A DNA stretch of 64,000 nt from an uncultured Parabacteroides sp. (GTDB taxonomy: Bacteria > Bacteroidota > Bacteroidia > Bacteroidales > Tannerellaceae): contig CALUZS010000013.1 of NCBI GenBank assembly GCA_944325355.1, forward strand, positions 1 to 64,000, written 5' to 3'. The position numbers and the translations under genes are program-made. This document shows, one piece after another, positions 1-64,000 of the stretch (position 1 is its first letter; each line of letters begins with the position of its first letter). The notes beneath the pieces are model-generated. The model searched no databases. It saw only the letters and a program-made list of their open reading frames with translations, and had not been told where the DNA came from.

Positions 1-378
1 TATCATTGCATTACCTTTCACGCGTGTTTTAGGTAAGTCTGCTTTTACAACAACTTCCCCCAATTGTTGTGCATCCGAAACGAGTTGCACGATACCGATA
101 TTGGCCGGAGATACCGGCTTACATACAGTCTTATATCCTATAGAGGATATTTTCACTATCTGATTTTCCGATGTTGCCTCCAGTGTAAAAGATCCGTCTT
201 CACCGCTGATAGTTCCGTTAACAAATGCCGAATCCGGCAAGGACAGTAGTACCACATTGGCGTAAGGCAAAGGCTGACTGTTCTCGTCAATCAATTTTCC
301 GCTAACGGTCTGTGCGGACAAACTTACAGGTAGTATGATACCAATAAGTCCTAATAAGAATACTTTAATTAATTTCAT
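1..378 (-). CDS. Outer-membrane beta-barrel (TonB-receptor-like) protein, 5' end only
   Basis: The first 126 codons are present; the rest lies beyond the window's left edge. The product opens with a Sec signal peptide ending in LSA|QT, then a carboxypeptidase-regulatory-like beta-sandwich (about residues 24-100; motifs LPYANV, GSFTL, SIGYKT) and the LGEVVVKA turn that leads into a plug domain. The following PKTRVKGNAM stretch resembles the PF14905 outer-membrane beta-barrel family rather than a classical SusC. Such proteins sit in the outer membrane; the substrate cannot be read from this piece. The ATG at 376-378 is followed by the signal peptide and is the obvious start. A perfect inverted repeat lies 59-74 bases upstream. 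Confidence 0.85.
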   Translation of the reverse strand, partial: MKLIKVFLLGLIGIILPVSLSAQTVSGKLIDENSQPLPYANVVLLSLPDSAFVNGTISGEDGSFTLEATSENQIVKISSIGYKTVCKPVSPANIGIVQLVSDAQQLGEVVVKADLPKTRVKGNAMI

Positions 379-436
379 TGTATGATAGTTTTTTAGTTTT
401 CTGCTGCAAAGTTCCATACTTCGCGAGACTTTTCCA

Positions 437-452
437 CTACCCTGTAGGGTAG
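437..452. promoter_or_regulatory. Inverted repeat, candidate operator upstream of the outer-membrane protein gene
   Basis: CTACCCT and AGGGTAG form a perfect 7-base inverted repeat around a 2-base centre. A weak -7-like GAACTTTG (minus strand, about 406-413) would place the repeat near -45, a position usual for an activator. The binding protein is unknown. Confidence 0.45.
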
Positions 453-561
453 TTCTAATTACAGAAACTAAAAATGAAATATAATAAAGTTAAGAAGGAA
501 ATGAATAGGATTACCAAAAATAATGCATATAGACTACACCCCGTAGTTGATTTTTGGGTGT

Positions 562-603
562 AAAAAAGGGTGTAAATCTTGCAAATGCTTGATTTACACC
601 CTT
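562..603 (-). terminator. Intrinsic terminator after tRNA-Ser
   Basis: Perfect 13-bp stem (566-578 with 591-603), 12-base loop, followed on the minus strand by six T residues (complement of 562-567). It starts just past the tRNA 3' end. Confidence 0.85.
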
Positions 604-608
604 TATTG

Positions 609-693
609 CGGAGAGAGAGGGATTCGAACCCCCGGTACCTCTCGGTACGGCGGTTTTCAAGACCGCTGTAATCGACCACTCTACCATCTCTCC
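609..693 (-). tRNA. tRNA-Ser (anticodon TGA)
   Basis: On the minus strand the 7-bp acceptor GGAGAGA pairs with TCTCTCC, the discriminator is G, the anticodon loop is CTTGAAA (anticodon TGA), there is an extended variable arm typical of serine tRNA, and the T-loop reads GGTTCGAATCC. No CCA is encoded. Length 85 nt. Confidence 0.96.
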
Positions 694-841
694 TTAAATA
701 AATCTATCGCGATTTCTCTCAATCGCGGTGCAAAGGTAATGATTATTTTTATTCTGGCAATAGATACTGCCATTTTTATTCCAATTTACCTAACAAATTA
801 TTCCGAAGATTTCACCATTCATCAATTTTAACGAAGCAAAA

Positions 842-873
842 TTCGGGTATCTATCTATTAATTAATATCTTTG
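842..873 (+). promoter_or_regulatory. Promoter of the thioredoxin-like gene
   Basis: TATCTTTG at 866-873 matches the Bacteroidota -7 box TAnnTTTG; TTCG at 842-845, 20 bases upstream, approximates the -33 TTTG. Transcription would begin near 880, 22 bases before the ATG. Confidence 0.6.
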
Positions 874-901
874 TAAGTATTAATTCAATATCTCATTTTT
901 T

Positions 902-1384
902 ATGAAATTTCCAATATTAATCGGAACGCTTGCTGCGTTATTGACATCCAATGCGGCTTGTTCCTCTACTGGCAAAGATTCCAAGCCTGAAAATATACAG
1001 GTTGAACAAAAAGATACTGAAACAGGAAAAGTCATCCATCTGACCAAAGCGGAGTTCTTATCCAAAGTCTTTAACTACGAAAAGAATCCGACAGAGTGGG
1101 TATATGAAGGCGACAAGCCTTGTATTATCGACTTTTACGCAGACTGGTGCGGTCCTTGCAAACGGGTTGCTCCCATCCTAGAGGAGCTGGCAAAGGAGTA
1201 TGGTGACAAAATCATCATTTATAAAATAGATGTAGACAAAGAGAATGAACTTGCCGCAACATTCGGCATACAAAGCATCCCAACCATTTTGTTCGTACCG
1301 GTAAAAGGCGTACCGCAAATCTCACAAGGAGCACTGCCAAAAAGTGAATTCATCAAACAGATTGATAATTTTCTTTTAAAATAG
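902..1384 (+). CDS. Exported thioredoxin-family protein
   Basis: A 160-residue thiol-disulfide oxidoreductase with the thioredoxin active site WCGPC at 82-86 and the cis-proline loop SIPT (P127). The first 20 residues are a hydrophobic export signal ending in NAAC; the cysteine may be lipidated, but N at -3 is not a canonical lipobox, so simple periplasmic secretion is equally possible. A 50-residue spacer precedes the fold. The WCGPC motif favours thioredoxin-like reduction over DsbA-like oxidation. It is monocistronic, with its own -7 box and a terminator at 1491-1530. The partner protein is unknown. Confidence 0.9.
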   Translation: MKFPILIGTLAALLTSNAACSSTGKDSKPENIQVEQKDTETGKVIHLTKAEFLSKVFNYEKNPTEWVYEGDKPCIIDFYADWCGPCKRVAPILEELAKEYGDKIIIYKIDVDKENELAATFGIQSIPTILFVPVKGVPQISQGALPKSEFIKQIDNFLLK

Positions 1385-1490
1385 TCCAGTAAAACGACAA
1401 TAGAATCTGCTCAAGCAAAATGCAATTTTTGCAGGGAAAATCATCGGTTTATGCGCATCGCCAAAAGGACAGCTGTGCTATTTTCCACAC

Positions 1491-1530
1491 AAAAAGGCAA
1501 CCAGGTTTAAGACTGATTGCCTTTTTGCTT
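1491..1530. terminator. Bidirectional terminator between converging genes
   Basis: AAAAAGGCAA (1491-1500) pairs perfectly with TTGCCTTTTT (1517-1526); A-rich and T-rich flanks let it serve both the thioredoxin gene (+) and the GH16 gene (-). Confidence 0.8.
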
Positions 1531-1546
1531 TTCATCCATGCCAACA

Positions 1547-2826
1547 TCACTTCTCTTCCAAATCGGTTTTGCCATATACCCGTACATAATCCACATACAT
1601 ATCCGACCCATTACCATAACGTTCCAAGTCAATAGGCCAGCCACTTATCCCTCCTATTGCATAGTTGATAAGGAACAAATGAGGGAAATCCCGGGAAACC
1701 TCGTTCGTCGGATGGCGAAACACCTCTATATCATCCAAATAATAGATGGTCACATCGGTACCGACATAAAGCCCGTAGGTATGGAAAGTTGACGACCAAA
1801 AAGAGTTGCCACCTAACTCCGTCATATTCACCCGCGCCCATTTACTCTCCTTCTTCGAGCCATCGGCATTGCGTTGTTCCCAAAAATGGCTGGTTACCGA
1901 ATAGCCCCAATAATTCGGATTGCCTTTGCCCAATCCGCCATAAGCTTCTACGATATCCAACTCATCTCCCGGACCACGGTCGATGGCATTGATGGTCCAA
2001 AAAGCAGGCCAGGTGCCAGGTGCCGACTGTGCAGTGAAACGGCATTCCATATAAAACGGAGCCTTTACCCAAAAGCCTTTTCCATCCATATCAACAGAAG
2101 CAATCAATCCGGTACTGCCTTTCGTTCCCGGTGCTTTCCTTGCCGCTATATGCAGATACGTATCTCTTTGCCTGTGTGGTCGCTGCGGTGAATCGAAATC
2201 AGAAAAAGGCCAACCGCTAAAATCGCCGAACCTTGGCTTATGGGCATTGTAACGCGCTCCGCGACCATCGTTGGAAATCGACAATGTATCGGAATCAAAA
2301 TCATCGGAGAACAACAAAGTCAATCCTTTTTCAACAGCCACAGGCGCTTCGGAATCAGGAATACCCTGATTCCATTTCACCCCACCCAAATTATATAGCT
2401 GTAATTCAAAGATATCTTTATGCGTATCGTTTTGGGCATAGATACGCACATTCAAGGGGCCGGCAGGTAACTTTTCGGCATCAAATGAGAAACGCCCCTC
2501 TCCCTCTTTGCTTAATTTTATTCCTTTAGGCGTAAGATTCACATCATGTCCCCACGGATTGGGCACCTCTGCCGTTGGTTGGCTCCAGCACAACGCTTTT
2601 GCAACTTTCATTCCGACAGCTTTAAAGCGGACTGTCACCTTCCCTTTGACATCCGACCGGCAGGCCGGCTCAATAATTTCAACCGCCTGAATCCACTCGC
2701 TATCTCCTACTCCCTGACCGTAATTGAAATCCAAATACTCCGAATTCCTTTCTTTTTGTGCTCCTGCTGAAAAAACACTCCCGCTGCAGCCAGAAGCAAC
2801 AAAGATTTTCTTCCAATGTTTATCAT
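1547..2826 (-). CDS. Glycoside hydrolase family 16 protein, frameshifted at the signal peptide
   Basis: The long frame (stop at 1547) carries an N-terminal beta-sandwich (to about residue 125, counted from TTG 2734) and a GH16 jelly roll with the catalytic signature ELDIVE (nucleophile and acid/base glutamates about 258 and 263) after a Trp-rich GTWPAFW stretch. The family hydrolyses beta-1,3/1,4-glucans or beta-galactans; laminarinase-like is likely but substrate is not fixed. In that frame there is no ATG upstream: a stop is met first. The ATG at 2826 opens another frame encoding a good signal peptide (MINIGRKSLLLLAAAG), which would join the enzyme frame as VFFSAGAQKE if the six-base A tract at 2770-2775 had one more A. 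Either a real mutation or phase switch, or a sequencing error; the rest of the gene is intact (426 residues when repaired). Confidence 0.8.
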
Positions 2827-2861
2827 AGTCTCTACAATTTAATTAACGCAATCCAAAAACG

Positions 2862-2907
2862 AAAAAGAGATTGCAGGGAAAAAACGAATATCCCTGCAAT
2901 CTCTTTC
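2862..2907 (-). terminator. Terminator of the glmM operon
   Basis: Perfect 16-bp stem (2864-2879 with 2891-2906), 11-base loop, and a T run on the minus strand; it lies 38 bases past the glmM stop. Confidence 0.88.
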
Positions 2908-2944
2908 TTAACCGACACGGATTAATCCATAAATCTATGAAATT

Positions 2945-4336
2945 TTATTTCCGGCACATATCATTTATAATTCCGATCAATTCACCGCCCAACTGCTGTG
3001 CTTCTTCCATCGTATGGGCTTCCGAATAAATTCGGATAATCGGCTCCGTATTACTCTTACGCAGATGTACCCACTTGTCCGGGAAATCAATCTTTACACC
3101 GTCAATATCCGTAATATCGTTACCGGAGAATTTCTCTTTCACCTTCTGCAAGATGGCATCGACATCGATTTCCGGTGTCAACTGCACTTTCTGCTTCGAG
3201 ATGAAATAAGAGGGATAAGAAGCCCTCAATTCGCTCACTTTCATTTTCTTTTTCGCCAGATGTGTCAGGAACAACGCAATTCCAACCAACGCATCACGAC
3301 CATAATGGGAAGCCGGATAGATGACTCCGCCATTGCCTTCACCACCTATTACGGCGCCTGTCTCTTTCATTTTGGCTACGACATTCACCTCGCCCACTGC
3401 CGCAGCGTTATACTTGCAACCATGAGCTTCCGTGACATCCCGCAAGGCACGGCTCGAACTTAAGTTGCTGACCGTATTACCCGGAGTATGGCTCAACACA
3501 TAGTCGCTTACAGCAACCAACGTATATTCCTCTCCGAACATGGAGCCGTCTTCACAGACCAAAGCCAACCGGTCAACATCCGGATCCACAACGAACCCGA
3601 CGTTTGCGCTGGTATTCCGGATTAATTCCGAGATTTCCGTCAAATGTTCGGGCAACGGCTCCGGATTGTGGGCAAAATTCCCATGAGGAGCGCAATGCAA
3701 TTTAAACAGTTCCTTGACACCAAGGGCATGAAGCAAGTCTGGCAGGATAATGCCACCCACTGAATTTACACAATCGATAGCAACCTTAAAATCGGCAGCC
3801 TTGATAGCTTCAACATCCACCAAATCCAAATCCAGCACACTTTGGATATGTTTCTGGGTATATGAAGTATCAACCGTAACTTTTCCTATATGATCAATAT
3901 CCGCAAACGTAAAATCTTCTGCTTCGGCAATACGAAGAACTTCATTTCCTTCGGCTGCATTCAGGAACTCACCGCGTTCATTCAACAATTTCAGTGCGTT
4001 CCACTGCTTCGGGTTATGACTTGCAGTAAGGATGATTCCGCCACACGCTTTCTCCATAGCCACTGCCAATTCCGTCGTAGGCGTAGACGCCAAATCTATG
4101 TCTACCACATCGAACCCCATACCTGTCAGTGTTCCCAAGACAACATGTTTTACCATCTGTCCGGAAATCCGGGCATCTCGACCTACGACAATCTTATTCG
4201 TCTCTGATTTAGTACTTTTCCGAATAAACGTAGCATAAGCAGCTACAAATTTAACAATGGCTAACGGATTTAAACCGTCCTCCGGAGAACCGCCAATCGT
4301 CCCTCGTATTCCGGATATTGATTTTATTAGTGTCAT
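2945..4336 (-). CDS. glmM: Phosphoglucosamine mutase
   Basis: A 463-residue alpha-D-phosphohexomutase. The phosphoserine loop is TASHNP (S106), the Mg2+ loop is DPDVDR (251-256), and the sugar-binding GEGNGG loop and C-terminal phosphate-binding domain (RKSNTEPIIRIY) are present. GlmM turns glucosamine-6-P into glucosamine-1-P for UDP-GlcNAc, feeding peptidoglycan and lipid A. Phosphomannomutase activity cannot be excluded from sequence, but the Bacteroidales gene order with DUF4827 upstream and NrnA beyond supports GlmM. It begins 11 bases after the DUF4827 gene and is probably cotranscribed with it. A second, longer phosphohexomutase lies at 48420-50168. Confidence 0.88.
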   Translation of the reverse strand: MTLIKSISGIRGTIGGSPEDGLNPLAIVKFVAAYATFIRKSTKSETNKIVVGRDARISGQMVKHVVLGTLTGMGFDVVDIDLASTPTTELAVAMEKACGGIILTASHNPKQWNALKLLNERGEFLNAAEGNEVLRIAEAEDFTFADIDHIGKVTVDTSYTQKHIQSVLDLDLVDVEAIKAADFKVAIDCVNSVGGIILPDLLHALGVKELFKLHCAPHGNFAHNPEPLPEHLTEISELIRNTSANVGFVVDPDVDRLALVCEDGSMFGEEYTLVAVSDYVLSHTPGNTVSNLSSSRALRDVTEAHGCKYNAAAVGEVNVVAKMKETGAVIGGEGNGGVIYPASHYGRDALVGIALFLTHLAKKKMKVSELRASYPSYFISKQKVQLTPEIDVDAILQKVKEKFSGNDITDIDGVKIDFPDKWVHLRKSNTEPIIRIYSEAHTMEEAQQLGGELIGIINDMCRK

Positions 4337-4347
4337 ATGTTCTTTTA

Positions 4348-4911
4348 TTATTTAGCAAATATATATCTCACCGTCCTAAAATATACAGGAATACCGCTAT
4401 TCGCAAATGACGTCCCGTTTGAGAAACAATCGAAAGGTACGATTATTTTCACATAAGAACTATCCCCGACATAATCCAACGGAGTAGCCAACCCTTCCCC
4501 TACATACTCGGAAAAATATCCGTCCAACGAAGTATTTGTCCCATATTTGAAAGAAACGGGCCAAGTGGAGCTTGTCGTCAACAAGTCAATCAACGTTGTA
4601 TCCGGATTATAGAGCAAAGGCTGTGCTATAAAACGCGCTAAAATCTCCGTTTCATAAAGAGTAGCCCTCTGTCCGTTTCCTGAATCAATGATATTCAGGT
4701 AAACATTATTATCCAACTTCACAAATTGATTCGACTCGAAATGTCCGTCAGCCGGGAAGTCTCCTAAGATTTCCAATCCCTCTTCTGCGATGAGTCGCTC
4801 TATCGCCTTTTCTTCAGCTTTCAACATATCGGTGTACGATGCTGTTTTATCGCAAGACACAACAGATATTGCTGAAACCAAAATCAACAAAAAATAAAAA
4901 CTTCTTTTCAT
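4348..4911 (-). CDS. DUF4827 lipoprotein
   Basis: A 187-residue lipoprotein: the signal ends in SVVSC (C20), followed by an acidic mature domain. The pattern and its place directly upstream of glmM match the Bacteroidales-specific DUF4827 family; function is unknown, though the mixed alpha/beta pattern ending in IVPFDCF and PVYFRTVRYIFAK resembles a small peptidyl-prolyl isomerase-like fold (inference, weak). It shares a transcript with glmM, which hints at an envelope role. Confidence 0.8.
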   Translation of the reverse strand: MKRSFYFLLILVSAISVVSCDKTASYTDMLKAEEKAIERLIAEEGLEILGDFPADGHFESNQFVKLDNNVYLNIIDSGNGQRATLYETEILARFIAQPLLYNPDTTLIDLLTTSSTWPVSFKYGTNTSLDGYFSEYVGEGLATPLDYVGDSSYVKIIVPFDCFSNGTSFANSGIPVYFRTVRYIFAK

Positions 4912-4949
4912 CTTTCTCTTTTTCTTCCTATCAACTATTTTACGACTGC

Positions 4950-4957
4950 CAAATATA
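4950..4957 (-). promoter_or_regulatory. -7 box for DUF4827-glmM
   Basis: TATATTTG on the minus strand, 39 bases upstream of the DUF4827 ATG. No clear -33 box at the usual spacing. Confidence 0.5.
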
Positions 4958-4989
4958 ATAATATTAACGGCAAACCATGCATTTATTTG

Positions 4990-6024
4990 CTATTCTTCTA
5001 TTTTATTTGGATTAAATTCACTTAAGCCTTGTTCAAATACAGCCACTGCTTCATCCAAGGAACCGAAAAACTCACCGCCGGAAGCATTTTTATGACCGCC
5101 GCCATTAAAATATTTCGCAGCAAATTTGTTGCACGGGAAATCTCCCACCGAACGGAGCGACACTTTTATATATTCTTCACTTTCACGGAGGAAACAGCTG
5201 AACGAAACACCATTTATACTCAAAGGCATGTTCACAAAGCCTTCCGTATCTCCCGGTACATATTCAAAACGCTTCAGTTCTTCAGCCGAAAGAGTTATCA
5301 ATGCGCTATTTTCCGTCTTATAAACCTTCATTTTCTCATACAAGACATATCCCATCATCCGCAAACGCGACTCGGAATAAACCTGATTCACCTGACGATA
5401 TATCCGATCTTTATCAATACCTTTCTTTATCAGTTCACTAATTATCACATAAATTTCCGGTTGATTCGAATTGTAGGTAAACGAACCGGTATCGGTCATC
5501 ATGCCGGTGTAGATACATTCCGCACACTCTTTCGTCATCAAATCGAAATAACTCATCCGGCAGATCAAACGAAAAATCATTTCGCTCGTCGATGAGATTT
5601 GTGGATAGGAAATCGTGACACGGCAAAAGTCGGACGGGCACAGATGATGGTCAATCATCACTTTTCTTCCTTCTGCCTCAAGCAATACCGGTGCAAGCTT
5701 CTCAACCCGTTTCGGTTCGTTGAAATCCAAACAAAATATAACGTCCGATTCTTTAATCAACTGCGCAGCAAAATCCGGATATTTCTCATAGACAATAATA
5801 TCTTTACTTCCGGGCATCCATCGGTAAAAAGAAGGAAATTCATTGGGAACAATCACAGCAACATTCTCTTTCTCGAATGTTGCCAAAAAATGATACAGGC
5901 CCAATGAAGAACCTAACGCATCGCCGTCAGGAGATACATGGGTCACTATGGTTATCTTATCCGCTTTTTCTATATATTTCTTTACTTTCTGGATTTTCTC
6001 TTCCTGAATAATTTTTGTTATCAT
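4990..6024 (-). CDS. nrnA: DHH-family bifunctional oligoribonuclease/PAP phosphatase (NrnA-like)
   Basis: A 344-residue DHH-DHHA1 phosphoesterase. Metal-binding motifs are visible in order: THVSPDGDALGS near the N-terminus, LDFNEP, the DHH signature IDHH, MTDTGSF, and the C-terminal DHHA1 GGGHKNASGG. NrnA-type enzymes degrade 2-5 nt RNAs and dephosphorylate pAp in the cytoplasm. The open frame extends nine codons further to 6051, but a TAATTTTG -7 box sits at 6049-6056, so a transcript from it would start inside those codons; the ATG at 6024 (MITKIIQ) is therefore preferred. Confidence 0.88.
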   Translation of the reverse strand: MITKIIQEEKIQKVKKYIEKADKITIVTHVSPDGDALGSSLGLYHFLATFEKENVAVIVPNEFPSFYRWMPGSKDIIVYEKYPDFAAQLIKESDVIFCLDFNEPKRVEKLAPVLLEAEGRKVMIDHHLCPSDFCRVTISYPQISSTSEMIFRLICRMSYFDLMTKECAECIYTGMMTDTGSFTYNSNQPEIYVIISELIKKGIDKDRIYRQVNQVYSESRLRMMGYVLYEKMKVYKTENSALITLSAEELKRFEYVPGDTEGFVNMPLSINGVSFSCFLRESEEYIKVSLRSVGDFPCNKFAAKYFNGGGHKNASGGEFFGSLDEAVAVFEQGLSEFNPNKIEE

Positions 6025-6048
6025 AACCAATCTTACAAATTTGAACGC

Positions 6049-6056
6049 CAAAATTA
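6049..6056 (-). promoter_or_regulatory. -7 box for the NrnA-like gene (decides the start)
   Basis: TAATTTTG on the minus strand; initiation near 6042 rules out the upstream in-frame start at 6051. Confidence 0.5.
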
Positions 6057-6138
6057 CGATTTTTCATTCAATCCACCAGCGACCTGGCAGGGAATAAATA
6101 AAAAGAGCCAAGAGAAGCAATAAGACCGGCATTGAGCA

Positions 6139-7347
6139 TCAAACGAATCCCCGTCTCCGCCTAATATACAAAAAGAAGCATAACACCATCAAATAATACA
6201 GGAATGTCATCCCGGCAGACAATTCCGTTGGGAATATCAACAAATCCATTCCGGCACATATTTCAACAACATCCACAAAAATTCCGGCCAGCCACTCAAT
6301 TCCCCGCTGTATATACAGTGAAAGCAACAAATCCACAGGCAAACATAACCAGAGCAAACACAAAGGAATCAACACGGTAGACAAAAATATCGCAGGTATG
6401 GTAGAAAATAAAAAGACCAATGAGAACTCCTTGAAATAATAGAGACACAATCCCTGCGTCCCTACTTGAGCGGCAAAAGTCACAGCCATAATATCCCAAA
6501 AGTATCCAACAATCGGATTCCTCAAAACAATCAAGTTCCGGACAGGCGTATAAAACAACATGATAGACAAGACTGCCAGGAAACTCAACTGGAAACCGAC
6601 ATCATACAGATACAATGGATTATATACCAGCATCAGGAATGCCGTTGCATACAACACATTATACTTATCCGTATTCACAGCAATTGCATGGGCAAGCGCA
6701 TACATGGTAAACATGATTCCTGCACGGACAGACGAAGCCGCCAGACCGGTAATACAGACAAACACCCAGACAATTCCTACCGACAAGACAAGACGAAGGA
6801 TGCGTCCGGCATCGGTATTGGGAAGAAAAGAAAGAAACTTGGAGATGAACGAAGCTACAATCGCGACATGGAATCCACTGACAGCCAATACATGCGCAAC
6901 ACCTGCCGAAGCGTAATCGTGACGAATGGCAAAGGGCATATATTTCTTGAAACCTATTACAAGCGCAGCGAGAACCGACTTTACATCTGTCTCAACTTCC
7001 AACAAATATATTTTGTCGACAATCAGTTCCTGCCACGCCGAAGCCCACTCCACCAAAAGGGATTTCCAAGCGAAAGAGACAAATCCAACATGCAAACAGT
7101 ATGCTGCGTAGATGACTGCCAAGGCAAAGCACAAACCACTCCAGATAAATCCCCAATAAAAGCGGAAATCATAACTTTCATATGGAGAAAAAAGCGACAC
7201 CAGCAGTAAGAACACGACAAATACAAGACACCCTATGATGAATGTCTCACAAACGGGAACCTTTGTCCCGACAATAATTCCGGCTATCCAAAGAAGAAGA
7301 GGTCTTGCAAAAGGTCTCTTCTGCATTTCTTCAATCATTATAGTCAA
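6139..7347 (-). CDS. ComEC/Rec2-like membrane protein, short form
   Basis: A 402-residue, very hydrophobic protein containing the ComEC competence-domain signature AHVLAVSGFH (151-160) and the later ITGLAASSVRAGIMF helix. In ComEC this domain forms the inner-membrane channel for single-stranded DNA uptake. Compared with full-length family members (about 700-800 residues) the soluble OB-fold segment that normally precedes the signature and the C-terminal metallo-beta-lactamase-like domain are both missing: four predicted helices lead almost directly into the motif, and the protein stops after the last membrane helices with an RRRRG tail. Whether it works in DNA uptake is uncertain. Start could also be the ATG at 7326. 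It follows rpe by 19 bases and is probably cotranscribed. Confidence 0.8.
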   Translation of the reverse strand: MTIMIEEMQKRPFARPLLLWIAGIIVGTKVPVCETFIIGCLVFVVFLLLVSLFSPYESYDFRFYWGFIWSGLCFALAVIYAAYCLHVGFVSFAWKSLLVEWASAWQELIVDKIYLLEVETDVKSVLAALVIGFKKYMPFAIRHDYASAGVAHVLAVSGFHVAIVASFISKFLSFLPNTDAGRILRLVLSVGIVWVFVCITGLAASSVRAGIMFTMYALAHAIAVNTDKYNVLYATAFLMLVYNPLYLYDVGFQLSFLAVLSIMLFYTPVRNLIVLRNPIVGYFWDIMAVTFAAQVGTQGLCLYYFKEFSLVFLFSTIPAIFLSTVLIPLCLLWLCLPVDLLLSLYIQRGIEWLAGIFVDVVEICAGMDLLIFPTELSAGMTFLYYLMVLCFFLYIRRRRGFV

Positions 7348-7366
7348 GGTTTCGGTTTGGCTATTA

Positions 7367-8017
7367 TTACAACGCCTTCAGTTCATGAATCGTCCGTAGC
7401 GGGTCGGGCGACTTGAAAACGAAGCTGCCGGCAACCAATATGTCTGCACCTGCATCAAGTAATTCCGGTGCTGTCTGCAAATTCACACCGCCATCTATCT
7501 CTATAAGAGTTTCCAATCCCTTGCGGCGAATCATTTCTTTCAAGCACCTTGTTTTGTCTACGGCATGCTCTATAAATTTTTGCCCGCCATAGCCCGGATT
7601 GACCGACATCAGCAGCACCATATCCAAATCCTGTATAATATCCTCCAAGAGACAAACTGGAGTATGCGGGTTAAGCGTTACACCCGCTTTCATGCCGGCT
7701 TCCTTTATCGCGGAGACGGTGCGATGCAAATGCATACAAGCTTCATAATGTACATTCATCATGTAGGCTCCGCAATCAGCAACCTCCTTAATAAACTTCT
7801 GCGGCTCTACTATCATCAAATGGACATCCATCGGTTTTTTACACATACCTTTCATCGCTTCCAACACAGGAAAGCCGAAAGAGATGTTCGGGACAAACAC
7901 CCCGTCCATAATATCCAGATGAAACCAGTCCGCTTCGCTATTATTTACCATCTCGATATCTTTCTGCAAATTCAAAAAATCGGCAGAAAGCATTGACGGT
8001 GCAATCAAATGTTTCAT
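7367..8017 (-). CDS. rpe: Ribulose-phosphate 3-epimerase
   Basis: A 216-residue TIM-barrel enzyme of standard length. Diagnostic motifs are LSADFLNL, the metal-binding HLDIMDG, the VNPGYGGQKF phosphate loop and IDGGVN near the C-terminus. It interconverts ribulose-5-P and xylulose-5-P in the pentose phosphate pathway. First gene of a two-gene unit with the ComEC-like gene. Confidence 0.96.
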   Translation of the reverse strand: MKHLIAPSMLSADFLNLQKDIEMVNNSEADWFHLDIMDGVFVPNISFGFPVLEAMKGMCKKPMDVHLMIVEPQKFIKEVADCGAYMMNVHYEACMHLHRTVSAIKEAGMKAGVTLNPHTPVCLLEDIIQDLDMVLLMSVNPGYGGQKFIEHAVDKTRCLKEMIRRKGLETLIEIDGGVNLQTAPELLDAGADILVAGSFVFKSPDPLRTIHELKAL

Positions 8018-8040
8018 ACTTCAAAAAATCTATCAGTGAA

Positions 8041-8048
8041 CAAATATA
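8041..8048 (-). promoter_or_regulatory. -7 box for rpe
   Basis: TATATTTG on the minus strand, 24 bases upstream of the rpe ATG. Confidence 0.5.
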
Positions 8049-8214
8049 GGGAAAGGCGAGTGCAATGGCTGGTGAAAACGAAGTTTTCAGACAGACATTA
8101 CCGAACGCATCCTATATTACGTTTAGGCACAAATATACGCAAAATCGATGAAATATACCTGTCTTATGGCAATATAATCCCATTTCCTTGAAAGGAAACC
8201 TAAATCAACAACAG

Positions 8215-8400
8215 TTAATTCACGATAATTACAGACAAATTCTCCGACAATTTTTGTTCCCGGTAGTAAACCCTGGCAAATTGTTTCAAAAAAGCAAGCG
8301 TCTGCTGCGTCGGTCCGGGCAAAGAATCAGAAGTGGCGGAAGTACTTTGCTCCCGATTTTTCAATTCATTAAAAGGAGTAGAAATCTTCTTCATAGGCAT
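8215..8400 (-). CDS. Small conserved-looking protein downstream of the sigma factor
   Basis: A 61-residue frame (start 8400, or ATG 8394) lying 104 bases after the sigma-factor gene on the same strand. It is not overlapped by any convincing gene. The second half (TQQTLAFLKQFARVYY, LSENLSVIIVN) looks like a short amphipathic helix followed by a strand, with a plausible protein-like composition and no signal peptide. I believe similar small proteins occur at this spot in other Bacteroidales, but cannot verify that here. Function unknown; an accessory or antagonist of the sigma factor is only a guess. Confidence 0.55.
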   Translation of the reverse strand: MPMKKISTPFNELKNREQSTSATSDSLPGPTQQTLAFLKQFARVYYREQKLSENLSVIIVN

Positions 8401-8504
8401 TTTCTCTTTTATTGTTTTTATGAAAAACGAAAATGCCTTGATAAAATTGTATTACATATGGAGCTTTCTTAAACAACTATTCCGGATATAACATTATTTA
8501 ATAA

Positions 8505-9095
8505 TCAAACCGCCAATTCTATCTTATGTTCCTGTGCCAACCGGCGCATGTTCAAGATAGCATAACGCATCCGTCCAAGCGCGGTATTGATACTTACGCC
8601 GGTTTTATCGGCTATTTCCTTAAAACTCAGGTTTTGGTAATAGCGCATAACCAACACTTCGCGCTGACTGTCGGGTAAAAATGTAATCAGCCGCTTTATA
8701 TCCTGCAAAACCTGATGGACAACAATTTGGTCTTCAATTGTTTTTTCACAAAGCCGTATATCATTGAACAAATCGATTCCGGCATCTCCATTAGATATGG
8801 TATTTTCATTTTTCTCTTGGCGGAATCCGTCGATAATCAAATTGTGGGCTATCCGGGTAATCCAAGCTTTAAATTTGCCGTTCTCCACATAACGTCCCTG
8901 CTTGATGGTATAGATTACTTTAACAAATGTCTCTTGAAACAAATCCTCTGCAATTTCCGGATTCCGAACAATATAATAAATATAAGAATACAAGCTATTC
9001 TTATGACGATTCAACAAAATATCAAAAGCATTATTATTGCCTTCAGCATAAAGGGCCACCAGTTTCTCATCTGGCAACATCTTTAATTTATCCAT
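8505..9095 (-). CDS. ECF-type RNA polymerase sigma factor
   Basis: A 196-residue sigma-70 family protein with region 2 (LLNRHKNSLYSYIYYIV, AEDLFQETFVKVI, FKAWITRIAHNLIIDGFR) and region 4 helix-turn-helix (LPDSQREVLVMRYYQNLSFKEIADKTGVSINTALGRM, split here by function not by gap). Region 3 is missing, as in ECF factors. It directs transcription of an unknown regulon. No anti-sigma gene with a membrane helix is adjacent; the only near neighbour on its strand is the 61-residue frame downstream. Confidence 0.9.
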   Translation of the reverse strand: MDKLKMLPDEKLVALYAEGNNNAFDILLNRHKNSLYSYIYYIVRNPEIAEDLFQETFVKVIYTIKQGRYVENGKFKAWITRIAHNLIIDGFRQEKNENTISNGDAGIDLFNDIRLCEKTIEDQIVVHQVLQDIKRLITFLPDSQREVLVMRYYQNLSFKEIADKTGVSINTALGRMRYAILNMRRLAQEHKIELAV

Positions 9096-9320
9096 ATGTA
9101 CGCTACTATTTAATCTTAAAAGAGTAGATATATGTCATAGGCAATAACGAGTTCCTGTCTGTTTTACTAATTTTATGGCTATATTTATGGAGCAAAAAAA
9201 CAACTTTTTTCCCAATTCTCCAAATATTTTAACCATACACATAGAAAAAAATAGCCGTTTCTCACGCATGAATATTTCTCCTGCATCCGTGATTCTGCGT
9301 TATAAATAGCAGATTTGTAT

Positions 9321-9328
9321 TAATTTTG
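9321..9328 (+). promoter_or_regulatory. -7 box for truA
   Basis: TAATTTTG matches TAnnTTTG, 34 bases before the GTG start; TCTG at 9294-9297 is a poor -33 candidate. Confidence 0.4.
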
Positions 9329-9361
9329 CAACCGGTTTTCTTATATAATCTTCTTTAGACT

Positions 9362-10111
9362 GTGGAACGTTATTTTATTTACTTAAGTTATAACGGAAAA
9401 AACTATTGCGGATGGCAGATACAGCCCAACGGAATTTCCATACAACAAAGGTTGGAAGAGGCATTATCTACTTTATTACGCAAGGAAACCGAGGTGGTTG
9501 GCGCCGGACGAACCGATGCCGGAGTGCATGCCCGCCTGATGGTTGCCCACTTCGATTCACCGTCCCCGATTGCCGATACAAATTTCCTTGGTGAAAAAAT
9601 GAACAGATTTTTGCCAAAAGACATTGCGGTCCATAAAATAGTAAAAGTCAAACCAGATGCACACGCCCGGTTTGATGCACTCTCGCGTACATACAATTAT
9701 ATATTAACACAGAAAAAAAATCCGTTCAATTTCGAGTTTGCCTATTTCTATCCCAGCAAATTGAATTTCGAACAGATGAACGAAGCTTGCCTTGCTTTAT
9801 TCAATTATACGGATTTTACAAGTTTCAGCAAACTGCATACCGATGTAAAAACGAACAATTGCACCATCTACAAAGCCGAATGGAAGCAATCCGACGATTG
9901 CTGGATTTTCACAATCAAAGCCAACCGTTTTTTAAGAAACATGGTACGCGCCATTGTAGGGACACTGCTGGATGTAGGACGCGGGAAACTGACTATTGAC
10001 GAATTTTGTCGTATCATCGAAGCAAAAAACCGTTGCAAGGCTGGAAGCTCCGTGCCCGGGCATGCCTTATACCTTACGGACATTGAATATCCGGATGAAT
10101 TATTTATTTAA
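9362..10111 (+). CDS. truA: tRNA pseudouridine synthase A
   Basis: A 249-residue TruA of normal size; the catalytic aspartate is D52 in [11 protein letters not shown], with [12 protein letters not shown] at the N-terminus and [11 protein letters not shown] in the second half. It isomerises uridines 38-40 in the anticodon arm. The start is GTG at 9362: no ATG precedes the conserved [10 protein letters not shown]. First gene of a truA-EamA-DUF3256 run with gaps of 12 and 7 bases. Confidence 0.95.
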
Positions 10112-10123
10112 AAGAATCTCTTT

Positions 10124-11020
10124 ATGTGGCTTCTGTTAGCATTTCTTTCCGCTTTTCTCTTAGGGTGTTACGAAGTAAATAAAAAACTGTCGCTTACAAA
10201 CAATGCGGTTATCCCCGTATTGTTCTGCAACACTTTAATAAGCAGTTTGCTGTTCCTCCCTTTTATATTGTTGTCTCATTTTACGGACATCTTCGACGGA
10301 ACAATGTTTTATGTGCCACGCGTTTCATTGCAAACCCACTTTGCCGTATTCCTCAAAGCAATCATTGTTCTTTCTTCCTGGATATCCGGGTATTTTGCCC
10401 TAAAGCATCTTCCATTAACTATTACCGGACCTATCAAAGCGACCCAACCGGTACTGACCTTACTCGGCGCTTTGCTGATTTTCGGGGAGCGGTTGAATTT
10501 GTACCAATGGATTGGTGTTGGATTATCTGTAATCTCGTTCTACATGCTATCCTCTTCCGGGAAAAAGGAAGGCATCAACTTTTCACACAACAAATGGATA
10601 TTCCTAACGGTTCTATCCATTACCACCGGGGCGTTAAGCGGATTATACGACAAACATCTGATGGAGACTCTCGATGTCATGACCGTCCAAGTTTGGTTCA
10701 ATATCTACCAATGTATCATCATGGCAATTATCCTGCTGTTACTCTGGTATCCCCACAGAAAACAAACAACTCCTTTCAAATGGCGTTGGAACATTGTCTT
10801 TATTTCGCTCTTCTTATGTGTAGCCGATTGGATATATTTTTATGCGCTGACATTCCCGGATTCCATGATTTCTATCGTATCGATGGTTCGACGCAGCAAC
10901 GTACTCGTAACTTTCATTGCCGGCGTACTCATTTTCCATGAAAAAAATTTAAAGAAAAAAGTTATTGATTTATTCTTTGTTCTCTTAGGAATGTTCTTTT
11001 TATATTTGGGCACAAAATAA
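10124..11020 (+). CDS. EamA/DMT-family permease
   Basis: A 298-residue inner-membrane protein with about ten hydrophobic helices in two EamA repeats; the first ends with GPIKATQPVLTLLGALLIFGE and the second with VRRSNVLVTFIAGVLIFHE, the repeat-end signature of drug/metabolite transporters. Substrate unknown. Twelve bases after truA, so probably cotranscribed. Confidence 0.88.
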   Translation: MWLLLAFLSAFLLGCYEVNKKLSLTNNAVIPVLFCNTLISSLLFLPFILLSHFTDIFDGTMFYVPRVSLQTHFAVFLKAIIVLSSWISGYFALKHLPLTITGPIKATQPVLTLLGALLIFGERLNLYQWIGVGLSVISFYMLSSSGKKEGINFSHNKWIFLTVLSITTGALSGLYDKHLMETLDVMTVQVWFNIYQCIIMAIILLLLWYPHRKQTTPFKWRWNIVFISLFLCVADWIYFYALTFPDSMISIVSMVRRSNVLVTFIAGVLIFHEKNLKKKVIDLFFVLLGMFFLYLGTK

Positions 11021-11027
11021 AAAGAAC

Positions 11028-11675
11028 ATGTATTCAATCAGACGTTTTACCATAGTTGGAATTTTATCTGCAATATCTTTTATTGTATGTGGGCAAAAAA
11101 ATATAGAAAAAATATTTATTGACATGCCCGACATATACATCCCCCAATTGCAGGATGCCTGGAGAAAGGATCTTGTAGACCTGTATAAATCAGGAGAAGA
11201 AGCCAAGCTGAAAAATTTAATGGACGGATATTCCGTGCTGAAAGAAATGACAGAAGATTACCTTTTGCTGCAAACGACCGAGCGGACAGTCATTGAGATG
11301 AAATTACTTCCCATAGAAAAAGACACAAACATCATTTGCATGATAACAACGTTCTCCGCTCCCATCTCTGACAGCAAAATAGATTTTTTCACAATCGACT
11401 GGAATCCACTGCCAACCGAAGACTTTTTCACTCCGCCTGCTAAAGAATTATTTCTCAAAAAAGTAAAAGGTTCCGATGCAGAAATCAAAAAAAACACCGC
11501 ATGCCTTGACATAGATTTTATCCAATACAACTTTGACAAAAAGAAAGCCAGACTTACAGCAACGTATATGACACCCTTCTATCTCGGAAAAGAGGAACAG
11601 AAAAACATAAAGCCCTATTTGCTGGATAAACCGCGCATCTATAACTGGAAAAACGGACGTTTCGTTTTAAAATAA
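11028..11675 (+). CDS. DUF3256 family exported protein
   Basis: A 215-residue protein with an N-terminal export signal ending near FIVCGQK, then a mixed domain with FIDMPDIYIPQL, DLVDLYKSGEEA and MTEDYLLLQTTE, the pattern of the Bacteroidales DUF3256 family. The function is unknown. It starts 7 bases after the EamA gene and converges on the M23 peptidase gene 12 bases downstream. Confidence 0.8.
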   Translation: MYSIRRFTIVGILSAISFIVCGQKNIEKIFIDMPDIYIPQLQDAWRKDLVDLYKSGEEAKLKNLMDGYSVLKEMTEDYLLLQTTERTVIEMKLLPIEKDTNIICMITTFSAPISDSKIDFFTIDWNPLPTEDFFTPPAKELFLKKVKGSDAEIKKNTACLDIDFIQYNFDKKKARLTATYMTPFYLGKEEQKNIKPYLLDKPRIYNWKNGRFVLK

Positions 11676-11687
11676 CCTTCTGAAGCA

Positions 11688-13358
11688 TCAATTGGTAAAG
11701 TCATATTCGAAAGAAGAGATATTTCCACAGCCATCCGTTACCTCCAGTTTCAGATGATGTTTTCCTTTCGTCAAGCGCGAAGAATCAAAACGGTATGAAA
11801 TAACTTGGCTCTTATTCATTTTAAAGAGGGCGAACTGTCCGTCAATTTCTCCGCGAAATTCCGCCACACCGCTCAAATTGTCAGACAATTGAATCCGAAT
11901 CATACGGTTTCCCGCCCATACAGACTGGTTCAACGGAATAATACGAGGTGGCACCGTATCTGTTGCAATCGTAAACGTGCCCAATTCCCAAATATCCGTA
12001 TCTATCCAACCCAAACGATAACTGCCTCCCAGCCAACGACGATAGCCATTCTGTAACGAAACAATTCCGTACTGCCGTTTATTTTCCAGCGTATCATGTT
12101 GGAGGTGTATCGACAAACGGGCAGGAAGTGCCAACGGTATCTCATTCGTATGCAGATGATGCACGGAAGCCAACGCCGAAGTATCCCGTTCTGCATCATA
12201 AGAAAAATAAAAGCTATTATAAAGCCCCGAACGAGGTATCGAAAGTCGTACACCTTTTGCTCCAAACTTATTCTCACTATTCCAATGGAAGTATTCTTTT
12301 CCTTCCGTATCTTCTGCCGGGATATCGCTTCTCTTTCCTTCTATCCAGACTGATAAGGTTGTGGTATTGCCGAAATAATCGGACAACGTGTATCGCAAAT
12401 GATACGTTTTTTCCTCATCAATTGTCACGCATCCGCTATTTTTCGCATGAAAAAAGGGAAGGTCGTTTCCCGGGTCAGTATAAGTTTTTATATAAAATGC
12501 ACGATTTTTTTTCAGCACCCCGTAATCCACGAAACTATTTATGCTGCGGCTATCCGCCAACGGGTACTCTCCCAAATCGCTTTGGAATATTGTGTCTTTT
12601 TCCGCTACCAAAACAATATTCCGTATTCCATATACATTTTCGGTTCCATCCATGTAATCATTTCCACGGATGGCAAGACCTATCTCACCCCATGCCGTAA
12701 TCTTCCCCGTCAAGACCTGCTGCCCGTTCTGGGATGTAACCGGTGTCAATGCCAGTTTTCCGGAACGGCCATTGACAACTCCTTTCCCCGGAATCGGACA
12801 AACCAGCACACTCTTTATTCGCGGCTTCCGGGTATCTTTTATCTCCTCCCGGAAAAACGGCATCGGGTCAAGCATTATGCCATCTTTGCGGACTTCAAAA
12901 TGCAGATGCGGTCCGCCTGAACTTCCGGTATTGCCGCTGAAAGCAACCAACTGTCCCCTACTTACCGGAAACTGTTCCGGAGACAGTTCCAAATCTACCG
13001 AGAAACGCTCCTGCTTATACTGTTGTTCTTCCACATACTTGGCAAGTTCAGGAACAAACTCCTTCAGGTGCCCGTAAACAGTCATCGTCCCGTCCGGATG
13101 CGTAATGTACAAACCGTTGCCATAACCCCACGGCCCCACTGTAATCCGGGAAACATATCCGCTATCCACGGCATACACCGGCTTGCCTTCCACGCCTTGC
13201 GTTTTAAAATCAAGCCCTGCATGAAAATGATTACTCCTCAATTCCCCGAAGTTTCCGCTAAGCAATAATGGAATATCCAACGGCGGCTGATAATTCTGGG
13301 CACCGGCATTTAACGACAACGCCAATAAAGCAATATATATCTTTTTTATTTTTATCAT
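11688..13358 (-). CDS. Exported M23 (LytM) metallopeptidase
   Basis: A 556-residue exported protein with a signal peptide ending NAGA|QNY. The LytM domain lies directly after it: zinc ligands H46 and D50 in HFHAGLD, then YGHL and GPHLHFEV (last ligand His). The remaining 400 residues are beta-rich and look like two or three Ig-like modules. M23 enzymes cut peptide cross-links in peptidoglycan or act as activators when degenerate; here the ligands are intact. The frame is open to 13382, but a TATCTTTG box at 13382-13389 argues for the ATG at 13358. Confidence 0.9.
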   Translation of the reverse strand: MIKIKKIYIALLALSLNAGAQNYQPPLDIPLLLSGNFGELRSNHFHAGLDFKTQGVEGKPVYAVDSGYVSRITVGPWGYGNGLYITHPDGTMTVYGHLKEFVPELAKYVEEQQYKQERFSVDLELSPEQFPVSRGQLVAFSGNTGSSGGPHLHFEVRKDGIMLDPMPFFREEIKDTRKPRIKSVLVCPIPGKGVVNGRSGKLALTPVTSQNGQQVLTGKITAWGEIGLAIRGNDYMDGTENVYGIRNIVLVAEKDTIFQSDLGEYPLADSRSINSFVDYGVLKKNRAFYIKTYTDPGNDLPFFHAKNSGCVTIDEEKTYHLRYTLSDYFGNTTTLSVWIEGKRSDIPAEDTEGKEYFHWNSENKFGAKGVRLSIPRSGLYNSFYFSYDAERDTSALASVHHLHTNEIPLALPARLSIHLQHDTLENKRQYGIVSLQNGYRRWLGGSYRLGWIDTDIWELGTFTIATDTVPPRIIPLNQSVWAGNRMIRIQLSDNLSGVAEFRGEIDGQFALFKMNKSQVISYRFDSSRLTKGKHHLKLEVTDGCGNISSFEYDFTN

Positions 13359-13381
13359 TGTGCACAACAAATAAATCAGCA

Positions 13382-13389
13382 CAAAGATA
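13382..13389 (-). promoter_or_regulatory. -7 box for the M23 peptidase gene
   Basis: TATCTTTG on the minus strand; predicted initiation near 13375 supports the start codon at 13358. Confidence 0.5.
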
Positions 13390-13548
13390 GCAGATAAACG
13401 GAAGTTAGTATAACTAATAGAACTTAAACTTCAAATAAAGGACAACGCTTGCTCAAAATAGGAGAAAATTAAACTTTGAAACGTATTAACTCGTCACCGC
13501 AGATAGAAAAAATACCCTAAAGAAAAAGACAACTATTATTAGCCTGTT

Positions 13549-13580
13549 CTTCGACCATTCCGATAATATACCTATATTTG
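13549..13580 (+). promoter_or_regulatory. Promoter of the lipocalin-like gene
   Basis: TATATTTG at 13573-13580 with TTCG 20 bases upstream (13549-13552). Initiation near 13587 excludes the in-frame ATG at 13580. Confidence 0.55.
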
Positions 13581-13615
13581 TGCATTATCTTAAAACTTTA
13601 ATACATTCTATTAAA

Positions 13616-13969
13616 ATGAAAACATGTAAGGACTTTGTGGCAATAGCGCTTTTAGCATTAGGGAGTTTGAGCGGCTGCAACAACACATCCGCACTGATTG
13701 GTGAATGGACAGAACCTGTTCCAGGAATGGAAAACATGATTCAAGGATTTAAATTGGAAGAGGGAGGAAAGGCCAGTTCAATCAATATGGCAACACTTAA
13801 ATATAAAACATGGGAACAGCAAGGCGACCTGTTGATCCTGACCGGAGAGAGCATCGGCAACGGACAAACCATCTCATTTTCAGATACGCTGACAATCAAA
13901 AAAGCAACACAAAATGAGCTGACTATCCAAGATAGAAATATTGAAAAAACGTATACTCGGCAAAAATAG
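13616..13969 (+). CDS. Small lipocalin-like lipoprotein
   Basis: A 117-residue protein with a lipoprotein signal (LSGC, C20) and a short beta-rich domain: LIGEWTEPVPGMENMIQGF, then GKASSINMATL, GDLLILTGESIGNGQ and DTLTIKK. This matches the small Bacteroides lipocalin-like family, whose ligand is unknown. The ATG at 13616 is preferred because the -7 box overlaps the earlier ATG at 13580. Followed by a terminator, so monocistronic. Confidence 0.82.
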   Translation: MKTCKDFVAIALLALGSLSGCNNTSALIGEWTEPVPGMENMIQGFKLEEGGKASSINMATLKYKTWEQQGDLLILTGESIGNGQTISFSDTLTIKKATQNELTIQDRNIEKTYTRQK

Positions 13970-14009
13970 CCACTGAAAACAAAACAATATATACTGATTA
14001 AATAATTTG

Positions 14010-14048
14010 ACGGAGGAAACCGGAAACCGATTATCCTCCGTATTTTTT
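14010..14048 (+). terminator. Terminator (or attenuator) between lipocalin and GH43-like genes
   Basis: ACGGAGGA (14010-14017) pairs with TCCTCCGT (14034-14041), followed by ATTTTTTC. It ends only about 25 bases before the next ATG, and no -7 box is visible between. Confidence 0.75.
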
Positions 14049-14068
14049 CACCTATAATTCAATAAGTA

Positions 14069-15226
14069 ATGAAAAGAACCATGAAGTTTGTTTACGGCTT
14101 CCTAAGCCTTTTCTTTTTCGTTTCATGCCTGCATGAAAAAGAGTTGAAGCCTATCTGCTCCGGTGATATCTGGCCTGACGACAAAGGTGTACATATCAAC
14201 GCACACGGAGGAGGTATCTTATACCACAAAGGGACATTCTATTGGTATGGTGAAAACAAAAGCGACTCTACCAGCAATGCGATGGTAGGCATCATGTGTT
14301 ATTCTTCAAAAAACCTTACCGACTGGAAAAATGAAGGGGCAGTCCTTCCGGTCGTCTCCGACGAATCCTGCGAAATTGTGCAAGGTTGCATCATGGAACG
14401 ACCGAAAGTCATTTACAACTCCAAAACCAAAAAATTTGTCATGTGGTTTCATCTCGAACTGAAAGGGCAAGGTTATGCTGCAGCCCGTTCGGCAGTTGCC
14501 GTCAGCGATCTGCCCACCGGTCCGTTTAAATATCTCAGATCTTTACGACCCAATGCCAAGAAATTTCCTTACGACATGACAGAGAGACAACGGAACATCC
14601 TTGACACATTAGACAGCCAGCATTACCAGAAATGGTGGACGCCGGAATGGAACGAAGCCGTTAAAAACGGGCTATTCGTCAAACGGGACATGCAAAACGG
14701 ACAAATGGCTCGCGACATGCAACTATTCGTGGACGATGACGGAAAAGCGTACCACATATATTCCTCGGAAGAAAATCTTACGCTCCACATTGCCGAACTT
14801 AACGATGAATACACGGGACATACAGGAAAATATGTGAGAGTTGCTCCAGCCGGACATAACGAAGCGCCGGCTATTTTCAAAGCCGACAGTACATATTGGA
14901 TGATATCATCCGGCTGCACCGGTTGGGATCCCAACGAAGCAAGGATGTTTTCCGCCACCAATATATTCGGGCCATGGACACAGCACAGGAATCCTTGCGT
15001 CGGGCCCAAATCGGAGATTACCTTTGGAGGGCAGAGCACTTTTGTATTGAAATTGCCAGGAAAAAAGAACGCCTTTATCTTCATGGCAGACATCTGGAAG
15101 CCTAAACATCCAAGTGACGCACGGTATATATGGTTGCCTATACAGTTCAAAAACGGGAATCCGGTAGTGGAATGGATGGATAGCTGGACCCTTGACTTTT
15201 TTGATAAGCGAACGGCTGAAAAGTAA
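14069..15226 (+). CDS. GH43-like (exo-beta-1,3-galactanase type) lipoprotein
   Basis: A 385-residue protein with a lipoprotein signal (FVSC, C20). The five-bladed beta-propeller pattern is clear: INAHGGGILYHKGTFYWYGE near the N-terminus, MERPKVIYN, MQLFVDDDGKAYHIYSS, and NEAPAIFK with a candidate acid glutamate. The HAHGGG-type start resembles the GH43_24 galactanase subfamily, which lacks the usual catalytic-base aspartate of GH43; no APDP-type aspartate is seen here either. Role: likely trimming of beta-1,3-galactan side chains as a surface or periplasmic lipoprotein (inference). The gene has no SusC/D partner nearby. Confidence 0.78.
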   Translation: MKRTMKFVYGFLSLFFFVSCLHEKELKPICSGDIWPDDKGVHINAHGGGILYHKGTFYWYGENKSDSTSNAMVGIMCYSSKNLTDWKNEGAVLPVVSDESCEIVQGCIMERPKVIYNSKTKKFVMWFHLELKGQGYAAARSAVAVSDLPTGPFKYLRSLRPNAKKFPYDMTERQRNILDTLDSQHYQKWWTPEWNEAVKNGLFVKRDMQNGQMARDMQLFVDDDGKAYHIYSSEENLTLHIAELNDEYTGHTGKYVRVAPAGHNEAPAIFKADSTYWMISSGCTGWDPNEARMFSATNIFGPWTQHRNPCVGPKSEITFGGQSTFVLKLPGKKNAFIFMADIWKPKHPSDARYIWLPIQFKNGNPVVEWMDSWTLDFFDKRTAEK

Positions 15227-15270
15227 TGCCAAGACCCATTTAAAAGGATTCTCCCATTATTGTCACAAGA

Positions 15271-16314
15271 CTATTCCGGATAGACTACAAAATCAGCGAC
15301 AACCGGAAGATGGTCGCTATACCCTTTTTCGTACTTGAACCCGTAATATGTACGGAATGGACGAACACCCAGCCAAGTCTTATCAGTTGTCAGTATAAAC
15401 GATGGAGAAAAGAGTGAAGCCGTCCCGGCAACATACCGGATACCGGAAGGTTCCGCCAGCAACATATTCCGGCTGACTATCAGATGGTCGAGGAAACTCC
15501 AAGACCCACGGTATTTATGCGACCCCTCGATGCCGTTCTTCACCTTGCAGTCGGAAACAAGGTTACAAAATTTTCCGGAAACATATACCGCTCCGGAAGG
15601 TTTCTTCCCTCCAACCAATATCTCTGACACCACCTCACTGTCAGGCGTTTCATTCAAATCGCCCATAATCAAAAAACTGGCTTCCAACCGTACGCGGTAC
15701 AACGAGTCGCATACCTGACGGAGCGTATTCGCTGCTGCGACCCGGTCGCCACGCGTTTCCAATTCACCGCCGTATTTGGAAGGAAAATGGCAGACAAAAA
15801 CATCAAGGGTATCTCCGGAAACCAATTCGCCCGAAACATGCAGGATATTCCGTGTGCCTTTCAATCTCCGTTGCTCCGGCAAAACGACTACTAACTCTTG
15901 ATGTGTTATGTAACGGAACTTATCCCGTTGATACAATAATGCGACATTGATTCCCCGGCTATCGCTCCCCGTAGTCATGCTATAGCGGTAATATTGTGTC
16001 CGCAACCCTGTTTTTGTCAACAAATCGGTCAATACAGAATCGCTCTCCACTTCTTGCAAAGCAACCAAAGCCGGAGTTTCCCACTCTCCTGCCGCAAGGA
16101 CTACTTTCGACACATGTTGCAATTTCGTATAATATCGGTATGCGCTCCAGTTTCTGTCTCCTCCCGGCAAAAACTCGCTATCCTCCGTCTGAGGATTATC
16201 CAGCAAATCAAATAAATTTTCCACGTTATACGTCATCACCCGGAAAGATATCTGGGCATCTGCCAACGTTGAAACACAAAAAAAGAATAATAAACACCAT
16301 TTTTTCACAGTCAA
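15271..16314 (-). CDS. Exported endonuclease/exonuclease/phosphatase family protein
   Basis: A 347-residue EEP-fold hydrolase with a signal peptide ending in DAQ. Motifs in order: MTYNVENLFD, ALQEVES (catalytic glutamate), GDLNETPDS and the C-terminal SDHLPVVADF (catalytic His). The superfamily includes DNases, phosphodiesterases and sphingomyelinases; the substrate here is unknown. It starts 48 bases after the beta-helix gene and probably shares its transcript. Confidence 0.87.
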   Translation of the reverse strand: MTVKKWCLLFFFCVSTLADAQISFRVMTYNVENLFDLLDNPQTEDSEFLPGGDRNWSAYRYYTKLQHVSKVVLAAGEWETPALVALQEVESDSVLTDLLTKTGLRTQYYRYSMTTGSDSRGINVALLYQRDKFRYITHQELVVVLPEQRRLKGTRNILHVSGELVSGDTLDVFVCHFPSKYGGELETRGDRVAAANTLRQVCDSLYRVRLEASFLIMGDLNETPDSEVVSEILVGGKKPSGAVYVSGKFCNLVSDCKVKNGIEGSHKYRGSWSFLDHLIVSRNMLLAEPSGIRYVAGTASLFSPSFILTTDKTWLGVRPFRTYYGFKYEKGYSDHLPVVADFVVYPE

Positions 16315-16362
16315 GTCTCTTTTTATCTAACATTTTATCATATCATTGCCCACAAACCTTTT

Positions 16363-17868
16363 TTATGGAACGTATTCATAAGCCCCGATAGAAGGACCAT
16401 ATTCCGACGTCATCCGGCTTATACCATAACGGTCGACAGGATAGAGCCGGGATATTTCAGGATCTGCCGCTCCCACCCCAACCGTTGAATCCGACTTCAA
16501 GCGGAAATCGTACCAATACCGGAATTCTTCATCGCCACAAACCTTATACTCCGGGCTATCACCATATAACACCCCCTGGAAATTACCGCTATCTTTCTCT
16601 TCGGTTTTCAAGAAACAGTGGTTGAAACGATAATTAAAAGCAGAACCATCCCTATAAAGCAACATCAACTCGCCGGAACCATCGCCACTTCCTGCAGACA
16701 AGCTGCCATCAATAATACAATTGTCGAAACTGACATCCAACGGATACGCTCCACCTGCATCCATTCCGTCTTCCTTATAATTCGCCAATGTCACACAGGA
16801 TGTATATTTTTCTTCCAAACCATCCAATATAAAATTACGAGAAAGCAAAACCATATAATTGACAAACGAACAATGGACAAAAGATATTTCACCCCCGACC
16901 AAAACAGCCACACCATAACCGGCATTGCTGAATTCCGTGTTCACCGCTCTGATATCATTGTTATACGACAATAACAGGTTTCGGCTCATATTCGTAATCT
17001 GCGAATTGGATATTTCCAATTTCCGTCCAGACAACGCACCAGAATCATCCAAACGGATTCCGTCCGTTCCATTTCGTATCACAGCATAATCAAAACGGTT
17101 GCCCATACTTCCGGACCTGAACCGAATGCCGCCCCATTGCCCCGGAGTATGGTCATACGGCAATATATTATCTATAATATCATCATTACGGTCACCCCGG
17201 AACACGACAGGCTTTTCTCTTTCACCATTCAGCAACAACGTCCCATAAACCTCCACTTTCGCATGGTCGTGCATGTAAAAGGTCGTATTTTCTTCCACCG
17301 TTACAGTAACATCTTCGGCAACAACCAAACTATCATAAACCAAATAAGGCAAATCGGCCGTCAACACAGTGTCAGAAACGAAGGTCTTTCCCCTGTAAAT
17401 ATGCACATTCTGTCCATAAGCCTCCAAACGAACAACCTGCATCACGCCACTCCCCAAAAGAAACATCAGCGAATCCTCAACCAAAAGAGGGTTCTTCGCA
17501 TCCGAAGGATTCACATTGACCTCCATAAAGACGTACAGACTGTCCCCATCTTGTATGCCAATATGGTCAAACGAAACGCCCTTTTTCCCATCCACATTTA
17601 CATAGAATCCGGAAGTTCCTCCACTTCCCAACCATACCCTTTCAATCTCCAATGGTTTTCTATTGCGATTGTACACCATCAGATTCTGTGTTGCCGAACC
17701 AACTGTTGTAAACACGGTATCGAAAGAAACCGTATCCCGGGAAAAATCCAACCGGTATTGCCGGTCGGTAGTGTAATTATCGTCCAATCCGTCATTGCAG
17801 GAAAGCTGGAATAGAAACGACAGAAAAAACAACAAATGGAATAGTGGGTATACGGCAATTCCTTTCAT
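16363..17868 (-). CDS. Right-handed beta-helix lipoprotein
   Basis: A 501-residue lipoprotein (signal ends FQLSC, then NDGLDDNY). The N-terminal 130 residues are beta-sandwich-like (DFSRDTVSFDTVFTTVG, a motif of Ig-like segments in Bacteroidales surface proteins); the middle is a parallel beta-helix with repeated short strands (WGGIRF, DYAVIRNG, GRKLEISNS, YGVAVLVGG). The C-terminus ends in GPSIGAYEY, seen in choice-of-anchor beta-helix proteins. A polysaccharide-binding or -cleaving role is possible, but no lyase catalytic triad can be assigned. The ATG at 17868 begins the signal peptide; the frame runs open 19 codons upstream. Confidence 0.82.
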   Translation of the reverse strand: MKGIAVYPLFHLLFFLSFLFQLSCNDGLDDNYTTDRQYRLDFSRDTVSFDTVFTTVGSATQNLMVYNRNRKPLEIERVWLGSGGTSGFYVNVDGKKGVSFDHIGIQDGDSLYVFMEVNVNPSDAKNPLLVEDSLMFLLGSGVMQVVRLEAYGQNVHIYRGKTFVSDTVLTADLPYLVYDSLVVAEDVTVTVEENTTFYMHDHAKVEVYGTLLLNGEREKPVVFRGDRNDDIIDNILPYDHTPGQWGGIRFRSGSMGNRFDYAVIRNGTDGIRLDDSGALSGRKLEISNSQITNMSRNLLLSYNNDIRAVNTEFSNAGYGVAVLVGGEISFVHCSFVNYMVLLSRNFILDGLEEKYTSCVTLANYKEDGMDAGGAYPLDVSFDNCIIDGSLSAGSGDGSGELMLLYRDGSAFNYRFNHCFLKTEEKDSGNFQGVLYGDSPEYKVCGDEEFRYWYDFRLKSDSTVGVGAADPEISRLYPVDRYGISRMTSEYGPSIGAYEYVP

Positions 17869-18018
17869 ACATATATCTTTTAAATATAACAAGAGGAAGA
17901 TGTCATCCTCTGTTGTAAACATCAATTATTTGCAAACAAAAATTCCGGTACGGCATGCTTTAGCTGATTTTATATCCTGATATCCGCACGACCGGAAATG
18001 CAAATCCGTTTGTACCAT

Positions 18019-18057
18019 AAAGGCTATTCCAATTCATTTTTGGAATAGCCTTTTATT
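18019..18057. terminator. Terminator downstream of pepD
   Basis: A 13-bp perfect stem (18019-18031 with 18041-18053). The T run is better on the plus strand, but the only gene ending here is pepD on the minus strand, 23 bases away. Confidence 0.7.
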
Positions 18058-18076
18058 TAACGGTAAATTCATGCAT

Positions 18077-19534
18077 TTATTTTGCCGGAATATTTTTTAA
18101 TATCTCCAACAGATGGCTCCACCACAAGCCAACCGTATCAATTTGTATCCGCTCGTTCGGCGAATGCACGTCGCGCAATGTCGGCCCAAAAGAAATCATA
18201 TCCAAATGCGGATATTTTTCCAAGAACAGACCACACTCCAATCCTGCATGGATAGCCATTACCTGTGCTTCTTTATTAAAAAGGTGACGGTATGTTTCCT
18301 GGGCTATCCGCAATATTTCAGAATTCGCATTAGGCGCCCATCCCGGATAACCATCCCCATGGGATACTTCTGCTCCTGCCAAAAGGAATACCGATGCCAC
18401 CTGGTTGGCTGCCATATTCTTACACGATTCAATAGAACTGCGCTGGCTTGTTCCTACAACAATCGTATTTCCTTCTTTCATCTTTACCGATGCCAAGTTG
18501 GTGGATGTCTCAACCAATCCTTCAATCTCGTGACTCATGCCCAAAACGCCATGCGGACAAGCAGACAAAGCATAAACCAAGTTTGTTGCTGTCTTCTCAT
18601 CTATATAGAAAGCAGGTTTCTCTTCCGATTCCATTGTTACCCGGACATTTTTGTCTACATGCTTCAGCTCATTTTCGACATCTGCCGCAAAACGATTTAC
18701 CAATACACGCGCTTCCTCCTTATATTCCGGCTTTATGCCAATCACTGCATGGGCTTCACGAGCAATTGCGTTACGAAGATTACCACCGTCAATAGAACAA
18801 AGTACAAAACCAAAGTTCTTCTTCAACAGATAGAGCAAACGAACCAATATCTTATTGGCATTTCCCAAACCTTTATGAATTTCTCCACCGGAATGACCGC
18901 CGTTTAACCCTTTTACATCAATCCGGGCATAAAACAGTTCGGCAGTTGTCGGAACCGGAGTGTAGGTAAATACAGCCTGCGTATCCTTCCCGCCTGCACA
19001 ACCAATAAATATTTGCCCTTCATCCTCACTATCCAGGTTTAACAAAATCTCACCCGTCATAAAACCGGGCTGCAAAGATTTGGCACCAGTCAAACCAGTT
19101 TCTTCATCAACCGTAAACAAACACTCTATCGGACCGTGTTCGATATCATCGGAAGCCAAAATTGCCAGCTCAACTGCCATACCGATGCCATTGTCAGCGC
19201 CCAATGTCGTTCCTTTCGCCCGCAACCAATTCCCGTCAACGACCGTTTCTATCGGATCATTCTCAAAGTCATGCTTCGTTTCATTGTTTTTTTCACAAAC
19301 CATGTCCATATGCGATTGCAAAACGACCGTAGGCTTGTTTTCCATACCTGGCGTCGCCGGTTTCGTCATAAGGATATTTCCGGCATGATCCTTCTTTATC
19401 GGAACATTATATTCTGCAGCAAACGATTCTAAATACCGGATTATTTTCCCTTCTTTCTTGGAAGGTCTCGGCACTTGCGTAATCTGATGGAAAAATTTCC
19501 ATACGATTTCTGGTTTTAAATTACTTATTGTCAT
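18077..19534 (-). CDS. pepD: Aminoacyl-histidine dipeptidase (M20)
   Basis: A 485-residue M20C peptidase of normal length. Zinc ligands and catalytic residues are visible: HMDMV (H75, D77), GADNGIGMA (D114), DEETGLTGA (E144/E145), and the C-terminal HAGLECG. PepD splits Xaa-His and other dipeptides in the cytoplasm. No signal peptide. Single-gene unit, divergent from the small membrane protein gene. Confidence 0.93.
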   Translation of the reverse strand: MTISNLKPEIVWKFFHQITQVPRPSKKEGKIIRYLESFAAEYNVPIKKDHAGNILMTKPATPGMENKPTVVLQSHMDMVCEKNNETKHDFENDPIETVVDGNWLRAKGTTLGADNGIGMAVELAILASDDIEHGPIECLFTVDEETGLTGAKSLQPGFMTGEILLNLDSEDEGQIFIGCAGGKDTQAVFTYTPVPTTAELFYARIDVKGLNGGHSGGEIHKGLGNANKILVRLLYLLKKNFGFVLCSIDGGNLRNAIAREAHAVIGIKPEYKEEARVLVNRFAADVENELKHVDKNVRVTMESEEKPAFYIDEKTATNLVYALSACPHGVLGMSHEIEGLVETSTNLASVKMKEGNTIVVGTSQRSSIESCKNMAANQVASVFLLAGAEVSHGDGYPGWAPNANSEILRIAQETYRHLFNKEAQVMAIHAGLECGLFLEKYPHLDMISFGPTLRDVHSPNERIQIDTVGLWWSHLLEILKNIPAK

Positions 19535-19653
19535 ATTTTTATTTTTAGTTATAAATATCTTTCCCCGTGTTAATAAGCAGTATCTTCCTCCAGATTGTTT
19601 AAAAAAAAGTATAATTAAATCGACTAAAGATACTTTTTAATCGGTTAAACTCT

Positions 19654-19661
19654 TATATTTG
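19654..19661 (+). promoter_or_regulatory. -7 box for the small membrane protein-ompH unit
   Basis: TATATTTG, 21 bases before the ATG at 19683; a T-rich stretch lies at the -33 position. Confidence 0.55.
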
Positions 19662-19682
19662 CGTTCACAAATATAGAGGAAA

Positions 19683-19901
19683 ATGATAAAAACACTGTTA
19701 CTCGCAGGAATAATTCTTGGAATCTGCATGATATTGCTTTGCGTAAAAGTAATCTTTATCAAAGGAGGACGTTTCCCAAACACGCATGTCGACGGGAATC
19801 GTTTTTTACGTAAAAAGGGCATTCACTGCGCAAAAAGTCAAGACAGGGAAGCTATGAAACAAAAAAGCCTTTATGATAGATTAGAACAACTAAACGGATA
19901 A
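19683..19901 (+). CDS. Small single-span membrane protein
   Basis: 72 residues: one hydrophobic helix (about 4-26) and a basic soluble tail with FPNTHVDGNRFLRKKGI and a short helix. It has its own strong -7 box and sits 23 bases upstream of the OmpH/Skp gene, so expression is real and probably shared with it. Short proteins with this shape are common in Bacteroidales, function unknown. Confidence 0.75.
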   Translation: MIKTLLLAGIILGICMILLCVKVIFIKGGRFPNTHVDGNRFLRKKGIHCAKSQDREAMKQKSLYDRLEQLNG

Positions 19902-19924
19902 ATAAATAACAATTATTATAATTT

Positions 19925-20530
19925 ATGAAGAATATAAACTATGTTGTGAACGGGGTTTTGGCAATTGCTGTCATTATTTTATTCGTAATGCAGTTTTCTA
20001 AGCCAAAGAAAGCAGATTCTTCTGCTCCCATTACGGTGAAAGAGGGTACGAACAAATTACCGATTGCTTATGTAAATGTTGATTCATTGTTGTTGAACTA
20101 CAACTACTCCAAGGACTTGAACGAGTTAATTTTGAAAAAGTATGAAAATACCAGGGCAAGCCTTAACCAAAAAGCAAATTCTCTGCAATCAGATGCTATC
20201 GACTTCCAGAAGAAAGTAGAAAACAATGCGTTCCTTACTAACGAAAGAGCCCAGCAGGAACATCAGCGTATATTGAAAAAACGGGATGAATTGGAAAAAG
20301 CACAAAATGATGCAGCCCAAGAATTTGCAGAAGAGCAACAGAAATTGGGAGAGCAGCTCCGCGATACGCTGGAAGCCCAACTGAAAATATTCAACGCTGA
20401 TAAAGGTTTCCAAATCATTTTGAGTAACAGTAATGGCGACAACTTACTTTTAGCTGATCCGTCATACGATATTACTACGGAACTAATCAATTTCTTGAAT
20501 AAAAATTATGCAACGAAAGCAGAACAATAA
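19925..20530 (+). CDS. OmpH/Skp-family periplasmic chaperone
   Basis: A 201-residue protein with an N-terminal membrane helix or uncleaved signal (about 5-23), a strand (IAYVNVDSLLLNY), a long charged coiled coil (about 65-150, rich in Q, E, K and R) and a closing strand (FQIILSNSNGDNLLLAD). This is the Skp architecture: the coiled coils clamp unfolded outer-membrane proteins in the periplasm. Cotranscribed with the small membrane protein and closed by a strong terminator. Confidence 0.88.
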   Translation: MKNINYVVNGVLAIAVIILFVMQFSKPKKADSSAPITVKEGTNKLPIAYVNVDSLLLNYNYSKDLNELILKKYENTRASLNQKANSLQSDAIDFQKKVENNAFLTNERAQQEHQRILKKRDELEKAQNDAAQEFAEEQQKLGEQLRDTLEAQLKIFNADKGFQIILSNSNGDNLLLADPSYDITTELINFLNKNYATKAEQ

Positions 20531-20552
20531 CTTATTCTTTTCATAAAAATGG

Positions 20553-20594
20553 AATAGCCTGTGCCAAGTATAAAAAGACACAGGCTATTTTTTA
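20553..20594 (+). terminator. Terminator of the ompH-like unit
   Basis: AATAGCCTGTG (20553-20563) pairs perfectly with CACAGGCTATT (20579-20589), followed by a T run. Confidence 0.85.
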
Positions 20595-20744
20595 TTCCTC
20601 CAACATTCCGAAATACGGGAAAAACCGGATTATGTTCCTCCCTTCAATTATCCATTGGATATCTCTCTACAAGCGAAAACATTTATGCCTATCGAGTGGA
20701 TGTATAAGGAGACTTACACGGTAAACAGACAAAACATCCAAACA

Positions 20745-20782
20745 GAAAAAAGGATGTGCCGCCTTATAATACGACACATCCT
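20745..20782 (-). terminator. Terminator of the flavoprotein-DUF4434-transporter operon
   Basis: An 11-bp stem with one mismatch (20751-20761 with 20772-20782), followed on the minus strand by six T residues; 34 bases past the transporter stop. Confidence 0.8.
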
Positions 20783-20816
20783 CAACTTTATAATAACCCC
20801 TAAAACAAGTCTGCTA

Positions 20817-22244
20817 TTAGTCCTCTGAAATCATTTTTTCAATTTCCTCAAGCGATTTTCCAGTTGTCTCAGGAACAAGCTTCCACATAATCAACATGTA
20901 GGGAACGCACATAAATGCAAACAACAAGAAAGTCCCTGTCGGCGTAAGATTCTTCAACATCCAAGGAGTCAGCTGCCCAATCAGATAAGTACCAATCCAA
21001 AGTGCAAAGCCGGCAATCGACATCGCCAAGCCACGAACCCGTATCGGAAACATTTCTGACAGCAGTACAAAGACCACGGCACAGATAGAAATCGCACAAG
21101 AAAAGATATAAAACATGAAAAATACCAATAAGAATACAGGAGATAATCCATTCGCTTCCCCATATTCGAAATAGTAACTAATCAATAACAAAGATATTAT
21201 CATACCGCTGACGCCGAAATATACCAACTTCTTACGCCCTACCCGGTCAATGATGACCAATGCAATCAAAGCCGTAACCATATTGGTCACTCCAACCAAT
21301 ACTTGGTAGAACAAAGAGTCACCGCCAGAGAGACCGCTTTGTTCGAATATCGTAGGACCGTAATAAAGTACGGCATTAACGCCCATAAATTGCCCGAGTA
21401 TGGCGATTGCAGAACCAACAAGTACCATCTTGAAAATTTTCGGTTTAAACAGATATTTCCACTGACCTGATTTGTATTGGCTCTCCTTTTCAATCATCTC
21501 ACGAGTACTTTCCAACTGGGCTTTTGCATCTTCCTCGTTTCCATAAATACGATGGAATATCTTGAATGATGGAGCTTCTTTATGACGAAGAATCAACCAA
21601 CGGGGACTTTCCGGAATAAAGAACAGAACAATAAAGAACAGCAAAGCAGGAACGGCACACATGCCCAACATTCCCCGCCAAGACTCCGTATAAAATATCC
21701 ATTCAAACAAAGTAGGATTTGCAACATCCGCAACTTTAGAGATACCGGTCTCAGCCAATCCCAACAAAACATGATTTACCAAGTAAGCACCGACCATTCC
21801 GACCGTAACACCAAATTGATATAAAGAGACCAATCCCCCACGGTATTTGGCAACTGCCACTTCCGAGATATAAAGCGGAGATATGATTGAAACAATACCG
21901 ATGCCTACACCAACAAAAATACGGGAAATCACCAAATGGGTGAAATCTATACTTATCGCACAGCCTATCGCCGACAAAGAAAACAAAACGGCTGAAAACA
22001 GCATTGTCCGCTTACGGCCGAACTTATCCCCTAAAATTCCTGCTACTGCAACACCGCAGATGGAACCTATCAAGGCACATCCCACATACCAGCCCAACTG
22101 CATTTCGTCGAGATGGAAAAGATGAGCCACTTGTTGGTTTGTTCCTGAAACGACAGCGGTATCATAGCCGAACAAGAATCCGCCCAACGCAGCAACAAAG
22201 GAAAGGAATAGAACATAACCTAAATTTGCAGTATCTTTCTTCAT
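20817..22244 (-). CDS. Sugar porter family MFS transporter
   Basis: A 475-residue, twelve-helix permease with the sugar-porter signatures GYDTAVVSGT (helix 1), GDKFGRKRTM (loop 2-3), PESPRWL after helix 6, the DRVGRKKL loop 8-9 and the final VPETTGKSLEEIE. It resembles XylE-type hexose/pentose:proton symporters in the inner membrane. It starts two bases beyond the DUF4434 stop (one-base gap), so it is translated from the same mRNA as the exported flavoprotein and DUF4434 protein; its sugar is probably the product of their action (inference). Confidence 0.92.
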   Translation of the reverse strand: MKKDTANLGYVLFLSFVAALGGFLFGYDTAVVSGTNQQVAHLFHLDEMQLGWYVGCALIGSICGVAVAGILGDKFGRKRTMLFSAVLFSLSAIGCAISIDFTHLVISRIFVGVGIGIVSIISPLYISEVAVAKYRGGLVSLYQFGVTVGMVGAYLVNHVLLGLAETGISKVADVANPTLFEWIFYTESWRGMLGMCAVPALLFFIVLFFIPESPRWLILRHKEAPSFKIFHRIYGNEEDAKAQLESTREMIEKESQYKSGQWKYLFKPKIFKMVLVGSAIAILGQFMGVNAVLYYGPTIFEQSGLSGGDSLFYQVLVGVTNMVTALIALVIIDRVGRKKLVYFGVSGMIISLLLISYYFEYGEANGLSPVFLLVFFMFYIFSCAISICAVVFVLLSEMFPIRVRGLAMSIAGFALWIGTYLIGQLTPWMLKNLTPTGTFLLFAFMCVPYMLIMWKLVPETTGKSLEEIEKMISED

Positions 22245-22245
22245 A

Positions 22246-23346
22246 CTATTTTATATCAAAATATTCCTTATAACGGTTATACAAATGCCCTGCTTGCAAA
22301 TAAGCCGACTGAGGACTCATAAAATGTGAGAACTCAAAAGTGATTGCCTTATCATATTTCTGGCGAGCAGCGGCTTCAAGCTTCATACGTAATTTGTCAA
22401 ATTTTATTGGCAAGAATTTTATTGGCATATCCCTGTCGAACGACTCGGCATTTGTCCAACACTGGATACCATATTTATCCGCCATCTTTTTATTTACACT
22501 AAAGAAAGCATCCAACTCATCGTAATCGATATGCCCATCCTGGAAAGCACACGCGTCTACATTTCCCTTGATTCCATCAAAAATTTCCGACCATTCACGT
22601 TCATGCTCCTCAACCGAGACAGCCTCTGCTTTACTCAAATTACCGGATGCTGCCGATACGGCCTTTTTCCCGTCAATCCACGGAGAAATCAAGGTAGGAA
22701 GCCCGCCTGAAACGTCCTTGCATTGTTTGCCTAAACTACTAAATGCGGAAATAGCGCCCTTAGTTTGCCGGCTAATCTCCTGACTCAAGTACCAACCTTG
22801 GAAACTTTTGTAATGACCGTACTTCTTCCATACTTCTTCTATTACATATTTATTCGATTCTATCTCCCAAGTCAAGTCGCCTGTATCCCAATATTTTCCG
22901 GAATCATACAGACCAAAATAAAACTTCATCCCGTATTTGTCTGAAAGACGGAGGAACATGTCTATCAAATCGACGGATGGCATATAACAACCGAATTTTT
23001 TCATTAAATATTCCGACGGATAAGTTATGAACTTACGGTATCCCGACCGAATAACGATAACGGTATCTATACCTATAGCTTTCATATAGGCAAAATCTTG
23101 GTCCCATTCTTTTTCGCCCCAGTTCTGATGGGGAATGTCATGGGAGATTTCATCAAGGAACGCACCAGTGATTTTCAGGCCTTGGGCTTTCGGAACAATC
23201 AGTTTGCTCTCTATATTATTACTCGATTGTTTAACCATATCAGAACCTGAATCGTTACCAGCAGCACATGAAGCCAAAGAACCTGCTGCAAAAGCAGCTC
23301 CGGTAACAGATACCTGTTTTAAGAAATCTCTTCTACTATTTGCCAT
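22246..23346 (-). CDS. Tat-exported DUF4434 TIM-barrel lipoprotein
   Basis: A 366-residue protein with a canonical twin-arginine signal (SRRDFLK, 4-10) and a lipobox LASC (C27), so a folded, Tat-exported lipoprotein is predicted. The rest matches the DUF4434 TIM barrel: GAFLDEISHDIPHQNWG, GWYLSQE (184-190), AFQD (267-270) and WTNAESF (297-303). E190 and E301 lie at strand ends where clan GH-A glycosidases hold catalytic acids; activity is unproven for this family. The second DUF4434 protein at 26381-27910 shares these three motifs but uses a Sec signal. Between the flavoprotein gene (25-base gap) and the sugar porter gene (1-base gap). Confidence 0.87.
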   Translation of the reverse strand: MANSRRDFLKQVSVTGAAFAAGSLASCAAGNDSGSDMVKQSSNNIESKLIVPKAQGLKITGAFLDEISHDIPHQNWGEKEWDQDFAYMKAIGIDTVIVIRSGYRKFITYPSEYLMKKFGCYMPSVDLIDMFLRLSDKYGMKFYFGLYDSGKYWDTGDLTWEIESNKYVIEEVWKKYGHYKSFQGWYLSQEISRQTKGAISAFSSLGKQCKDVSGGLPTLISPWIDGKKAVSAASGNLSKAEAVSVEEHEREWSEIFDGIKGNVDACAFQDGHIDYDELDAFFSVNKKMADKYGIQCWTNAESFDRDMPIKFLPIKFDKLRMKLEAAARQKYDKAITFEFSHFMSPQSAYLQAGHLYNRYKEYFDIK

Positions 23347-23371
23347 AATATTTACTGTTTAATGAATCTTT

Positions 23372-25270
23372 TTATATGAATTTTCCTGTTATGTCTATTT
23401 CTCTGGCATGGAAAGGGTCAACTACCGCATCCATCAGTACCGCAAACTCCTTACGGGTCACGGGACGATCCAAACTATAATCCGACAAGCCTAACTCTTC
23501 CCACAGGAGAGACCGTCCATCCCCTTCCGGAACATCCACACCCACCCCGGAGGAACGATCCGACTCTTTCACAGCCCGGACAAGTTCAAAAGCTTCTTCT
23601 ACGGTCAAAGCCTTATCTGTATTTTCCGGAGAGACCTGTCCATCCGTATAATCGGATATTCCGGAAGCCAACCCGGCATACGTCAATACAGAATCGGCAT
23701 CAAACCATGTCTGGTTGGACCAACCGACATTTGCACCACGTCCTTTCAATATTCCGGTTGCACCGATATGCTGTAAAGCCTTGAAATGCGCTTTTTTCAC
23801 AGGAATATCCAGATAAGGGAGCAAATATCCATTTCCCTCGAGAATGATATCCTGCACATCCCGGACAGAGACCTCATCCGGGCAGATTCCCTCTTTCACT
23901 GCCAATCCCGCAAGAGCCCCCGCGGCCTGTCCTATTTGCACAAGCACAGGTTGCAATCGGGTCGCACCATTTACAATATTGGTGACAGAGATGGATTTCT
24001 CTGTTACAATCAAATTATCCACATCCTCCGGCAACAACGTGCCCAATGGCAGTCCAAAAGATGGAACCGGATAAAAATGTATTTCCGGCAACTTGCTTTT
24101 TTCTTTATAACGGGCATGGTGATGATCGACCGGATAATCCCCCACGGCAATTGCCGTCCGGTACAAAGGCTGTACCTGTCCATAAGGATGAACCATTTGG
24201 TTCACGGAAAAACGAACCTTTCCATGTATGCGCCGGGATTCCCTGTGATACGGAATGAAAGGGAGCTTGTCGGCTGTCGGATATTCATCGTCTGCCAAAC
24301 CCAAGTTTTTAAAACCTAACTCTGTCTGCATAAAATAGACGTAGCTCAAGGTAAAATTTTTCAAGACTTGCAAGGCCGAATCACGCTGTTCCTTATCCAT
24401 CTCTATCATGTTCACATAATAATCATTACCGTTAATCGGCCAATTGATCATATACTTGTTGTTCGGCAACTTCCCATAAGTTATCATCTGATGCTTTTCC
24501 CAAAGGACAGTTCCACTGTCCGGATTGGAACACAAATCATTCTTGCAAGTACAATAAAAAATCGACGGGTCATATCCTGCCGGCTTTTCAATAGTCATGT
24601 CCTTCTCGCCAAAATCTTTCAATATTGCTACGTATGTAATATCCTGGATAACGTCGTTCGCATCTTCCGGAGCTATGTCTTCGCCACTGATATCCCGGTC
24701 ATCCATTCCTATATCGTATTTTACACCACACGCTTTTGCTATGTCGCCCAATTCCGTTCCATCAATAAGGATCCGGCATCTGACAGTCTCTTCCTTGCCG
24801 TCCCTGTTGATTGTCACAACCCAGCCATCCGGACGTTTTTCTATTCCCGACACTACCGATTTATACCAAACTTCCAATTTTTTTTCCTTTGCTGCAAGAC
24901 TTTTAAAAGCAGCATTCATCACCGAAGGTTCGGCACACACCGAAGATACCCATCCGGTACGTAAGGAATCCAACCCGCCATAATAATCGGACAAATAATC
25001 CCGGAATTCTCCAAAAATACCGGCCGGCATCTTATAATTTCCGTCTATACAACTCACACCTGCCGAGGTAAGCGCTCCGCCAAGCCACTCAAATTCCTCT
25101 ACAATAAGAGTTTTACTATCCAATCGGGCAGCTTGTATACCAGCAGCAGTACCGCTGGCTCCACCACCTACAATCAGTACATCAAACTCCTTTGCAGGAT
25201 TACAACTGTAAAAAAACGCAATCCCGGCAATAAATATAACAGACAATATATATTTTCCAATACTTTTCAT
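23372..25270 (-). CDS. Exported FAD-dependent oxidoreductase lipoprotein
   Basis: A 632-residue protein. A Sec-type lipoprotein signal ends in FFYSC (C23), followed immediately by the dinucleotide-binding fold with GGGASG (35-40) and the acid end VEE of strand 2; EWLGGALTSAG matches the PF12831 FAD_oxidored family. LIDGTELGDIAKACG and a closing GATRLQPVLVQIGQAAGALAG complete the flavin domain. The last 130 residues (ALQHIGATGILKGRG, then LDRPVTRKEFAVLMDA) resemble S-layer-homology repeats. The substrate is unknown; a secreted carbohydrate or alditol oxidation is possible given the DUF4434 and sugar-porter neighbours. A flavoprotein with a Sec rather than Tat signal is odd, since FAD would have to be acquired outside the cytoplasm. 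First gene of the operon. Confidence 0.86.
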   Translation of the reverse strand: MKSIGKYILSVIFIAGIAFFYSCNPAKEFDVLIVGGGASGTAAGIQAARLDSKTLIVEEFEWLGGALTSAGVSCIDGNYKMPAGIFGEFRDYLSDYYGGLDSLRTGWVSSVCAEPSVMNAAFKSLAAKEKKLEVWYKSVVSGIEKRPDGWVVTINRDGKEETVRCRILIDGTELGDIAKACGVKYDIGMDDRDISGEDIAPEDANDVIQDITYVAILKDFGEKDMTIEKPAGYDPSIFYCTCKNDLCSNPDSGTVLWEKHQMITYGKLPNNKYMINWPINGNDYYVNMIEMDKEQRDSALQVLKNFTLSYVYFMQTELGFKNLGLADDEYPTADKLPFIPYHRESRRIHGKVRFSVNQMVHPYGQVQPLYRTAIAVGDYPVDHHHARYKEKSKLPEIHFYPVPSFGLPLGTLLPEDVDNLIVTEKSISVTNIVNGATRLQPVLVQIGQAAGALAGLAVKEGICPDEVSVRDVQDIILEGNGYLLPYLDIPVKKAHFKALQHIGATGILKGRGANVGWSNQTWFDADSVLTYAGLASGISDYTDGQVSPENTDKALTVEEAFELVRAVKESDRSSGVGVDVPEGDGRSLLWEELGLSDYSLDRPVTRKEFAVLMDAVVDPFHAREIDITGKFI

Positions 25271-25292
25271 TTGTCTATTTTTAAATTTGCTA

Positions 25293-25300
25293 CAAATATA
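25293..25300 (-). promoter_or_regulatory. -7 box for the flavoprotein operon
   Basis: TATATTTG on the minus strand, 23 bases upstream of the ATG at 25270, and just beyond the terminator of the preceding gene: the flavoprotein operon is a separate transcript. Confidence 0.55.
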
Positions 25301-25334
25301 AAAGCTTTTCGAGTAAAAATTTTAATTTAGATAG

Positions 25335-25394
25335 AAAAAAGCCGGAATATTTTCTTTTTTCTTTGTGCGACTTTTCGAAAAAATATTCCGGCTT
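25335..25394 (-). terminator. Terminator after the basic-secretory-protein-like gene
   Basis: A perfect 15-bp stem (25339-25353 with 25380-25394), 26-base loop, and a T run on the minus strand. The 135 bases from here to the stop at 25531 hold no gene. Confidence 0.75.
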
Positions 25395-25530
25395 CCACCA
25401 CTTCCCAGCCCAGTTACTTTTTCGGAGGGTGGGATGCTTTCAAAACAGAGTTCAGTCCTTATAGAACAAAAGACTTTAATGTCACCGTATAAAACACCAA
25501 AAGTTATACATTTCCCATATAAGCCGTTGG

Positions 25531-26331
25531 TTATCCCTTTATCGATTTTCTTTTTTCCGCCAAGTCTTTCTGGTATTCATCCCAAAGGGCATCTATCTGG
25601 CAGTTATCTCCCAGAACATGTTTGATTGCTCCATCAAACGACCAAGGAATAACTTCCAGCGTACTCCGGTTAAATTTCTTCAAGAACTCCGGGTCTTTAT
25701 TCTGCTGCAACCAATATAGGAAAAAGCCGGTGGTGCGGTAACCATCCATATAATTCCCTCCTTCCGGACGATCTGCATCAGTAAAATAACCGTTTGCCAC
25801 TCGGACTGCGTCTGCCATACCCTCTATGAACGCCCAAAACACACGGTTGTTTCCATAATTCCCAATTCCCTGCGGCTCTAACTGATATCCGTGTGTCAAC
25901 TCGTGCAGCAAAACACCGGTTGTTTCATACAACAGTTTGGACGTGTCGTTATTTGCGAACGAACGCTCGATATGTTTCGTACTATACCAAATGGCTATAT
26001 CGCCATGGCTTCCGCCTTTGGCTGAAACACCTTCGATATCCTCAAGTGAATAATAAATATTATTTACCGGGACTATGCTGTCTGCCGGAGAATAATAAAG
26101 TGTTTCCAATACCATCCGTGCTTTTTCCGCAATAAAGTTTTGAGGATCGGTTATAATACTGTGATACAATTGAGAGCCTTTGCTTAAAGAATCCTTATCG
26201 ATAAAATGTATCGTCCCGACAGGATAATTATCCCATACCGACTCTTTATTCTCTTGAACACACGCTGCCTGAACAAACAACAAGAACAGCAGCACAAAAA
26301 AGGAAAAATTCTTACTCATACGTTTATCCAT
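25531..26331 (-). CDS. Basic secretory protein-like metalloprotease lipoprotein
   Basis: A 266-residue lipoprotein (QAAC, C24) whose mature part matches the plant basic secretory protein family (peptidase-like): the zinc motif HELTH is at 143-147, followed by GYQLEPQGIGNY and a third-ligand region WAFIEGMADAVR. These proteins fold like thermolysin-type metalloproteases; substrate unknown. It starts at 26331, or at ATG 26319 (MSKNFSFF). Only nine bases separate the first ATG from a hairpin, so it may depend on read-through from the DUF4434 transcript upstream. Confidence 0.83.
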   Translation of the reverse strand: MDKRMSKNFSFFVLLFLLFVQAACVQENKESVWDNYPVGTIHFIDKDSLSKGSQLYHSIITDPQNFIAEKARMVLETLYYSPADSIVPVNNIYYSLEDIEGVSAKGGSHGDIAIWYSTKHIERSFANNDTSKLLYETTGVLLHELTHGYQLEPQGIGNYGNNRVFWAFIEGMADAVRVANGYFTDADRPEGGNYMDGYRTTGFFLYWLQQNKDPEFLKKFNRSTLEVIPWSFDGAIKHVLGDNCQIDALWDEYQKDLAEKRKSIKG

Positions 26332-26334
26332 AAA

Positions 26335-26372
26335 ATAAAAAGAGAACCGGATTTCAAAAATCGCGGTTCTCT
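26335..26372 (-). terminator. Hairpin between DUF4434 and metalloprotease genes
   Basis: AGAGAACCG (26341-26349) pairs with CGGTTCTCT (26364-26372), followed on the minus strand by TTTTATTTTA. Reads as a terminator or partial attenuator, as the next ATG follows at 26331. Confidence 0.65.
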
Positions 26373-26380
26373 CTGTCCAT

Positions 26381-27910
26381 TCACTTTTTTACTGGATTGA
26401 CAAATACCTCATCACACAGCAGCCACGAGCCGTTTTTATTCTGCGCCACCATTTTTACATAACGGGCTTTCATCTTCAGACCACCGGCAACAGCCATATC
26501 TATCCAACAATCATACAAATCGTTCGAATATTGTTCCATAGCCACAGCTTTTGCCATTTCATAATGCTTCCCATCTTCAGAAACATAAAAGACAACGACA
26601 TCAGGCACTGCGATATTTTTGATTTTATAATTCATGAAACGGGCTGCAAGGCAAGAAATCTCTTGCAAAGAGCCCAAATCGATGACAGTTTCCATATCTG
26701 CAGATTTCACACCAATCCATTCCGGATCGGAAAAATCCTCGAATCCCAATTTGTTATCAGTCAGATTTCCTTTATTAAATTCGCTATCCGGACGATTTTC
26801 ATAAACGACAGACTTCCCGAAAGCTCCATTACTGAGTTCGTTGGCAAACGAAGCTTCCAACAATGGCCAACGTCCTTTCCCTGCTTTCCAGTCCATAAAA
26901 TCAATATAAGCCTGCTGCGACTCGCCGGGTTGTCCGAGCGGCATGGTTGATTGCGGCTTATCAAAAATACCACATACCGCGAAGCTGACAACTTCTTCCA
27001 CTCCAGCTTGCGACACTGCCGTCAGCTGGGAAAGGAATCGGGGAAATGCGGCAGGCAGCAATGCTGAATGAATCGAATTGGTTTCATTCTCCCACGTAAA
27101 CGATTCATTATTTGCCCACAATGCGATATTTGTCTTCTTATGTATCTCCGCCAAATCCTGGAAATGCTTTTTCATCCGCTTCATTGGCATCGGCTCCCTT
27201 ACACAACCGACCTCATCCTGATAAGCGATAATATCCACTTTCAGCTTAGCAATCTGCTCCCCGAACTTCGGGTCTTCCGTTGCCGCACGGAACAACCCAT
27301 ACGGGGAAATCATTATCTTCTTTCCCGGTGTCAGGTTCCGGGCACGCTCGGTCAATGCATTGGCTGCTTCTATCGCATGGTCGCTCAGTATCGGATTGAA
27401 ACTATCCTCAACCGGCAAATACCATCCGAAAAAAGACTTGTGATGCCCGAACAACCGGGCTGCCTCATCCATAATTTTCAGATATTTCGCCTTAATTTCC
27501 GGAATTTGCAAATTATCATTTTGGTTAACGCCCCATCCGCAACTCATAAACACATTCATTCCAAGTTCATCGGCGGTATCCATAATCGCTTCTACCGGGC
27601 TCTGTCTGCCATCATCCGGATAGGCTCGCTCCATAAAATCGGACGGATAAAAAGCTTTCTGCTCATTGGCTATCGCAAGTATTACCAGATACGACATCCC
27701 CATTTCATGAAGTTCATGGACCTTCTGCTTCCAAAATGCGGGGTCAAGGTCATCCACATGAGCCGGATTCATATATTTATTACGGACATCCTGATAAGTC
27801 AAATTAATCCATGTACCTCGCGTTGCCTTTGTCTGTGCATTCAAGGACGAACCTTGCGCTCCCAATAACAAAACTAACGCCAATGCAGCTAATTTCTTGT
27901 ACGTGTTCAT
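26381..27910 (-). CDS. Exported DUF4434 protein with C-terminal discoidin-like domain
   Basis: A 509-residue protein with a Sec signal (LLLGAQGSSLNA|QT). The DUF4434 TIM barrel covers about residues 30-340 with GWYLPVE (162-168), AYQD (229-232) and WANNESF (265-271), the same three motifs as the Tat-exported paralogue. The last 150 residues (ETVIDLGSLQEISCLAARF, VVFYVSEDGKHYE, KARYVKMVA) look like an F5/8-type-C (discoidin) carbohydrate-binding domain. Function of DUF4434 is not established; glycosidase-like activity is an inference from fold and the conserved glutamates. The ATG at 27910 is preferred over an upstream GTG at 27919; it follows the esterase stop by 11 bases. Confidence 0.86.
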   Translation of the reverse strand: MNTYKKLAALALVLLLGAQGSSLNAQTKATRGTWINLTYQDVRNKYMNPAHVDDLDPAFWKQKVHELHEMGMSYLVILAIANEQKAFYPSDFMERAYPDDGRQSPVEAIMDTADELGMNVFMSCGWGVNQNDNLQIPEIKAKYLKIMDEAARLFGHHKSFFGWYLPVEDSFNPILSDHAIEAANALTERARNLTPGKKIMISPYGLFRAATEDPKFGEQIAKLKVDIIAYQDEVGCVREPMPMKRMKKHFQDLAEIHKKTNIALWANNESFTWENETNSIHSALLPAAFPRFLSQLTAVSQAGVEEVVSFAVCGIFDKPQSTMPLGQPGESQQAYIDFMDWKAGKGRWPLLEASFANELSNGAFGKSVVYENRPDSEFNKGNLTDNKLGFEDFSDPEWIGVKSADMETVIDLGSLQEISCLAARFMNYKIKNIAVPDVVVFYVSEDGKHYEMAKAVAMEQYSNDLYDCWIDMAVAGGLKMKARYVKMVAQNKNGSWLLCDEVFVNPVKK

Positions 27911-27921
27911 ATTCCTCACTA

Positions 27922-28740
27922 CTATTTAGATTTATTATTACGGTCGAAATATTTTTTGAAATACAAAATCTGATAATCGAACGAATTGTTCCAATAATCT
28001 TTTGAATGCCCACCAGGACGCACGATAAAATCATGTTGTATTTTATACTTCAACAATTTATTATGAAAATCGTTATTGATTTCAAAAAAGAAATCATCAT
28101 ATCCACAATCGAAAATAATGGCTAAATCGCCATTCCGAAGCCGATCGACCATATTGATAACCGTATGTTTTTCCCAAACATCTTGGTTCTCTGACTCCGA
28201 GCCCAGAAGTTTATCCATTTCCCAATTAAACGGGAAAGGACGAATATCCAGACCTCCACTGGAACTGCCAACCGCTCCGAACGATTCCTGATGACGGAAT
28301 GCCAGCCACATCGCACCATGTCCACCCATGCTATAACCGGTTATGGCGCGCGCCGTACGGTCTTTTATCGTTTTATAGTGGCTATCTGTATATTCAATCA
28401 ATTCTTTAGAAACAAACGTCTCGTATTTTGAAGAAGGGTCTTTCGGACTATCCCAATACCAACTGTTTTTCCCATCCGGACAAACAAACATAATTTTATA
28501 AGAGTCTGCCAATTCACGTAAATCAGGCTTAAAAGCCAGCCAATCTTTTCCACTGTTACCATATCCATGCAGCAGATAAACAACCGGCAAATTGCCTGTG
28601 TGCCTCTCCGGAGCGATATAAATGACTTCTACAACCTTATTCATGGCAGAACTTTCAACCATGACGGTATCAACTTTTGCTGCTCGGACGAATAAAGTAC
28701 CCCAGAGCAAAAAGAGAGAAAGGAATATTTTTTTATTCAT
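27922..28740 (-). CDS. Exported CE1-like esterase (alpha/beta hydrolase)
   Basis: A 272-residue enzyme of the esterase D/feruloyl-acetylxylan esterase group: signal peptide ending in VRA|AK, oxyanion region VVYLLHGYGNSG, nucleophile elbow GYSMGGHGA (serine), acid region FDCGYDDFF, and catalytic His in PGGHSKDYW. Such enzymes remove acetyl or feruloyl groups from plant polysaccharides, or act as acyltransferases. Cotranscribed with the downstream DUF4434 gene (11-base gap); a GC-rich hairpin separates it from proS. Confidence 0.88.
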   Translation of the reverse strand: MNKKIFLSLFLLWGTLFVRAAKVDTVMVESSAMNKVVEVIYIAPERHTGNLPVVYLLHGYGNSGKDWLAFKPDLRELADSYKIMFVCPDGKNSWYWDSPKDPSSKYETFVSKELIEYTDSHYKTIKDRTARAITGYSMGGHGAMWLAFRHQESFGAVGSSSGGLDIRPFPFNWEMDKLLGSESENQDVWEKHTVINMVDRLRNGDLAIIFDCGYDDFFFEINNDFHNKLLKYKIQHDFIVRPGGHSKDYWNNSFDYQILYFKKYFDRNNKSK

Positions 28741-28763
28741 TTTCCTGGTATTATGTCAAATCA

Positions 28764-28785
28764 TCCGGGGAAAAACTTCCCCGGA
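28764..28785 (-). terminator. GC-rich hairpin after proS
   Basis: A 9-bp perfect stem (28764-28772 with 28777-28785) with a 4-base loop, but no T run, so termination may be partial. No -7 box is apparent between it and the esterase gene. Confidence 0.5.
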
Positions 28786-28814
28786 CGACTCTGTATTTAT
28801 AACTTTCTTTATTA

Positions 28815-30296
28815 TTAGTAAGCTCTTGCGAACAGAACCCGACGAGCAGAAGGCTTTCCTGTCACCATACATTTGCCGGGAGTCATATCGCAATCGAAAG
28901 GTAGGCAACGGATTGTCGCTTTCGTCTCGTTCTTTATCAATTCTTCCGTTTCGGGCGTCCCGTCCCAATGAGCCATGATAAAATAACCCTGTTCAATTTT
29001 TTCCTTGAACTCTTCATAAGTATCGACAGTTATCGTCCGTTCTTCCCTATGCTTCAACGCTTTCAAATAGATATTCTTCTGAATTTCTTCCAGAAGGTTA
29101 TTCACATAATCTTCTATTCCTTCACAAGGAATTGTTTCTTTTTCAAGCGTATCCCGGCGCATCACTTCTATCGTTCCGTTTTCAAGATCGCGACCGCCCA
29201 TCGCCAAACGCACAGGCACACCTTTCAATTCATATTCTGCGAACTTCCATCCCGGTTTCTTATTATCTGCATCATCAAACTTCACTGAGATTCCCAACTT
29301 TTTCAAATTGGCTACGATGCCGGATACTTTTTCCCGTATTTGATTCAGCTGTTCCTCATTCCGGTAAATCGGAATAATCACAACCTGTATCGGCGCAAGA
29401 TGAGGTGGCAATACCAAACCGTTGTCATCCGAGTGCGACATTATCAAAGCCCCGATAAGACGAGTCGAAACACCCCATGAAGTTGCCCAAGCATAATCGC
29501 TCTTTCCCTCTTTATCTATAAAAGTAACATCGAAAGCCTTTCCGAAGTTCTGGCCCAAAAAATGGGAAGTCCCGGCTTGAAGAGCTTTACCGTCTTGCAT
29601 CATCGCTTCAATCGTATAAGTATCCAATGCTCCTGCAAAACGTTCGCTTTCCGATTTCACACCCTTTATAACGGGCATAGCCATATAGTTTTCGGCAAAA
29701 TCGGCATAAACACCCTGCATTTTCTTTGCTTCAATCTCGGCTTCCTCACGTGTCGCATGAGCAGTATGTCCCTCTTGCCAAAGGAATTCAGCCGTACGCA
29801 AGAACAGACGTGTTCGCATCTCCCAACGCATCACGTTAGCCCATTGGTTACAGAGGATAGGCAGGTCCCGATATGACTGTATCCAATTACGATATGTATT
29901 CCAAATTATCGTTTCCGATGTCGGACGAATAATCAGCTCCTCTTCCAATTTTGCAGCCGGATCAACCACAACACCTGTACCATCATGATTTGTTTTCAGC
30001 CTATAATGAGTAACTACTGCACACTCTTTCGCAAATCCCTCTACGTGTTCAGCCTCTTTACTCAAAAATGATTTCGGTATCAACAATGGGAAATAAGCAT
30101 TCACATGCCCCGTTTCTTTAAACTTGTCATCCAAAATGCGTTGCATCTTCTCCCATATTGCATAACCGTACGGCTTGATAACCATACAACCGCGTACCGC
30201 AGAATTTTCTGCCAGATCCGCCTTTATAACCAAATCCTGATACCATTGTGAATAATTGACACTACGCGGCGTCAATTCTTTCAATTCTTTCGCCAT
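28815..30296 (-). CDS. proS: Prolyl-tRNA synthetase, archaeal/eukaryal type
   Basis: A 493-residue class II synthetase. Motifs: [11 protein letters not shown] (motif 1 region), RPTSETIIW and [16 protein letters not shown] (motif 2), and the class II core followed by an anticodon-binding domain (VVIIPIY) and the C-terminal zinc-like extension ([18 protein letters not shown]) typical of the shorter, archaeal-like ProRS used by Bacteroidales; the bacterial editing insertion is absent. Charges tRNA-Pro. It follows the small lipoprotein gene by 28 bases. Confidence 0.96.
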
Positions 30297-30324
30297 GATT
30301 TATTCCACTCAGATTTATTTTATA

Positions 30325-30705
30325 TTATTTGTTTCCCTTTTCTTCTTGAAGAAGTTTTTCCATTGCCTTTTCTCCGGATTTTGCACTATCTTCCAATTTC
30401 TTGCCGAAATCGGTCGCTCCTTTCCTAATTTGCAAGGCAACGAACGTTGTCCTCAATTCATTCAACTCGTTCATCTCCTCGGGTGACAGTTCAGAACGGT
30501 ACTTTTCCAATTTCTCGACAGCAAAACTTTCAAACGTTTCATTGGCTTTTTCCCAATCAGATTCATCGTAATCCTTATACTCGACCTGTACTTTTTCAAC
30601 AAACGACGCAAAATCCTTGATATAATCGTCTTTTGTTTTCTGACACGAACTTAGATTAAATGCCATACACAACAAAGCGATTATCATATAGTTCACCTTA
30701 TACAT
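30325..30705 (-). CDS. Small coiled-coil-like lipoprotein
   Basis: A 126-residue protein: signal ending LSSC, then a charged, helix-rich domain (KDFASFVEKVQVEYKDYDESDW, ELSPEEMNELNELRTTF) without cysteines. It resembles a Bacteroides lipoprotein family I recall as DUF6565, but this is not certain. The frame is open to 30768; the ATG at 30705 (MYKVNYMIIALLC) begins the lipoprotein signal and is preferred. Upstream of proS, likely cotranscribed. Confidence 0.72.
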   Translation of the reverse strand: MYKVNYMIIALLCMAFNLSSCQKTKDDYIKDFASFVEKVQVEYKDYDESDWEKANETFESFAVEKLEKYRSELSPEEMNELNELRTTFVALQIRKGATDFGKKLEDSAKSGEKAMEKLLQEEKGNK

Positions 30706-30862
30706 TCCTACAATTCTCGATTTCATCAATTTAACTACCCACATCGGAAAGAAAGACAGCCAAGACATCTATTTCGCAATAAGCATCTTATCCAAACCGG
30801 TTAATACAGAACCCGACTTGTCCGCTTTTTCCGTTTTTTGTTTCTTTACAATAAATTCCACA

Positions 30863-30870
30863 CAAATATA
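30863..30870 (-). promoter_or_regulatory. -7 box upstream of the small lipoprotein-proS unit
   Basis: TATATTTG on the minus strand; the leader would be about 150 bases. The surrounding stretch 30770-31030 has no gene that I can support. Confidence 0.4.
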
Positions 30871-31030
30871 CGGCAAATTAGGATAAACGCAATACAAACT
30901 TTGCCATATAATTAATAATTAGGAATAAGAAGTTCAATTTGAGAAGTATCCATGAAAGGATGACTGCTTTTTACGGAACTACAGCCAAATGCAACCGCTG
31001 AAGATATAAACGTCTGAATGCACAAACAAA

Positions 31031-31060
31031 AAAATCCTGCGACACAAGAATAAAGGATTT
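31031..31060 (-). terminator. Terminator after tmRNA
   Basis: AAATCCT/AGGATTT stem (about 31032-31038 with 31054-31060) followed on the minus strand by seven T residues. Confidence 0.65.
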
Positions 31061-31094
31061 ACAGTTTTTCATGGTATTTTTCCAACAACATTTA

Positions 31095-31494
31095 TGGTGG
31101 AGCTGGAGAGATTCGAACTCTCGTCCAAACGAGGAACTAATTCGCTTTCTACATGTTTATCTTCGCCTTCATTGTCGGAGCCAAGCAAGACCGAAGCCAC
31201 CCACTTAACCCTTATCCTTTAAAATTTCATCTGAGACCCAAGGATTGTCACAGACTATTTCCGATATTGCTGCACCATCGTATCGGAACGCTTCGGAACA
31301 ACAGCATCCGGATGATGTCTCGTTTCCACAACTTTTGCGGAAATTAAGCTTCAATCTACTGTTCTTCGATTAAGCAGCGAGAGCGTAGTTGTTTTCGCCA
31401 GTTAATTGTCTGCCGTCTGAGATTAAAGTGCAAGCCGACCACGCACTACATGCTTACAAACCACTTCTACCCGCTGTCAAAACCGGTCAGCCCC
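31095..31494 (-). ncRNA. ssrA: Transfer-messenger RNA (tmRNA)
   Basis: About 400 nt with an encoded CCA. The 5' end GGGGCT pairs with AGCTCC near the 3' end to form the tRNA-like acceptor; the T-arm reads GAGAGTTCGAATCTCTCC and the 5' domain contains the conserved GACCGGTTTTGACAGCGGG. The tag frame at 31370-31399 (minus) encodes GENNYALAA followed by TAA, with GGC as resume codon. Rescues stalled ribosomes and marks incomplete proteins for proteolysis. A 11-bp hairpin (31507-31517 with 31531-31541) lies in the leader just upstream. Confidence 0.96.
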
Positions 31495-31549
31495 AAGGTT
31501 TGTTTCTTTTCTTTGCCAATGCCGTTGCCCGGCAAAGAAAATTCGGTTG

Positions 31550-31557
31550 CAAAAATA
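31550..31557 (-). promoter_or_regulatory. -7 box for tmRNA
   Basis: TATTTTTG on the minus strand, 56 bases before the mature 5' end; the leader would be removed by RNase P. Confidence 0.45.
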
Positions 31558-31628
31558 GGAAAATTTCCCGATATTACATAAATCTCTCCAGAGATATCCG
31601 CCTTTTCTCCGATTTTGCCACTTTTTTT

Positions 31629-31660
31629 ATTGAAACAGTTTTATATTCTTCCTATCTTTG
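31629..31660 (+). promoter_or_regulatory. Promoter of the GH43 arabinanase-like gene
   Basis: TATCTTTG at 31653-31660 with ATTG at 31629-31632, spacing 20. Initiation near 31667 excludes the in-frame ATG at 31615. Confidence 0.6.
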
Positions 31661-31686
31661 AACAAAAATTATCAACTGAAGAATCT

Positions 31687-32736
31687 ATGAAACTAAAAAA
31701 ACTTTTCCCTTGCATAATCATTTTATTATGCCTGAACAGTTTCGGAATCCATGAGATTTCGGCAGAAAACAGTGACTCGAATAACAAATACAGAAATCCG
31801 ATAATCAACGAAAGTGCACCAGATCCCACCGTCATTCGTGCAAAAGACGGTTATTTCTACCTCTATGGCACAGAAGACACCCGTAACACGCCGATTTACC
31901 AATCGAAAGATTTAGTTCATTGGGAGTTTGTAGGGACAGCTTTCACCGATGCTACCCGTCCACAATGGAAAGACTTCAAGAACGGTAATCTGTGGGCTCC
32001 CGAAATCCGCTACTTCAATAAAAAATATGTTCTATATTATTCCTACGCTGTATGGGGTAATGAGCATGATACAGGTGTAGGCGTAGCTACATCCGATTCC
32101 CCAAAAGGTCCTTTTACAGATCACGGACGAATCCTCAACACTGAAATGACCGGTGTCCGTAACTGCATAGACCAATTCTTTTACCAACAAGGAAAAAAGA
32201 AATATCTTTTTTGGGGAAGTTTCCACGGAATATATGCTGTGGAACTGACAAAAGACGGTTTGGCAATGAAAACCGATAAGAACGGGAATATCAATAAAAG
32301 GTTAATCGCCGGAGGACCTGAGCCATGCGCTTATGAAGGAGTGAACATCTATAAAAAAGGGAAATACTATTACCTGTTCGCTTCTACCGGCTCTTGTTGT
32401 GAAGGAAGCAGAAGTACATATCAGACAGTCGTCGGACGTTCGAAGAATTTGTTTGGTCCTTACCTCGACAAGCAAGGAAGACCTATGACAAGCAATCACC
32501 ATGAGGTAATTATCAAAGGGAATGAAAAATGGGCTGGTCCCGGACATAATTCCATTATTATCAAAGATGATGCCGGACAAGAGTGGATTATATATCATGG
32601 TTATAAAAAAGAGGAAGCCGACAAAGGAAGAGTAATTTTAATGGATCGGCTACAATGGAGTGAAGACGGATGGCCCTACATCAACGAGGAGAATGCTCCA
32701 TCCATCGAAAGTGAAGTCCCGTTCATTAAAAAGTAG
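31687..32736 (+). CDS. GH43 glycosidase (arabinan endo-1,5-alpha-L-arabinosidase-like)
   Basis: A 349-residue exported protein: signal peptide (KLFPCIIILLCLNSFG), then the five-bladed GH43 propeller. The three acids are visible: base D46 in SAPDPTVI, pKa modulator D162 in NCIDQFF, and acid E217 in CAYEGVN. The NLWAPEIRY and GPGHNSI segments are typical of arabinanase and xylosidase-like subfamilies; the exact linkage is uncertain. Single gene with its own promoter and a strong terminator. The second GH43-like gene at 14069 belongs to a different subfamily. Confidence 0.86.
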   Translation: MKLKKLFPCIIILLCLNSFGIHEISAENSDSNNKYRNPIINESAPDPTVIRAKDGYFYLYGTEDTRNTPIYQSKDLVHWEFVGTAFTDATRPQWKDFKNGNLWAPEIRYFNKKYVLYYSYAVWGNEHDTGVGVATSDSPKGPFTDHGRILNTEMTGVRNCIDQFFYQQGKKKYLFWGSFHGIYAVELTKDGLAMKTDKNGNINKRLIAGGPEPCAYEGVNIYKKGKYYYLFASTGSCCEGSRSTYQTVVGRSKNLFGPYLDKQGRPMTSNHHEVIIKGNEKWAGPGHNSIIIKDDAGQEWIIYHGYKKEEADKGRVILMDRLQWSEDGWPYINEENAPSIESEVPFIKK

Positions 32737-32810
32737 CAGGCAGATTTTCACAACCTGCGGCTCTATTTCTCCGCACAAATAAAAATTGAAAAAAATCAGG
32801 CTTATACAAT

Positions 32811-32855
32811 AAAAGAGACAGGGATAGTTGTTTCGAACTATCCCTGTCTCTTTTT
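32811..32855. terminator. Bidirectional terminator
   Basis: A perfect 19-bp stem (32811-32829 with 32836-32854) and 6-base loop, A-rich on one side and T-rich on the other; serves the GH43 gene (+) and the alpha/beta hydrolase gene (-). Confidence 0.9.
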
Positions 32856-32889
32856 ACAAAAACTGCCTTTACGATATCAAATGATTATG

Positions 32890-33774
32890 TTATTTCTTGA
32901 TAATACCCATATCAACCAGCCATGCTTCCATCAACTTAGGCCATACGTTCACGCCAGCACCTGTATCGCGAAGCCCATATCCATGACCACCTTTCGGATA
33001 AAGGTGCATGGAAACCGGAACATCTAACTCTTTCAATGCATAATAATAAAACAAACTACTATTAATAAAAGACTTATCATCTTCCGCCTGTACAAGAAAC
33101 GTTGGCGGTGTATCCCGTGAAACTTTCACATCTGGAGCCAAAGAGAAGTTCTCTCCACTCAAATACGACGGATATATCAAAGCACAGAAATTGGGACGGG
33201 TATTTACCGTGTCCATTTCATCAATATGCGGATAAGCCCGTTTAAGATAATTATTGGAAACCATTGCGGAAAGATGCGCTCCGGCAGAAAAACCCATTAT
33301 TCCAAGGCGATTCGGATCTATCTTCAATTCATCGGCATGGCTCCGGATATAACCTATAGCCCGCTGCGCATCCTGCAACGGTGCAAGGTGTTTCGGTTGC
33401 CCTTCGCGGCGCGGAACACGGTACTTCAGCAAGACAGCTGTAACGCCAATCTCATTCAACCACTCGCATATTTCCGTTCCTTCGAGATCGTATGCCAAGA
33501 TTTCATAACCGCCTCCTGGACAGACCAGAATTGCTGCGCCGTCGGCATTCGCCGCATGAGAAGGATAAATCGTAATGGTGGGAGCACCCACTCCCGAAAT
33601 TCTCAACACACTTTGACCGCCAACTTTGCCCCCGTTACTGTCACCCGTCTCTTTCAATATACTCTTCTCGCCGGGTGCACCATCCGGAAACAAAAGAACC
33701 TGCCTATTTTGCGCCGAAACAATATCTGATAACAATAAAACCATAGCACAACAACACAACAACTGTTTAACCAT
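32890..33774 (-). CDS. Exported alpha/beta hydrolase (acetylxylan esterase-like)
   Basis: A 294-residue enzyme: signal peptide ending VSA|QN, oxyanion segment CPGGGYEILA, nucleophile elbow MGFSAGAH (serine), acid-bearing LVQAEDDKSF, and catalytic His in KGGHGYGL. This pattern matches the BD-FAE-like acetyl- or feruloyl-esterase group. The ATG at 33774 has an AGGG a few bases upstream; the in-frame 33795 start lacks one. It begins 34 bases after miaA; a common transcript is possible. With the adjacent GH43 gene it suggests arabinoxylan- or pectin-type substrates (inference). Confidence 0.85.
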   Translation of the reverse strand: MVKQLLCCCAMVLLLSDIVSAQNRQVLLFPDGAPGEKSILKETGDSNGGKVGGQSVLRISGVGAPTITIYPSHAANADGAAILVCPGGGYEILAYDLEGTEICEWLNEIGVTAVLLKYRVPRREGQPKHLAPLQDAQRAIGYIRSHADELKIDPNRLGIMGFSAGAHLSAMVSNNYLKRAYPHIDEMDTVNTRPNFCALIYPSYLSGENFSLAPDVKVSRDTPPTFLVQAEDDKSFINSSLFYYYALKELDVPVSMHLYPKGGHGYGLRDTGAGVNVWPKLMEAWLVDMGIIKK

Positions 33775-33808
33775 CTTCCCTATTTCCTTATACATAATAC
33801 TAAATATA

Positions 33809-34711
33809 TCAAATAAGCTTTTCTTTCAAAAAAGCCATAATTTCATCTTCGTCCTCGGGATGAAACCAATGAATCCGGTTGTCACGTTTAAACCAAGTCA
33901 TCTGTTTTCTGGCATATACCCGGGTATTCCGCTTGATTTTCTCAACCGCGAAATCAAGGTTCCACTCGCCATCCAGATACTTGAACAGCTCTTTATAGCC
34001 AACCGTGTTCAAGGCATTTAGATGCCGGTAAGGATAAACTGCCTGCGCTTCTGCCAAAAGCCCGTCATCCATCATCTGATTCACCCGCAGGTTTATCCGG
34101 TTGTACAGATCCTCCCTCTCCCGGAAAAGACCTACCTTTATAATATTGAACGGACGCTCTTTCTTACGATTCGTACGGAAAGAAGAATACGGCCGACCGG
34201 TTTGCCTGCAAATTTCAACCGCATGAATTACCCGTTTGTAATTATTCCGGTCTACTTCCCCGTAATGTTTCGGGTCAGCTCTCCGCAACTCTTCCAATAT
34301 CGGAGCAAGTCCCTCCTCTTGGTATTGCCGATAAAGTTCCTCCCGGATTTCCGGACGTACAGTCGGAATATCATCAATTCCATCGCAAACAGCATCAATA
34401 TACATCATGGAGCCGCCAGTCATCAAAACGATATTTTGCTGTTTAAACAAATTCTCCAACAGAGAGATGACATCCAATTCAAAAGCACTTGCACTATAAT
34501 AATCGGATATGGACAACATCCCTACCATATAGTGTTTTACCCTTGCCATCTGTTTGTTGGTAGGAGCAGCTGTACCTATGGGAAGTTCTTTATAAACCTG
34601 ACGGGAATCGGAAGAAATAATCGGAGAGCCGAAATGTTCAGCCAACCGTAAACCAAGTTCAGTTTTTCCAACTCCGGTAGGTCCTAACAATACAACAAGA
34701 TTATTCATCAA
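33809..34711 (-). CDS. miaA: tRNA dimethylallyltransferase
   Basis: A 300-residue MiaA. The P-loop is [10 protein letters not shown], followed by ISSDSRQVY and [18 protein letters not shown] and the [13 protein letters not shown]-terminal region are also typical. It adds an isopentenyl group to A37 of tRNAs reading UNN codons. Its ATG overlaps the stop of the upstream gene (ATGA, 34708-34711), so translation is probably coupled. Confidence 0.95.
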
Positions 34712-35268
34712 TAACGATCGTCATCATACGGGTTATCCATCGACAAATCATTTAAGCCTTCAAAACCATCCTTATCCAACTCATCAATGTCAAAATCCGA
34801 ATCCCCGTAAAAATCTTCATCAATATCAGTCGATGTGTTTTTTGACTCAAATTCATCCAATGAGACAACCTGTGCCGGAGGATTTCCTTCCGATTTTGTA
34901 CACAAGGCGTCTTTCAAGTCTTTTCCCGGAATGATTTCCCGAAGCTCCATAAAAAATGCCCGTTCCGTCATGTAATCGAAAACAAACAGAAGCTTTTGAT
35001 GCTCGTCTTCCAGCAGTTCTTCCAGACGGGTATCTTCCATGATGTAATTATCCTCATCGGAAGATGTTCCCATATCAACCAAAGTGATTTCAGTTTTTTT
35101 ACTCCAATCGTCATCACAAATAAAAAAAGAACACATCTGGTCATCCGTAAACCCTACAGATTTGAGTATTGCATTATGCAAATCCAAGAAAGTAGCCTCC
35201 GAATCTATCTGAATTTCTCTCTTGAAATTATCTACTTCATCTGATAACAATAGAAATCTAAATATCAT
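34708..35268 (-). CDS. pRiA4b ORF-3-like acidic protein
   Basis: A 186-residue protein; the N-terminal 120 residues match the plasmid pRiA4b ORF-3/IS1096-passenger family ([50 protein letters not shown]), the rest is a strongly acidic tail ([18 protein letters not shown]). The family is named after mobile elements but here it is a chromosomal gene with a good -7 box, coupled to miaA by a 4-base overlap. Biochemical function unknown. Confidence 0.82.
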
Positions 35269-35290
35269 AATACTTCATTTTTTATTGCAT

Positions 35291-35298
35291 CAAAAATA
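35291..35298 (-). promoter_or_regulatory. -7 box for the pRiA4b-like-miaA unit
   Basis: TATTTTTG on the minus strand, 23 bases before the start codon. Confidence 0.5.
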
Positions 35299-35330
35299 AT
35301 AAAAATATCAACTACTCATACAACTATGCA

Positions 35331-35371
35331 AAAAAAGGCATGGAGGAATAAATACCTCCATGCCTTTTTTT
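35331..35371 (-). terminator. Terminator of the purM-lpxA operon
   Basis: A perfect 16-bp stem (35331-35346 with 35355-35370), 8-base loop and T run on the minus strand, 17 bases after the lpxA stop. Confidence 0.9.
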
Positions 35372-35387
35372 CTTGAAAAAATAATTA

Positions 35388-36173
35388 CTATTCATCGATT
35401 GAGCCTTTTACGATTCCCCGTTTGGACGATTTTATAAAGTTCAAAATCAAATCCCGCTCTTCACAAGATTCATAATCCTGTTCGATTGCCTTCAACGCGT
35501 CCGAATTATTCAGACCTCGAGTATACAGCGTACGATAAATATCTTGAATCAAAAAGACTTGACGGTCAGTAAATCCTCTGCGACGCAAGCCCACAATATT
35601 AATTCCACAATAGGCAATCGGCTCCCGACCTATTAATGTATACGGAGGAATGTCTTTACCGATACGGGAACCTCCCTGGATCATTACATGTTTTGAAATC
35701 TTAGTAAATTGATGAACCAACGAACCTCCACTGACAATAGCAAAATCGTCAATTTCCACTTCGCCGGCTATCTGCGACGCATTGCCGATAATTATATTAT
35801 CTTTCAAAACACAATCATGCGCAACATGGGAATATGCCATAATCAAACAATTATTTCCAACTATTGTCTTGCCTTTCGAAGCCGTTCCCCGGTTTATTGT
35901 CACACATTCCCTTAAAGTTGTATTGTCACCTACTTCAGCCGTTGTAATTTCACCTTTGAATTTCAAATCTTGAGGTATCCCTGCTACAACAGCTCCCGGA
36001 AATATTTTACAATTTTTTCCAATTCTTGCGCCATTCAAAATAACTGCATGTGGAAAAACATGCGTATTGTCGCCAATTACAACATCCTTTTCGATAACAG
36101 CAAATGGATCGATTATTACATTTTCCCCGATTTTTGCTTCAGGATGAACCACTGCTAATGGAGATTGTGCCAT
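35388..36173 (-). CDS. lpxA: Acyl-ACP--UDP-N-acetylglucosamine O-acyltransferase
   Basis: A 261-residue left-handed beta-helix enzyme with hexapeptide repeats throughout (IGENVIIDPFAVIEKDVVIG, IIGNASQIAGEVEIDD), the catalytic-His region YSHVAHDC and the C-terminal helical domain (GFTDRQVFLIQDIYRTLY). It performs the first step of lipid A synthesis. The ATG at 36173 lies eight bases past the lpxC-fabZ stop; an in-frame GTG at 36185 would overlap that stop and is less likely. Last gene of the operon. Confidence 0.94.
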   Translation of the reverse strand: MAQSPLAVVHPEAKIGENVIIDPFAVIEKDVVIGDNTHVFPHAVILNGARIGKNCKIFPGAVVAGIPQDLKFKGEITTAEVGDNTTLRECVTINRGTASKGKTIVGNNCLIMAYSHVAHDCVLKDNIIIGNASQIAGEVEIDDFAIVSGGSLVHQFTKISKHVMIQGGSRIGKDIPPYTLIGREPIAYCGINIVGLRRRGFTDRQVFLIQDIYRTLYTRGLNNSDALKAIEQDYESCEERDLILNFIKSSKRGIVKGSIDE

Positions 36174-36181
36174 ATTCTTTT

Positions 36182-37567
36182 TCACTTATTTTTAGTTATT
36201 TGAGCCATAAATTCAGCTTCGCTCACTAACTTATCACCTACAAAAATATATCCCTTCATTGTCGCTATACCTCGCCGGATGGGAGTAATCAATTCTAACC
36301 GAAGAATCAAAGTATCCCCCGGAACAACTTTCTGACGAAATTTGACCCCATCGATTTTCATGAAATAAGTCGAATAGCGCTCCGGCTCATCCACCGAATT
36401 TAAAACCAGCAAACCTCCGGTCTGCGCCATCGCTTCAACCTGAAGTACGCCCGGCATGACTGGTTCCTGCGGAAAATGTCCAACGAAAAACGGTTCATTT
36501 GAAGTAATGTTCTTGACACCTACAATATAATTGCCGCCAATCTCAATAATTTTATCAACCAATAAGAACGGATACCGATGCGGCAACAGTTCACGAATAC
36601 GATTGATATCCATCACCGGTGCATTATTCGGATCATAAACCGGAGCCTGCACTTCGTTCTGTTTAATATCTTTCCGAATCATCCGCGCAAGTTGGTTATT
36701 TATCTTATGCCCCGGACGGGTTGCAATCACCCTGCCTTGTATCGGTTTACCTATTAAAGCCAAATCGCCAATCAAGTCCATCAGTTTATGACGGGCTGGT
36801 TCATTATCGAATACCAACGGTTTATTATTGACATATCCCAGGTGTTGAACATTCTTATGAGGGATACCCAGCATGTCGGCAAGCTTATCCAACGATTCTT
36901 GGGAAATCATCTGGTCATAAATAACGATTGCGTTATCCAAATCACCACCTTTTATCAGGTTATTCTGCAAAAGCATCTCTACTTCCCGAACAAAGACAAA
37001 AGTACGGGACGCAGCAATTTCCGTTGCAAAATCCGAAAGGTTGTTCAAAGAAGCAAATTGGTTTGACAAAACCGGCGAATCGAATGAGATAAGAACATTC
37101 ATGCTGAACTTGTCATCCGGCAAGATTACCAGTGAAGAGCCTGTTTCCGGATCGGTAACCTCAATCTTATGTTTGACGATGTAGCAATCCCTTGGAGCAT
37201 TCTGCTCAACGATTCCTGCTTTTTGCAATTCTTCCGCATAATAGTATGCACTTCCGTCCAAAATCGGGAACTCAGGTGCATTGACCTCTATCAAACAGTT
37301 GTCGACGCCAAAGGCATACAACGCCGCCATCGCATGCTCGATTGTTCCAACTTGTATATTATTTTTAGACAAGACAGTGCCACGCTGGGTACCTACTACA
37401 TTCTCCGCCAATGCGTCAATGACGGGCTGCCCATCCAAATCTACACGCTTTATTTTGTATCCATGATTCTCCGGAGCGGGATGAAACGACACTTGGATTT
37501 CCAGCCCCGTATGTAAACCTTTTCCTTTCAAGGAAAAGCTGTTAGCTAATGTTTTTTGTTTGTGCAT
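36182..37567 (-). CDS. lpxC/fabZ: Bifunctional UDP-3-O-acyl-GlcNAc deacetylase / 3-hydroxyacyl-ACP dehydratase
   Basis: A 461-residue fusion. Residues 1-300 are LpxC: zinc ligands in TIEHAMAAL (H78) and HKLMDLIGD (His and Asp). Residues about 315-461 are FabZ: LLPHRYPFLLVDKI and the catalytic-His motif VGHFPQEPVMPG. LpxC commits UDP-acyl-GlcNAc to lipid A; FabZ dehydrates 3-hydroxyacyl-ACP for fatty acid elongation, so the fusion joins two enzymes that compete for the same acyl chain. This fusion is characteristic of Bacteroidota. Starts two bases after lpxD. Confidence 0.97.
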   Translation of the reverse strand: MHKQKTLANSFSLKGKGLHTGLEIQVSFHPAPENHGYKIKRVDLDGQPVIDALAENVVGTQRGTVLSKNNIQVGTIEHAMAALYAFGVDNCLIEVNAPEFPILDGSAYYYAEELQKAGIVEQNAPRDCYIVKHKIEVTDPETGSSLVILPDDKFSMNVLISFDSPVLSNQFASLNNLSDFATEIAASRTFVFVREVEMLLQNNLIKGGDLDNAIVIYDQMISQESLDKLADMLGIPHKNVQHLGYVNNKPLVFDNEPARHKLMDLIGDLALIGKPIQGRVIATRPGHKINNQLARMIRKDIKQNEVQAPVYDPNNAPVMDINRIRELLPHRYPFLLVDKIIEIGGNYIVGVKNITSNEPFFVGHFPQEPVMPGVLQVEAMAQTGGLLVLNSVDEPERYSTYFMKIDGVKFRQKVVPGDTLILRLELITPIRRGIATMKGYIFVGDKLVSEAEFMAQITKNK

Positions 37568-37569
37568 AT

Positions 37570-38613
37570 TTATTTAATGTTTATTTTCTCTTTCAAAGTT
37601 TCCAATTCCCGTTTCATTTGATTCATCTCCCGGTATATTTCCGGAAGACGATTAAAAATCGCACTCGAACGCATGAAACTCTTTGCATCTATCGCCGGTG
37701 CGCCCAACACGGTTTTCGGCTCTTTTATATCGCTGATTACACCCGATTGGGCACCAAAAACTACACGGTCGCCTATATGTATATGGCCCGCCAAACCTAC
37801 TTGTCCGCCAAACATACAATGCTTGCCGACTTTCGTCGAACCGGCAATGCCTACTTGGGCAGCCATGACCGTATTCTCGCCAATTTCCACATTATGGGCT
37901 ATCTGAACCAGATTATCCAGCTTCACTCCCTTACGGATAATAGTAGAATCCATCACTGCACGGTCGATAGTGGTATTCGCACCCACCTCTACATCATCTT
38001 CCAAAACTACGTTCCCTACTTGGGGAATCTTCTTGTAGACATCGCCTTCCGGAGCAAAGCCAAAGCCGTCTGCTCCAATTACGGCTCCCGCATGCAAGAT
38101 ACATCTGTTACCAATCTTACATCCTTCATAAACCGTAACGTGTGGATACAACACACAATCATCAGCTATCACACAGTTGTCGCCTATGTAAACATAAGGA
38201 TAAATACGGCAATTTTTCCCAATCACCACATTTTCTCCTATATAAGCCATATTTTCTATACAACAGCTTTCTTCGATTTTTGCCGTAGGCGCAATGAAAG
38301 CCGTCGAATCAATTCCACTCTTTTTCGTTTTATGCTGTTCTACCAATTGCAATAATAAAGCCAACGATGCATAAGCGTTCGCAACTCTCACCAAAGTAGC
38401 AGGCACAACATTTTCCGGATGAAAATCATTATTCACCAATACAACACTCGCCTGGGTCGTATATATATAATGTTCATACTTTGGATTCGCAAGGAATGTT
38501 AATGTTCCCGGCTTGCCTTCTTCTATCTTCGAAAAATTATTGACTTTTACTGTCGGATCGCCTTCTACGATTCCGTTTAAAAAACCTGCTATCTCTTGGG
38601 CTGTAAACTCCAT
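37570..38613 (-). CDS. lpxD: UDP-3-O-(3-hydroxymyristoyl)glucosamine N-acyltransferase
   Basis: A 347-residue LpxD: N-terminal uridine-binding domain (about 1-100, [38 protein letters not shown]), then a long hexapeptide beta-helix with [12 protein letters not shown] and the catalytic-His region IAHNVEIG, and a C-terminal helix ([21 protein letters not shown]). Adds the N-linked acyl chain in lipid A synthesis. Confidence 0.95.
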
Positions 38614-38639
38614 TACTCTATAATTTATATCTAATTTTA

Positions 38640-39470
38640 TCAGATAATTCCTTTTTGTTTTAAATATTGGGACATCTCTATTTGCACATCCCGGGCAGCC
38701 TTTGCAGCAAAAGTCGCAAATTGTTCCGACTTATCGGCATAAATGATTGCCCTCGAAGAATTAACAATCAATCCGCATTGATTATTCATACCATATCTGG
38801 CAACTTCCTCAAGGCTACCGCCTTGCGCTCCTACACCCGGAACCAGCAAAAAATGGTTGGGGACATGCTTGCGTATATCCGCAAACATTTTCCCTTGCGT
38901 AGCACCCACCACATACATCATCTGTTCTTCCGTAGCCCATTCTGACGATTTTTTCAGTACTTTCTCGAACAAACGCTCCCCATCTTTATCTTCCGTCAGC
39001 TGGAAATCATGCGAGCCTTTGTTCGATGTAAGCGCCAATAAGATTACCCACGCTTCCGGATAAATCAAAAAAGGTTTGACACTGTCTTCTCCCATATACG
39101 GAGCAACAGTCACAGCATCGACTTTCAGATGGTCAAAAAACGAACGGGCATACATTTCGGATGTATTACCGATATCACCCCGCTTGGCATCAGCTATAAT
39201 AAACTGGTCAGGGTAATTTTCCCGAATATACTTAACGGTCTTTTCAAAAGCCACGACTCCTTCTACACCCAAACTTTCGTAGAAAGCCATATTCGGCTTA
39301 TATGCTATACAATATTCCGCTGTTGCATCGATGATTTCCCTATTAAACGAAAATACCGGATCATCTTCTTTCAACAGGTGCTGGGGAATTTTCCGTATAT
39401 CAGTATCCAATCCGACACAAAGGAAGGATTGCTTTAATTTTATATTCTCAAATAATTGCTGTCTGTTCAT
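38640..39470 (-). CDS. pyrF: Orotidine 5'-phosphate decarboxylase (type 2)
   Basis: A 276-residue enzyme of the longer type-2 family. The catalytic [15 protein letters not shown] motif is intact, with CVGLDTD near the N-terminus and [13 protein letters not shown] near the phosphate site. Makes UMP in pyrimidine synthesis. Gaps of 27 bases to prfA and 26 to lpxD place it within the operon. Confidence 0.95.
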
Positions 39471-39497
39471 AAAGCCTACAATAAATTAACAACTATA

Positions 39498-40610
39498 TTA
39501 CAATTCCGATTCCTTCAACCTTTCCGCGTTTTCGGCAACAATCAAATGATCAATGCAGTCTTGTATATCGCCATCCATAAACGCAGCCAAATTATAAATC
39601 GTATAGTTTATACGATGATCCGTGATTCTCCCTTGCGGATAATTATATGTCCGGATTTTTGCCGAGCGGTCTCCCGTGCTTACCATTGTTTTCCGCTTGG
39701 AGGCTATATCATCGATATATTTTTGATGCTCTTTGTCGTAAATAAATGTGCGCAGACGCGACAAGGCACGTTCCTTATTTTTCGGCTGGTCTCTCGTTTC
39801 CGTACATTCAATTAAGATTTCTTCGACAACGCCTGTATTCGGATTTTTCCAATTATAGCGTAAACGGACACCAGACTCCACCTTGTTCACATTTTGTCCT
39901 CCGGCTCCTCCCGAGCGGAACGTATCCCATTTAATTTCTCCTTCGTTGATTTCCACGTCAAAAGGCTCTGCCTCCGGCAACACTGCCACAGATGCAGCTG
40001 ATGTATGCACCCGCCCTTGAGTTTCCGTAGCAGGAACTCGCTGTACCCGGTGTACTCCCGACTCATATTTCAAAGTTCCGTAAACTTTCTCTCCGGAGAC
40101 CGAGCAAATAATCTCCTTATAACCGCCGGATGCACCTTCGCTAAAGCTGGAGATATCCAGTTTCCAGCCTTTGGACTCGCAATACTTCGCATACATGCGG
40201 AACAAATCGCCGGCGAAAATAGCAGCTTCATCCCCACCCGTTCCGCCACGTATCTCCAATATCGCATTACGGTCGTCTTGCGGGTCGGCAGGAACTAACA
40301 ACAACTTGATTTTCTCCTCCAACTCAGGCAACTGTTTTTCACACCGTTCCGCTTCTTCACGCGCCATTTCACGCATTTCCGGATCACTCTCGCTGTGCAT
40401 CAATTGCTTCGCTTCCTTCAACCCCGACAAAAGCGACATGTACATTTCCCGAGCTTTCAGTATATTGTTCAAATCCTTATACTCCTTTGTCAACTTCACA
40501 TAACGGCTTTGGTCACCTATCACATTCGGATCGGTAATCAATGTAGAAACTTCTTCAAAACGGGAAACCAAGCCGTCCAGTTTTTCCAATAAAGTATTGT
40601 TATCTGCCAT
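39498..40610 (-). CDS. prfA: Peptide chain release factor 1
   Basis: A 370-residue class I release factor with the catalytic GGQ in GGAGGQNVNKVES and a PATETQGR-type recognition loop (PATETQGRVHTSAA), which marks RF1 (PAT/PxT, stop codons UAA and UAG) rather than RF2. The length fits the family. Second gene of the purM-lpxA operon, 88 bases after purM. Confidence 0.96.
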   Translation of the reverse strand: MADNNTLLEKLDGLVSRFEEVSTLITDPNVIGDQSRYVKLTKEYKDLNNILKAREMYMSLLSGLKEAKQLMHSESDPEMREMAREEAERCEKQLPELEEKIKLLLVPADPQDDRNAILEIRGGTGGDEAAIFAGDLFRMYAKYCESKGWKLDISSFSEGASGGYKEIICSVSGEKVYGTLKYESGVHRVQRVPATETQGRVHTSAASVAVLPEAEPFDVEINEGEIKWDTFRSGGAGGQNVNKVESGVRLRYNWKNPNTGVVEEILIECTETRDQPKNKERALSRLRTFIYDKEHQKYIDDIASKRKTMVSTGDRSAKIRTYNYPQGRITDHRINYTIYNLAAFMDGDIQDCIDHLIVAENAERLKESEL

Positions 40611-40698
40611 TCAGTACAAATATGTTTAAAATAGCGCGTCCGCCCTTACGATTGTTTCAACTAAAAATATTCTAATTCTTATCTGTAAAAGTTTTTAT

Positions 40699-41868
40699 TC
40701 AATAATAAAACTCGCCGAACTCGCTTTTTATCACTAACTCTTTCTTTTTGCTTTCTTCTATCCGCCCAATAACTTGAGCATCGATATTAAAAGACTTGCT
40801 GATCGCAATCACCTGTGCGGCATACTCTTCCGGAAGATAAACCTCCAGACGATGCCCCATGTTGAAAACTTTATACATTTCCTGCCACTCCGTATTGCTC
40901 TGCTCTTTTATTGTGCGGAACAATGGCGGTACCGGGAACATATTATCTTTAACAACCCTGCAATTATCTCCTATAAAATGAAGGACTTTTGTCTGTGCAC
41001 CACCCGAGCAATGCACCATTCCATGAATAGACGGGCGCAACTCATCGAGCAGTTTCTTTACCACCGGAGCATATGTACGGGTCGGTGAGAGTACTAATTT
41101 CCCAGCATCAAGCGGGGAACCCTCCACAAAATCTGTTAACTTCAAGTTACCGGAATAAACTAATTCATCCGGAACTGCCTTGTCATAACTTTCCGGATAC
41201 TTCTCTGCCAAATATTTCGCGAATACATCATGCCGAGCACTGGTCAGCCCGTTGCTTCCCATACCTCCATTATACTCTTTTTCATAAGTTGCCTGGCCAT
41301 ACGAAGCAAGCCCTACGATAACATCTCCTACACGAATATTGGCATTGTCGATTACATCCGAACGTTTCATCCGGCAAGTCACGGTACTATCTACAATTAT
41401 CGTCCGCACCAAGTCGCCGACATCAGCCGTCTCCCCACCTGTCGCATAAACACCGACTCCCATCTCCCGAAGCTCCGAGAGCAATTCGTCCGTTCCATTG
41501 ATAATTGCCGAAATAACCTCACCCGGTATCAATAATTTGTTCCGCCCGATAGTTGACGACACAAGTATATTATCGACAGCTCCGACACAAAGCAAATCAT
41601 CAATATTCATTATTAAAGCATCTTGAGCAATACCTTTCCATACCGACAAGTCACCCGTCTCTCTCCAATACAAATAAGCCAACGACGATTTTGTTCCTGC
41701 GCCATCGGCATGCATAATATTGCAATACTCCGGGTCTCCTCCCAATATATCCGGAATAATCTTACAAAAGGCACGAGGAAATATGCCTTTGTCTATATTC
41801 TTTATCGCATTGTGTACATCTTCTTTCGAAGCTGAAACTCCGCGCAAATTGTAACGTTGATCGCTCAT
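40699..41868 (-). CDS. purM: Phosphoribosylformylglycinamidine cyclo-ligase (AIR synthase)
   Basis: A 389-residue member of the PurM/AIR-synthase family in its long Bacteroidales form; motifs include HADGAGTKSSLAYLYW, MNIDDLLCVGA, YATGGETADVGDL and VHCSGGAQTKVLHF. It closes the imidazole ring in purine synthesis. The frame is open to 41892, but a TAACTTTG box at 41890-41897 places initiation near 41883 and favours ATG 41868 (MSDQRYNLRG). Leads the operon. Confidence 0.93.
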   Translation of the reverse strand: MSDQRYNLRGVSASKEDVHNAIKNIDKGIFPRAFCKIIPDILGGDPEYCNIMHADGAGTKSSLAYLYWRETGDLSVWKGIAQDALIMNIDDLLCVGAVDNILVSSTIGRNKLLIPGEVISAIINGTDELLSELREMGVGVYATGGETADVGDLVRTIIVDSTVTCRMKRSDVIDNANIRVGDVIVGLASYGQATYEKEYNGGMGSNGLTSARHDVFAKYLAEKYPESYDKAVPDELVYSGNLKLTDFVEGSPLDAGKLVLSPTRTYAPVVKKLLDELRPSIHGMVHCSGGAQTKVLHFIGDNCRVVKDNMFPVPPLFRTIKEQSNTEWQEMYKVFNMGHRLEVYLPEEYAAQVIAISKSFNIDAQVIGRIEESKKKELVIKSEFGEFYY

Positions 41869-41889
41869 CTTCCAATTAGTTTTAAGATG

Positions 41890-41897
41890 CAAAGTTA
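41890..41897 (-). promoter_or_regulatory. -7 box of the purM-prfA-pyrF-lpx operon
   Basis: TAACTTTG on the minus strand, 21 bases upstream of the purM ATG. Confidence 0.5.
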
Positions 41898-41966
41898 TTA
41901 AAAAAACAATATATAGGGCATAAGTATCATTAAATTCAAGCTTTTACTAAATTAATTCGCTTATTT

Positions 41967-42887
41967 TCACCTCAAACGCAATATATCGCCGACTTGAGGA
42001 GCATAGTCTTCCTTCTTATCGTTCAACTTATACAGATTCTTCAACCGGATTCCGAATTTCTGTGAAATGGAATACATCGAATCGCCGGTTTTCACCACAT
42101 AATCGTAGTTCGGTTTATCTGCCTTTTTCTTTTTCTTCTCCAAATAAACGATATCACCGGCTTTCAACGGGAAATGCTTATCAGGGGCATCGTTATAAGA
42201 AACAAGACTACGGGTCCGGAATCCCAAATCGTCTCCTATCTGCTCAAAGCTATCCCCGGCTTTCGCCTTGACACAAAGCAATCCGCAGTTCATATAAAGC
42301 GTCCGTCCGGATTTCATCAGCCGTTCCGTCACCTTATCCCGCTTTTTATCAGCACGGCTCTTCTCCTGGTCGTACCGGTACAGTTCATAATCCTCAATAA
42401 TCTTTATTAACCGATCCGCATAACGTCTGTCTGTTGCATAGCCGCACCGCTTCAAGCCCTTCGCCCATCCTTTATAATCCGTAATTTTCAAATCAAACAG
42501 ACTGGCATATCTGGATCTGTAAGCGAGAAAACGGGAATGGTCTTCATACGAATCCTCCACACTTTTATACTTCCGAAAACATTCGCCTTTCAAATCGTCG
42601 TCGTAATAAACCCTCTTTCCCCTCCAATCGGAATGGCATTTGATACCAAAATGGTTATTCGACTTACGAGCCAAAGAACTCTGACCCGCCCCCGACTCCA
42701 ATACGCCTTGTGCCAACGTTATACTTGCCGGAATCTTATACTTCCGCTGTTGTTCTACCGCCAATTTATGATATTTGTCGAAATACTTCAGATACGAAGC
42801 ATTCTTCCGTTGGGCGACAGATGGCAATACCGTTACCAACGAGAGCAATAGTCCTAAAAGCACGATACGTTTCCCTACGGTCTTCAT
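41967..42887 (-). CDS. Exported glucosaminidase with two LysM domains
   Basis: A 306-residue protein: signal peptide ending VAQ, a FlgJ/LytG-like N-acetylglucosaminidase domain (ASITLAQGVLESGAGQS with the catalytic Glu, NNHFGIKC, YDDDLKGECFRKY, YATDRRYADRLIKII), then two LysM repeats (AKAGDSFEQIGDDLGF; VKTGDSMYSISQKFGI). It cleaves the glycan strand of peptidoglycan while LysM anchors it. ATG 42887 has AGGA six bases upstream; ATG 42893 abuts that same AGGA, so 42887 is chosen. Confidence 0.92.
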   Translation of the reverse strand: MKTVGKRIVLLGLLLSLVTVLPSVAQRKNASYLKYFDKYHKLAVEQQRKYKIPASITLAQGVLESGAGQSSLARKSNNHFGIKCHSDWRGKRVYYDDDLKGECFRKYKSVEDSYEDHSRFLAYRSRYASLFDLKITDYKGWAKGLKRCGYATDRRYADRLIKIIEDYELYRYDQEKSRADKKRDKVTERLMKSGRTLYMNCGLLCVKAKAGDSFEQIGDDLGFRTRSLVSYNDAPDKHFPLKAGDIVYLEKKKKKADKPNYDYVVKTGDSMYSISQKFGIRLKNLYKLNDKKEDYAPQVGDILRLR

Positions 42888-42919
42888 GTGCATTCCTGAT
42901 TTTACGTTTCTAATCCATG

Positions 42920-42927
42920 CAAAGATA
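42920..42927 (-). promoter_or_regulatory. -7 box for the glucosaminidase gene
   Basis: TATCTTTG on the minus strand, 32 bases before the start. Confidence 0.5.
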
Positions 42928-43036
42928 TATGAATTTCAATAAAAACCGCTCCTCCTTCCGCATTAGCTTTGACTTTCTCGTCAAAAAGTTTTCTAAATCT
43001 CCTGCACAACCGGATAAATAAAAGAAAGATTTATTC

Positions 43037-43044
43037 TATTTTTG
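43037..43044 (+). promoter_or_regulatory. -7 box for cdd
   Basis: TATTTTTG; leader about 65 bases to the ATG at 43117. Confidence 0.45.
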
Positions 43045-43116
43045 TTAGGGACAATCCAAGATTACCATTAGGAATGAATATACAATCTCGGGAAATGACA
43101 AAAAAAATCAGACATT

Positions 43117-43593
43117 ATGGAAAACTTGAAAATAGAACTCAACTATAAAAATCTCTCCTTCGAAGAACTCGGAAACGAAGAAATGATATTATGCAAAGCC
43201 GCACAAAAAGCGGCACTCAATGCTTATGCAGCCTACTCAAACTTCAAAGTGGGCGCTGCCGTATTGCTTGAAAACGGGGAAATCATCTGTGGCAACAACC
43301 AAGAAAACGCATCTTTTCCATCCGGAATATGCGCTGAACGCACCGCTATATTCTATGCAAACGCCAAATACCCGGACATTCCGATAAAAATATTGGCAAT
43401 CGCGGCTTATTCAAATGGAGAGTTTCAAAAATATATTTCGCCCTGTGGCATCTGTCGGCAGGTTTTAGTGGAAACAGAGCGACGTTTTCAAAAACCGGTG
43501 CGCATCCTTTTATGTGGCTCCGGGCAGGTTCTCGACATAGAAAAGGGGGAAGATTTGTTGCCACTGGCATTCAATGACGAGAACTTGGGTTAA
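43117..43593 (+). CDS. cdd: Cytidine deaminase
   Basis: A 158-residue homotetrameric-type cytidine deaminase. The zinc site is complete: CAERTAIF (Cys and catalytic Glu) and PCGICRQVL (two Cys). Substrate loop FKVGAAVLLENGEIICGNNQENAS is typical. Salvages cytidine and deoxycytidine to uridines. Its stop TAA shares the palindrome TTAA (43590-43593) with the stop of the converging gene. Confidence 0.94.
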   Translation: MENLKIELNYKNLSFEELGNEEMILCKAAQKAALNAYAAYSNFKVGAAVLLENGEIICGNNQENASFPSGICAERTAIFYANAKYPDIPIKILAIAAYSNGEFQKYISPCGICRQVLVETERRFQKPVRILLCGSGQVLDIEKGEDLLPLAFNDENLG

Positions 43594-44849
43594 TCATTTC
43601 CAGCAGACTTAAACCGCTTCAACAGGAACGAAGGATTAATGCGCAGATATATCCCTGCGGAAAAGCTGCCGTCGGCAGCTTTCTTGACGGAAGCCTGCGA
43701 ATCAAGCGACAACACCTTGCCGCCTATGCTATGATAATACTCAACATCTATCCCCAAAGCAAAACCTTTCCCGAATTGCCGCGAATATTCAAGTCCGAGA
43801 TATGCTAATCCGGGGTTATTATAAACGACACCTTCACGGGAAGTCGACACTGTTCCGTAAAACGGGATTCCCAACATCGAAATAAAATCATGACAGGTAA
43901 AATATGCTGCTTTTACCCGAAAATCATATATGTCGGCAGAAGCCTGCGTAAATATTCCGCCTCCTTTGTCGAATGGCCAAATGTCTCCCGCCTGTTGGGA
44001 ATATCCGACAGCATCCACTTCCAATTTCACATTTTTAAATACCGGATGTCCCGTATTCCATTTGCATCCTACCCCGACCGCTGCATTCATTAAGGTCTGG
44101 ACCGAATTATCTACCAGAGTATCTATCTCTCCTCCCCGGTGTTGTGCCAACACCTGAATCGGAGCATAAAAATGAAAGCGGGAATCAGGCGCATTGAATT
44201 TCACGGAAGAGGAAAGCCCGAACGTGAAAGCCTCCTGATGCGTGTCGTTCTTAAAAATAAAACTTTCCCAATTTACCCAAACATCAACATCTATATGCTT
44301 TGAAGTATAAAGCAACTGCAAACCTGCTTCCGGATCAGCGGATAAATTCAACTCAGGGTTGTAGAGCGGTTCAATCAAATGATGATTGCTTCCGCCATAA
44401 AGACTCCCTAACACAACATCCACGTGCTCCGACAAAGCAACCTGCACTCGGAAAAACGGCAAAACATGGAATCCTTTTTGAAATTGACTTCCTTTCCATT
44501 CTGCAATATCCTGGTAAGCGTAATTAGGATACCGGTTTGCTCCCCAAAACCGGAGCATGTGTGCTCCTGCTTCCAATTTAATATTTTCAAAAGGATAATA
44601 AACCAGTTTAGGCTGTACCCATAACCCGGGAAGCGTATAACCATCCATCATACTGCCGGCATACTCATTGTTCTTAAAGAAGCTGATATTATCTAACTCG
44701 AAAAACAACGCTCCGTCATTTTCCGGATTAATATGATAATCTGTCCTATAAACGTGTTCCGCTATTTGGGCATTACACACAATCATTCCCCCAACCATCC
44801 ACAGGAAGATAGCAAGAACTACGTAATTTATCTTATGACATGCACGCAT
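43590..44849 (-). CDS. Predicted outer-membrane beta-barrel protein
   Basis: A 419-residue protein with a signal peptide ending NAQ, and then alternating, aromatic-rich strands (GALFFELDNISFF, KLEAGAHMLRFWG, VDVDVWVNWESFIF, FRVKAAYFTCHDF) ending in LRINPSFLLKRF. This is a porin-like beta-barrel pattern; I do not recognise the family. The frame is open to 44879, but a well-placed promoter (TTTG-N19-TATGTTTG, 44869-44899) initiates near 44862, so ATG 44849 is chosen. Single-gene unit; function unknown. Confidence 0.78.
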   Translation of the reverse strand: MRACHKINYVVLAIFLWMVGGMIVCNAQIAEHVYRTDYHINPENDGALFFELDNISFFKNNEYAGSMMDGYTLPGLWVQPKLVYYPFENIKLEAGAHMLRFWGANRYPNYAYQDIAEWKGSQFQKGFHVLPFFRVQVALSEHVDVVLGSLYGGSNHHLIEPLYNPELNLSADPEAGLQLLYTSKHIDVDVWVNWESFIFKNDTHQEAFTFGLSSSVKFNAPDSRFHFYAPIQVLAQHRGGEIDTLVDNSVQTLMNAAVGVGCKWNTGHPVFKNVKLEVDAVGYSQQAGDIWPFDKGGGIFTQASADIYDFRVKAAYFTCHDFISMLGIPFYGTVSTSREGVVYNNPGLAYLGLEYSRQFGKGFALGIDVEYYHSIGGKVLSLDSQASVKKAADGSFSAGIYLRINPSFLLKRFKSAGND

Positions 44850-44868
44850 ACTTTTCCACAAATTTCTG

Positions 44869-44899
44869 CAAACATACAAATATTCCGTATACGCTCAAA
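44869..44899 (-). promoter_or_regulatory. Promoter of the outer-membrane protein gene
   Basis: On the minus strand TTTG (44896-44899) and TATGTTTG (44869-44876) are spaced 19 bases apart, the best match to the Bacteroidota consensus in the window. Confidence 0.7.
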
Positions 44900-44909
44900 C
44901 GCCCGGCTT

Positions 44910-46139
44910 CTATTTCATCTCTGCTTCCGCCCGGTCGATTCCTTTCTTCAACTCACTCCATGCGTTCCGTTCTATAATATGTACAATATCAAAAACCATC
45001 AGTCCTCCAGTTTCTTTCAAACAGATGTACGCCGCATCGGCAAGATTTTCCCGTTTCATCGTACCCTGCATGGTTCCGTACATAAGACAATCCCCGGCAA
45101 TCAGCCGTTTTCCCCGGGCAATGCCGTATTCCATCGATTCATTGTTGTCCATTCCCCACACTACATCAAGATAAGTTCCCAATAAAAACACATCCAACAG
45201 GCCGGCATACCCTGTTTTATAATAATCTTCACTTGCCCAAGCGTACTCCCCGTACGGATTGTATTTCTGGCTCGCCCAATTCTGTCCATTTACATACAGA
45301 GCGGAATACCAAGAAGCCGCCCAAAGTTCCATAGAAACATCCGGCTTTATCCCTTTTATTGTTTCACGCACCCGGGATATAAAATCATAGATTACTTGGG
45401 AACGGAACTCAAACCATTCCTGTGCCAACGGACCATCTATCCGTTCCCCGTTCTCCCAACGGAATATATCTTCAGGGAAATTTTTTACATCTTTCCCGAT
45501 ATGCTTTTCAAATTGATGACGGGTAAAGGAAGAAAAATCAGACTGGACATCCGGATAACGGCAATAGTCGAGCGCATAGCCATCAATGTCGTAGTTTTCC
45601 ACAATCTCTTTCACAAATGAAAGAACATAATCCTGAACTTCCGGATGCGACGGATTAAGAAAAGCGGAAACTTTTGAAGGATCATCTTTTATATCCTTAA
45701 ATCCTTCGGGAGTCCACTGCAATGTCGTCTTCGATGCCCACTTTTTATCACTATAGACAAGCCCTTGCCGCGTTACAGGATTCCCTCCCGTGAAAAAAGT
45801 AGTTGACACAACCACTTTCATCTCCCGTTTGTGTGCTTCATCAATAAAGAACTGCAAATAATCCCAATCCCGTTTTACTTCGTTCTTTCCCACCTTTTCC
45901 AATTGCGGAAGCCGGGTCTTTTTATACAAGACTTCCCCGTAAATCGGACGCACGTCAATGACAATCGTATTAAATCCGGTTTCTTTGGTCTTGTCAAGAT
46001 AATAACGGATAGTATCCCGGTTCGAAAATCTTACAAAATTCGCTTCTGCGTCAAACCACAAATATTTCGGGAACTCCTTTGCCGACAAATCGAACAAAAA
46101 ACAAAGGCTTACAAACAAATACAATAATTTCTTCATCAC
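44910..46139 (-). CDS. Glycosyl hydrolase family-10-like exported protein
   Basis: A 409-residue protein with a signal peptide ending LSA|KE and the GHL10 (PF02638-like) TIM-barrel pattern: FDAEANFVRF, TIVIDVRPIYGEVLY, VVVSTTFFTGG, DIDGYALDYCRYPD with a candidate catalytic Asp, and MELWAASWYS. Relatives are annotated as family-10-like glycosidases with few proven substrates. A TATTTTTG box at 46192-46199 is present, and the AmpG-like gene ends 61 bases upstream, so partial cotranscription is possible. Substrate unknown; peptidoglycan-derived sugars are one possibility given the neighbour. Confidence 0.82.
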   Translation of the reverse strand: MMKKLLYLFVSLCFLFDLSAKEFPKYLWFDAEANFVRFSNRDTIRYYLDKTKETGFNTIVIDVRPIYGEVLYKKTRLPQLEKVGKNEVKRDWDYLQFFIDEAHKREMKVVVSTTFFTGGNPVTRQGLVYSDKKWASKTTLQWTPEGFKDIKDDPSKVSAFLNPSHPEVQDYVLSFVKEIVENYDIDGYALDYCRYPDVQSDFSSFTRHQFEKHIGKDVKNFPEDIFRWENGERIDGPLAQEWFEFRSQVIYDFISRVRETIKGIKPDVSMELWAASWYSALYVNGQNWASQKYNPYGEYAWASEDYYKTGYAGLLDVFLLGTYLDVVWGMDNNESMEYGIARGKRLIAGDCLMYGTMQGTMKRENLADAAYICLKETGGLMVFDIVHIIERNAWSELKKGIDRAEAEMK

Positions 46140-46191
46140 CTATACTCCTATTTTCATTTATAATAATACTTTCAACAGAACTACTTCTGTT

Positions 46192-46199
46192 CAAAAATA
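46192..46199 (-). promoter_or_regulatory. -7 box for the family-10-like gene
   Basis: TATTTTTG on the minus strand, 53 bases before the start; no clear -33 box. Confidence 0.35.
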
Positions 46200-46200
46200 C

Positions 46201-47463
46201 CTATTTCTCTGTTTTGCCCGTTTCCGGAATCTTCAAAAACGGCAACACAAAAAAGGCAGGGATACAACAAACCATCACCCAAACAAAAAAGTTCTGGTAA
46301 CCGACCATTTCCTGAATCCAACCTGATACCATTCCGGGAAGCATCATTCCCAAAGCCATAAATCCCGTACTTATTGCATAATGGGACGTCTTATATTCAC
46401 CTTCTGCAAACAACATAAGATACATCGTGTAGGCTGTAAAACCAAAACCGTAACCAAACTGTTCGATGGCTACACAACTGTTTATAATAAAAATACTGTC
46501 CGGTTGGGCATAAGCCATATATAAATAGACTAAATTCGGCAGAGAGACAGCTAAAGCCATCGGCCAAAACCAACGTTTTAATCCATGCCGGGATATAACC
46601 ATACCACCCAATATGCCACCGAGGAGCAGCGCGATGACACCTACCGTACCGTAAGCAAAACCAACCTCAGCCGTGCTCAAAGCCAAGCCGCCTTCTGCCT
46701 TCCCATCCAACAAAAAGGGAGAGGCTAACTTAACAAGCTGAGATTCACCCAAACGGTAAGTCAACATAAACAATATTGCAGGGACAATCCCCTTTTTCCG
46801 GAAAAAACAAGCAAATGTATTACCAAACTCCGTTAAAACCGAACGGCCGGAGACAACCTTTGCCCTATCTGCCGCCGGACAAGGAAGGATATATTTATGC
46901 CACAGCGCCAATCCGATAAAAGAGCCTGCCAACAAGAAAAAAACAATACTCCATGAAAAAGGAATATTTCCCGTTAAATTTTCCAAGGCTCCGGCAAACA
47001 TGACCAGAAGTCCTTGACCTACAACCATAGCTATACGGTAAAACGTATTACGGATTCCAATAAAAAAAGCCTGCTGTTCCTCTGTCAGACCCAGCATATA
47101 AAAGCCATCGGCCGCTATATCGTGAGTCGCCGAGCTAAAAGCCATCAGCCAGAAAAATGCCAATGTCGCCCGAAAAAAGAAATCTCCCGGTAAAACAAAG
47201 GCCACGCCTGCCATGCCTGCCCCAACAAACAGCTGCATTACATAAATCCACCAACGTTTTGTTCTCAACAAATCGACAAATGGACTCCAAAGCGGCTTAA
47301 CTACCCAAGGGAAATAGAGCCAACTCGTGAATAGAGCGATATCCGTATTTGAAACGTCCAAGCGTTTATACATGATTACAGACAATGTCATGACAGCGAC
47401 ATAGGGCAATCCTTCCGCAAAATACAAAGTCGGTATCCAACACCATGCTTTTGTGTCCTTCAT
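46201..47463 (-). CDS. AmpG-like MFS permease
   Basis: A 420-residue, twelve-helix permease whose first helices read WIPTLYFAEGLPY, SVIMYKRLDVSN and FPWVVKPLWSPFVDL, typical of the AmpG/PAT group. AmpG imports anhydro-muropeptides for cell wall recycling; this branch in Bacteroidota also includes carriers for other sugars. It begins 15 bases after the omega-amidase gene and precedes the family-10-like glycosidase. Confidence 0.86.
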   Translation of the reverse strand: MKDTKAWCWIPTLYFAEGLPYVAVMTLSVIMYKRLDVSNTDIALFTSWLYFPWVVKPLWSPFVDLLRTKRWWIYVMQLFVGAGMAGVAFVLPGDFFFRATLAFFWLMAFSSATHDIAADGFYMLGLTEEQQAFFIGIRNTFYRIAMVVGQGLLVMFAGALENLTGNIPFSWSIVFFLLAGSFIGLALWHKYILPCPAADRAKVVSGRSVLTEFGNTFACFFRKKGIVPAILFMLTYRLGESQLVKLASPFLLDGKAEGGLALSTAEVGFAYGTVGVIALLLGGILGGMVISRHGLKRWFWPMALAVSLPNLVYLYMAYAQPDSIFIINSCVAIEQFGYGFGFTAYTMYLMLFAEGEYKTSHYAISTGFMALGMMLPGMVSGWIQEMVGYQNFFVWVMVCCIPAFFVLPFLKIPETGKTEK

Positions 47464-47478
47464 AGTTCGTCCTCTTTT

Positions 47479-48273
47479 CTAATTATTATTTCCAACAATC
47501 ACGAAACTATCCGCATCTTTCCAAACCGGAAACTTCTTCCGCAAACGTATCAACTCCTCTTTCTTTAAAGTGTACGTATAAGCAACATCCTGCCGCTTCC
47601 CTGCATTGACAAGCAAATTTCCTTTCGGTCCGACCAACTGCGAACTTCCGCTATACAAAATGCCTTTCCCGTCCATACCAGTCCGGTTCACGCCACAGAC
47701 ATAACAAATATTTTCGACAGCTCTCGCCGGAAGCAGCACATTCCATGCCCTGATTCTCGCTTCCGGCCAATTAGCTACAAAAATCAATAAGTCATATCTA
47801 CACTCTTCGTTGCGGCTCCATACCGGAAACCGCAAGTCATAACACACCTGCAAACAAATATTCCAACCTTTATATGTAAAGGCATGACGTTCTTCACCTG
47901 CCGAAAAACAGGAATCTTCGCCTGCCATACGAAACAGATGTCGTTTGTCATAAAAATGACATTCACCAAGAGGTGTTATAAAAAACGCACGATTGTAATA
48001 ACGCCCGGCATCCTCAGCAATAAAACTTCCGGCTATGGCAAAACCATATTCGGCGGCCAACGACTTTATTCCCGAACACGTCGGACCATCCACCGTTTCC
48101 GCCAACCGTGATGCAGACATGGTAAATCCCGTAGTAAACATTTCCGGAAGGACGACCACATCGGTTTTTCCTTTCAACCGCTTGAGTCTTTTCTTCATAC
48201 GGGACATATTCACTGCTTTGTTCTCCCATTCCAAGGAGCATTGCAGCATACTTATCGTCAACTGTTCCTGCAT
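47479..48273 (-). CDS. Omega-amidase/nitrilase-family amidohydrolase (YafV-like)
   Basis: A 264-residue carbon-nitrogen hydrolase of normal length. The Glu-Lys-Cys triad is visible: VVLPEMFTTGF (Glu), FYDKRHLFRM (Lys) and LQVCYDLRFPVW (Cys), and NWPEARIRAWNVLLPARAVEN is typical of omega-amidase. It likely hydrolyses alpha-ketoglutaramate or alpha-ketosuccinamate in the cytoplasm. Cotranscribed with the AmpG-like permease (15-base gap). Confidence 0.9.
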   Translation of the reverse strand: MQEQLTISMLQCSLEWENKAVNMSRMKKRLKRLKGKTDVVVLPEMFTTGFTMSASRLAETVDGPTCSGIKSLAAEYGFAIAGSFIAEDAGRYYNRAFFITPLGECHFYDKRHLFRMAGEDSCFSAGEERHAFTYKGWNICLQVCYDLRFPVWSRNEECRYDLLIFVANWPEARIRAWNVLLPARAVENICYVCGVNRTGMDGKGILYSGSSQLVGPKGNLLVNAGKRQDVAYTYTLKKEELIRLRKKFPVWKDADSFVIVGNNN

Positions 48274-48344
48274 TTACCGAAGTTTTTTTTTGATTAATCC
48301 CTGAATGCCACAGACAATCCATTACAAATTTACCCTTTCAAGAA

Positions 48345-48376
48345 TCGCCCCCGTTACAAAACTGTAGCGGGGGCGA
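48345..48376 (-). terminator. GC-rich hairpin after the phosphohexomutase gene
   Basis: A 13-bp stem (48345-48357 with 48364-48376, one T-G wobble) 44 bases past the stop. The T run is weak. Confidence 0.6.
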
Positions 48377-48419
48377 CTATCTCAAAGACACTTGATATCC
48401 TTTAAATGGCCCTGTGTTT

Positions 48420-50168
48420 TTAAATTCCCAACGAAGCCTTTATTTGTTCGATTTTTTCTGTTGCAGCTTTATCGGCAGCATCAAGTTCGTCTATACTGTC
48501 GACCTTTGAATGTACTTCGCAATAGAATTTGATTTTCGGCTCTGTTCCAGAAGGACGAATCGAAACTTTCGTTCCATCTTCCGTGAAATATTGAAGAACA
48601 TTTGAAGTTGTCGGCATATCCAGGGTAACAGTCTCCCCGGTAATGTAATCGTATCCTTTCAGCGTTGCATAATCGCAATAATAAGACACTTTCGAACCTG
48701 CTATTTCCTTCAATGGGTTCTCACGGAAGTGCTTCATCATCGCAACAATCTCCTCAGCCCCGCTCTTGCCTTTCTTCACAACCGAGATGCCTTTCTCCTT
48801 CGAGAAGCCATACTCTACATATATATTCTGTAACAACCGGTATAGACCGATGCCTTGGTCTTTTGCCCATGCGGCAATCTCCGCCAGCATCGCACAAGCA
48901 GACACAGCGTCTTTGTCACGAACGAAATCTTCACAAAGGAATCCATAACTTTCCTCACCTCCACCGATGTAGTTTTTCTTTCCTTCGTTCTCTTTCATCA
49001 CATGGGCTATCCATTTGAATCCGGTATAAACGTCATAAAGTTCCACGCCGTTCCGTTCGGCGATAGTCTTTATGGTCTCCGTCGTAACGATAGTCTTGAC
49101 AATGTACTCGTTTCCTTGTATTTTTCCCAGTTGCTTCCAGCGGGTAATCAAATAATAAACGAACATCAATGCCGTTTGGTTTCCATTCAACAAGACCCAT
49201 TCGCCCGCATCGTTCTTCACTGCTGCTCCTACACGATCGGCATCCGGGTCTGAAGCCAGAACTAATTCCGCATCGACCTCTTTCGCTTTCGCTACAGCCA
49301 AAGCTAACGCTGCCGGTTCTTCCGGGTTCGGAGAAACTACTGTCGGAAAATCTCCACTTACCACATCCTGTTCCGGAACATGAATGATATTCGTAAAGCC
49401 GAATGCTTTCAAAGTAGCCGGAATCAACTTCACGCCCGTTCCGTGAATCGGAGTATAAACAATTTTCATATCATGATGACGCCCGATTATTTCTTTTGAC
49501 AAAGAGAGAGCTGTCAAGTCTTTAATGTATTGTTTATCTATATCTTCTCCGATTATTTCAATCAAAGCTTTATTGCCGTTGAACTTTATGTCCGCCGCAT
49601 TCCGGATTTTATTCACTTCAGCAATCGTATTCTTGTCATGCGGTGCAACCATCTGCGCACCATCATCCCAATATGCCTTATAACCATTATATTCTTTCGG
49701 ATTATGCGATGCAGTAAGTATGATTCCGCTCTGGCATCCCAGCTTACGGATAGCATACGACATTTCAGGAGTCGGACGAAGACTCTCGAACAAATACACT
49801 TTAATACCGTTAGCCGAGAAGATATCTGCCGATATTTCAGCAAATTTCCGGCTGTTATTCCTGCAATCGTGACCGATAACTACTTTTATTTGGTCCAAAT
49901 CGGCAAATTCCTGCTTAAGGTAATTCGACAATCCCTGGGTCGCCGCTCCTACCGTATAGACATTCATCCGATTAGAACCTACGCCCATTATTCCTCGCAA
50001 ACCACCGGTTCCAAACTCCAAATCCTTATAAAAACATTCGATTAATTCGGTTGGATCCGGATTGTCAAGCAATGCTTGTACCTGTGCTTTTGTTTCTTCA
50101 TCGTAAGCATCGGTAAGCCAGCTTTTGGCTTTCTGCTTTACTTGCTGCAATAATTCTTCATTTTCCAT
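48420..50168 (-). CDS. Phospho-sugar mutase (phosphoglucomutase/phosphomannomutase)
   Basis: A 582-residue alpha-D-phosphohexomutase of the long Bacteroidota/PgcA-like form. Phosphoserine loop TASHNPKEYNGYKAYW, metal loop SDPDADRVG, sugar loop GGGEESYG, and C-terminal RPSGTEPKIKFY are all intact. Interconverts hexose-1-P and -6-P, feeding nucleotide-sugar synthesis. Distinct from glmM at 2945 by length and sugar loop (GEESYG instead of GEGNGG). Monocistronic with its own -7 box. Confidence 0.93.
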   Translation of the reverse strand: MENEELLQQVKQKAKSWLTDAYDEETKAQVQALLDNPDPTELIECFYKDLEFGTGGLRGIMGVGSNRMNVYTVGAATQGLSNYLKQEFADLDQIKVVIGHDCRNNSRKFAEISADIFSANGIKVYLFESLRPTPEMSYAIRKLGCQSGIILTASHNPKEYNGYKAYWDDGAQMVAPHDKNTIAEVNKIRNAADIKFNGNKALIEIIGEDIDKQYIKDLTALSLSKEIIGRHHDMKIVYTPIHGTGVKLIPATLKAFGFTNIIHVPEQDVVSGDFPTVVSPNPEEPAALALAVAKAKEVDAELVLASDPDADRVGAAVKNDAGEWVLLNGNQTALMFVYYLITRWKQLGKIQGNEYIVKTIVTTETIKTIAERNGVELYDVYTGFKWIAHVMKENEGKKNYIGGGEESYGFLCEDFVRDKDAVSACAMLAEIAAWAKDQGIGLYRLLQNIYVEYGFSKEKGISVVKKGKSGAEEIVAMMKHFRENPLKEIAGSKVSYYCDYATLKGYDYITGETVTLDMPTTSNVLQYFTEDGTKVSIRPSGTEPKIKFYCEVHSKVDSIDELDAADKAATEKIEQIKASLGI

Positions 50169-50213
50169 ATTTTAATAGCGCGTTTTAAGTGTCAATTTTA
50201 TTTTTAATCCGGA

Positions 50214-50221
50214 CAAATATA
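50214..50221 (-). promoter_or_regulatory. -7 box for the phosphohexomutase gene
   Basis: TATATTTG on the minus strand, 46 bases upstream of the ATG. Confidence 0.5.
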
Positions 50222-50316
50222 GCGAAAATAATATAAGCTTCCGAATTTTACTTATCAAATTTTCCCATTATTCTACGGATCCGTTTTCGTAAAAAATCCT
50301 TTCCCAAACAAGATTT

Positions 50317-51966
50317 TCAAAAATGGCTTGCTATATTCCACGTCCGGTAGCCGCCAGACAGGTTACGGACATCCGTAAAACCATGCTGGAGCAGGATTCT
50401 CGATGCCAGATACCCTCGCAAACCGACAGCGCAAGTCACCACAATCGGACGCTCTTTAGGCAGTTCGTCCAAATGGTTCCGCAACTCATCCAAAGGAATG
50501 TTGACAAAGCCGGGGATAGTTCCTGCCTGATACTCTTTCGGTGTGCGCACATCAATCTTCAAGACATGTTCTCCCAAACTTGAGACTTCACGCCATGTAA
50601 TAATACGACACAAGCCTTGCAAGATATTTTCCGCCACAAATCCAGCCATATTCACAGGATCTTTTGCCGAAGCATACGGAGGAGCATACGCATGTTCCAG
50701 CTCTGCCAAGTCGTACACCGTACCTGCTCGTTGGATCGTTTGAGCCAACATCTCAATACGTTTGTCCACTCCTTTTTGACCAACCACCTGTGCGCCCAAC
50801 AACCTTCCGTTATCCGGTTCAAACAATATCTTAACCGACAACATGGCACCGCCCGGATAATAGCCGGCATGCGAAGCTCCGTGCGTATAGGATTCCATAT
50901 AAGGTATATTGGCTTTTTTCAACTGTTTGGCATTCGTGCCGACCGCCGCAACAGTCAAGTCGAACACTTTTGCAATAGATGTACCTATAGCCCCACGATA
51001 AACCGACTTGTTTCCAAATACAATATTGTTGGCAACAATACGTCCTTGCTTATTTGCCGGGCCGGCCAATGGTATCATTACAGGTTTTCCTGTCACCAGA
51101 TTTTTTATCTCTACAGCATCGCCAAGTGCATAAATATCAGGATCTGATGTCTGCATGTAGTCATTCACAACAATGCCACCACGCTCTCCGAGCTGAAGAC
51201 CTGCGCTTTTCGCCAACTGGTTCTCCGGACGGATTCCAATACTTAGCAAAGCCATATCCGCAACCAGCTGCTTGCCATCACTTAAACTAACGCACAGCTC
51301 TTCGTCTCTATCCTCAAAACGTGTCACGCCATTCCCCAACATCAAATGGATTCCCTTCGACAGCAGATGCTGATGAACGATAGCTGCCATCGAATAATCC
51401 ACCGGTGCCATCACCTGGTCTGCCATTTCAACAATAAAGACTTCAGCCCCTGCCATATATAGGTTCTCAGCCATTTCCAAACCGATAAAACCACCACCAA
51501 CAATGACCGCCCGTTTCACTTTCCGACGTTGTATATAGGTTTTGATTTTATCGGTATCCGGCACACTGCGCAAAGTAAAAATCTTATCGCTGTCAATGCC
51601 CTCGATTGCAGGACGCAATGGCTCTGCCCCCGGAGATAGAACCAGTTTATCATATCGTTCGTCATACTCTTTCCCTGACAACAAATCGACTACTCGTACC
51701 AGCTTTTGAGCAGAATCTATCGAAAGTACTTCATGCCGAACACGGACATCTACGCAGAAACGTTTTGTGAATCCGGCTTTAGTCTGTACAAACAAATCGG
51801 ACCGGTCAGTTATCGTTCCTCCTATATAATATGGTAATCCGCAATTCGCATACGAAACGAACTCGCCACGCTCGAAAAGGATTATCTCCGCCTGCTCATC
51901 CAACCGGCGGAGACGGGCTGCTACCGTAGCCCCCCCGGCTACTCCCCCAACAATCAAATATCTCAT
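50317..51966 (-). CDS. CoA-disulfide reductase-like flavoprotein fused to rhodanese
   Basis: A 549-residue protein. FAD fold at the N-terminus (IVGGVAGGATVAAR), single redox cysteine C42 in YANCGLPYY, NAD fold (VIVGGGFIGLEMAENL), IYALGDAVE, and a dimerisation domain; then a rhodanese domain (about 450-549) with active-site Cys in VVTCAVGLRGYLASR. CoA-disulfide reductases with a rhodanese tail reduce CoA disulfides, persulfides or polysulfide. The open frame extends to 52068, overlapping the upstream gene, but MRYLIVGG at 51966 is the conserved start. Confidence 0.9.
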   Translation of the reverse strand: MRYLIVGGVAGGATVAARLRRLDEQAEIILFERGEFVSYANCGLPYYIGGTITDRSDLFVQTKAGFTKRFCVDVRVRHEVLSIDSAQKLVRVVDLLSGKEYDERYDKLVLSPGAEPLRPAIEGIDSDKIFTLRSVPDTDKIKTYIQRRKVKRAVIVGGGFIGLEMAENLYMAGAEVFIVEMADQVMAPVDYSMAAIVHQHLLSKGIHLMLGNGVTRFEDRDEELCVSLSDGKQLVADMALLSIGIRPENQLAKSAGLQLGERGGIVVNDYMQTSDPDIYALGDAVEIKNLVTGKPVMIPLAGPANKQGRIVANNIVFGNKSVYRGAIGTSIAKVFDLTVAAVGTNAKQLKKANIPYMESYTHGASHAGYYPGGAMLSVKILFEPDNGRLLGAQVVGQKGVDKRIEMLAQTIQRAGTVYDLAELEHAYAPPYASAKDPVNMAGFVAENILQGLCRIITWREVSSLGEHVLKIDVRTPKEYQAGTIPGFVNIPLDELRNHLDELPKERPIVVTCAVGLRGYLASRILLQHGFTDVRNLSGGYRTWNIASHF

Positions 51967-52064
51967 AATCGTCTGTGTTTTTTTTATTTTTATCATTGAA
52001 AGCAATCGGCTCCGGCATCGTCTAAAAAAGCCATGTGAGACAAGAATATCATCTCCGGCTAAAA

Positions 52065-53042
52065 TCAATCCCTATCCGAAAAATATTTCATGAATTGCGC
52101 GCGCTCATAAAGCAACGGATTGGATATATTCGCAAAATTCAACAATCCTTTTATCTGGGATACCTTATCGAAATGCTTTTGGTTCATCCACTCTTCCAGA
52201 CAAACCAAAACTTGGGAAATCAATTCCGGACCATGCGTATAAAGGGCACTACACATTTGAACGGCATCAGCACCGGCCAACAAACATTTCACGGCATCTT
52301 CCCAATCATGTACTCCGGAAGAAGACGCGATACTGATTCCCGGTACTTTACCCGATACGATTGCTGTCCACCGCAATGTATCACTCAAATCCAAATGGCT
52401 GCTGAAAACATTTCCGGAAACGAGTTGCAACGAATTCAAATCGATATCCGGCTGAAAAAAACGATTGAACAAAACAATGCCATCTGCGCCATTGACCTTT
52501 AAGACATGCACAAGCGACACAATATTACCGAATAGTTTCCCTATTTTTACGATGACCGGTATCGACACGGCGGCTTTAATCCGGCGGACAATACCTACGA
52601 ACAAGTCACGGTCACTATCGCTATTGTATTCCAACTCGGCATTCATATAAAAAATATTCAATTCCAAAGCATCGGCACCGGCGGCTTCTATCTGTTTTGC
52701 AAAGTCAACCCATGCCGCCGACTTGTAGCAGTTAATGCTTGCTATCACAGGAATCGAACACAACTCCTTCGTCCGTTTTATCAAATCCAAATAATCTTGA
52801 ACCTGATGAGCTTTCACATAACTACGGATATAGTCGGCAGCTTCCGGATAATCCTCCGTTTGCAACATATGCGCGCTCTGCATCTCTATCTGCTCTTCAA
52901 ACAGGGATTTCAAAACGATGGCACCGGCTCCCGCCTTTTCAAAATCCAAATTCCGTTCCGCGCTTTTCGTCAATCCGGAACTTCCTACAATCAGCGGATT
53001 GCGCAACGACAATCCAGCGTAAGTCGTACTTAAATCTATCAT
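52065..53042 (-). CDS. Dihydroorotate dehydrogenase-like protein
   Basis: A 325-residue FMN TIM-barrel related to class 1 dihydroorotate dehydrogenase: TTYAGLSLRNPLIVGSSGLT, GAGAIVLKSLFEEQI, VIASINC, ALELNIFY, VKIGKL and GADAVQMCSALY. The family is annotated as DHOD-like without proof that it makes orotate. It sits between YggS (23-base gap) and the CoA-disulfide reductase, in a likely four-gene operon that begins with DUF4494. Confidence 0.87.
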   Translation of the reverse strand: MIDLSTTYAGLSLRNPLIVGSSGLTKSAERNLDFEKAGAGAIVLKSLFEEQIEMQSAHMLQTEDYPEAADYIRSYVKAHQVQDYLDLIKRTKELCSIPVIASINCYKSAAWVDFAKQIEAAGADALELNIFYMNAELEYNSDSDRDLFVGIVRRIKAAVSIPVIVKIGKLFGNIVSLVHVLKVNGADGIVLFNRFFQPDIDLNSLQLVSGNVFSSHLDLSDTLRWTAIVSGKVPGISIASSSGVHDWEDAVKCLLAGADAVQMCSALYTHGPELISQVLVCLEEWMNQKHFDKVSQIKGLLNFANISNPLLYERAQFMKYFSDRD

Positions 53043-53065
53043 AAATTTTCTCTTTTAACTTTTTA

Positions 53066-53734
53066 TCAATACTCACGTTCTCCAAAAATATCGGTACCTA
53101 TCCGAACCATCGTACTACCTTCCTCCACAGCCAACCGGTAATCATGGCTCATTCCCATCGACAAAATCGAAAAGCTCGGCTCGGATGGGAAACATTCGTT
53201 CGCCAACAAGACAAAAAGTTCATGCAAGCGATGAAACTCCTGCCGCACAACTGTCTCGTCGTCTGTATTTGTTGCCATCCCCATAATTCCGCACATTCGT
53301 ACATGCCGCAAAGATTTAAACTCCTCGCTCTTCAATAAAACAACAGACTCTTCCGGAGTCAAGCCATGTTTTGTCGGTTCCTGTGCAACATGAATTTCCA
53401 GCAACACATTAATGACCCGGTTATTTTTCGCTGCCTGTTTATCTATCTCTTTCAGAAGCTTTAAAGAATCGACACTATGTATCAATTCGATAAAAGGAGC
53501 TATATCCTTTACTTTATTGGTCTGCAAAGAGCCGATGAAATGCCAATGAATATCTCCGGGCAATTGCAGCCGCTTACGGCAAAGTTCCTGTACCCGGCTC
53601 TCCCCGAAAACCCGCTGTCCCGCATCATACGCTTCCCGTATCACCTGCTCCGGATGAAACTTTGATACAGCCACAAGCGTGACATTTTCAGGAAGCGTTT
53701 CTTTTATACAAACCAAATTCTGAGCAACACTCAT
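53066..53734 (-). CDS. YggS-family PLP homeostasis protein
   Basis: A 222-residue alanine-racemase-fold protein. PLP lysine in VAVSKFHPE, FGESRVQEL, WHFIGSLQTNKV, and LSMGMSHDYRLAVEEGSTMVRIGTDIFG identify the YggS/PROSC family, which binds PLP without known catalysis and balances vitamin B6. ATG 53734 (MSVAQNL) fits the family; in-frame starts at 53743 (ATG) and 53749 (GTG) are possible. Confidence 0.93.
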   Translation of the reverse strand: MSVAQNLVCIKETLPENVTLVAVSKFHPEQVIREAYDAGQRVFGESRVQELCRKRLQLPGDIHWHFIGSLQTNKVKDIAPFIELIHSVDSLKLLKEIDKQAAKNNRVINVLLEIHVAQEPTKHGLTPEESVVLLKSEEFKSLRHVRMCGIMGMATNTDDETVVRQEFHRLHELFVLLANECFPSEPSFSILSMGMSHDYRLAVEEGSTMVRIGTDIFGEREY

Positions 53735-53759
53735 CGTTTCCATTTTCACACGTCATCCA

Positions 53760-54242
53760 CTATTTCTGTTCCGCTATCAGCTCTTCTTCCGACTTCTTCT
53801 CCGCCGGTACGCTGTTCGCATCAAAAGGAAACACATCCATAATTTGAGTTTCCGCCACCGACGCAATCGTATAATCTGCAAGTGTCCCTTTCATCCCCTC
53901 TTCCAATACAGCAATCGCTTCTTTTAAAGTAGAAGCCTGCGCAAGCATCTGAGCGGCTGTTTTCTTCTCCGCCCCACTTTTTTCGTCGAGTGTAATAAAA
54001 TATACCTTTATTTTAAAGAACCGGTCTCCATTCTCATTAAAGAAAAGTTCCGACAAACGGGCGCGCTTGATATCCGTCACCGTAAACTCTCCGGTAATGA
54101 ACGGACGAATTTCCTCTATTATACGCGCCTCTGCTTCCGTAAACGACAATGCATCCACCAGATACGGTTCTGTAACCTTCTTCTGCATTCCGTTCTCCAT
54201 CATCTTTTCATACGAAACCTTACATTCAAACCAATTGTGCAT
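53760..54242 (-). CDS. DUF4494 protein
   Basis: A 160-residue cytoplasmic protein with no signal: WFECKVSYEKMMENG, KKVTEPYLVDALSFTEAEARI, KRARLSELFF and ENGDRFFKIKVYFITLDEKSGAEKK match the Bacteroidota DUF4494 family. Function unknown. First gene of the DUF4494-yggS-DHOD-like-CoADR run (gap 25 bases to the yggS start). Confidence 0.84.
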   Translation of the reverse strand: MHNWFECKVSYEKMMENGMQKKVTEPYLVDALSFTEAEARIIEEIRPFITGEFTVTDIKRARLSELFFNENGDRFFKIKVYFITLDEKSGAEKKTAAQMLAQASTLKEAIAVLEEGMKGTLADYTIASVAETQIMDVFPFDANSVPAEKKSEEELIAEQK

Positions 54243-54279
54243 ATCTTCCGTTTTTTACATTACTAAACTATTCATATTG

Positions 54280-54287
54280 CAAACTTA
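54280..54287 (-). promoter_or_regulatory. -7 box for the DUF4494 operon
   Basis: TAAGTTTG on the minus strand, 38 bases upstream of the start. Confidence 0.5.
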
Positions 54288-54469
54288 AACAAAATCGCCG
54301 GAATATTTCCAACGAATTCCACAAAATAGATATCGCAACTTCCGGAAATCGGGTAACATCGGAAACCGCCATCGGCAACGCCATTCAAACGAATCTCCGA
54401 AACTACAATAAAAAGCGAAACAGGGTGCTGAAAACAGGTACAAAAAACCTGCAATAATCACAATTCTTT

Positions 54470-54503
54470 TTTGTCACAGTCTGGAAAAACATTATTACCT
54501 TTG
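54470..54503 (+). promoter_or_regulatory. Promoter of the AsmA gene
   Basis: TACCTTTG (54496-54503) with TTTG (54470-54473), spacing 22; initiation near 54510. Confidence 0.55.
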
Positions 54504-54530
54504 CTATGCTGATTAAAAACATTTGACCGT

Positions 54531-57500
54531 ATGAAAAAGAAGATAAAAAAGGCATTATGGATAATCTTCGCTGTCGTCCTATTCATATTCATCGTGATTC
54601 CGGCTGCAACTTTCGCCATACTGAAATGGAAAATACTTACGCCTGAAACACTTACTCCTTTAATTATAGAGAATGCGAACAAGATGATTGAAGGGAAATT
54701 CGATTGCGAAAAAATCGAACTCACCTATTTTGAGACATTCCCTTACTTGGGTGTCAAGCTATCGAACGGATTCTTATTATCTCCGAAAGATACTACCGAC
54801 AGCGACACGCAAGTACCCGATACTATTGCCGCATTCAACAATATCACCATCGCGGTCAACCCGTCAGACTATTTCTTATTCAAACAGCTCACCCTTAACT
54901 ATTTCAACATCGATCACCCAAGGATATACGGATATATCGACAAAAACAACAAACCTAACTGGATGATTCTTAAAGAAGATTCGGCCGAGACTGTAACCAG
55001 TGCGGATTCGACAACTTTTGAAATGCCGAACATTAATCTGCGAAGGATTACTATCAACAACGGCTACCTGCAATACGTTGATGAAGTCCAGTCCACGTTT
55101 GCCGAACTGAAAGATTTCGGTCTTCTTTTGAAGGGAGCCATTCGCAAAGACAATAACAAATTCAAAATCAAAGCGGCCATTGCCGAAGTGAACTTCGACA
55201 GCCCTGCATACACGCTGAACAACAGCCAGCAGATTTCTTTTGAAAGCGGAATCCTGCTGACGAACCAATATCAAGACATCACGCTGGAAAATGCCGAACT
55301 GAAAATAAACAACATTCCTTTTACTGCCGACGGGTATGTAAAAACCATCGCAGCAAACAAAAGAGACATCGACTTGAAGTTAGGACTAAGCGTGTCGGAT
55401 ATGGCTGATTTATTGGATTACATTCCGGACATCTACTTTAAGAACAAAAAAGACATCAAAGCTGAAGGGAAAATAACCTTGGAAAGTAGTATCAAAGGTA
55501 TGCTGGGCGACAGCATTGTCCCGACAATCAATCTCAGCTGCAAGGTAGACGATGCAGCCTATCATGTGAAAGGAATCAAACAAGGTATCGACCAATTCCT
55601 GCTCGACCTTAAAGTTCATTTGAACGGAACAGCACCCGATTCCTCATTCCTTAAGTTGGAAAACCTGCAACTGAAAGGAACAAACGCAATTCTTTCCAGC
55701 AAAGGGACAGTCCATGACCTGTTCAACAACCCGGCGGTTTCAGCCGAAATTGTCGGAGACATAAACTTCACCCAATTATGTAAAGACTTTTTGAACCCGG
55801 ACACGCTGCTCGTCGAAGGAATATTAAAGGCTGACATAAATACAACCTTTACAGTCAAAGACATACTTAGTGCACAATATGGGAATATCACAGCGGCCGG
55901 AAATCTCTCTTTCGACCATTTCAAAGCATATAGCAAACCTTTAGACCTCAATTTCTTTATCTCTGGGACAAAATTAGAAACAAGAATGTTTGAACCGGCA
56001 GATACGGCTCGCACAAAGATGAAGAAAATTTTGAACGCAACCCTCACTGTCGACACACTGAATGCCAGATACCAGAAAAGTATCAGGACAAACATACGGA
56101 ATCTTAAGATGCAGGCAAGAACGACCCCGATTATTGACACTACATCCGTTATGCCTATGGCTGTGTCTTTCCGGTTCGGGCATTTGAGCACCCTGCTGCC
56201 AGACTCCGCTTGGCTTTCAACCAAAAACCTGTCGGTGAAAGCCGGCATAGGACCGTCGAGGAGCGACAAGAGAATGCCTTCGGCGGGAGTCTCTTTCACC
56301 TTAGACACGCTGAAGTATTTCTCTTTACCGTTGCGTACAGGATTGTCTCTCGCCAAAAGCGAAATCAATGTGGAAGCTGTCACATTCCGAGACCTATATA
56401 TGAAATACCGGAAAGAGCGACAAAGAACAACAACGCGGCGCAACACCATGCGGGCAAGGAACGTCTCCGCAAAAAGAGACACGGCACAAAAAAATCCGCT
56501 CGATATTTGGGACATACAAGGAAATATCAAATTCGACCGTTTCCGGTTATTCAGTAAAATGTTTCCTCTTCCTATAAGCATGGACCCTGCAAATTTGAAA
56601 TTTACGACAAACAATGTTGCACTCAACGGGGCAAAAGTCCACATCGGGAAAAGTGATTTGAAACTCAACGGGAATATCCGGCAAATAAGACGCGCTTTCA
56701 AACGCGGCGGAACACTGCGAGGAAACTTCCTCTTCGAATCCGAATACATCGACTGCAACCAACTATTGCAGGCTATGAATGCAGGAATGGAATATGCAGC
56801 AACGAGCACCCCTGTCACTGATATCGAAGACGAAGCACTGAACTTGCAGACAGACGTTATGGAAACAGCAGATTCTCTCGCCACAGAAACAGTAGTTGAC
56901 TCAACAGCGACAGAAATATTCCGTATTCCGAAATTCCTCGATATGGAACTCGACACAAAAATCAAAAAAATCGACTTCCGGAATCTGAAAATGACCGATG
57001 TTTACGGAAACATAGTTATCAGGAACCAAAGTTTCAATTTGAACGAACTTTCCATGAATTCGAATATCGGGAAAGGGAAAATTACGTTGCTCTACTCCTC
57101 ACAGGACAAAAACGAAGCAGACATCGGCTTCGATTTGGGGCTGAACGAAATTCAGGTAGACAAACTTATCGGGTTATTCCCGACGATGGATACGTTAGTC
57201 CCAATGTTGCGTTCATTCGAAGGCGTAGTGGATTGCCAGATTACAGCAAATACCAAACTGGATTCGGCAATGTCTGTCAAATTGCCGACTTTGCAGTCCT
57301 TCTGTTATCTGCACGGGAAAAACATGACCCTGCTCGACGGAGAGACTTTTGCCGAAATATCAAAAATGCTCTGGTTCAAGAATAAGGAACGAAACGTCAT
57401 CGACAGCATATCGGTAGATTTAGCTGTGAGAGACAACAAAATAGAAGTCTTCCCGTTCTTGGTGGAAATGGACAGATATAGAGTAGCTGTCGGCGGGACG

Positions 57501-57755
57501 CAAAATCTTGACATGACATTCGACTACCACATCTCCGTATTGAAATCGCCGCTACCTTTCAAAATAGGCGTCGACATCAAAGGAAATTTAGACGATTTCA
57601 AAATACGTTTGGCAAAATGCCGATATAAAGACATATTCCAACCTGCAAAAGTAGCAGAGCTGCACAGTTCGCGCTCCAACATCAGGGAAGAGATACGGGA
57701 AGCCATCCTTGAACAGATAAAAAAATCCGTCCAGACACCGTCAGATGATTCTTAA
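54531..57755 (+). CDS. AsmA-family envelope protein
   Basis: A 1074-residue protein with one N-terminal membrane helix (about 8-30) and a large periplasmic body: the AsmA N-terminal pattern (FDCEKIELTYFETFPYLGVKLSNG), repeated beta-strand segments, and the C-terminal AsmA-like region (MTFDYHISVLKSPLPFKIGVDIKGN). AsmA-like proteins are thought to bridge lipids or aid outer-membrane assembly. An R/T-rich, low-complexity insert (about 620-650) lies in the middle. Single-gene unit; converges on rfbB. Confidence 0.87.
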   Translation: MKKKIKKALWIIFAVVLFIFIVIPAATFAILKWKILTPETLTPLIIENANKMIEGKFDCEKIELTYFETFPYLGVKLSNGFLLSPKDTTDSDTQVPDTIAAFNNITIAVNPSDYFLFKQLTLNYFNIDHPRIYGYIDKNNKPNWMILKEDSAETVTSADSTTFEMPNINLRRITINNGYLQYVDEVQSTFAELKDFGLLLKGAIRKDNNKFKIKAAIAEVNFDSPAYTLNNSQQISFESGILLTNQYQDITLENAELKINNIPFTADGYVKTIAANKRDIDLKLGLSVSDMADLLDYIPDIYFKNKKDIKAEGKITLESSIKGMLGDSIVPTINLSCKVDDAAYHVKGIKQGIDQFLLDLKVHLNGTAPDSSFLKLENLQLKGTNAILSSKGTVHDLFNNPAVSAEIVGDINFTQLCKDFLNPDTLLVEGILKADINTTFTVKDILSAQYGNITAAGNLSFDHFKAYSKPLDLNFFISGTKLETRMFEPADTARTKMKKILNATLTVDTLNARYQKSIRTNIRNLKMQARTTPIIDTTSVMPMAVSFRFGHLSTLLPDSAWLSTKNLSVKAGIGPSRSDKRMPSAGVSFTLDTLKYFSLPLRTGLSLAKSEINVEAVTFRDLYMKYRKERQRTTTRRNTMRARNVSAKRDTAQKNPLDIWDIQGNIKFDRFRLFSKMFPLPISMDPANLKFTTNNVALNGAKVHIGKSDLKLNGNIRQIRRAFKRGGTLRGNFLFESEYIDCNQLLQAMNAGMEYAATSTPVTDIEDEALNLQTDVMETADSLATETVVDSTATEIFRIPKFLDMELDTKIKKIDFRNLKMTDVYGNIVIRNQSFNLNELSMNSNIGKGKITLLYSSQDKNEADIGFDLGLNEIQVDKLIGLFPTMDTLVPMLRSFEGVVDCQITANTKLDSAMSVKLPTLQSFCYLHGKNMTLLDGETFAEISKMLWFKNKERNVIDSISVDLAVRDNKIEVFPFLVEMDRYRVAVGGTQNLDMTFDYHISVLKSPLPFKIGVDIKGNLDDFKIRLAKCRYKDIFQPAKVAELHSSRSNIREEIREAILEQIKKSVQTPSDDS

Positions 57756-57818
57756 AGTGCATTGGACGGACAAATCAGGTTATGTCACAAATGGATTGGC
57801 AACAAACAGGAATGGGGG

Positions 57819-58958
57819 TTATCGGTTTGCATACATCCGCTCATAGTATTTCATATACTCACCGCCGATGATGCTCTCCACCCAATCCTGATGTTCCAAA
57901 TACCAACGTATCGTCTTAACAATTCCTTCTTCAAAATTATGCTCCGGCAACCATCCCAACTCTTCAGATATCTTCGACGGATCTATTGCATAACGTTGGT
58001 CGTGACCGAGACGATCCTTCACAAAAGAAATCAAGCTGTCGTTTATCCAATCGACCGATAAAGAACCGTCCGGGTTGTAGTCTCTTTTTTTCAAGGCATC
58101 ACGGTAAGCCGGCTGCTCTATCATTAACTGGTGGATTGTACGGATAATCAATTTTACGATTTCAATGTTCCGTTTCTCATTATGCCCGCCCACATTATAA
58201 ACTTCACCGTCCCTGCCGTTACGGACAACCAAATCAATGGCTTTACAATGGTCTTCCACATACAGCCAATCACGGACATTCGATCCATCGCCATAAACAG
58301 GAATATTTTTTCCTTCCAGTATGTTCTTTATCACCAAAGGTATCAGCTTCTCCGGAAAATGATACGGACCATAATTATTCGAACAGCGCGTAATCGTCAC
58401 CGGCATCTTGAAGGTTTCATGATAAGCTTTTACAAACAAATCGGCACTGGTTTTCGATGCGCTATACGGGCTACGCGGGTCAAGCGGTGTCTGTTCCGTA
58501 AAATAGCCGGAAGCGCCCAAACTTCCATAAACCTCATCGGTCGAAACCTGATGAAAACGGACACCCTCACGCCACAATGGATAGCCTTGTTCATCTTTAC
58601 CAACCACCCATGCCTTACGGGCTGCGTCTAACAAATTCTGTGTCCCTAAAATATTAGTCTGCAAAAAAAGCTGCGGGTTTTCGATACTCCGGTCAACATG
58701 GCTTTCCGCAGCAAAATTCACCACATAATCAAAGCTGTACTCCGAAAAAAGCCGGTCAACAAGTTCCCTGTCTCCAATATCGCCTTTCACAAAAAAGCAA
58801 TGCTCATTGTCGATATCTTTGGCAATCGTAGCCAAATTCCCGGCATACGTCAACAGATCAAGCACAACAATCTTCACATCTTCATAGGTCGACAACATAT
58901 ATTTCACGAAGTTCGCCCCGATAAATCCGGCACCACCCGTAACCAAATAGCATTTCAT
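57819..58958 (-). CDS. rfbB: dTDP-glucose 4,6-dehydratase
   Basis: A 379-residue short-chain dehydrogenase/reductase: NAD fold TGGAGFIGANF, the substrate loop with STDEVYGSLG and the catalytic YSASK, plus SNNYGPYHFPEKLIPLVIKN. It forms dTDP-4-keto-6-deoxyglucose. It begins 14 bases after rfbC. rfbA (thymidylyltransferase) and rfbD (reductase) are not in the window, so the rhamnose pathway must be completed elsewhere. Confidence 0.95.
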   Translation of the reverse strand: MKCYLVTGGAGFIGANFVKYMLSTYEDVKIVVLDLLTYAGNLATIAKDIDNEHCFFVKGDIGDRELVDRLFSEYSFDYVVNFAAESHVDRSIENPQLFLQTNILGTQNLLDAARKAWVVGKDEQGYPLWREGVRFHQVSTDEVYGSLGASGYFTEQTPLDPRSPYSASKTSADLFVKAYHETFKMPVTITRCSNNYGPYHFPEKLIPLVIKNILEGKNIPVYGDGSNVRDWLYVEDHCKAIDLVVRNGRDGEVYNVGGHNEKRNIEIVKLIIRTIHQLMIEQPAYRDALKKRDYNPDGSLSVDWINDSLISFVKDRLGHDQRYAIDPSKISEELGWLPEHNFEEGIVKTIRWYLEHQDWVESIIGGEYMKYYERMYANR

Positions 58959-58972
58959 ATCATATTCATTTA

Positions 58973-59536
58973 TTATATTTCAAAATTAAATTCCGCGTCT
59001 TTCAAGAACGGTGCTTTCAAATCCTTATCCGACAGCAAAAAAGTCCCGGAATCTGTATCCTTCGGCCGCCATTGTACGGCCAAGTCAGGGTCATCGAAAC
59101 GCAAGCTGCGCTCGGCACTCGGCTGATAAACATTATCCACTTTATAAGCAAAGACAGCTTCATCACTCAAGACTTGAAAACCGTGTGCGAAGCCGCGAGG
59201 AACAAATAATTGACGTTTGTTCGCTTCTGTCAATTCCACCGCCACGCTCTTAAGATAAGTCGGAGAGTTCCTGCGCAAATCGACAGCCACATCCAAGACT
59301 GCCCCTTTTATGACCCGGACCAACTTCGCCTGTGAATAGGGAGCAAGCTGATAATGCAATCCGCGCAACACCCCTTTTCTCGAACAAGATTCATTATCCT
59401 GTATGAAATCAACTGCCCCTATATGGGAATCAAACGCTTCTTTCTGGTATGACTCCATGAAATAACCTCTGGCATCCATAAACACACGCGGTTCTATAAT
59501 CCAGACGCCAAGGACTTCCGTTTGTATGAAATTCAT
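58973..59536 (-). CDS. rfbC: dTDP-4-dehydrorhamnose 3,5-epimerase
   Basis: A 187-residue cupin epimerase of standard length: FMDARGYFMESYQ, QDNESCSRKGVLRGLHYQ (catalytic His in GLHYQ), VVDVAVDLRRNSPT-like DVAVDLRRNSPTYLK, and FVPRGFAHGFQVLSDEAVFAYKV. Makes dTDP-4-keto-rhamnose from the RfbB product. First gene of the rfbC-rfbB pair. Confidence 0.95.
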   Translation of the reverse strand: MNFIQTEVLGVWIIEPRVFMDARGYFMESYQKEAFDSHIGAVDFIQDNESCSRKGVLRGLHYQLAPYSQAKLVRVIKGAVLDVAVDLRRNSPTYLKSVAVELTEANKRQLFVPRGFAHGFQVLSDEAVFAYKVDNVYQPSAERSLRFDDPDLAVQWRPKDTDSGTFLLSDKDLKAPFLKDAEFNFEI

Positions 59537-59740
59537 AATTCGTATCTTTTATGTAGAACAAAGTAACACGTTTTTTACAAAACCTGCAAGCCATAAAGAC
59601 TCCCAAAGAACATGCACCGTGAAAAACCGGAAAAGAACAGCCCGCCATTCAAAAAGAAATCCGGCAGATTTCCACCAAAAGCAGCCGAGCCTTTTCTAAA
59701 AAACCGCCGGACGTTTTCCGGAAAATCCCGGCTTTTAAAA

Positions 59741-59775
59741 TAAAAAAATCACAGCAAAGTTTTCTTTGCTGTGAT
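59741..59775 (-). terminator. Terminator of rpmE
   Basis: A perfect 13-bp stem (59746-59758 with 59763-59775) with a TTTT loop and T run on the minus strand. The 200 bases between here and rfbC hold GC-rich short repeats (CCGGA-like) but no gene. Confidence 0.88.
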
Positions 59776-59837
59776 TAATAATATTTTCAGACGAAACCGT
59801 CTTAACATAGCGACGGCATTACATTTCCGGCACAAAT

Positions 59838-60089
59838 TTACTTTTTACGGTTTCCGTAACGGCTCAAGAACTTATCAACACGACCCGCTGTATCAACCAA
59901 TTTCGCTTTACCAGTAAAAAACGGATGAGAAGTGTTTGAAATTTCCACTTTTATCAACGGATATTCTACACCGTCCAAAACGATAGTGTCTTTTGTGCTT
60001 GCAGTCGAACGAGTAATAAACATATCATCGTTAGACATGTCCTTGAAAACTACAGGACGATAATTTTCTGGATGAATTCCTTTCTTCAT
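59838..60089 (-). CDS. rpmE: 50S ribosomal protein L31, type B
   Basis: An 83-residue L31 with [16 protein letters not shown] and the [18 protein letters not shown] core. It contains no cysteine, so it is the zinc-independent form. Monocistronic, with promoter and terminator. Confidence 0.95.
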
Positions 60090-60147
60090 TTCTTTATCTT
60101 ATTTTTATTTATCAATACTTATTCAGTGGTAACCGGCATTTGGCTTG

Positions 60148-60179
60148 CAAAGGTATGGATAAGAGTTGAAACTAACAAA
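60148..60179 (-). promoter_or_regulatory. Promoter of rpmE
   Basis: TTTG (60176-60179) and TACCTTTG (60148-60155) on the minus strand, spacing 20 bases. Confidence 0.65.
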
Positions 60180-60343
60180 GATTTTCCATACCATTTTAAT
60201 CTGTCCCTGAAAAAATCAGAAATCCCCACTAATCGGCGTCCCAAAAGTAAGAGATTTTCCAAAATAACACACAAATTCAACCCTCTTTGCCTGCACTTTT
60301 GATTTTTTATATGCTCTAAAGCATCTATTTAAGCGTAAAATTA

Positions 60344-60351
60344 TATCTTTG
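60344..60351 (+). promoter_or_regulatory. -7 box for fba
   Basis: TATCTTTG, 43 bases before the ATG at 60395; -33 match is unclear. Confidence 0.5.
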
Positions 60352-60394
60352 CACCAGTTTTAAATACTAACGTATAAATTAAAAATATACAATT

Positions 60395-61393
60395 ATGGTA
60401 AGCTACAAAGAACTAGGTCTTGTAAACACCAAAGAGATGTTTGCAAAGGCAATTAAAGGAGGTTATGCAATCCCTGCTTTCAACTTCAATAACATGGAAC
60501 AGTTGCAGGCTATCGTTAAAGCAGCTGTTGAAACAAAATCACCGGTAATCCTGCAAGTTTCCAAAGGTGCACGTAACTATGCTAATCAGACATTGCTCCG
60601 TTACATGGCAGAAGGAGCTGTTGAATATGCAAAAGAATTAGGCTGCGAAAAACCGCAAATCGTATTGCACTTGGACCACGGAGATTCTTTTGAATTATGC
60701 AAAAGCTGTGTTGACATGGGATTCTCCTCTGTCATGATTGACGGTTCCCATCTTCCTTATGAAGAAAATGTTGCTTTGACAAAGAAAGTGGTAGAGTACG
60801 CCCACCAATACGACGTTACTGTTGAAGGCGAACTTGGCGTTTTGGCTGGAGTTGAAGACGAAGTATCCGCAGAACACCACACTTATACAAATCCAGAGGA
60901 AGTTATCGATTTCGCAACCCGTACAGGATGTGATTCTTTGGCTATCTCTATCGGAACGTCTCACGGTGCTTACAAATTCAAACCGGAACAATGCCACGTA
61001 GACCCGGCAACCGGACGTTTGGTTCCTCCTCCTTTGGCATTCGACGTATTGGATGCCGTTATGGCAAAATTACCGGGATTCCCAATCGTATTGCACGGAT
61101 CATCTTCAGTTCCTCAAGAGTATGTAGACATGATCAATCAATATGGCGGAAAGCTGGAAGCAGCTATCGGTATTCCGGAAGAAGAATTGCGTAAAGCTGC
61201 TAAATCTGCTGTATGCAAAATCAACATCGACTCTGATTCCCGTTTGGCAATGACAGCAGCTGTCCGCAAGGTATTTGCTGAAAAGCCGGCAGAATTTGAC
61301 CCGCGCAAGTATTTAGGTCCGGCTCGCGATGAAATGGAAAAACTTTACAAACACAAGATCATCAACGTTCTTGGTTCAAACGACAAACTTTAA
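60395..61393 (+). CDS. fba: Fructose-bisphosphate aldolase, class II
   Basis: A 332-residue zinc aldolase: YAIPAFNFNNMEQLQA, catalytic Asp and zinc His in LHLDHGDSFE, VEGELG, SHGAYKF, and VLHGSSSVP. Cleaves fructose-1,6-bisphosphate in glycolysis; codon usage and a strong terminator fit a highly expressed single gene. Confidence 0.96.
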   Translation: MVSYKELGLVNTKEMFAKAIKGGYAIPAFNFNNMEQLQAIVKAAVETKSPVILQVSKGARNYANQTLLRYMAEGAVEYAKELGCEKPQIVLHLDHGDSFELCKSCVDMGFSSVMIDGSHLPYEENVALTKKVVEYAHQYDVTVEGELGVLAGVEDEVSAEHHTYTNPEEVIDFATRTGCDSLAISIGTSHGAYKFKPEQCHVDPATGRLVPPPLAFDVLDAVMAKLPGFPIVLHGSSSVPQEYVDMINQYGGKLEAAIGIPEEELRKAAKSAVCKINIDSDSRLAMTAAVRKVFAEKPAEFDPRKYLGPARDEMEKLYKHKIINVLGSNDKL

Positions 61394-61413
61394 TTCCATT
61401 GTAATATAATTGG

Positions 61414-61453
61414 CAGGGCATAACGAAAAAGATTTGTTATGCCCTGTTTTTTA
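61414..61453 (+). terminator. Terminator of fba
   Basis: CAGGGCATAAC (61414-61424) pairs with GTTATGCCCTG (61436-61446), followed by a T run. Confidence 0.88.
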
Positions 61454-61586
61454 TTCCCCCGGAACAACCGGCAAGTTTTCCCAACACCCCTACCTATTTA
61501 CATATAAACATTCACGATTCCTCCTGCCGGAAAGAGATAAGACAAGCCCGGAGAATTTCCTATTTTCCCATATCAGCTTTTATATA

Positions 61587-61594
61587 TACCTTTG
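61587..61594 (+). promoter_or_regulatory. -7 box for nhaA
   Basis: TACCTTTG, 41 bases before the ATG; TTTT stands at the -33 position. Confidence 0.5.
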
Positions 61595-61635
61595 CACTAT
61601 CAATAACTACAAACTAAATCAAATAACAATAAATA

Positions 61636-62991
61636 ATGCAGAATACTATCAATGTAATACTGAAGCCGCTAAAGCGCTTTGCGCTCCTAAAGCCGAATGC
61701 AAGTCTTTTACTTTTTTTCGCAATGGTTATTGCCATGATTCTGGCAAATTCGCCTTGGCAAGAGAGTTATCATAAATTATTATCCTACCCGATACACTTA
61801 CAGGCAGGAAACTTCAATTTCTTCTCTCACCATGGAGAAACCATGTCAATGCTGGCATTTGTCAACGATGCATTGATGGCTGTATTCTTCTTCGTCATCG
61901 GTCTGGAAATAAAACAAGAGATATTGATAGGCGAATTGCAATCCCTGAAAAAAGCATTGCTTCCCATTATCGCCGCCTGCGGGGGAATGATTGTACCGGT
62001 TCTGTTCTACTTCATAATCTGTCCGTCCGAGCCTGAAAGTATGGGCGCCGCCATTCCAATGGCAACCGATATTGCATTTGCCCTTGCGGTATTAGGTCTG
62101 TTAGGAAAACGCATTCCACTCAGCTTCCGGATATTTCTGACAGCGTTGGCGGTGGTCGACGACATCGGCGGGATAATTATCATTGCACTTTTTTACAGTG
62201 GAGAAATCGCATACGTCCCGCTACTGATTTCATTTATCTTCCTCGCCATCCTTTATGCCGGAGGATTAATGAAAATCAACAACCACCTGTTTTATTACAT
62301 ATTAGGATTCTGTGTATGGTTCTTATTCCTCGAATCAGGAATACATCCTACCATCGCCGGAGTATTGGTGGCATTCACTGTCCCGGCTCTCCCGGTCGCT
62401 TCGCTCGACCACTTCGAAGAAGACATGCGAAGTTATCTGGCAATGTTGGATAAGTCGCAAATCAAAACAGGGGAAAAGGCAAGCGTGCTTACATCCCAGC
62501 ACATGCAAATACTCGATAACATACATACATTGGCAGACAAAACCGTCAGTCCGTTGCAAAGTATTGCAGAAAAACTCCATCCGATCGTAAACTATCTGAT
62601 ACTTCCGCTATTCGCCTTCGTCAATGCAGGAGTTACATTCGACGACATCAATCCGGACGGATTAGTCGGAATTCCTTTAGCTATCGTATTTGGTCTCGTC
62701 GCCGGGAAATCTCTTGGAATATTTTCATTCTCTTACCTGTTTATCAAAATGAAAGTCGTCACAATGCCTAAACATATGAGCAAAAGATCTCTCTTCGGAA
62801 TTGCCATGTTAGGCGGCATCGGATTCACAGTCGCACTGTTCATAGCCAATCTATCGTTCGACCTCTCCGCTCCCAATGGGACAATGATGCTCAATCAAGC
62901 AAAGCTGGGCGTATTCTGCGGTTCTTTCATCTCCGGAATCCTCGGATATATCCTCCTGAAGATTTTCGCGCCGAAAAAAATTGAACAATAA
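61636..62991 (+). CDS. nhaA: Na+/H+ antiporter NhaA
   Basis: A 451-residue membrane protein with twelve hydrophobic helices; the paired aspartates for ion binding are in ALAVVDDIGG, with VNDALMAVFFFVIGLEIKQE, MATDIAFALAVLGLLGKRI and MLGGIGFTVALFIANLSF. Exchanges sodium for protons. It is longer than E. coli NhaA (388) mainly through an extended loop after about residue 260. No NhaR-like regulator adjoins. Confidence 0.93.
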   Translation: MQNTINVILKPLKRFALLKPNASLLLFFAMVIAMILANSPWQESYHKLLSYPIHLQAGNFNFFSHHGETMSMLAFVNDALMAVFFFVIGLEIKQEILIGELQSLKKALLPIIAACGGMIVPVLFYFIICPSEPESMGAAIPMATDIAFALAVLGLLGKRIPLSFRIFLTALAVVDDIGGIIIIALFYSGEIAYVPLLISFIFLAILYAGGLMKINNHLFYYILGFCVWFLFLESGIHPTIAGVLVAFTVPALPVASLDHFEEDMRSYLAMLDKSQIKTGEKASVLTSQHMQILDNIHTLADKTVSPLQSIAEKLHPIVNYLILPLFAFVNAGVTFDDINPDGLVGIPLAIVFGLVAGKSLGIFSFSYLFIKMKVVTMPKHMSKRSLFGIAMLGGIGFTVALFIANLSFDLSAPNGTMMLNQAKLGVFCGSFISGILGYILLKIFAPKKIEQ

Positions 62992-63028
62992 AACGGCCGC
63001 CATACGTAAAACAAATCGGAAAAGGCAT

Positions 63029-63036
63029 TATATTTG
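63029..63036 (+). promoter_or_regulatory. -7 box for the YhcH-acyl-CoA ligase unit
   Basis: TATATTTG, 22 bases before the ATG at 63059; it excludes the in-frame ATG at 62981. Confidence 0.55.
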
Positions 63037-63058
63037 CAATATACAAAATTCGATTACT

Positions 63059-63508
63059 ATGATTCTGGAATCGTTACAAAACACGCTCTGGTGCGAAAAA
63101 TTGCATCCGTTATTCAAGCAGGTTTTCGATTACATCAAGTCGACCGACTTTTCAACATTCCCCGAAGGGAAAAAAGATTTAGGAAATGATGTTTCAATTT
63201 CGATTATGAACCTGACATGCAAACCGAAAAGCGAAGCAGTCATCGAGACACATGACAAATATATCGATATACAACTCCCTTTGTTCGGCGTAGAAAAAAT
63301 CGGATGGAAATCGAGAGGGGAATTGCAAGAAGAATCCATTCCCTACGATGAAGAAAAGGACATTACCTTTTATATCGATCATCCCACGGCATATACGAAA
63401 GTATATCCGGGACAATTTGTCATCTATTTTCCGTCCGACGGACACGCACCCGGCATCGGGCAGGGAACCATCAGGAAAGCAGTAATAAAAATTCCGGTTA
63501 ACATTTAA
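63059..63508 (+). CDS. YhcH/YjgK/YiaL family protein
   Basis: A 149-residue beta-sandwich/cupin-like protein: HDKYIDIQLPLFGVEKIGW, DITFYIDHPTAYTKVYPGQFVIYFPSDGHAPGIG and VIKIPV. Relatives take part in sialic acid or other sugar metabolism as presumed isomerase or anomerase; not proven here. The conserved histidines for metal binding (HDKYID, DGHAPG) are present. ATG 63059 begins the conserved MILESL region; a separate -7 box supports it. Confidence 0.88.
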   Translation: MILESLQNTLWCEKLHPLFKQVFDYIKSTDFSTFPEGKKDLGNDVSISIMNLTCKPKSEAVIETHDKYIDIQLPLFGVEKIGWKSRGELQEESIPYDEEKDITFYIDHPTAYTKVYPGQFVIYFPSDGHAPGIGQGTIRKAVIKIPVNI

Positions 63509-63522
63509 AATTTACAGTGATT

Positions 63523-64000
63523 ATGGAAAACAGATTTCTCGGACTCATTGAACATAGCCTGAAAGAACATTGGGAGCTTCCGGCATTAACCAACTACAAC
63601 GGCACGACCCTTTATTATAAGGATTTGGCAAAAAAAATTGCCGAATACCATATAATATTGGAATATGCCGGGATAAAGAAAGGAGAAAAGGTGGCCATTC
63701 TTGGACGCAATTGCTCCAATTGGGTCATTGCTTTCTTCGGGACATTGAGTTACGGGGCTGTTGCAGTTCCTATCCTGCATGAATTTAAACCAGACAATGT
63801 TCACCACATCGTCAACCACTCTGAAGCAAAAATACTGATTGCAGCATCCAGCAACTGGGAAAACTTGAATGAAGAGATGATGCCTGAACTCCGCCTGATT
63901 ATGTTGCTCGATGATTTTTCCATCCAATACAGCAAAGACAAAGAGATGTTCCAGATACGGGAGCACATCGGAGACTATTTTGAAAAAAAATACCCGGAAC
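63523..64000 (+). CDS. AMP-binding acyl-CoA ligase, 5' end only
   Basis: The first 159 codons are present and the gene continues beyond the window. Motifs match long-chain acyl-CoA synthetases: LTNYNGTTLYYKDLAKKI, GIKKGEKVAILGRNCSNWVIAFFGTLSYGAVAVPIL, and HHIVNHSEAKILIA. It would activate fatty acids to acyl-CoA via acyl-AMP. Starts 14 bases after the YhcH-like gene, so probably cotranscribed. Confidence 0.85.
   Translation, partial: MENRFLGLIEHSLKEHWELPALTNYNGTTLYYKDLAKKIAEYHIILEYAGIKKGEKVAILGRNCSNWVIAFFGTLSYGAVAVPILHEFKPDNVHHIVNHSEAKILIAASSNWENLNEEMMPELRLIMLLDDFSIQYSKDKEMFQIREHIGDYFEKKYPE

Follow-up and report, generated by a model that had tools for sequence, protein, structure and literature searches.

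Sec and Tat signals on a flavoprotein and a DUF4434 barrel encoded side by side in a Bacteroidota gene cluster

Why would a flavoprotein leave the cytoplasm by Sec, when the barrel encoded beside it, which has no obvious cofactor, leaves by Tat? The question is raised by two minus-strand genes, ~25 bp apart, at positions 22246-25270 of the 64,000-nt stretch of DNA analyzed here (the window). An earlier note on this DNA described the two export routes as swapped. It offered three ways out: the barrel binds a cofactor or a partner, the flavoprotein binds FAD after export, or the two proteins are exported as a pair. We assessed these proposals using signal surveys across orthologues, structure models and gene neighborhoods.

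Two genes and their signals

The first gene (23372..25270, minus strand) encodes a predicted FAD-dependent oxidoreductase of 632 amino acids, hereafter FP. It matches PF12831 over residues 30-474 (299.4 bits, gathering score 27; Pfam E 7e-89), with a dinucleotide-binding GGGASG at residues 35-40. The AlphaFold model of FP (pLDDT 90.6) has a glutathione-reductase-type FAD fold, with Z ~18 to Shewanella flavocytochrome c3. Motif and fold together suggest that FP binds FAD. The N-terminus of FP, MKSIGKYILSVIFIAGIAFFYSC followed by NPAKEFDVLIVGGG, has the positive n-region, hydrophobic core and lipobox-like FYSC of a Sec lipoprotein and ends its signal in FFYSC; as the earlier note had claimed, it carries no twin arginine. 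Based on the sequence, the orthologue survey below and rules, it is predicted to be a Sec/SPII signal peptide covering residues 1-23 (25202..25270, minus strand), lipidated at Cys23. Signal classes throughout are rule-based, supplemented by the NCBI Tat model TIGR01409. The lipidated Cys would lie only ~5 residues before the first strand of the FAD fold (window 25184-25204). This spacing is similarly short in many FP orthologues, which would place the FAD domain near the membrane.

An intracellular start codon for FP, which the earlier note had named as grounds for giving up its claim, was looked for. ATG-1 and TTG-9 are the only start codons within the first 40 codons, and none lies in the stretch that separates the signal from the FAD-binding GGG, so FP cannot be made from another start without its signal and with its FAD motif. 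A promoter-like −7 box also stands 22 nt upstream of the ATG, and over 70 orthologues with differing sequences retain the signal. There is thus next to no chance that the start is misassigned, with FP really cytoplasmic and its signal an artefact.

The second gene (22246..23346, minus strand) encodes a DUF4434 (beta/alpha)8 barrel of 366 amino acids, hereafter BAR (PF14488, 291.8 bits, gathering score 30; Pfam E 7.9e-87). DUF4434 was the only Pfam family that matched BAR, and the Tat model was the only match in NCBIfam. The BAR N-terminus, MANSRRDFLKQVSVTGAAFAAGSLASC, begins a signal of 27 residues (23266..23346, minus strand) with the twin-arginine motif SRRDFLK at residues 4-10 (23317..23337, minus strand) and the lipobox LASC at its end, and this signal is kept in orthologues. 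It scored 25.0 bits against TIGR01409 TAT_signal (cut-off 16.7), the best of the 13 Tat signals above cut-off in a profile search of the whole genome. Its core is weakly hydrophobic (hydropathy ~1.65, versus 2.94 in FP), and TatC is encoded in the same genome. These data predict export of BAR by Tat. The motif reported by the earlier note is therefore real and passes the NCBI model. FP and BAR both appear to be lipoproteins, of the Sec/SPII and Tat/SPII types, respectively.

Immediately downstream of BAR, at a distance of 1 bp, is an MFS sugar porter gene (PF00083; 20817..22244, minus strand; Pfam E 1.4e-107). A Pfam search of the window placed a BSP-type peptidase lipoprotein, a second DUF4434 barrel (BAR2) and an esterase upstream of FP. 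BAR2 (26381..27919, minus strand; 512 amino acids; Pfam E 3.7e-43) has the Sec signal MRNMNTYKKLAALALVLLLGAQGSSLNAQ, which contains no twin arginine. The intergenic sequence between the peptidase gene and FP contains a hairpin followed by a T-run (25334..25394, minus strand), a likely terminator. The −7 box mentioned above is TATATTTG (25293..25300, minus strand), which we take to be a Bacteroidota-type −7 element, and which may match by chance. The hairpin with its T-run and the TATATTTG box suggest that FP, BAR and the MFS porter form their own transcription unit. GH43-type glycosidase genes flank the cluster on both sides (14069-15226 and 31615-32736).

Export routes across the two families

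To survey FP orthologues, we scanned GTDB species genomes and obtained 80 FP loci, with 74 proteins having a readable N-terminus. A Sec-type signal was observed in at least 72 of these 74. Two orthologues (L047 and L073) have an Arg pair, but their cores are strongly hydrophobic and lack a proper Tat motif. A lipobox was assigned by rule in ~31 of the 74; the rest look SPI-like. Because Rossmann models fill the list for full-length rows and make them uninformative for TIGR01409, we scanned the N-termini alone, and TIGR01409 was absent from the families matching at least 6 of the 74. The earlier note had held that mostly Tat-type orthologues would count against it, and we observed mostly Sec signals.

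At five FP loci (L018, L021, L026, L033 and L044), the FP orthologue is fused behind a Sec-signalled calcineurin-like metallophosphatase (~1100 amino acids), and a signal-less BAR lies near four of the five.

BAR orthologues fall into 59 Tat-type ORF rows (including a few duplicates) and 14 signal-less rows, none of which has a Sec-type signal. Every signal-bearing orthologue has an RRxF-type motif at its N-terminus, and the signal-less rows start directly at M(K/R)I(T/K)GTFLDEISHDIPHQNWG. In the BAR alignment, whose 47 rows include 13 signal-less ones and BAR2, TIGR01409 matched 28. The conservation of N-terminal RRxF-type motifs in BAR and of Sec-type N-termini in FP is far beyond chance. 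We considered loss of the Tat machinery as a cause of the signal-less barrels and ruled it out, as TatC was present in 21/21 genomes checked, 13 of them with a signal-less BAR. Five loci (L036, L037, L038, L066 and L075) have a tandem pair of Tat-type BAR copies directly after FP, with no MFS porter nearby.

Both families use both routes. In a sample of 60 PF12831 proteins from genomes of the same family, hand-corrected counts were 32 Sec, 23 Tat and 5 unsignalled; the script's calls were changed by eye in five rows (L172, L173 and L193 to Tat; L187 and L188 to Sec). The routes split by subfamily: Sec signals mark the YGGTxxG, GGNPGG and FP groups, and Tat signals the GGGxGGC and GGGPxGC groups. 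The genome containing the window encodes one Tat-type and two Sec-type PF12831 members. The Tat-type member (L004; C4:45212-46897) is exported like FP but through Tat (MDRRNFLGRVALGGG); it is similar to the GGGxGGC-type subfamily, all sampled members of which are Tat. DUF4434 is likewise mixed, with BAR2 and L212 Sec, the GSWFEFxHH group Tat, and the BAR group either Tat or signal-less.

The signals on which the earlier note based its idea of swapped routes are thus genuine and conserved, but the premise that they are anomalous fails, since both routes are common in both families. The best reading is that export route is an inherited subfamily trait and is not set by cofactor need. These data warn that cofactor content is a poor guide to Sec versus Tat, because single Bacteroidota Pfam families use both, by subfamily. 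At one locus (L224:6236-9043), the gene after a signal-less BAR encodes a PF12831-like flavoprotein that shares 27% identity with FP and carries a Tat signal; here the routes are those that the earlier note would have expected.

Folding, cofactors and FAD loading

The AlphaFold model of BAR is a (beta/alpha)8 barrel with pLDDT >90 over most of the barrel. A close relative has been solved: PDB 4h41, BT_0435 of Bacteroides thetaiotaomicron, shares ~78-80% identity with BAR across the barrel and has the same fold as the model (Z 43, rmsd 1.9 A over 313 residues). It was deposited as a ‘putative alpha-L-fucosidase’, a name that is only putative. The literature searched held no activity or cofactor for BT_0435, and searches on DUF4434, BT_0435 and PF12831 in Bacteroides returned no enzyme activity for FP or BAR. 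PMC3878776 lists BT0433, two locus tags from BT_0435, as NanR, a ROK regulator (sialic acid; N-acetylglucosamine). ROK genes adjoin BAR in many loci, much as NanR stands near BT_0435.

Beyond 4h41, the best fold matches of BAR were Cwp19 and GH5, GH53, GH10, GH2 and GH164 enzymes. Cwp19 and these clan GH-A-like glycosidases share its barrel and the glutamates at strands 4 and 7 (Z ~18-21), although identity is just ~9-15%. In the BAR model, strands 182-187 and 295-300 are followed by E190 (22777..22779, minus strand) and E301 (22444..22446, minus strand), which sit just past barrel strands 4 and 7 as the carboxylates do in the GH-A-like layout. Both residues are invariant in BAR rows and in distant DUF4434 rows, and are the predicted acid/base and nucleophile, respectively. 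The model thus suggests that BAR is a glycosidase-like enzyme with a retaining, metal-free layout.

We then weighed the proposal that BAR needs Tat because it acquires a metal or an organic cofactor before leaving the cytoplasm. Two observations favor it. To judge by eye from their sequences, the 12 further proteins of this genome with above-cut-off Tat signals resemble nucleotide-, cofactor- or metal-binding proteins, and BAR has a strongly conserved loop, DEISHDIPHQNW, with two His. However, the nearest folds are metal-free glycosidases with the usual glutamate pair, the His pair is not common to other DUF4434 barrels, and BAR2, another DUF4434 barrel of the same window, uses Sec. Cofactor-free Tat substrates also exist, as in the case of AmiA and AmiC of E. 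coli. We therefore consider this proposal improbable. The structure check called for by the earlier note did yield a model, a glycosidase-like barrel, but gave no sign of a cofactor; fold, conserved residues and the solved relative 4h41 all leave cofactor binding by the barrel unsupported, and a cofactor in BAR is unlikely. Conserved cysteines were also considered as a reason for Tat in BAR and dropped, as the Sec-type BAR2 has several too. By eye, the Tat set of the genome (13 signals, L125-L137), BAR aside, consists mostly of Gfo/Idh/MocA oxidoreductases, together with two Fe-S aldo-keto reductases, a sugar-isomerase-like barrel and one PF12831 flavoprotein. BAR looks like an exception among the Tat substrates of its own genome, most of the others appearing to bind cofactors.

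Export of FP and BAR as a folded pair, in which FP would travel by means of BAR's Tat signal, is suggested by the 25 bp between the genes and by their frequent adjacency. FP has its own Sec signal, however, and in signal-less loci FP is exported and BAR stays inside, so that close relatives of BAR are cytoplasmic next to a Sec-exported FP. As a general rule the proposal is refuted: an FP orthologue occurs in only 8 of 24 Tat-BAR genomes, and some of the 16 FP-less genomes are incomplete, but G049, G040, G031, G079, G080 and G032 are 99% complete, with G049 a single contig that has a Tat BAR and no FP. In addition, FP is broken in three of the genomes that have it, by a stop in G113 and into pieces in G121 and G123. 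We give pair export very little credence. Four loci (L227-L230) have a Tat BAR alone among housekeeping genes, and in B. finegoldii a divergent ROK regulator, BAR and then an MFS porter stand together with no FP beside BAR. The three relatives with FP broken by stops or frame shifts (L043/L113 in G121; G113; G123) keep the BAR gene, which is intact in two of them and has an in-frame TGA in G121; assembly errors are possible.

The evidence on FP supports the remaining proposal of the earlier note, and uptake of FAD after export is the most likely course for this protein. FP would be threaded unfolded through Sec and lipidated at Cys23, and once across the membrane would load FAD from a periplasmic supply. 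A precedent comes from one flavocytochrome family, in which Shewanella Fcc3 has a Sec signal and the methacrylate reductase has a Tat signal, RRDFLK (PMC4427408). Fcc3 and the Geobacter methacrylate reductase (Mrd) are homologous periplasmic FAD proteins that use Sec and Tat, respectively. The FAD domain of FP superposes on Fcc3; unlike Fcc3 and Mrd, FP belongs to PF12831, lacks the haem domain and is a predicted lipoprotein. Cofactor proteins exported by Sec require an extracytosolic cofactor supply, and FAD export has been described (PMC9973259). The genome containing the window encodes a Sec-type ApbE lipoprotein, and the substrate of ApbE is FAD, which implies periplasmic FAD. An EetB-type FAD exporter (PF07456) was absent from this genome, and no known FAD exporter was identified in it. 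On our reading, many of the non-covalent flavoproteins that gut Bacteroidota export should acquire their FAD outside the cytoplasm, for which a periplasmic FAD supply is to be expected, with no carrier found in this genome.

BAR, free of cofactor, would fold in the cytoplasm and be moved folded by Tat. Folding in the cytoplasm, where some close relatives still work, is the most likely reason for its use of Tat. Overall, we think it probable that the route is inherited by subfamily, that FP is loaded with FAD after export, and that BAR is a cofactor-free protein folding in the cytoplasm, with Tat as its address tag.

Importer type and the location of the barrel

We observed an association between the location of BAR and the type of importer encoded nearby. 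A sugar-porter MFS lies within 6.5 kb in 39/49 Tat-type BAR loci versus 0/14 signal-less loci, mostly directly downstream of BAR and usually within a few bases. Of the 14 signal-less loci, 7 have an SSF symporter upstream of BAR and three have a different MFS (c34) nearby; in 12 of the 14, the gene for a cytoplasmic AGE epimerase follows BAR after 0-17 bp. Among the 10 of 49 Tat loci with no MFS nearby, the four inspected have the barrel alone among housekeeping genes. Two genomes examined afterwards fit the association (L223, Tat with MFS; L224, signal-less with SSF). The Fisher test for the importer association gave p = 5e-8, a value that ignores kinship; the BAR tree shows ~2 state changes, and we rejected the p value as strong evidence for that reason. 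The outgroup of this tree is on a very long branch, and the direction of change between Tat and no signal is not fixed by it. The association may be shared ancestry. We regard it as a new lead, a strong correlation built on ~2 independent events.

The signal-less close relatives are 60-79% identical to BAR and work in the cytoplasm, which suggests that the Tat signal serves as a removable address label that sets the side of the inner membrane on which the barrel acts. Beside a sugar-porter MFS, as in this window, the barrel would act before import, the MFS taking up free sugar; beside an SSF symporter it would act after import, the symporter taking up the uncut glycoside. Tat would then reposition a cytoplasm-folding enzyme rather than carry a cofactor. 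We propose only tentatively that BAR is relocatable in this sense, performing the same glycosidase step on either side of the inner membrane, with its Tat signal present or absent in step with the importer. The differences in route could instead be neutral leftovers, with subfamily signals gained by chance and no importer link. Route is indeed subfamily-specific and rarely changed, the importer link rests on ~2 switches, and some Tat barrels stand alone. Against chance gain, the link held in the two further genomes, and the cytoplasmic BAR is directly beside the cytoplasmic epimerase in 12/14 loci; we consider neutral leftovers unlikely, though a serious candidate. The Tat-tagged and untagged forms of this enzyme, 60-79% identical, make up a natural experiment on why an enzyme uses Tat and on whether its location tracks the importer.

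Related clusters (L063, L080, L083 and L142) repeatedly contain DUF5009 membrane proteins and GDSL esterases, a hint of acylated sugar substrates.
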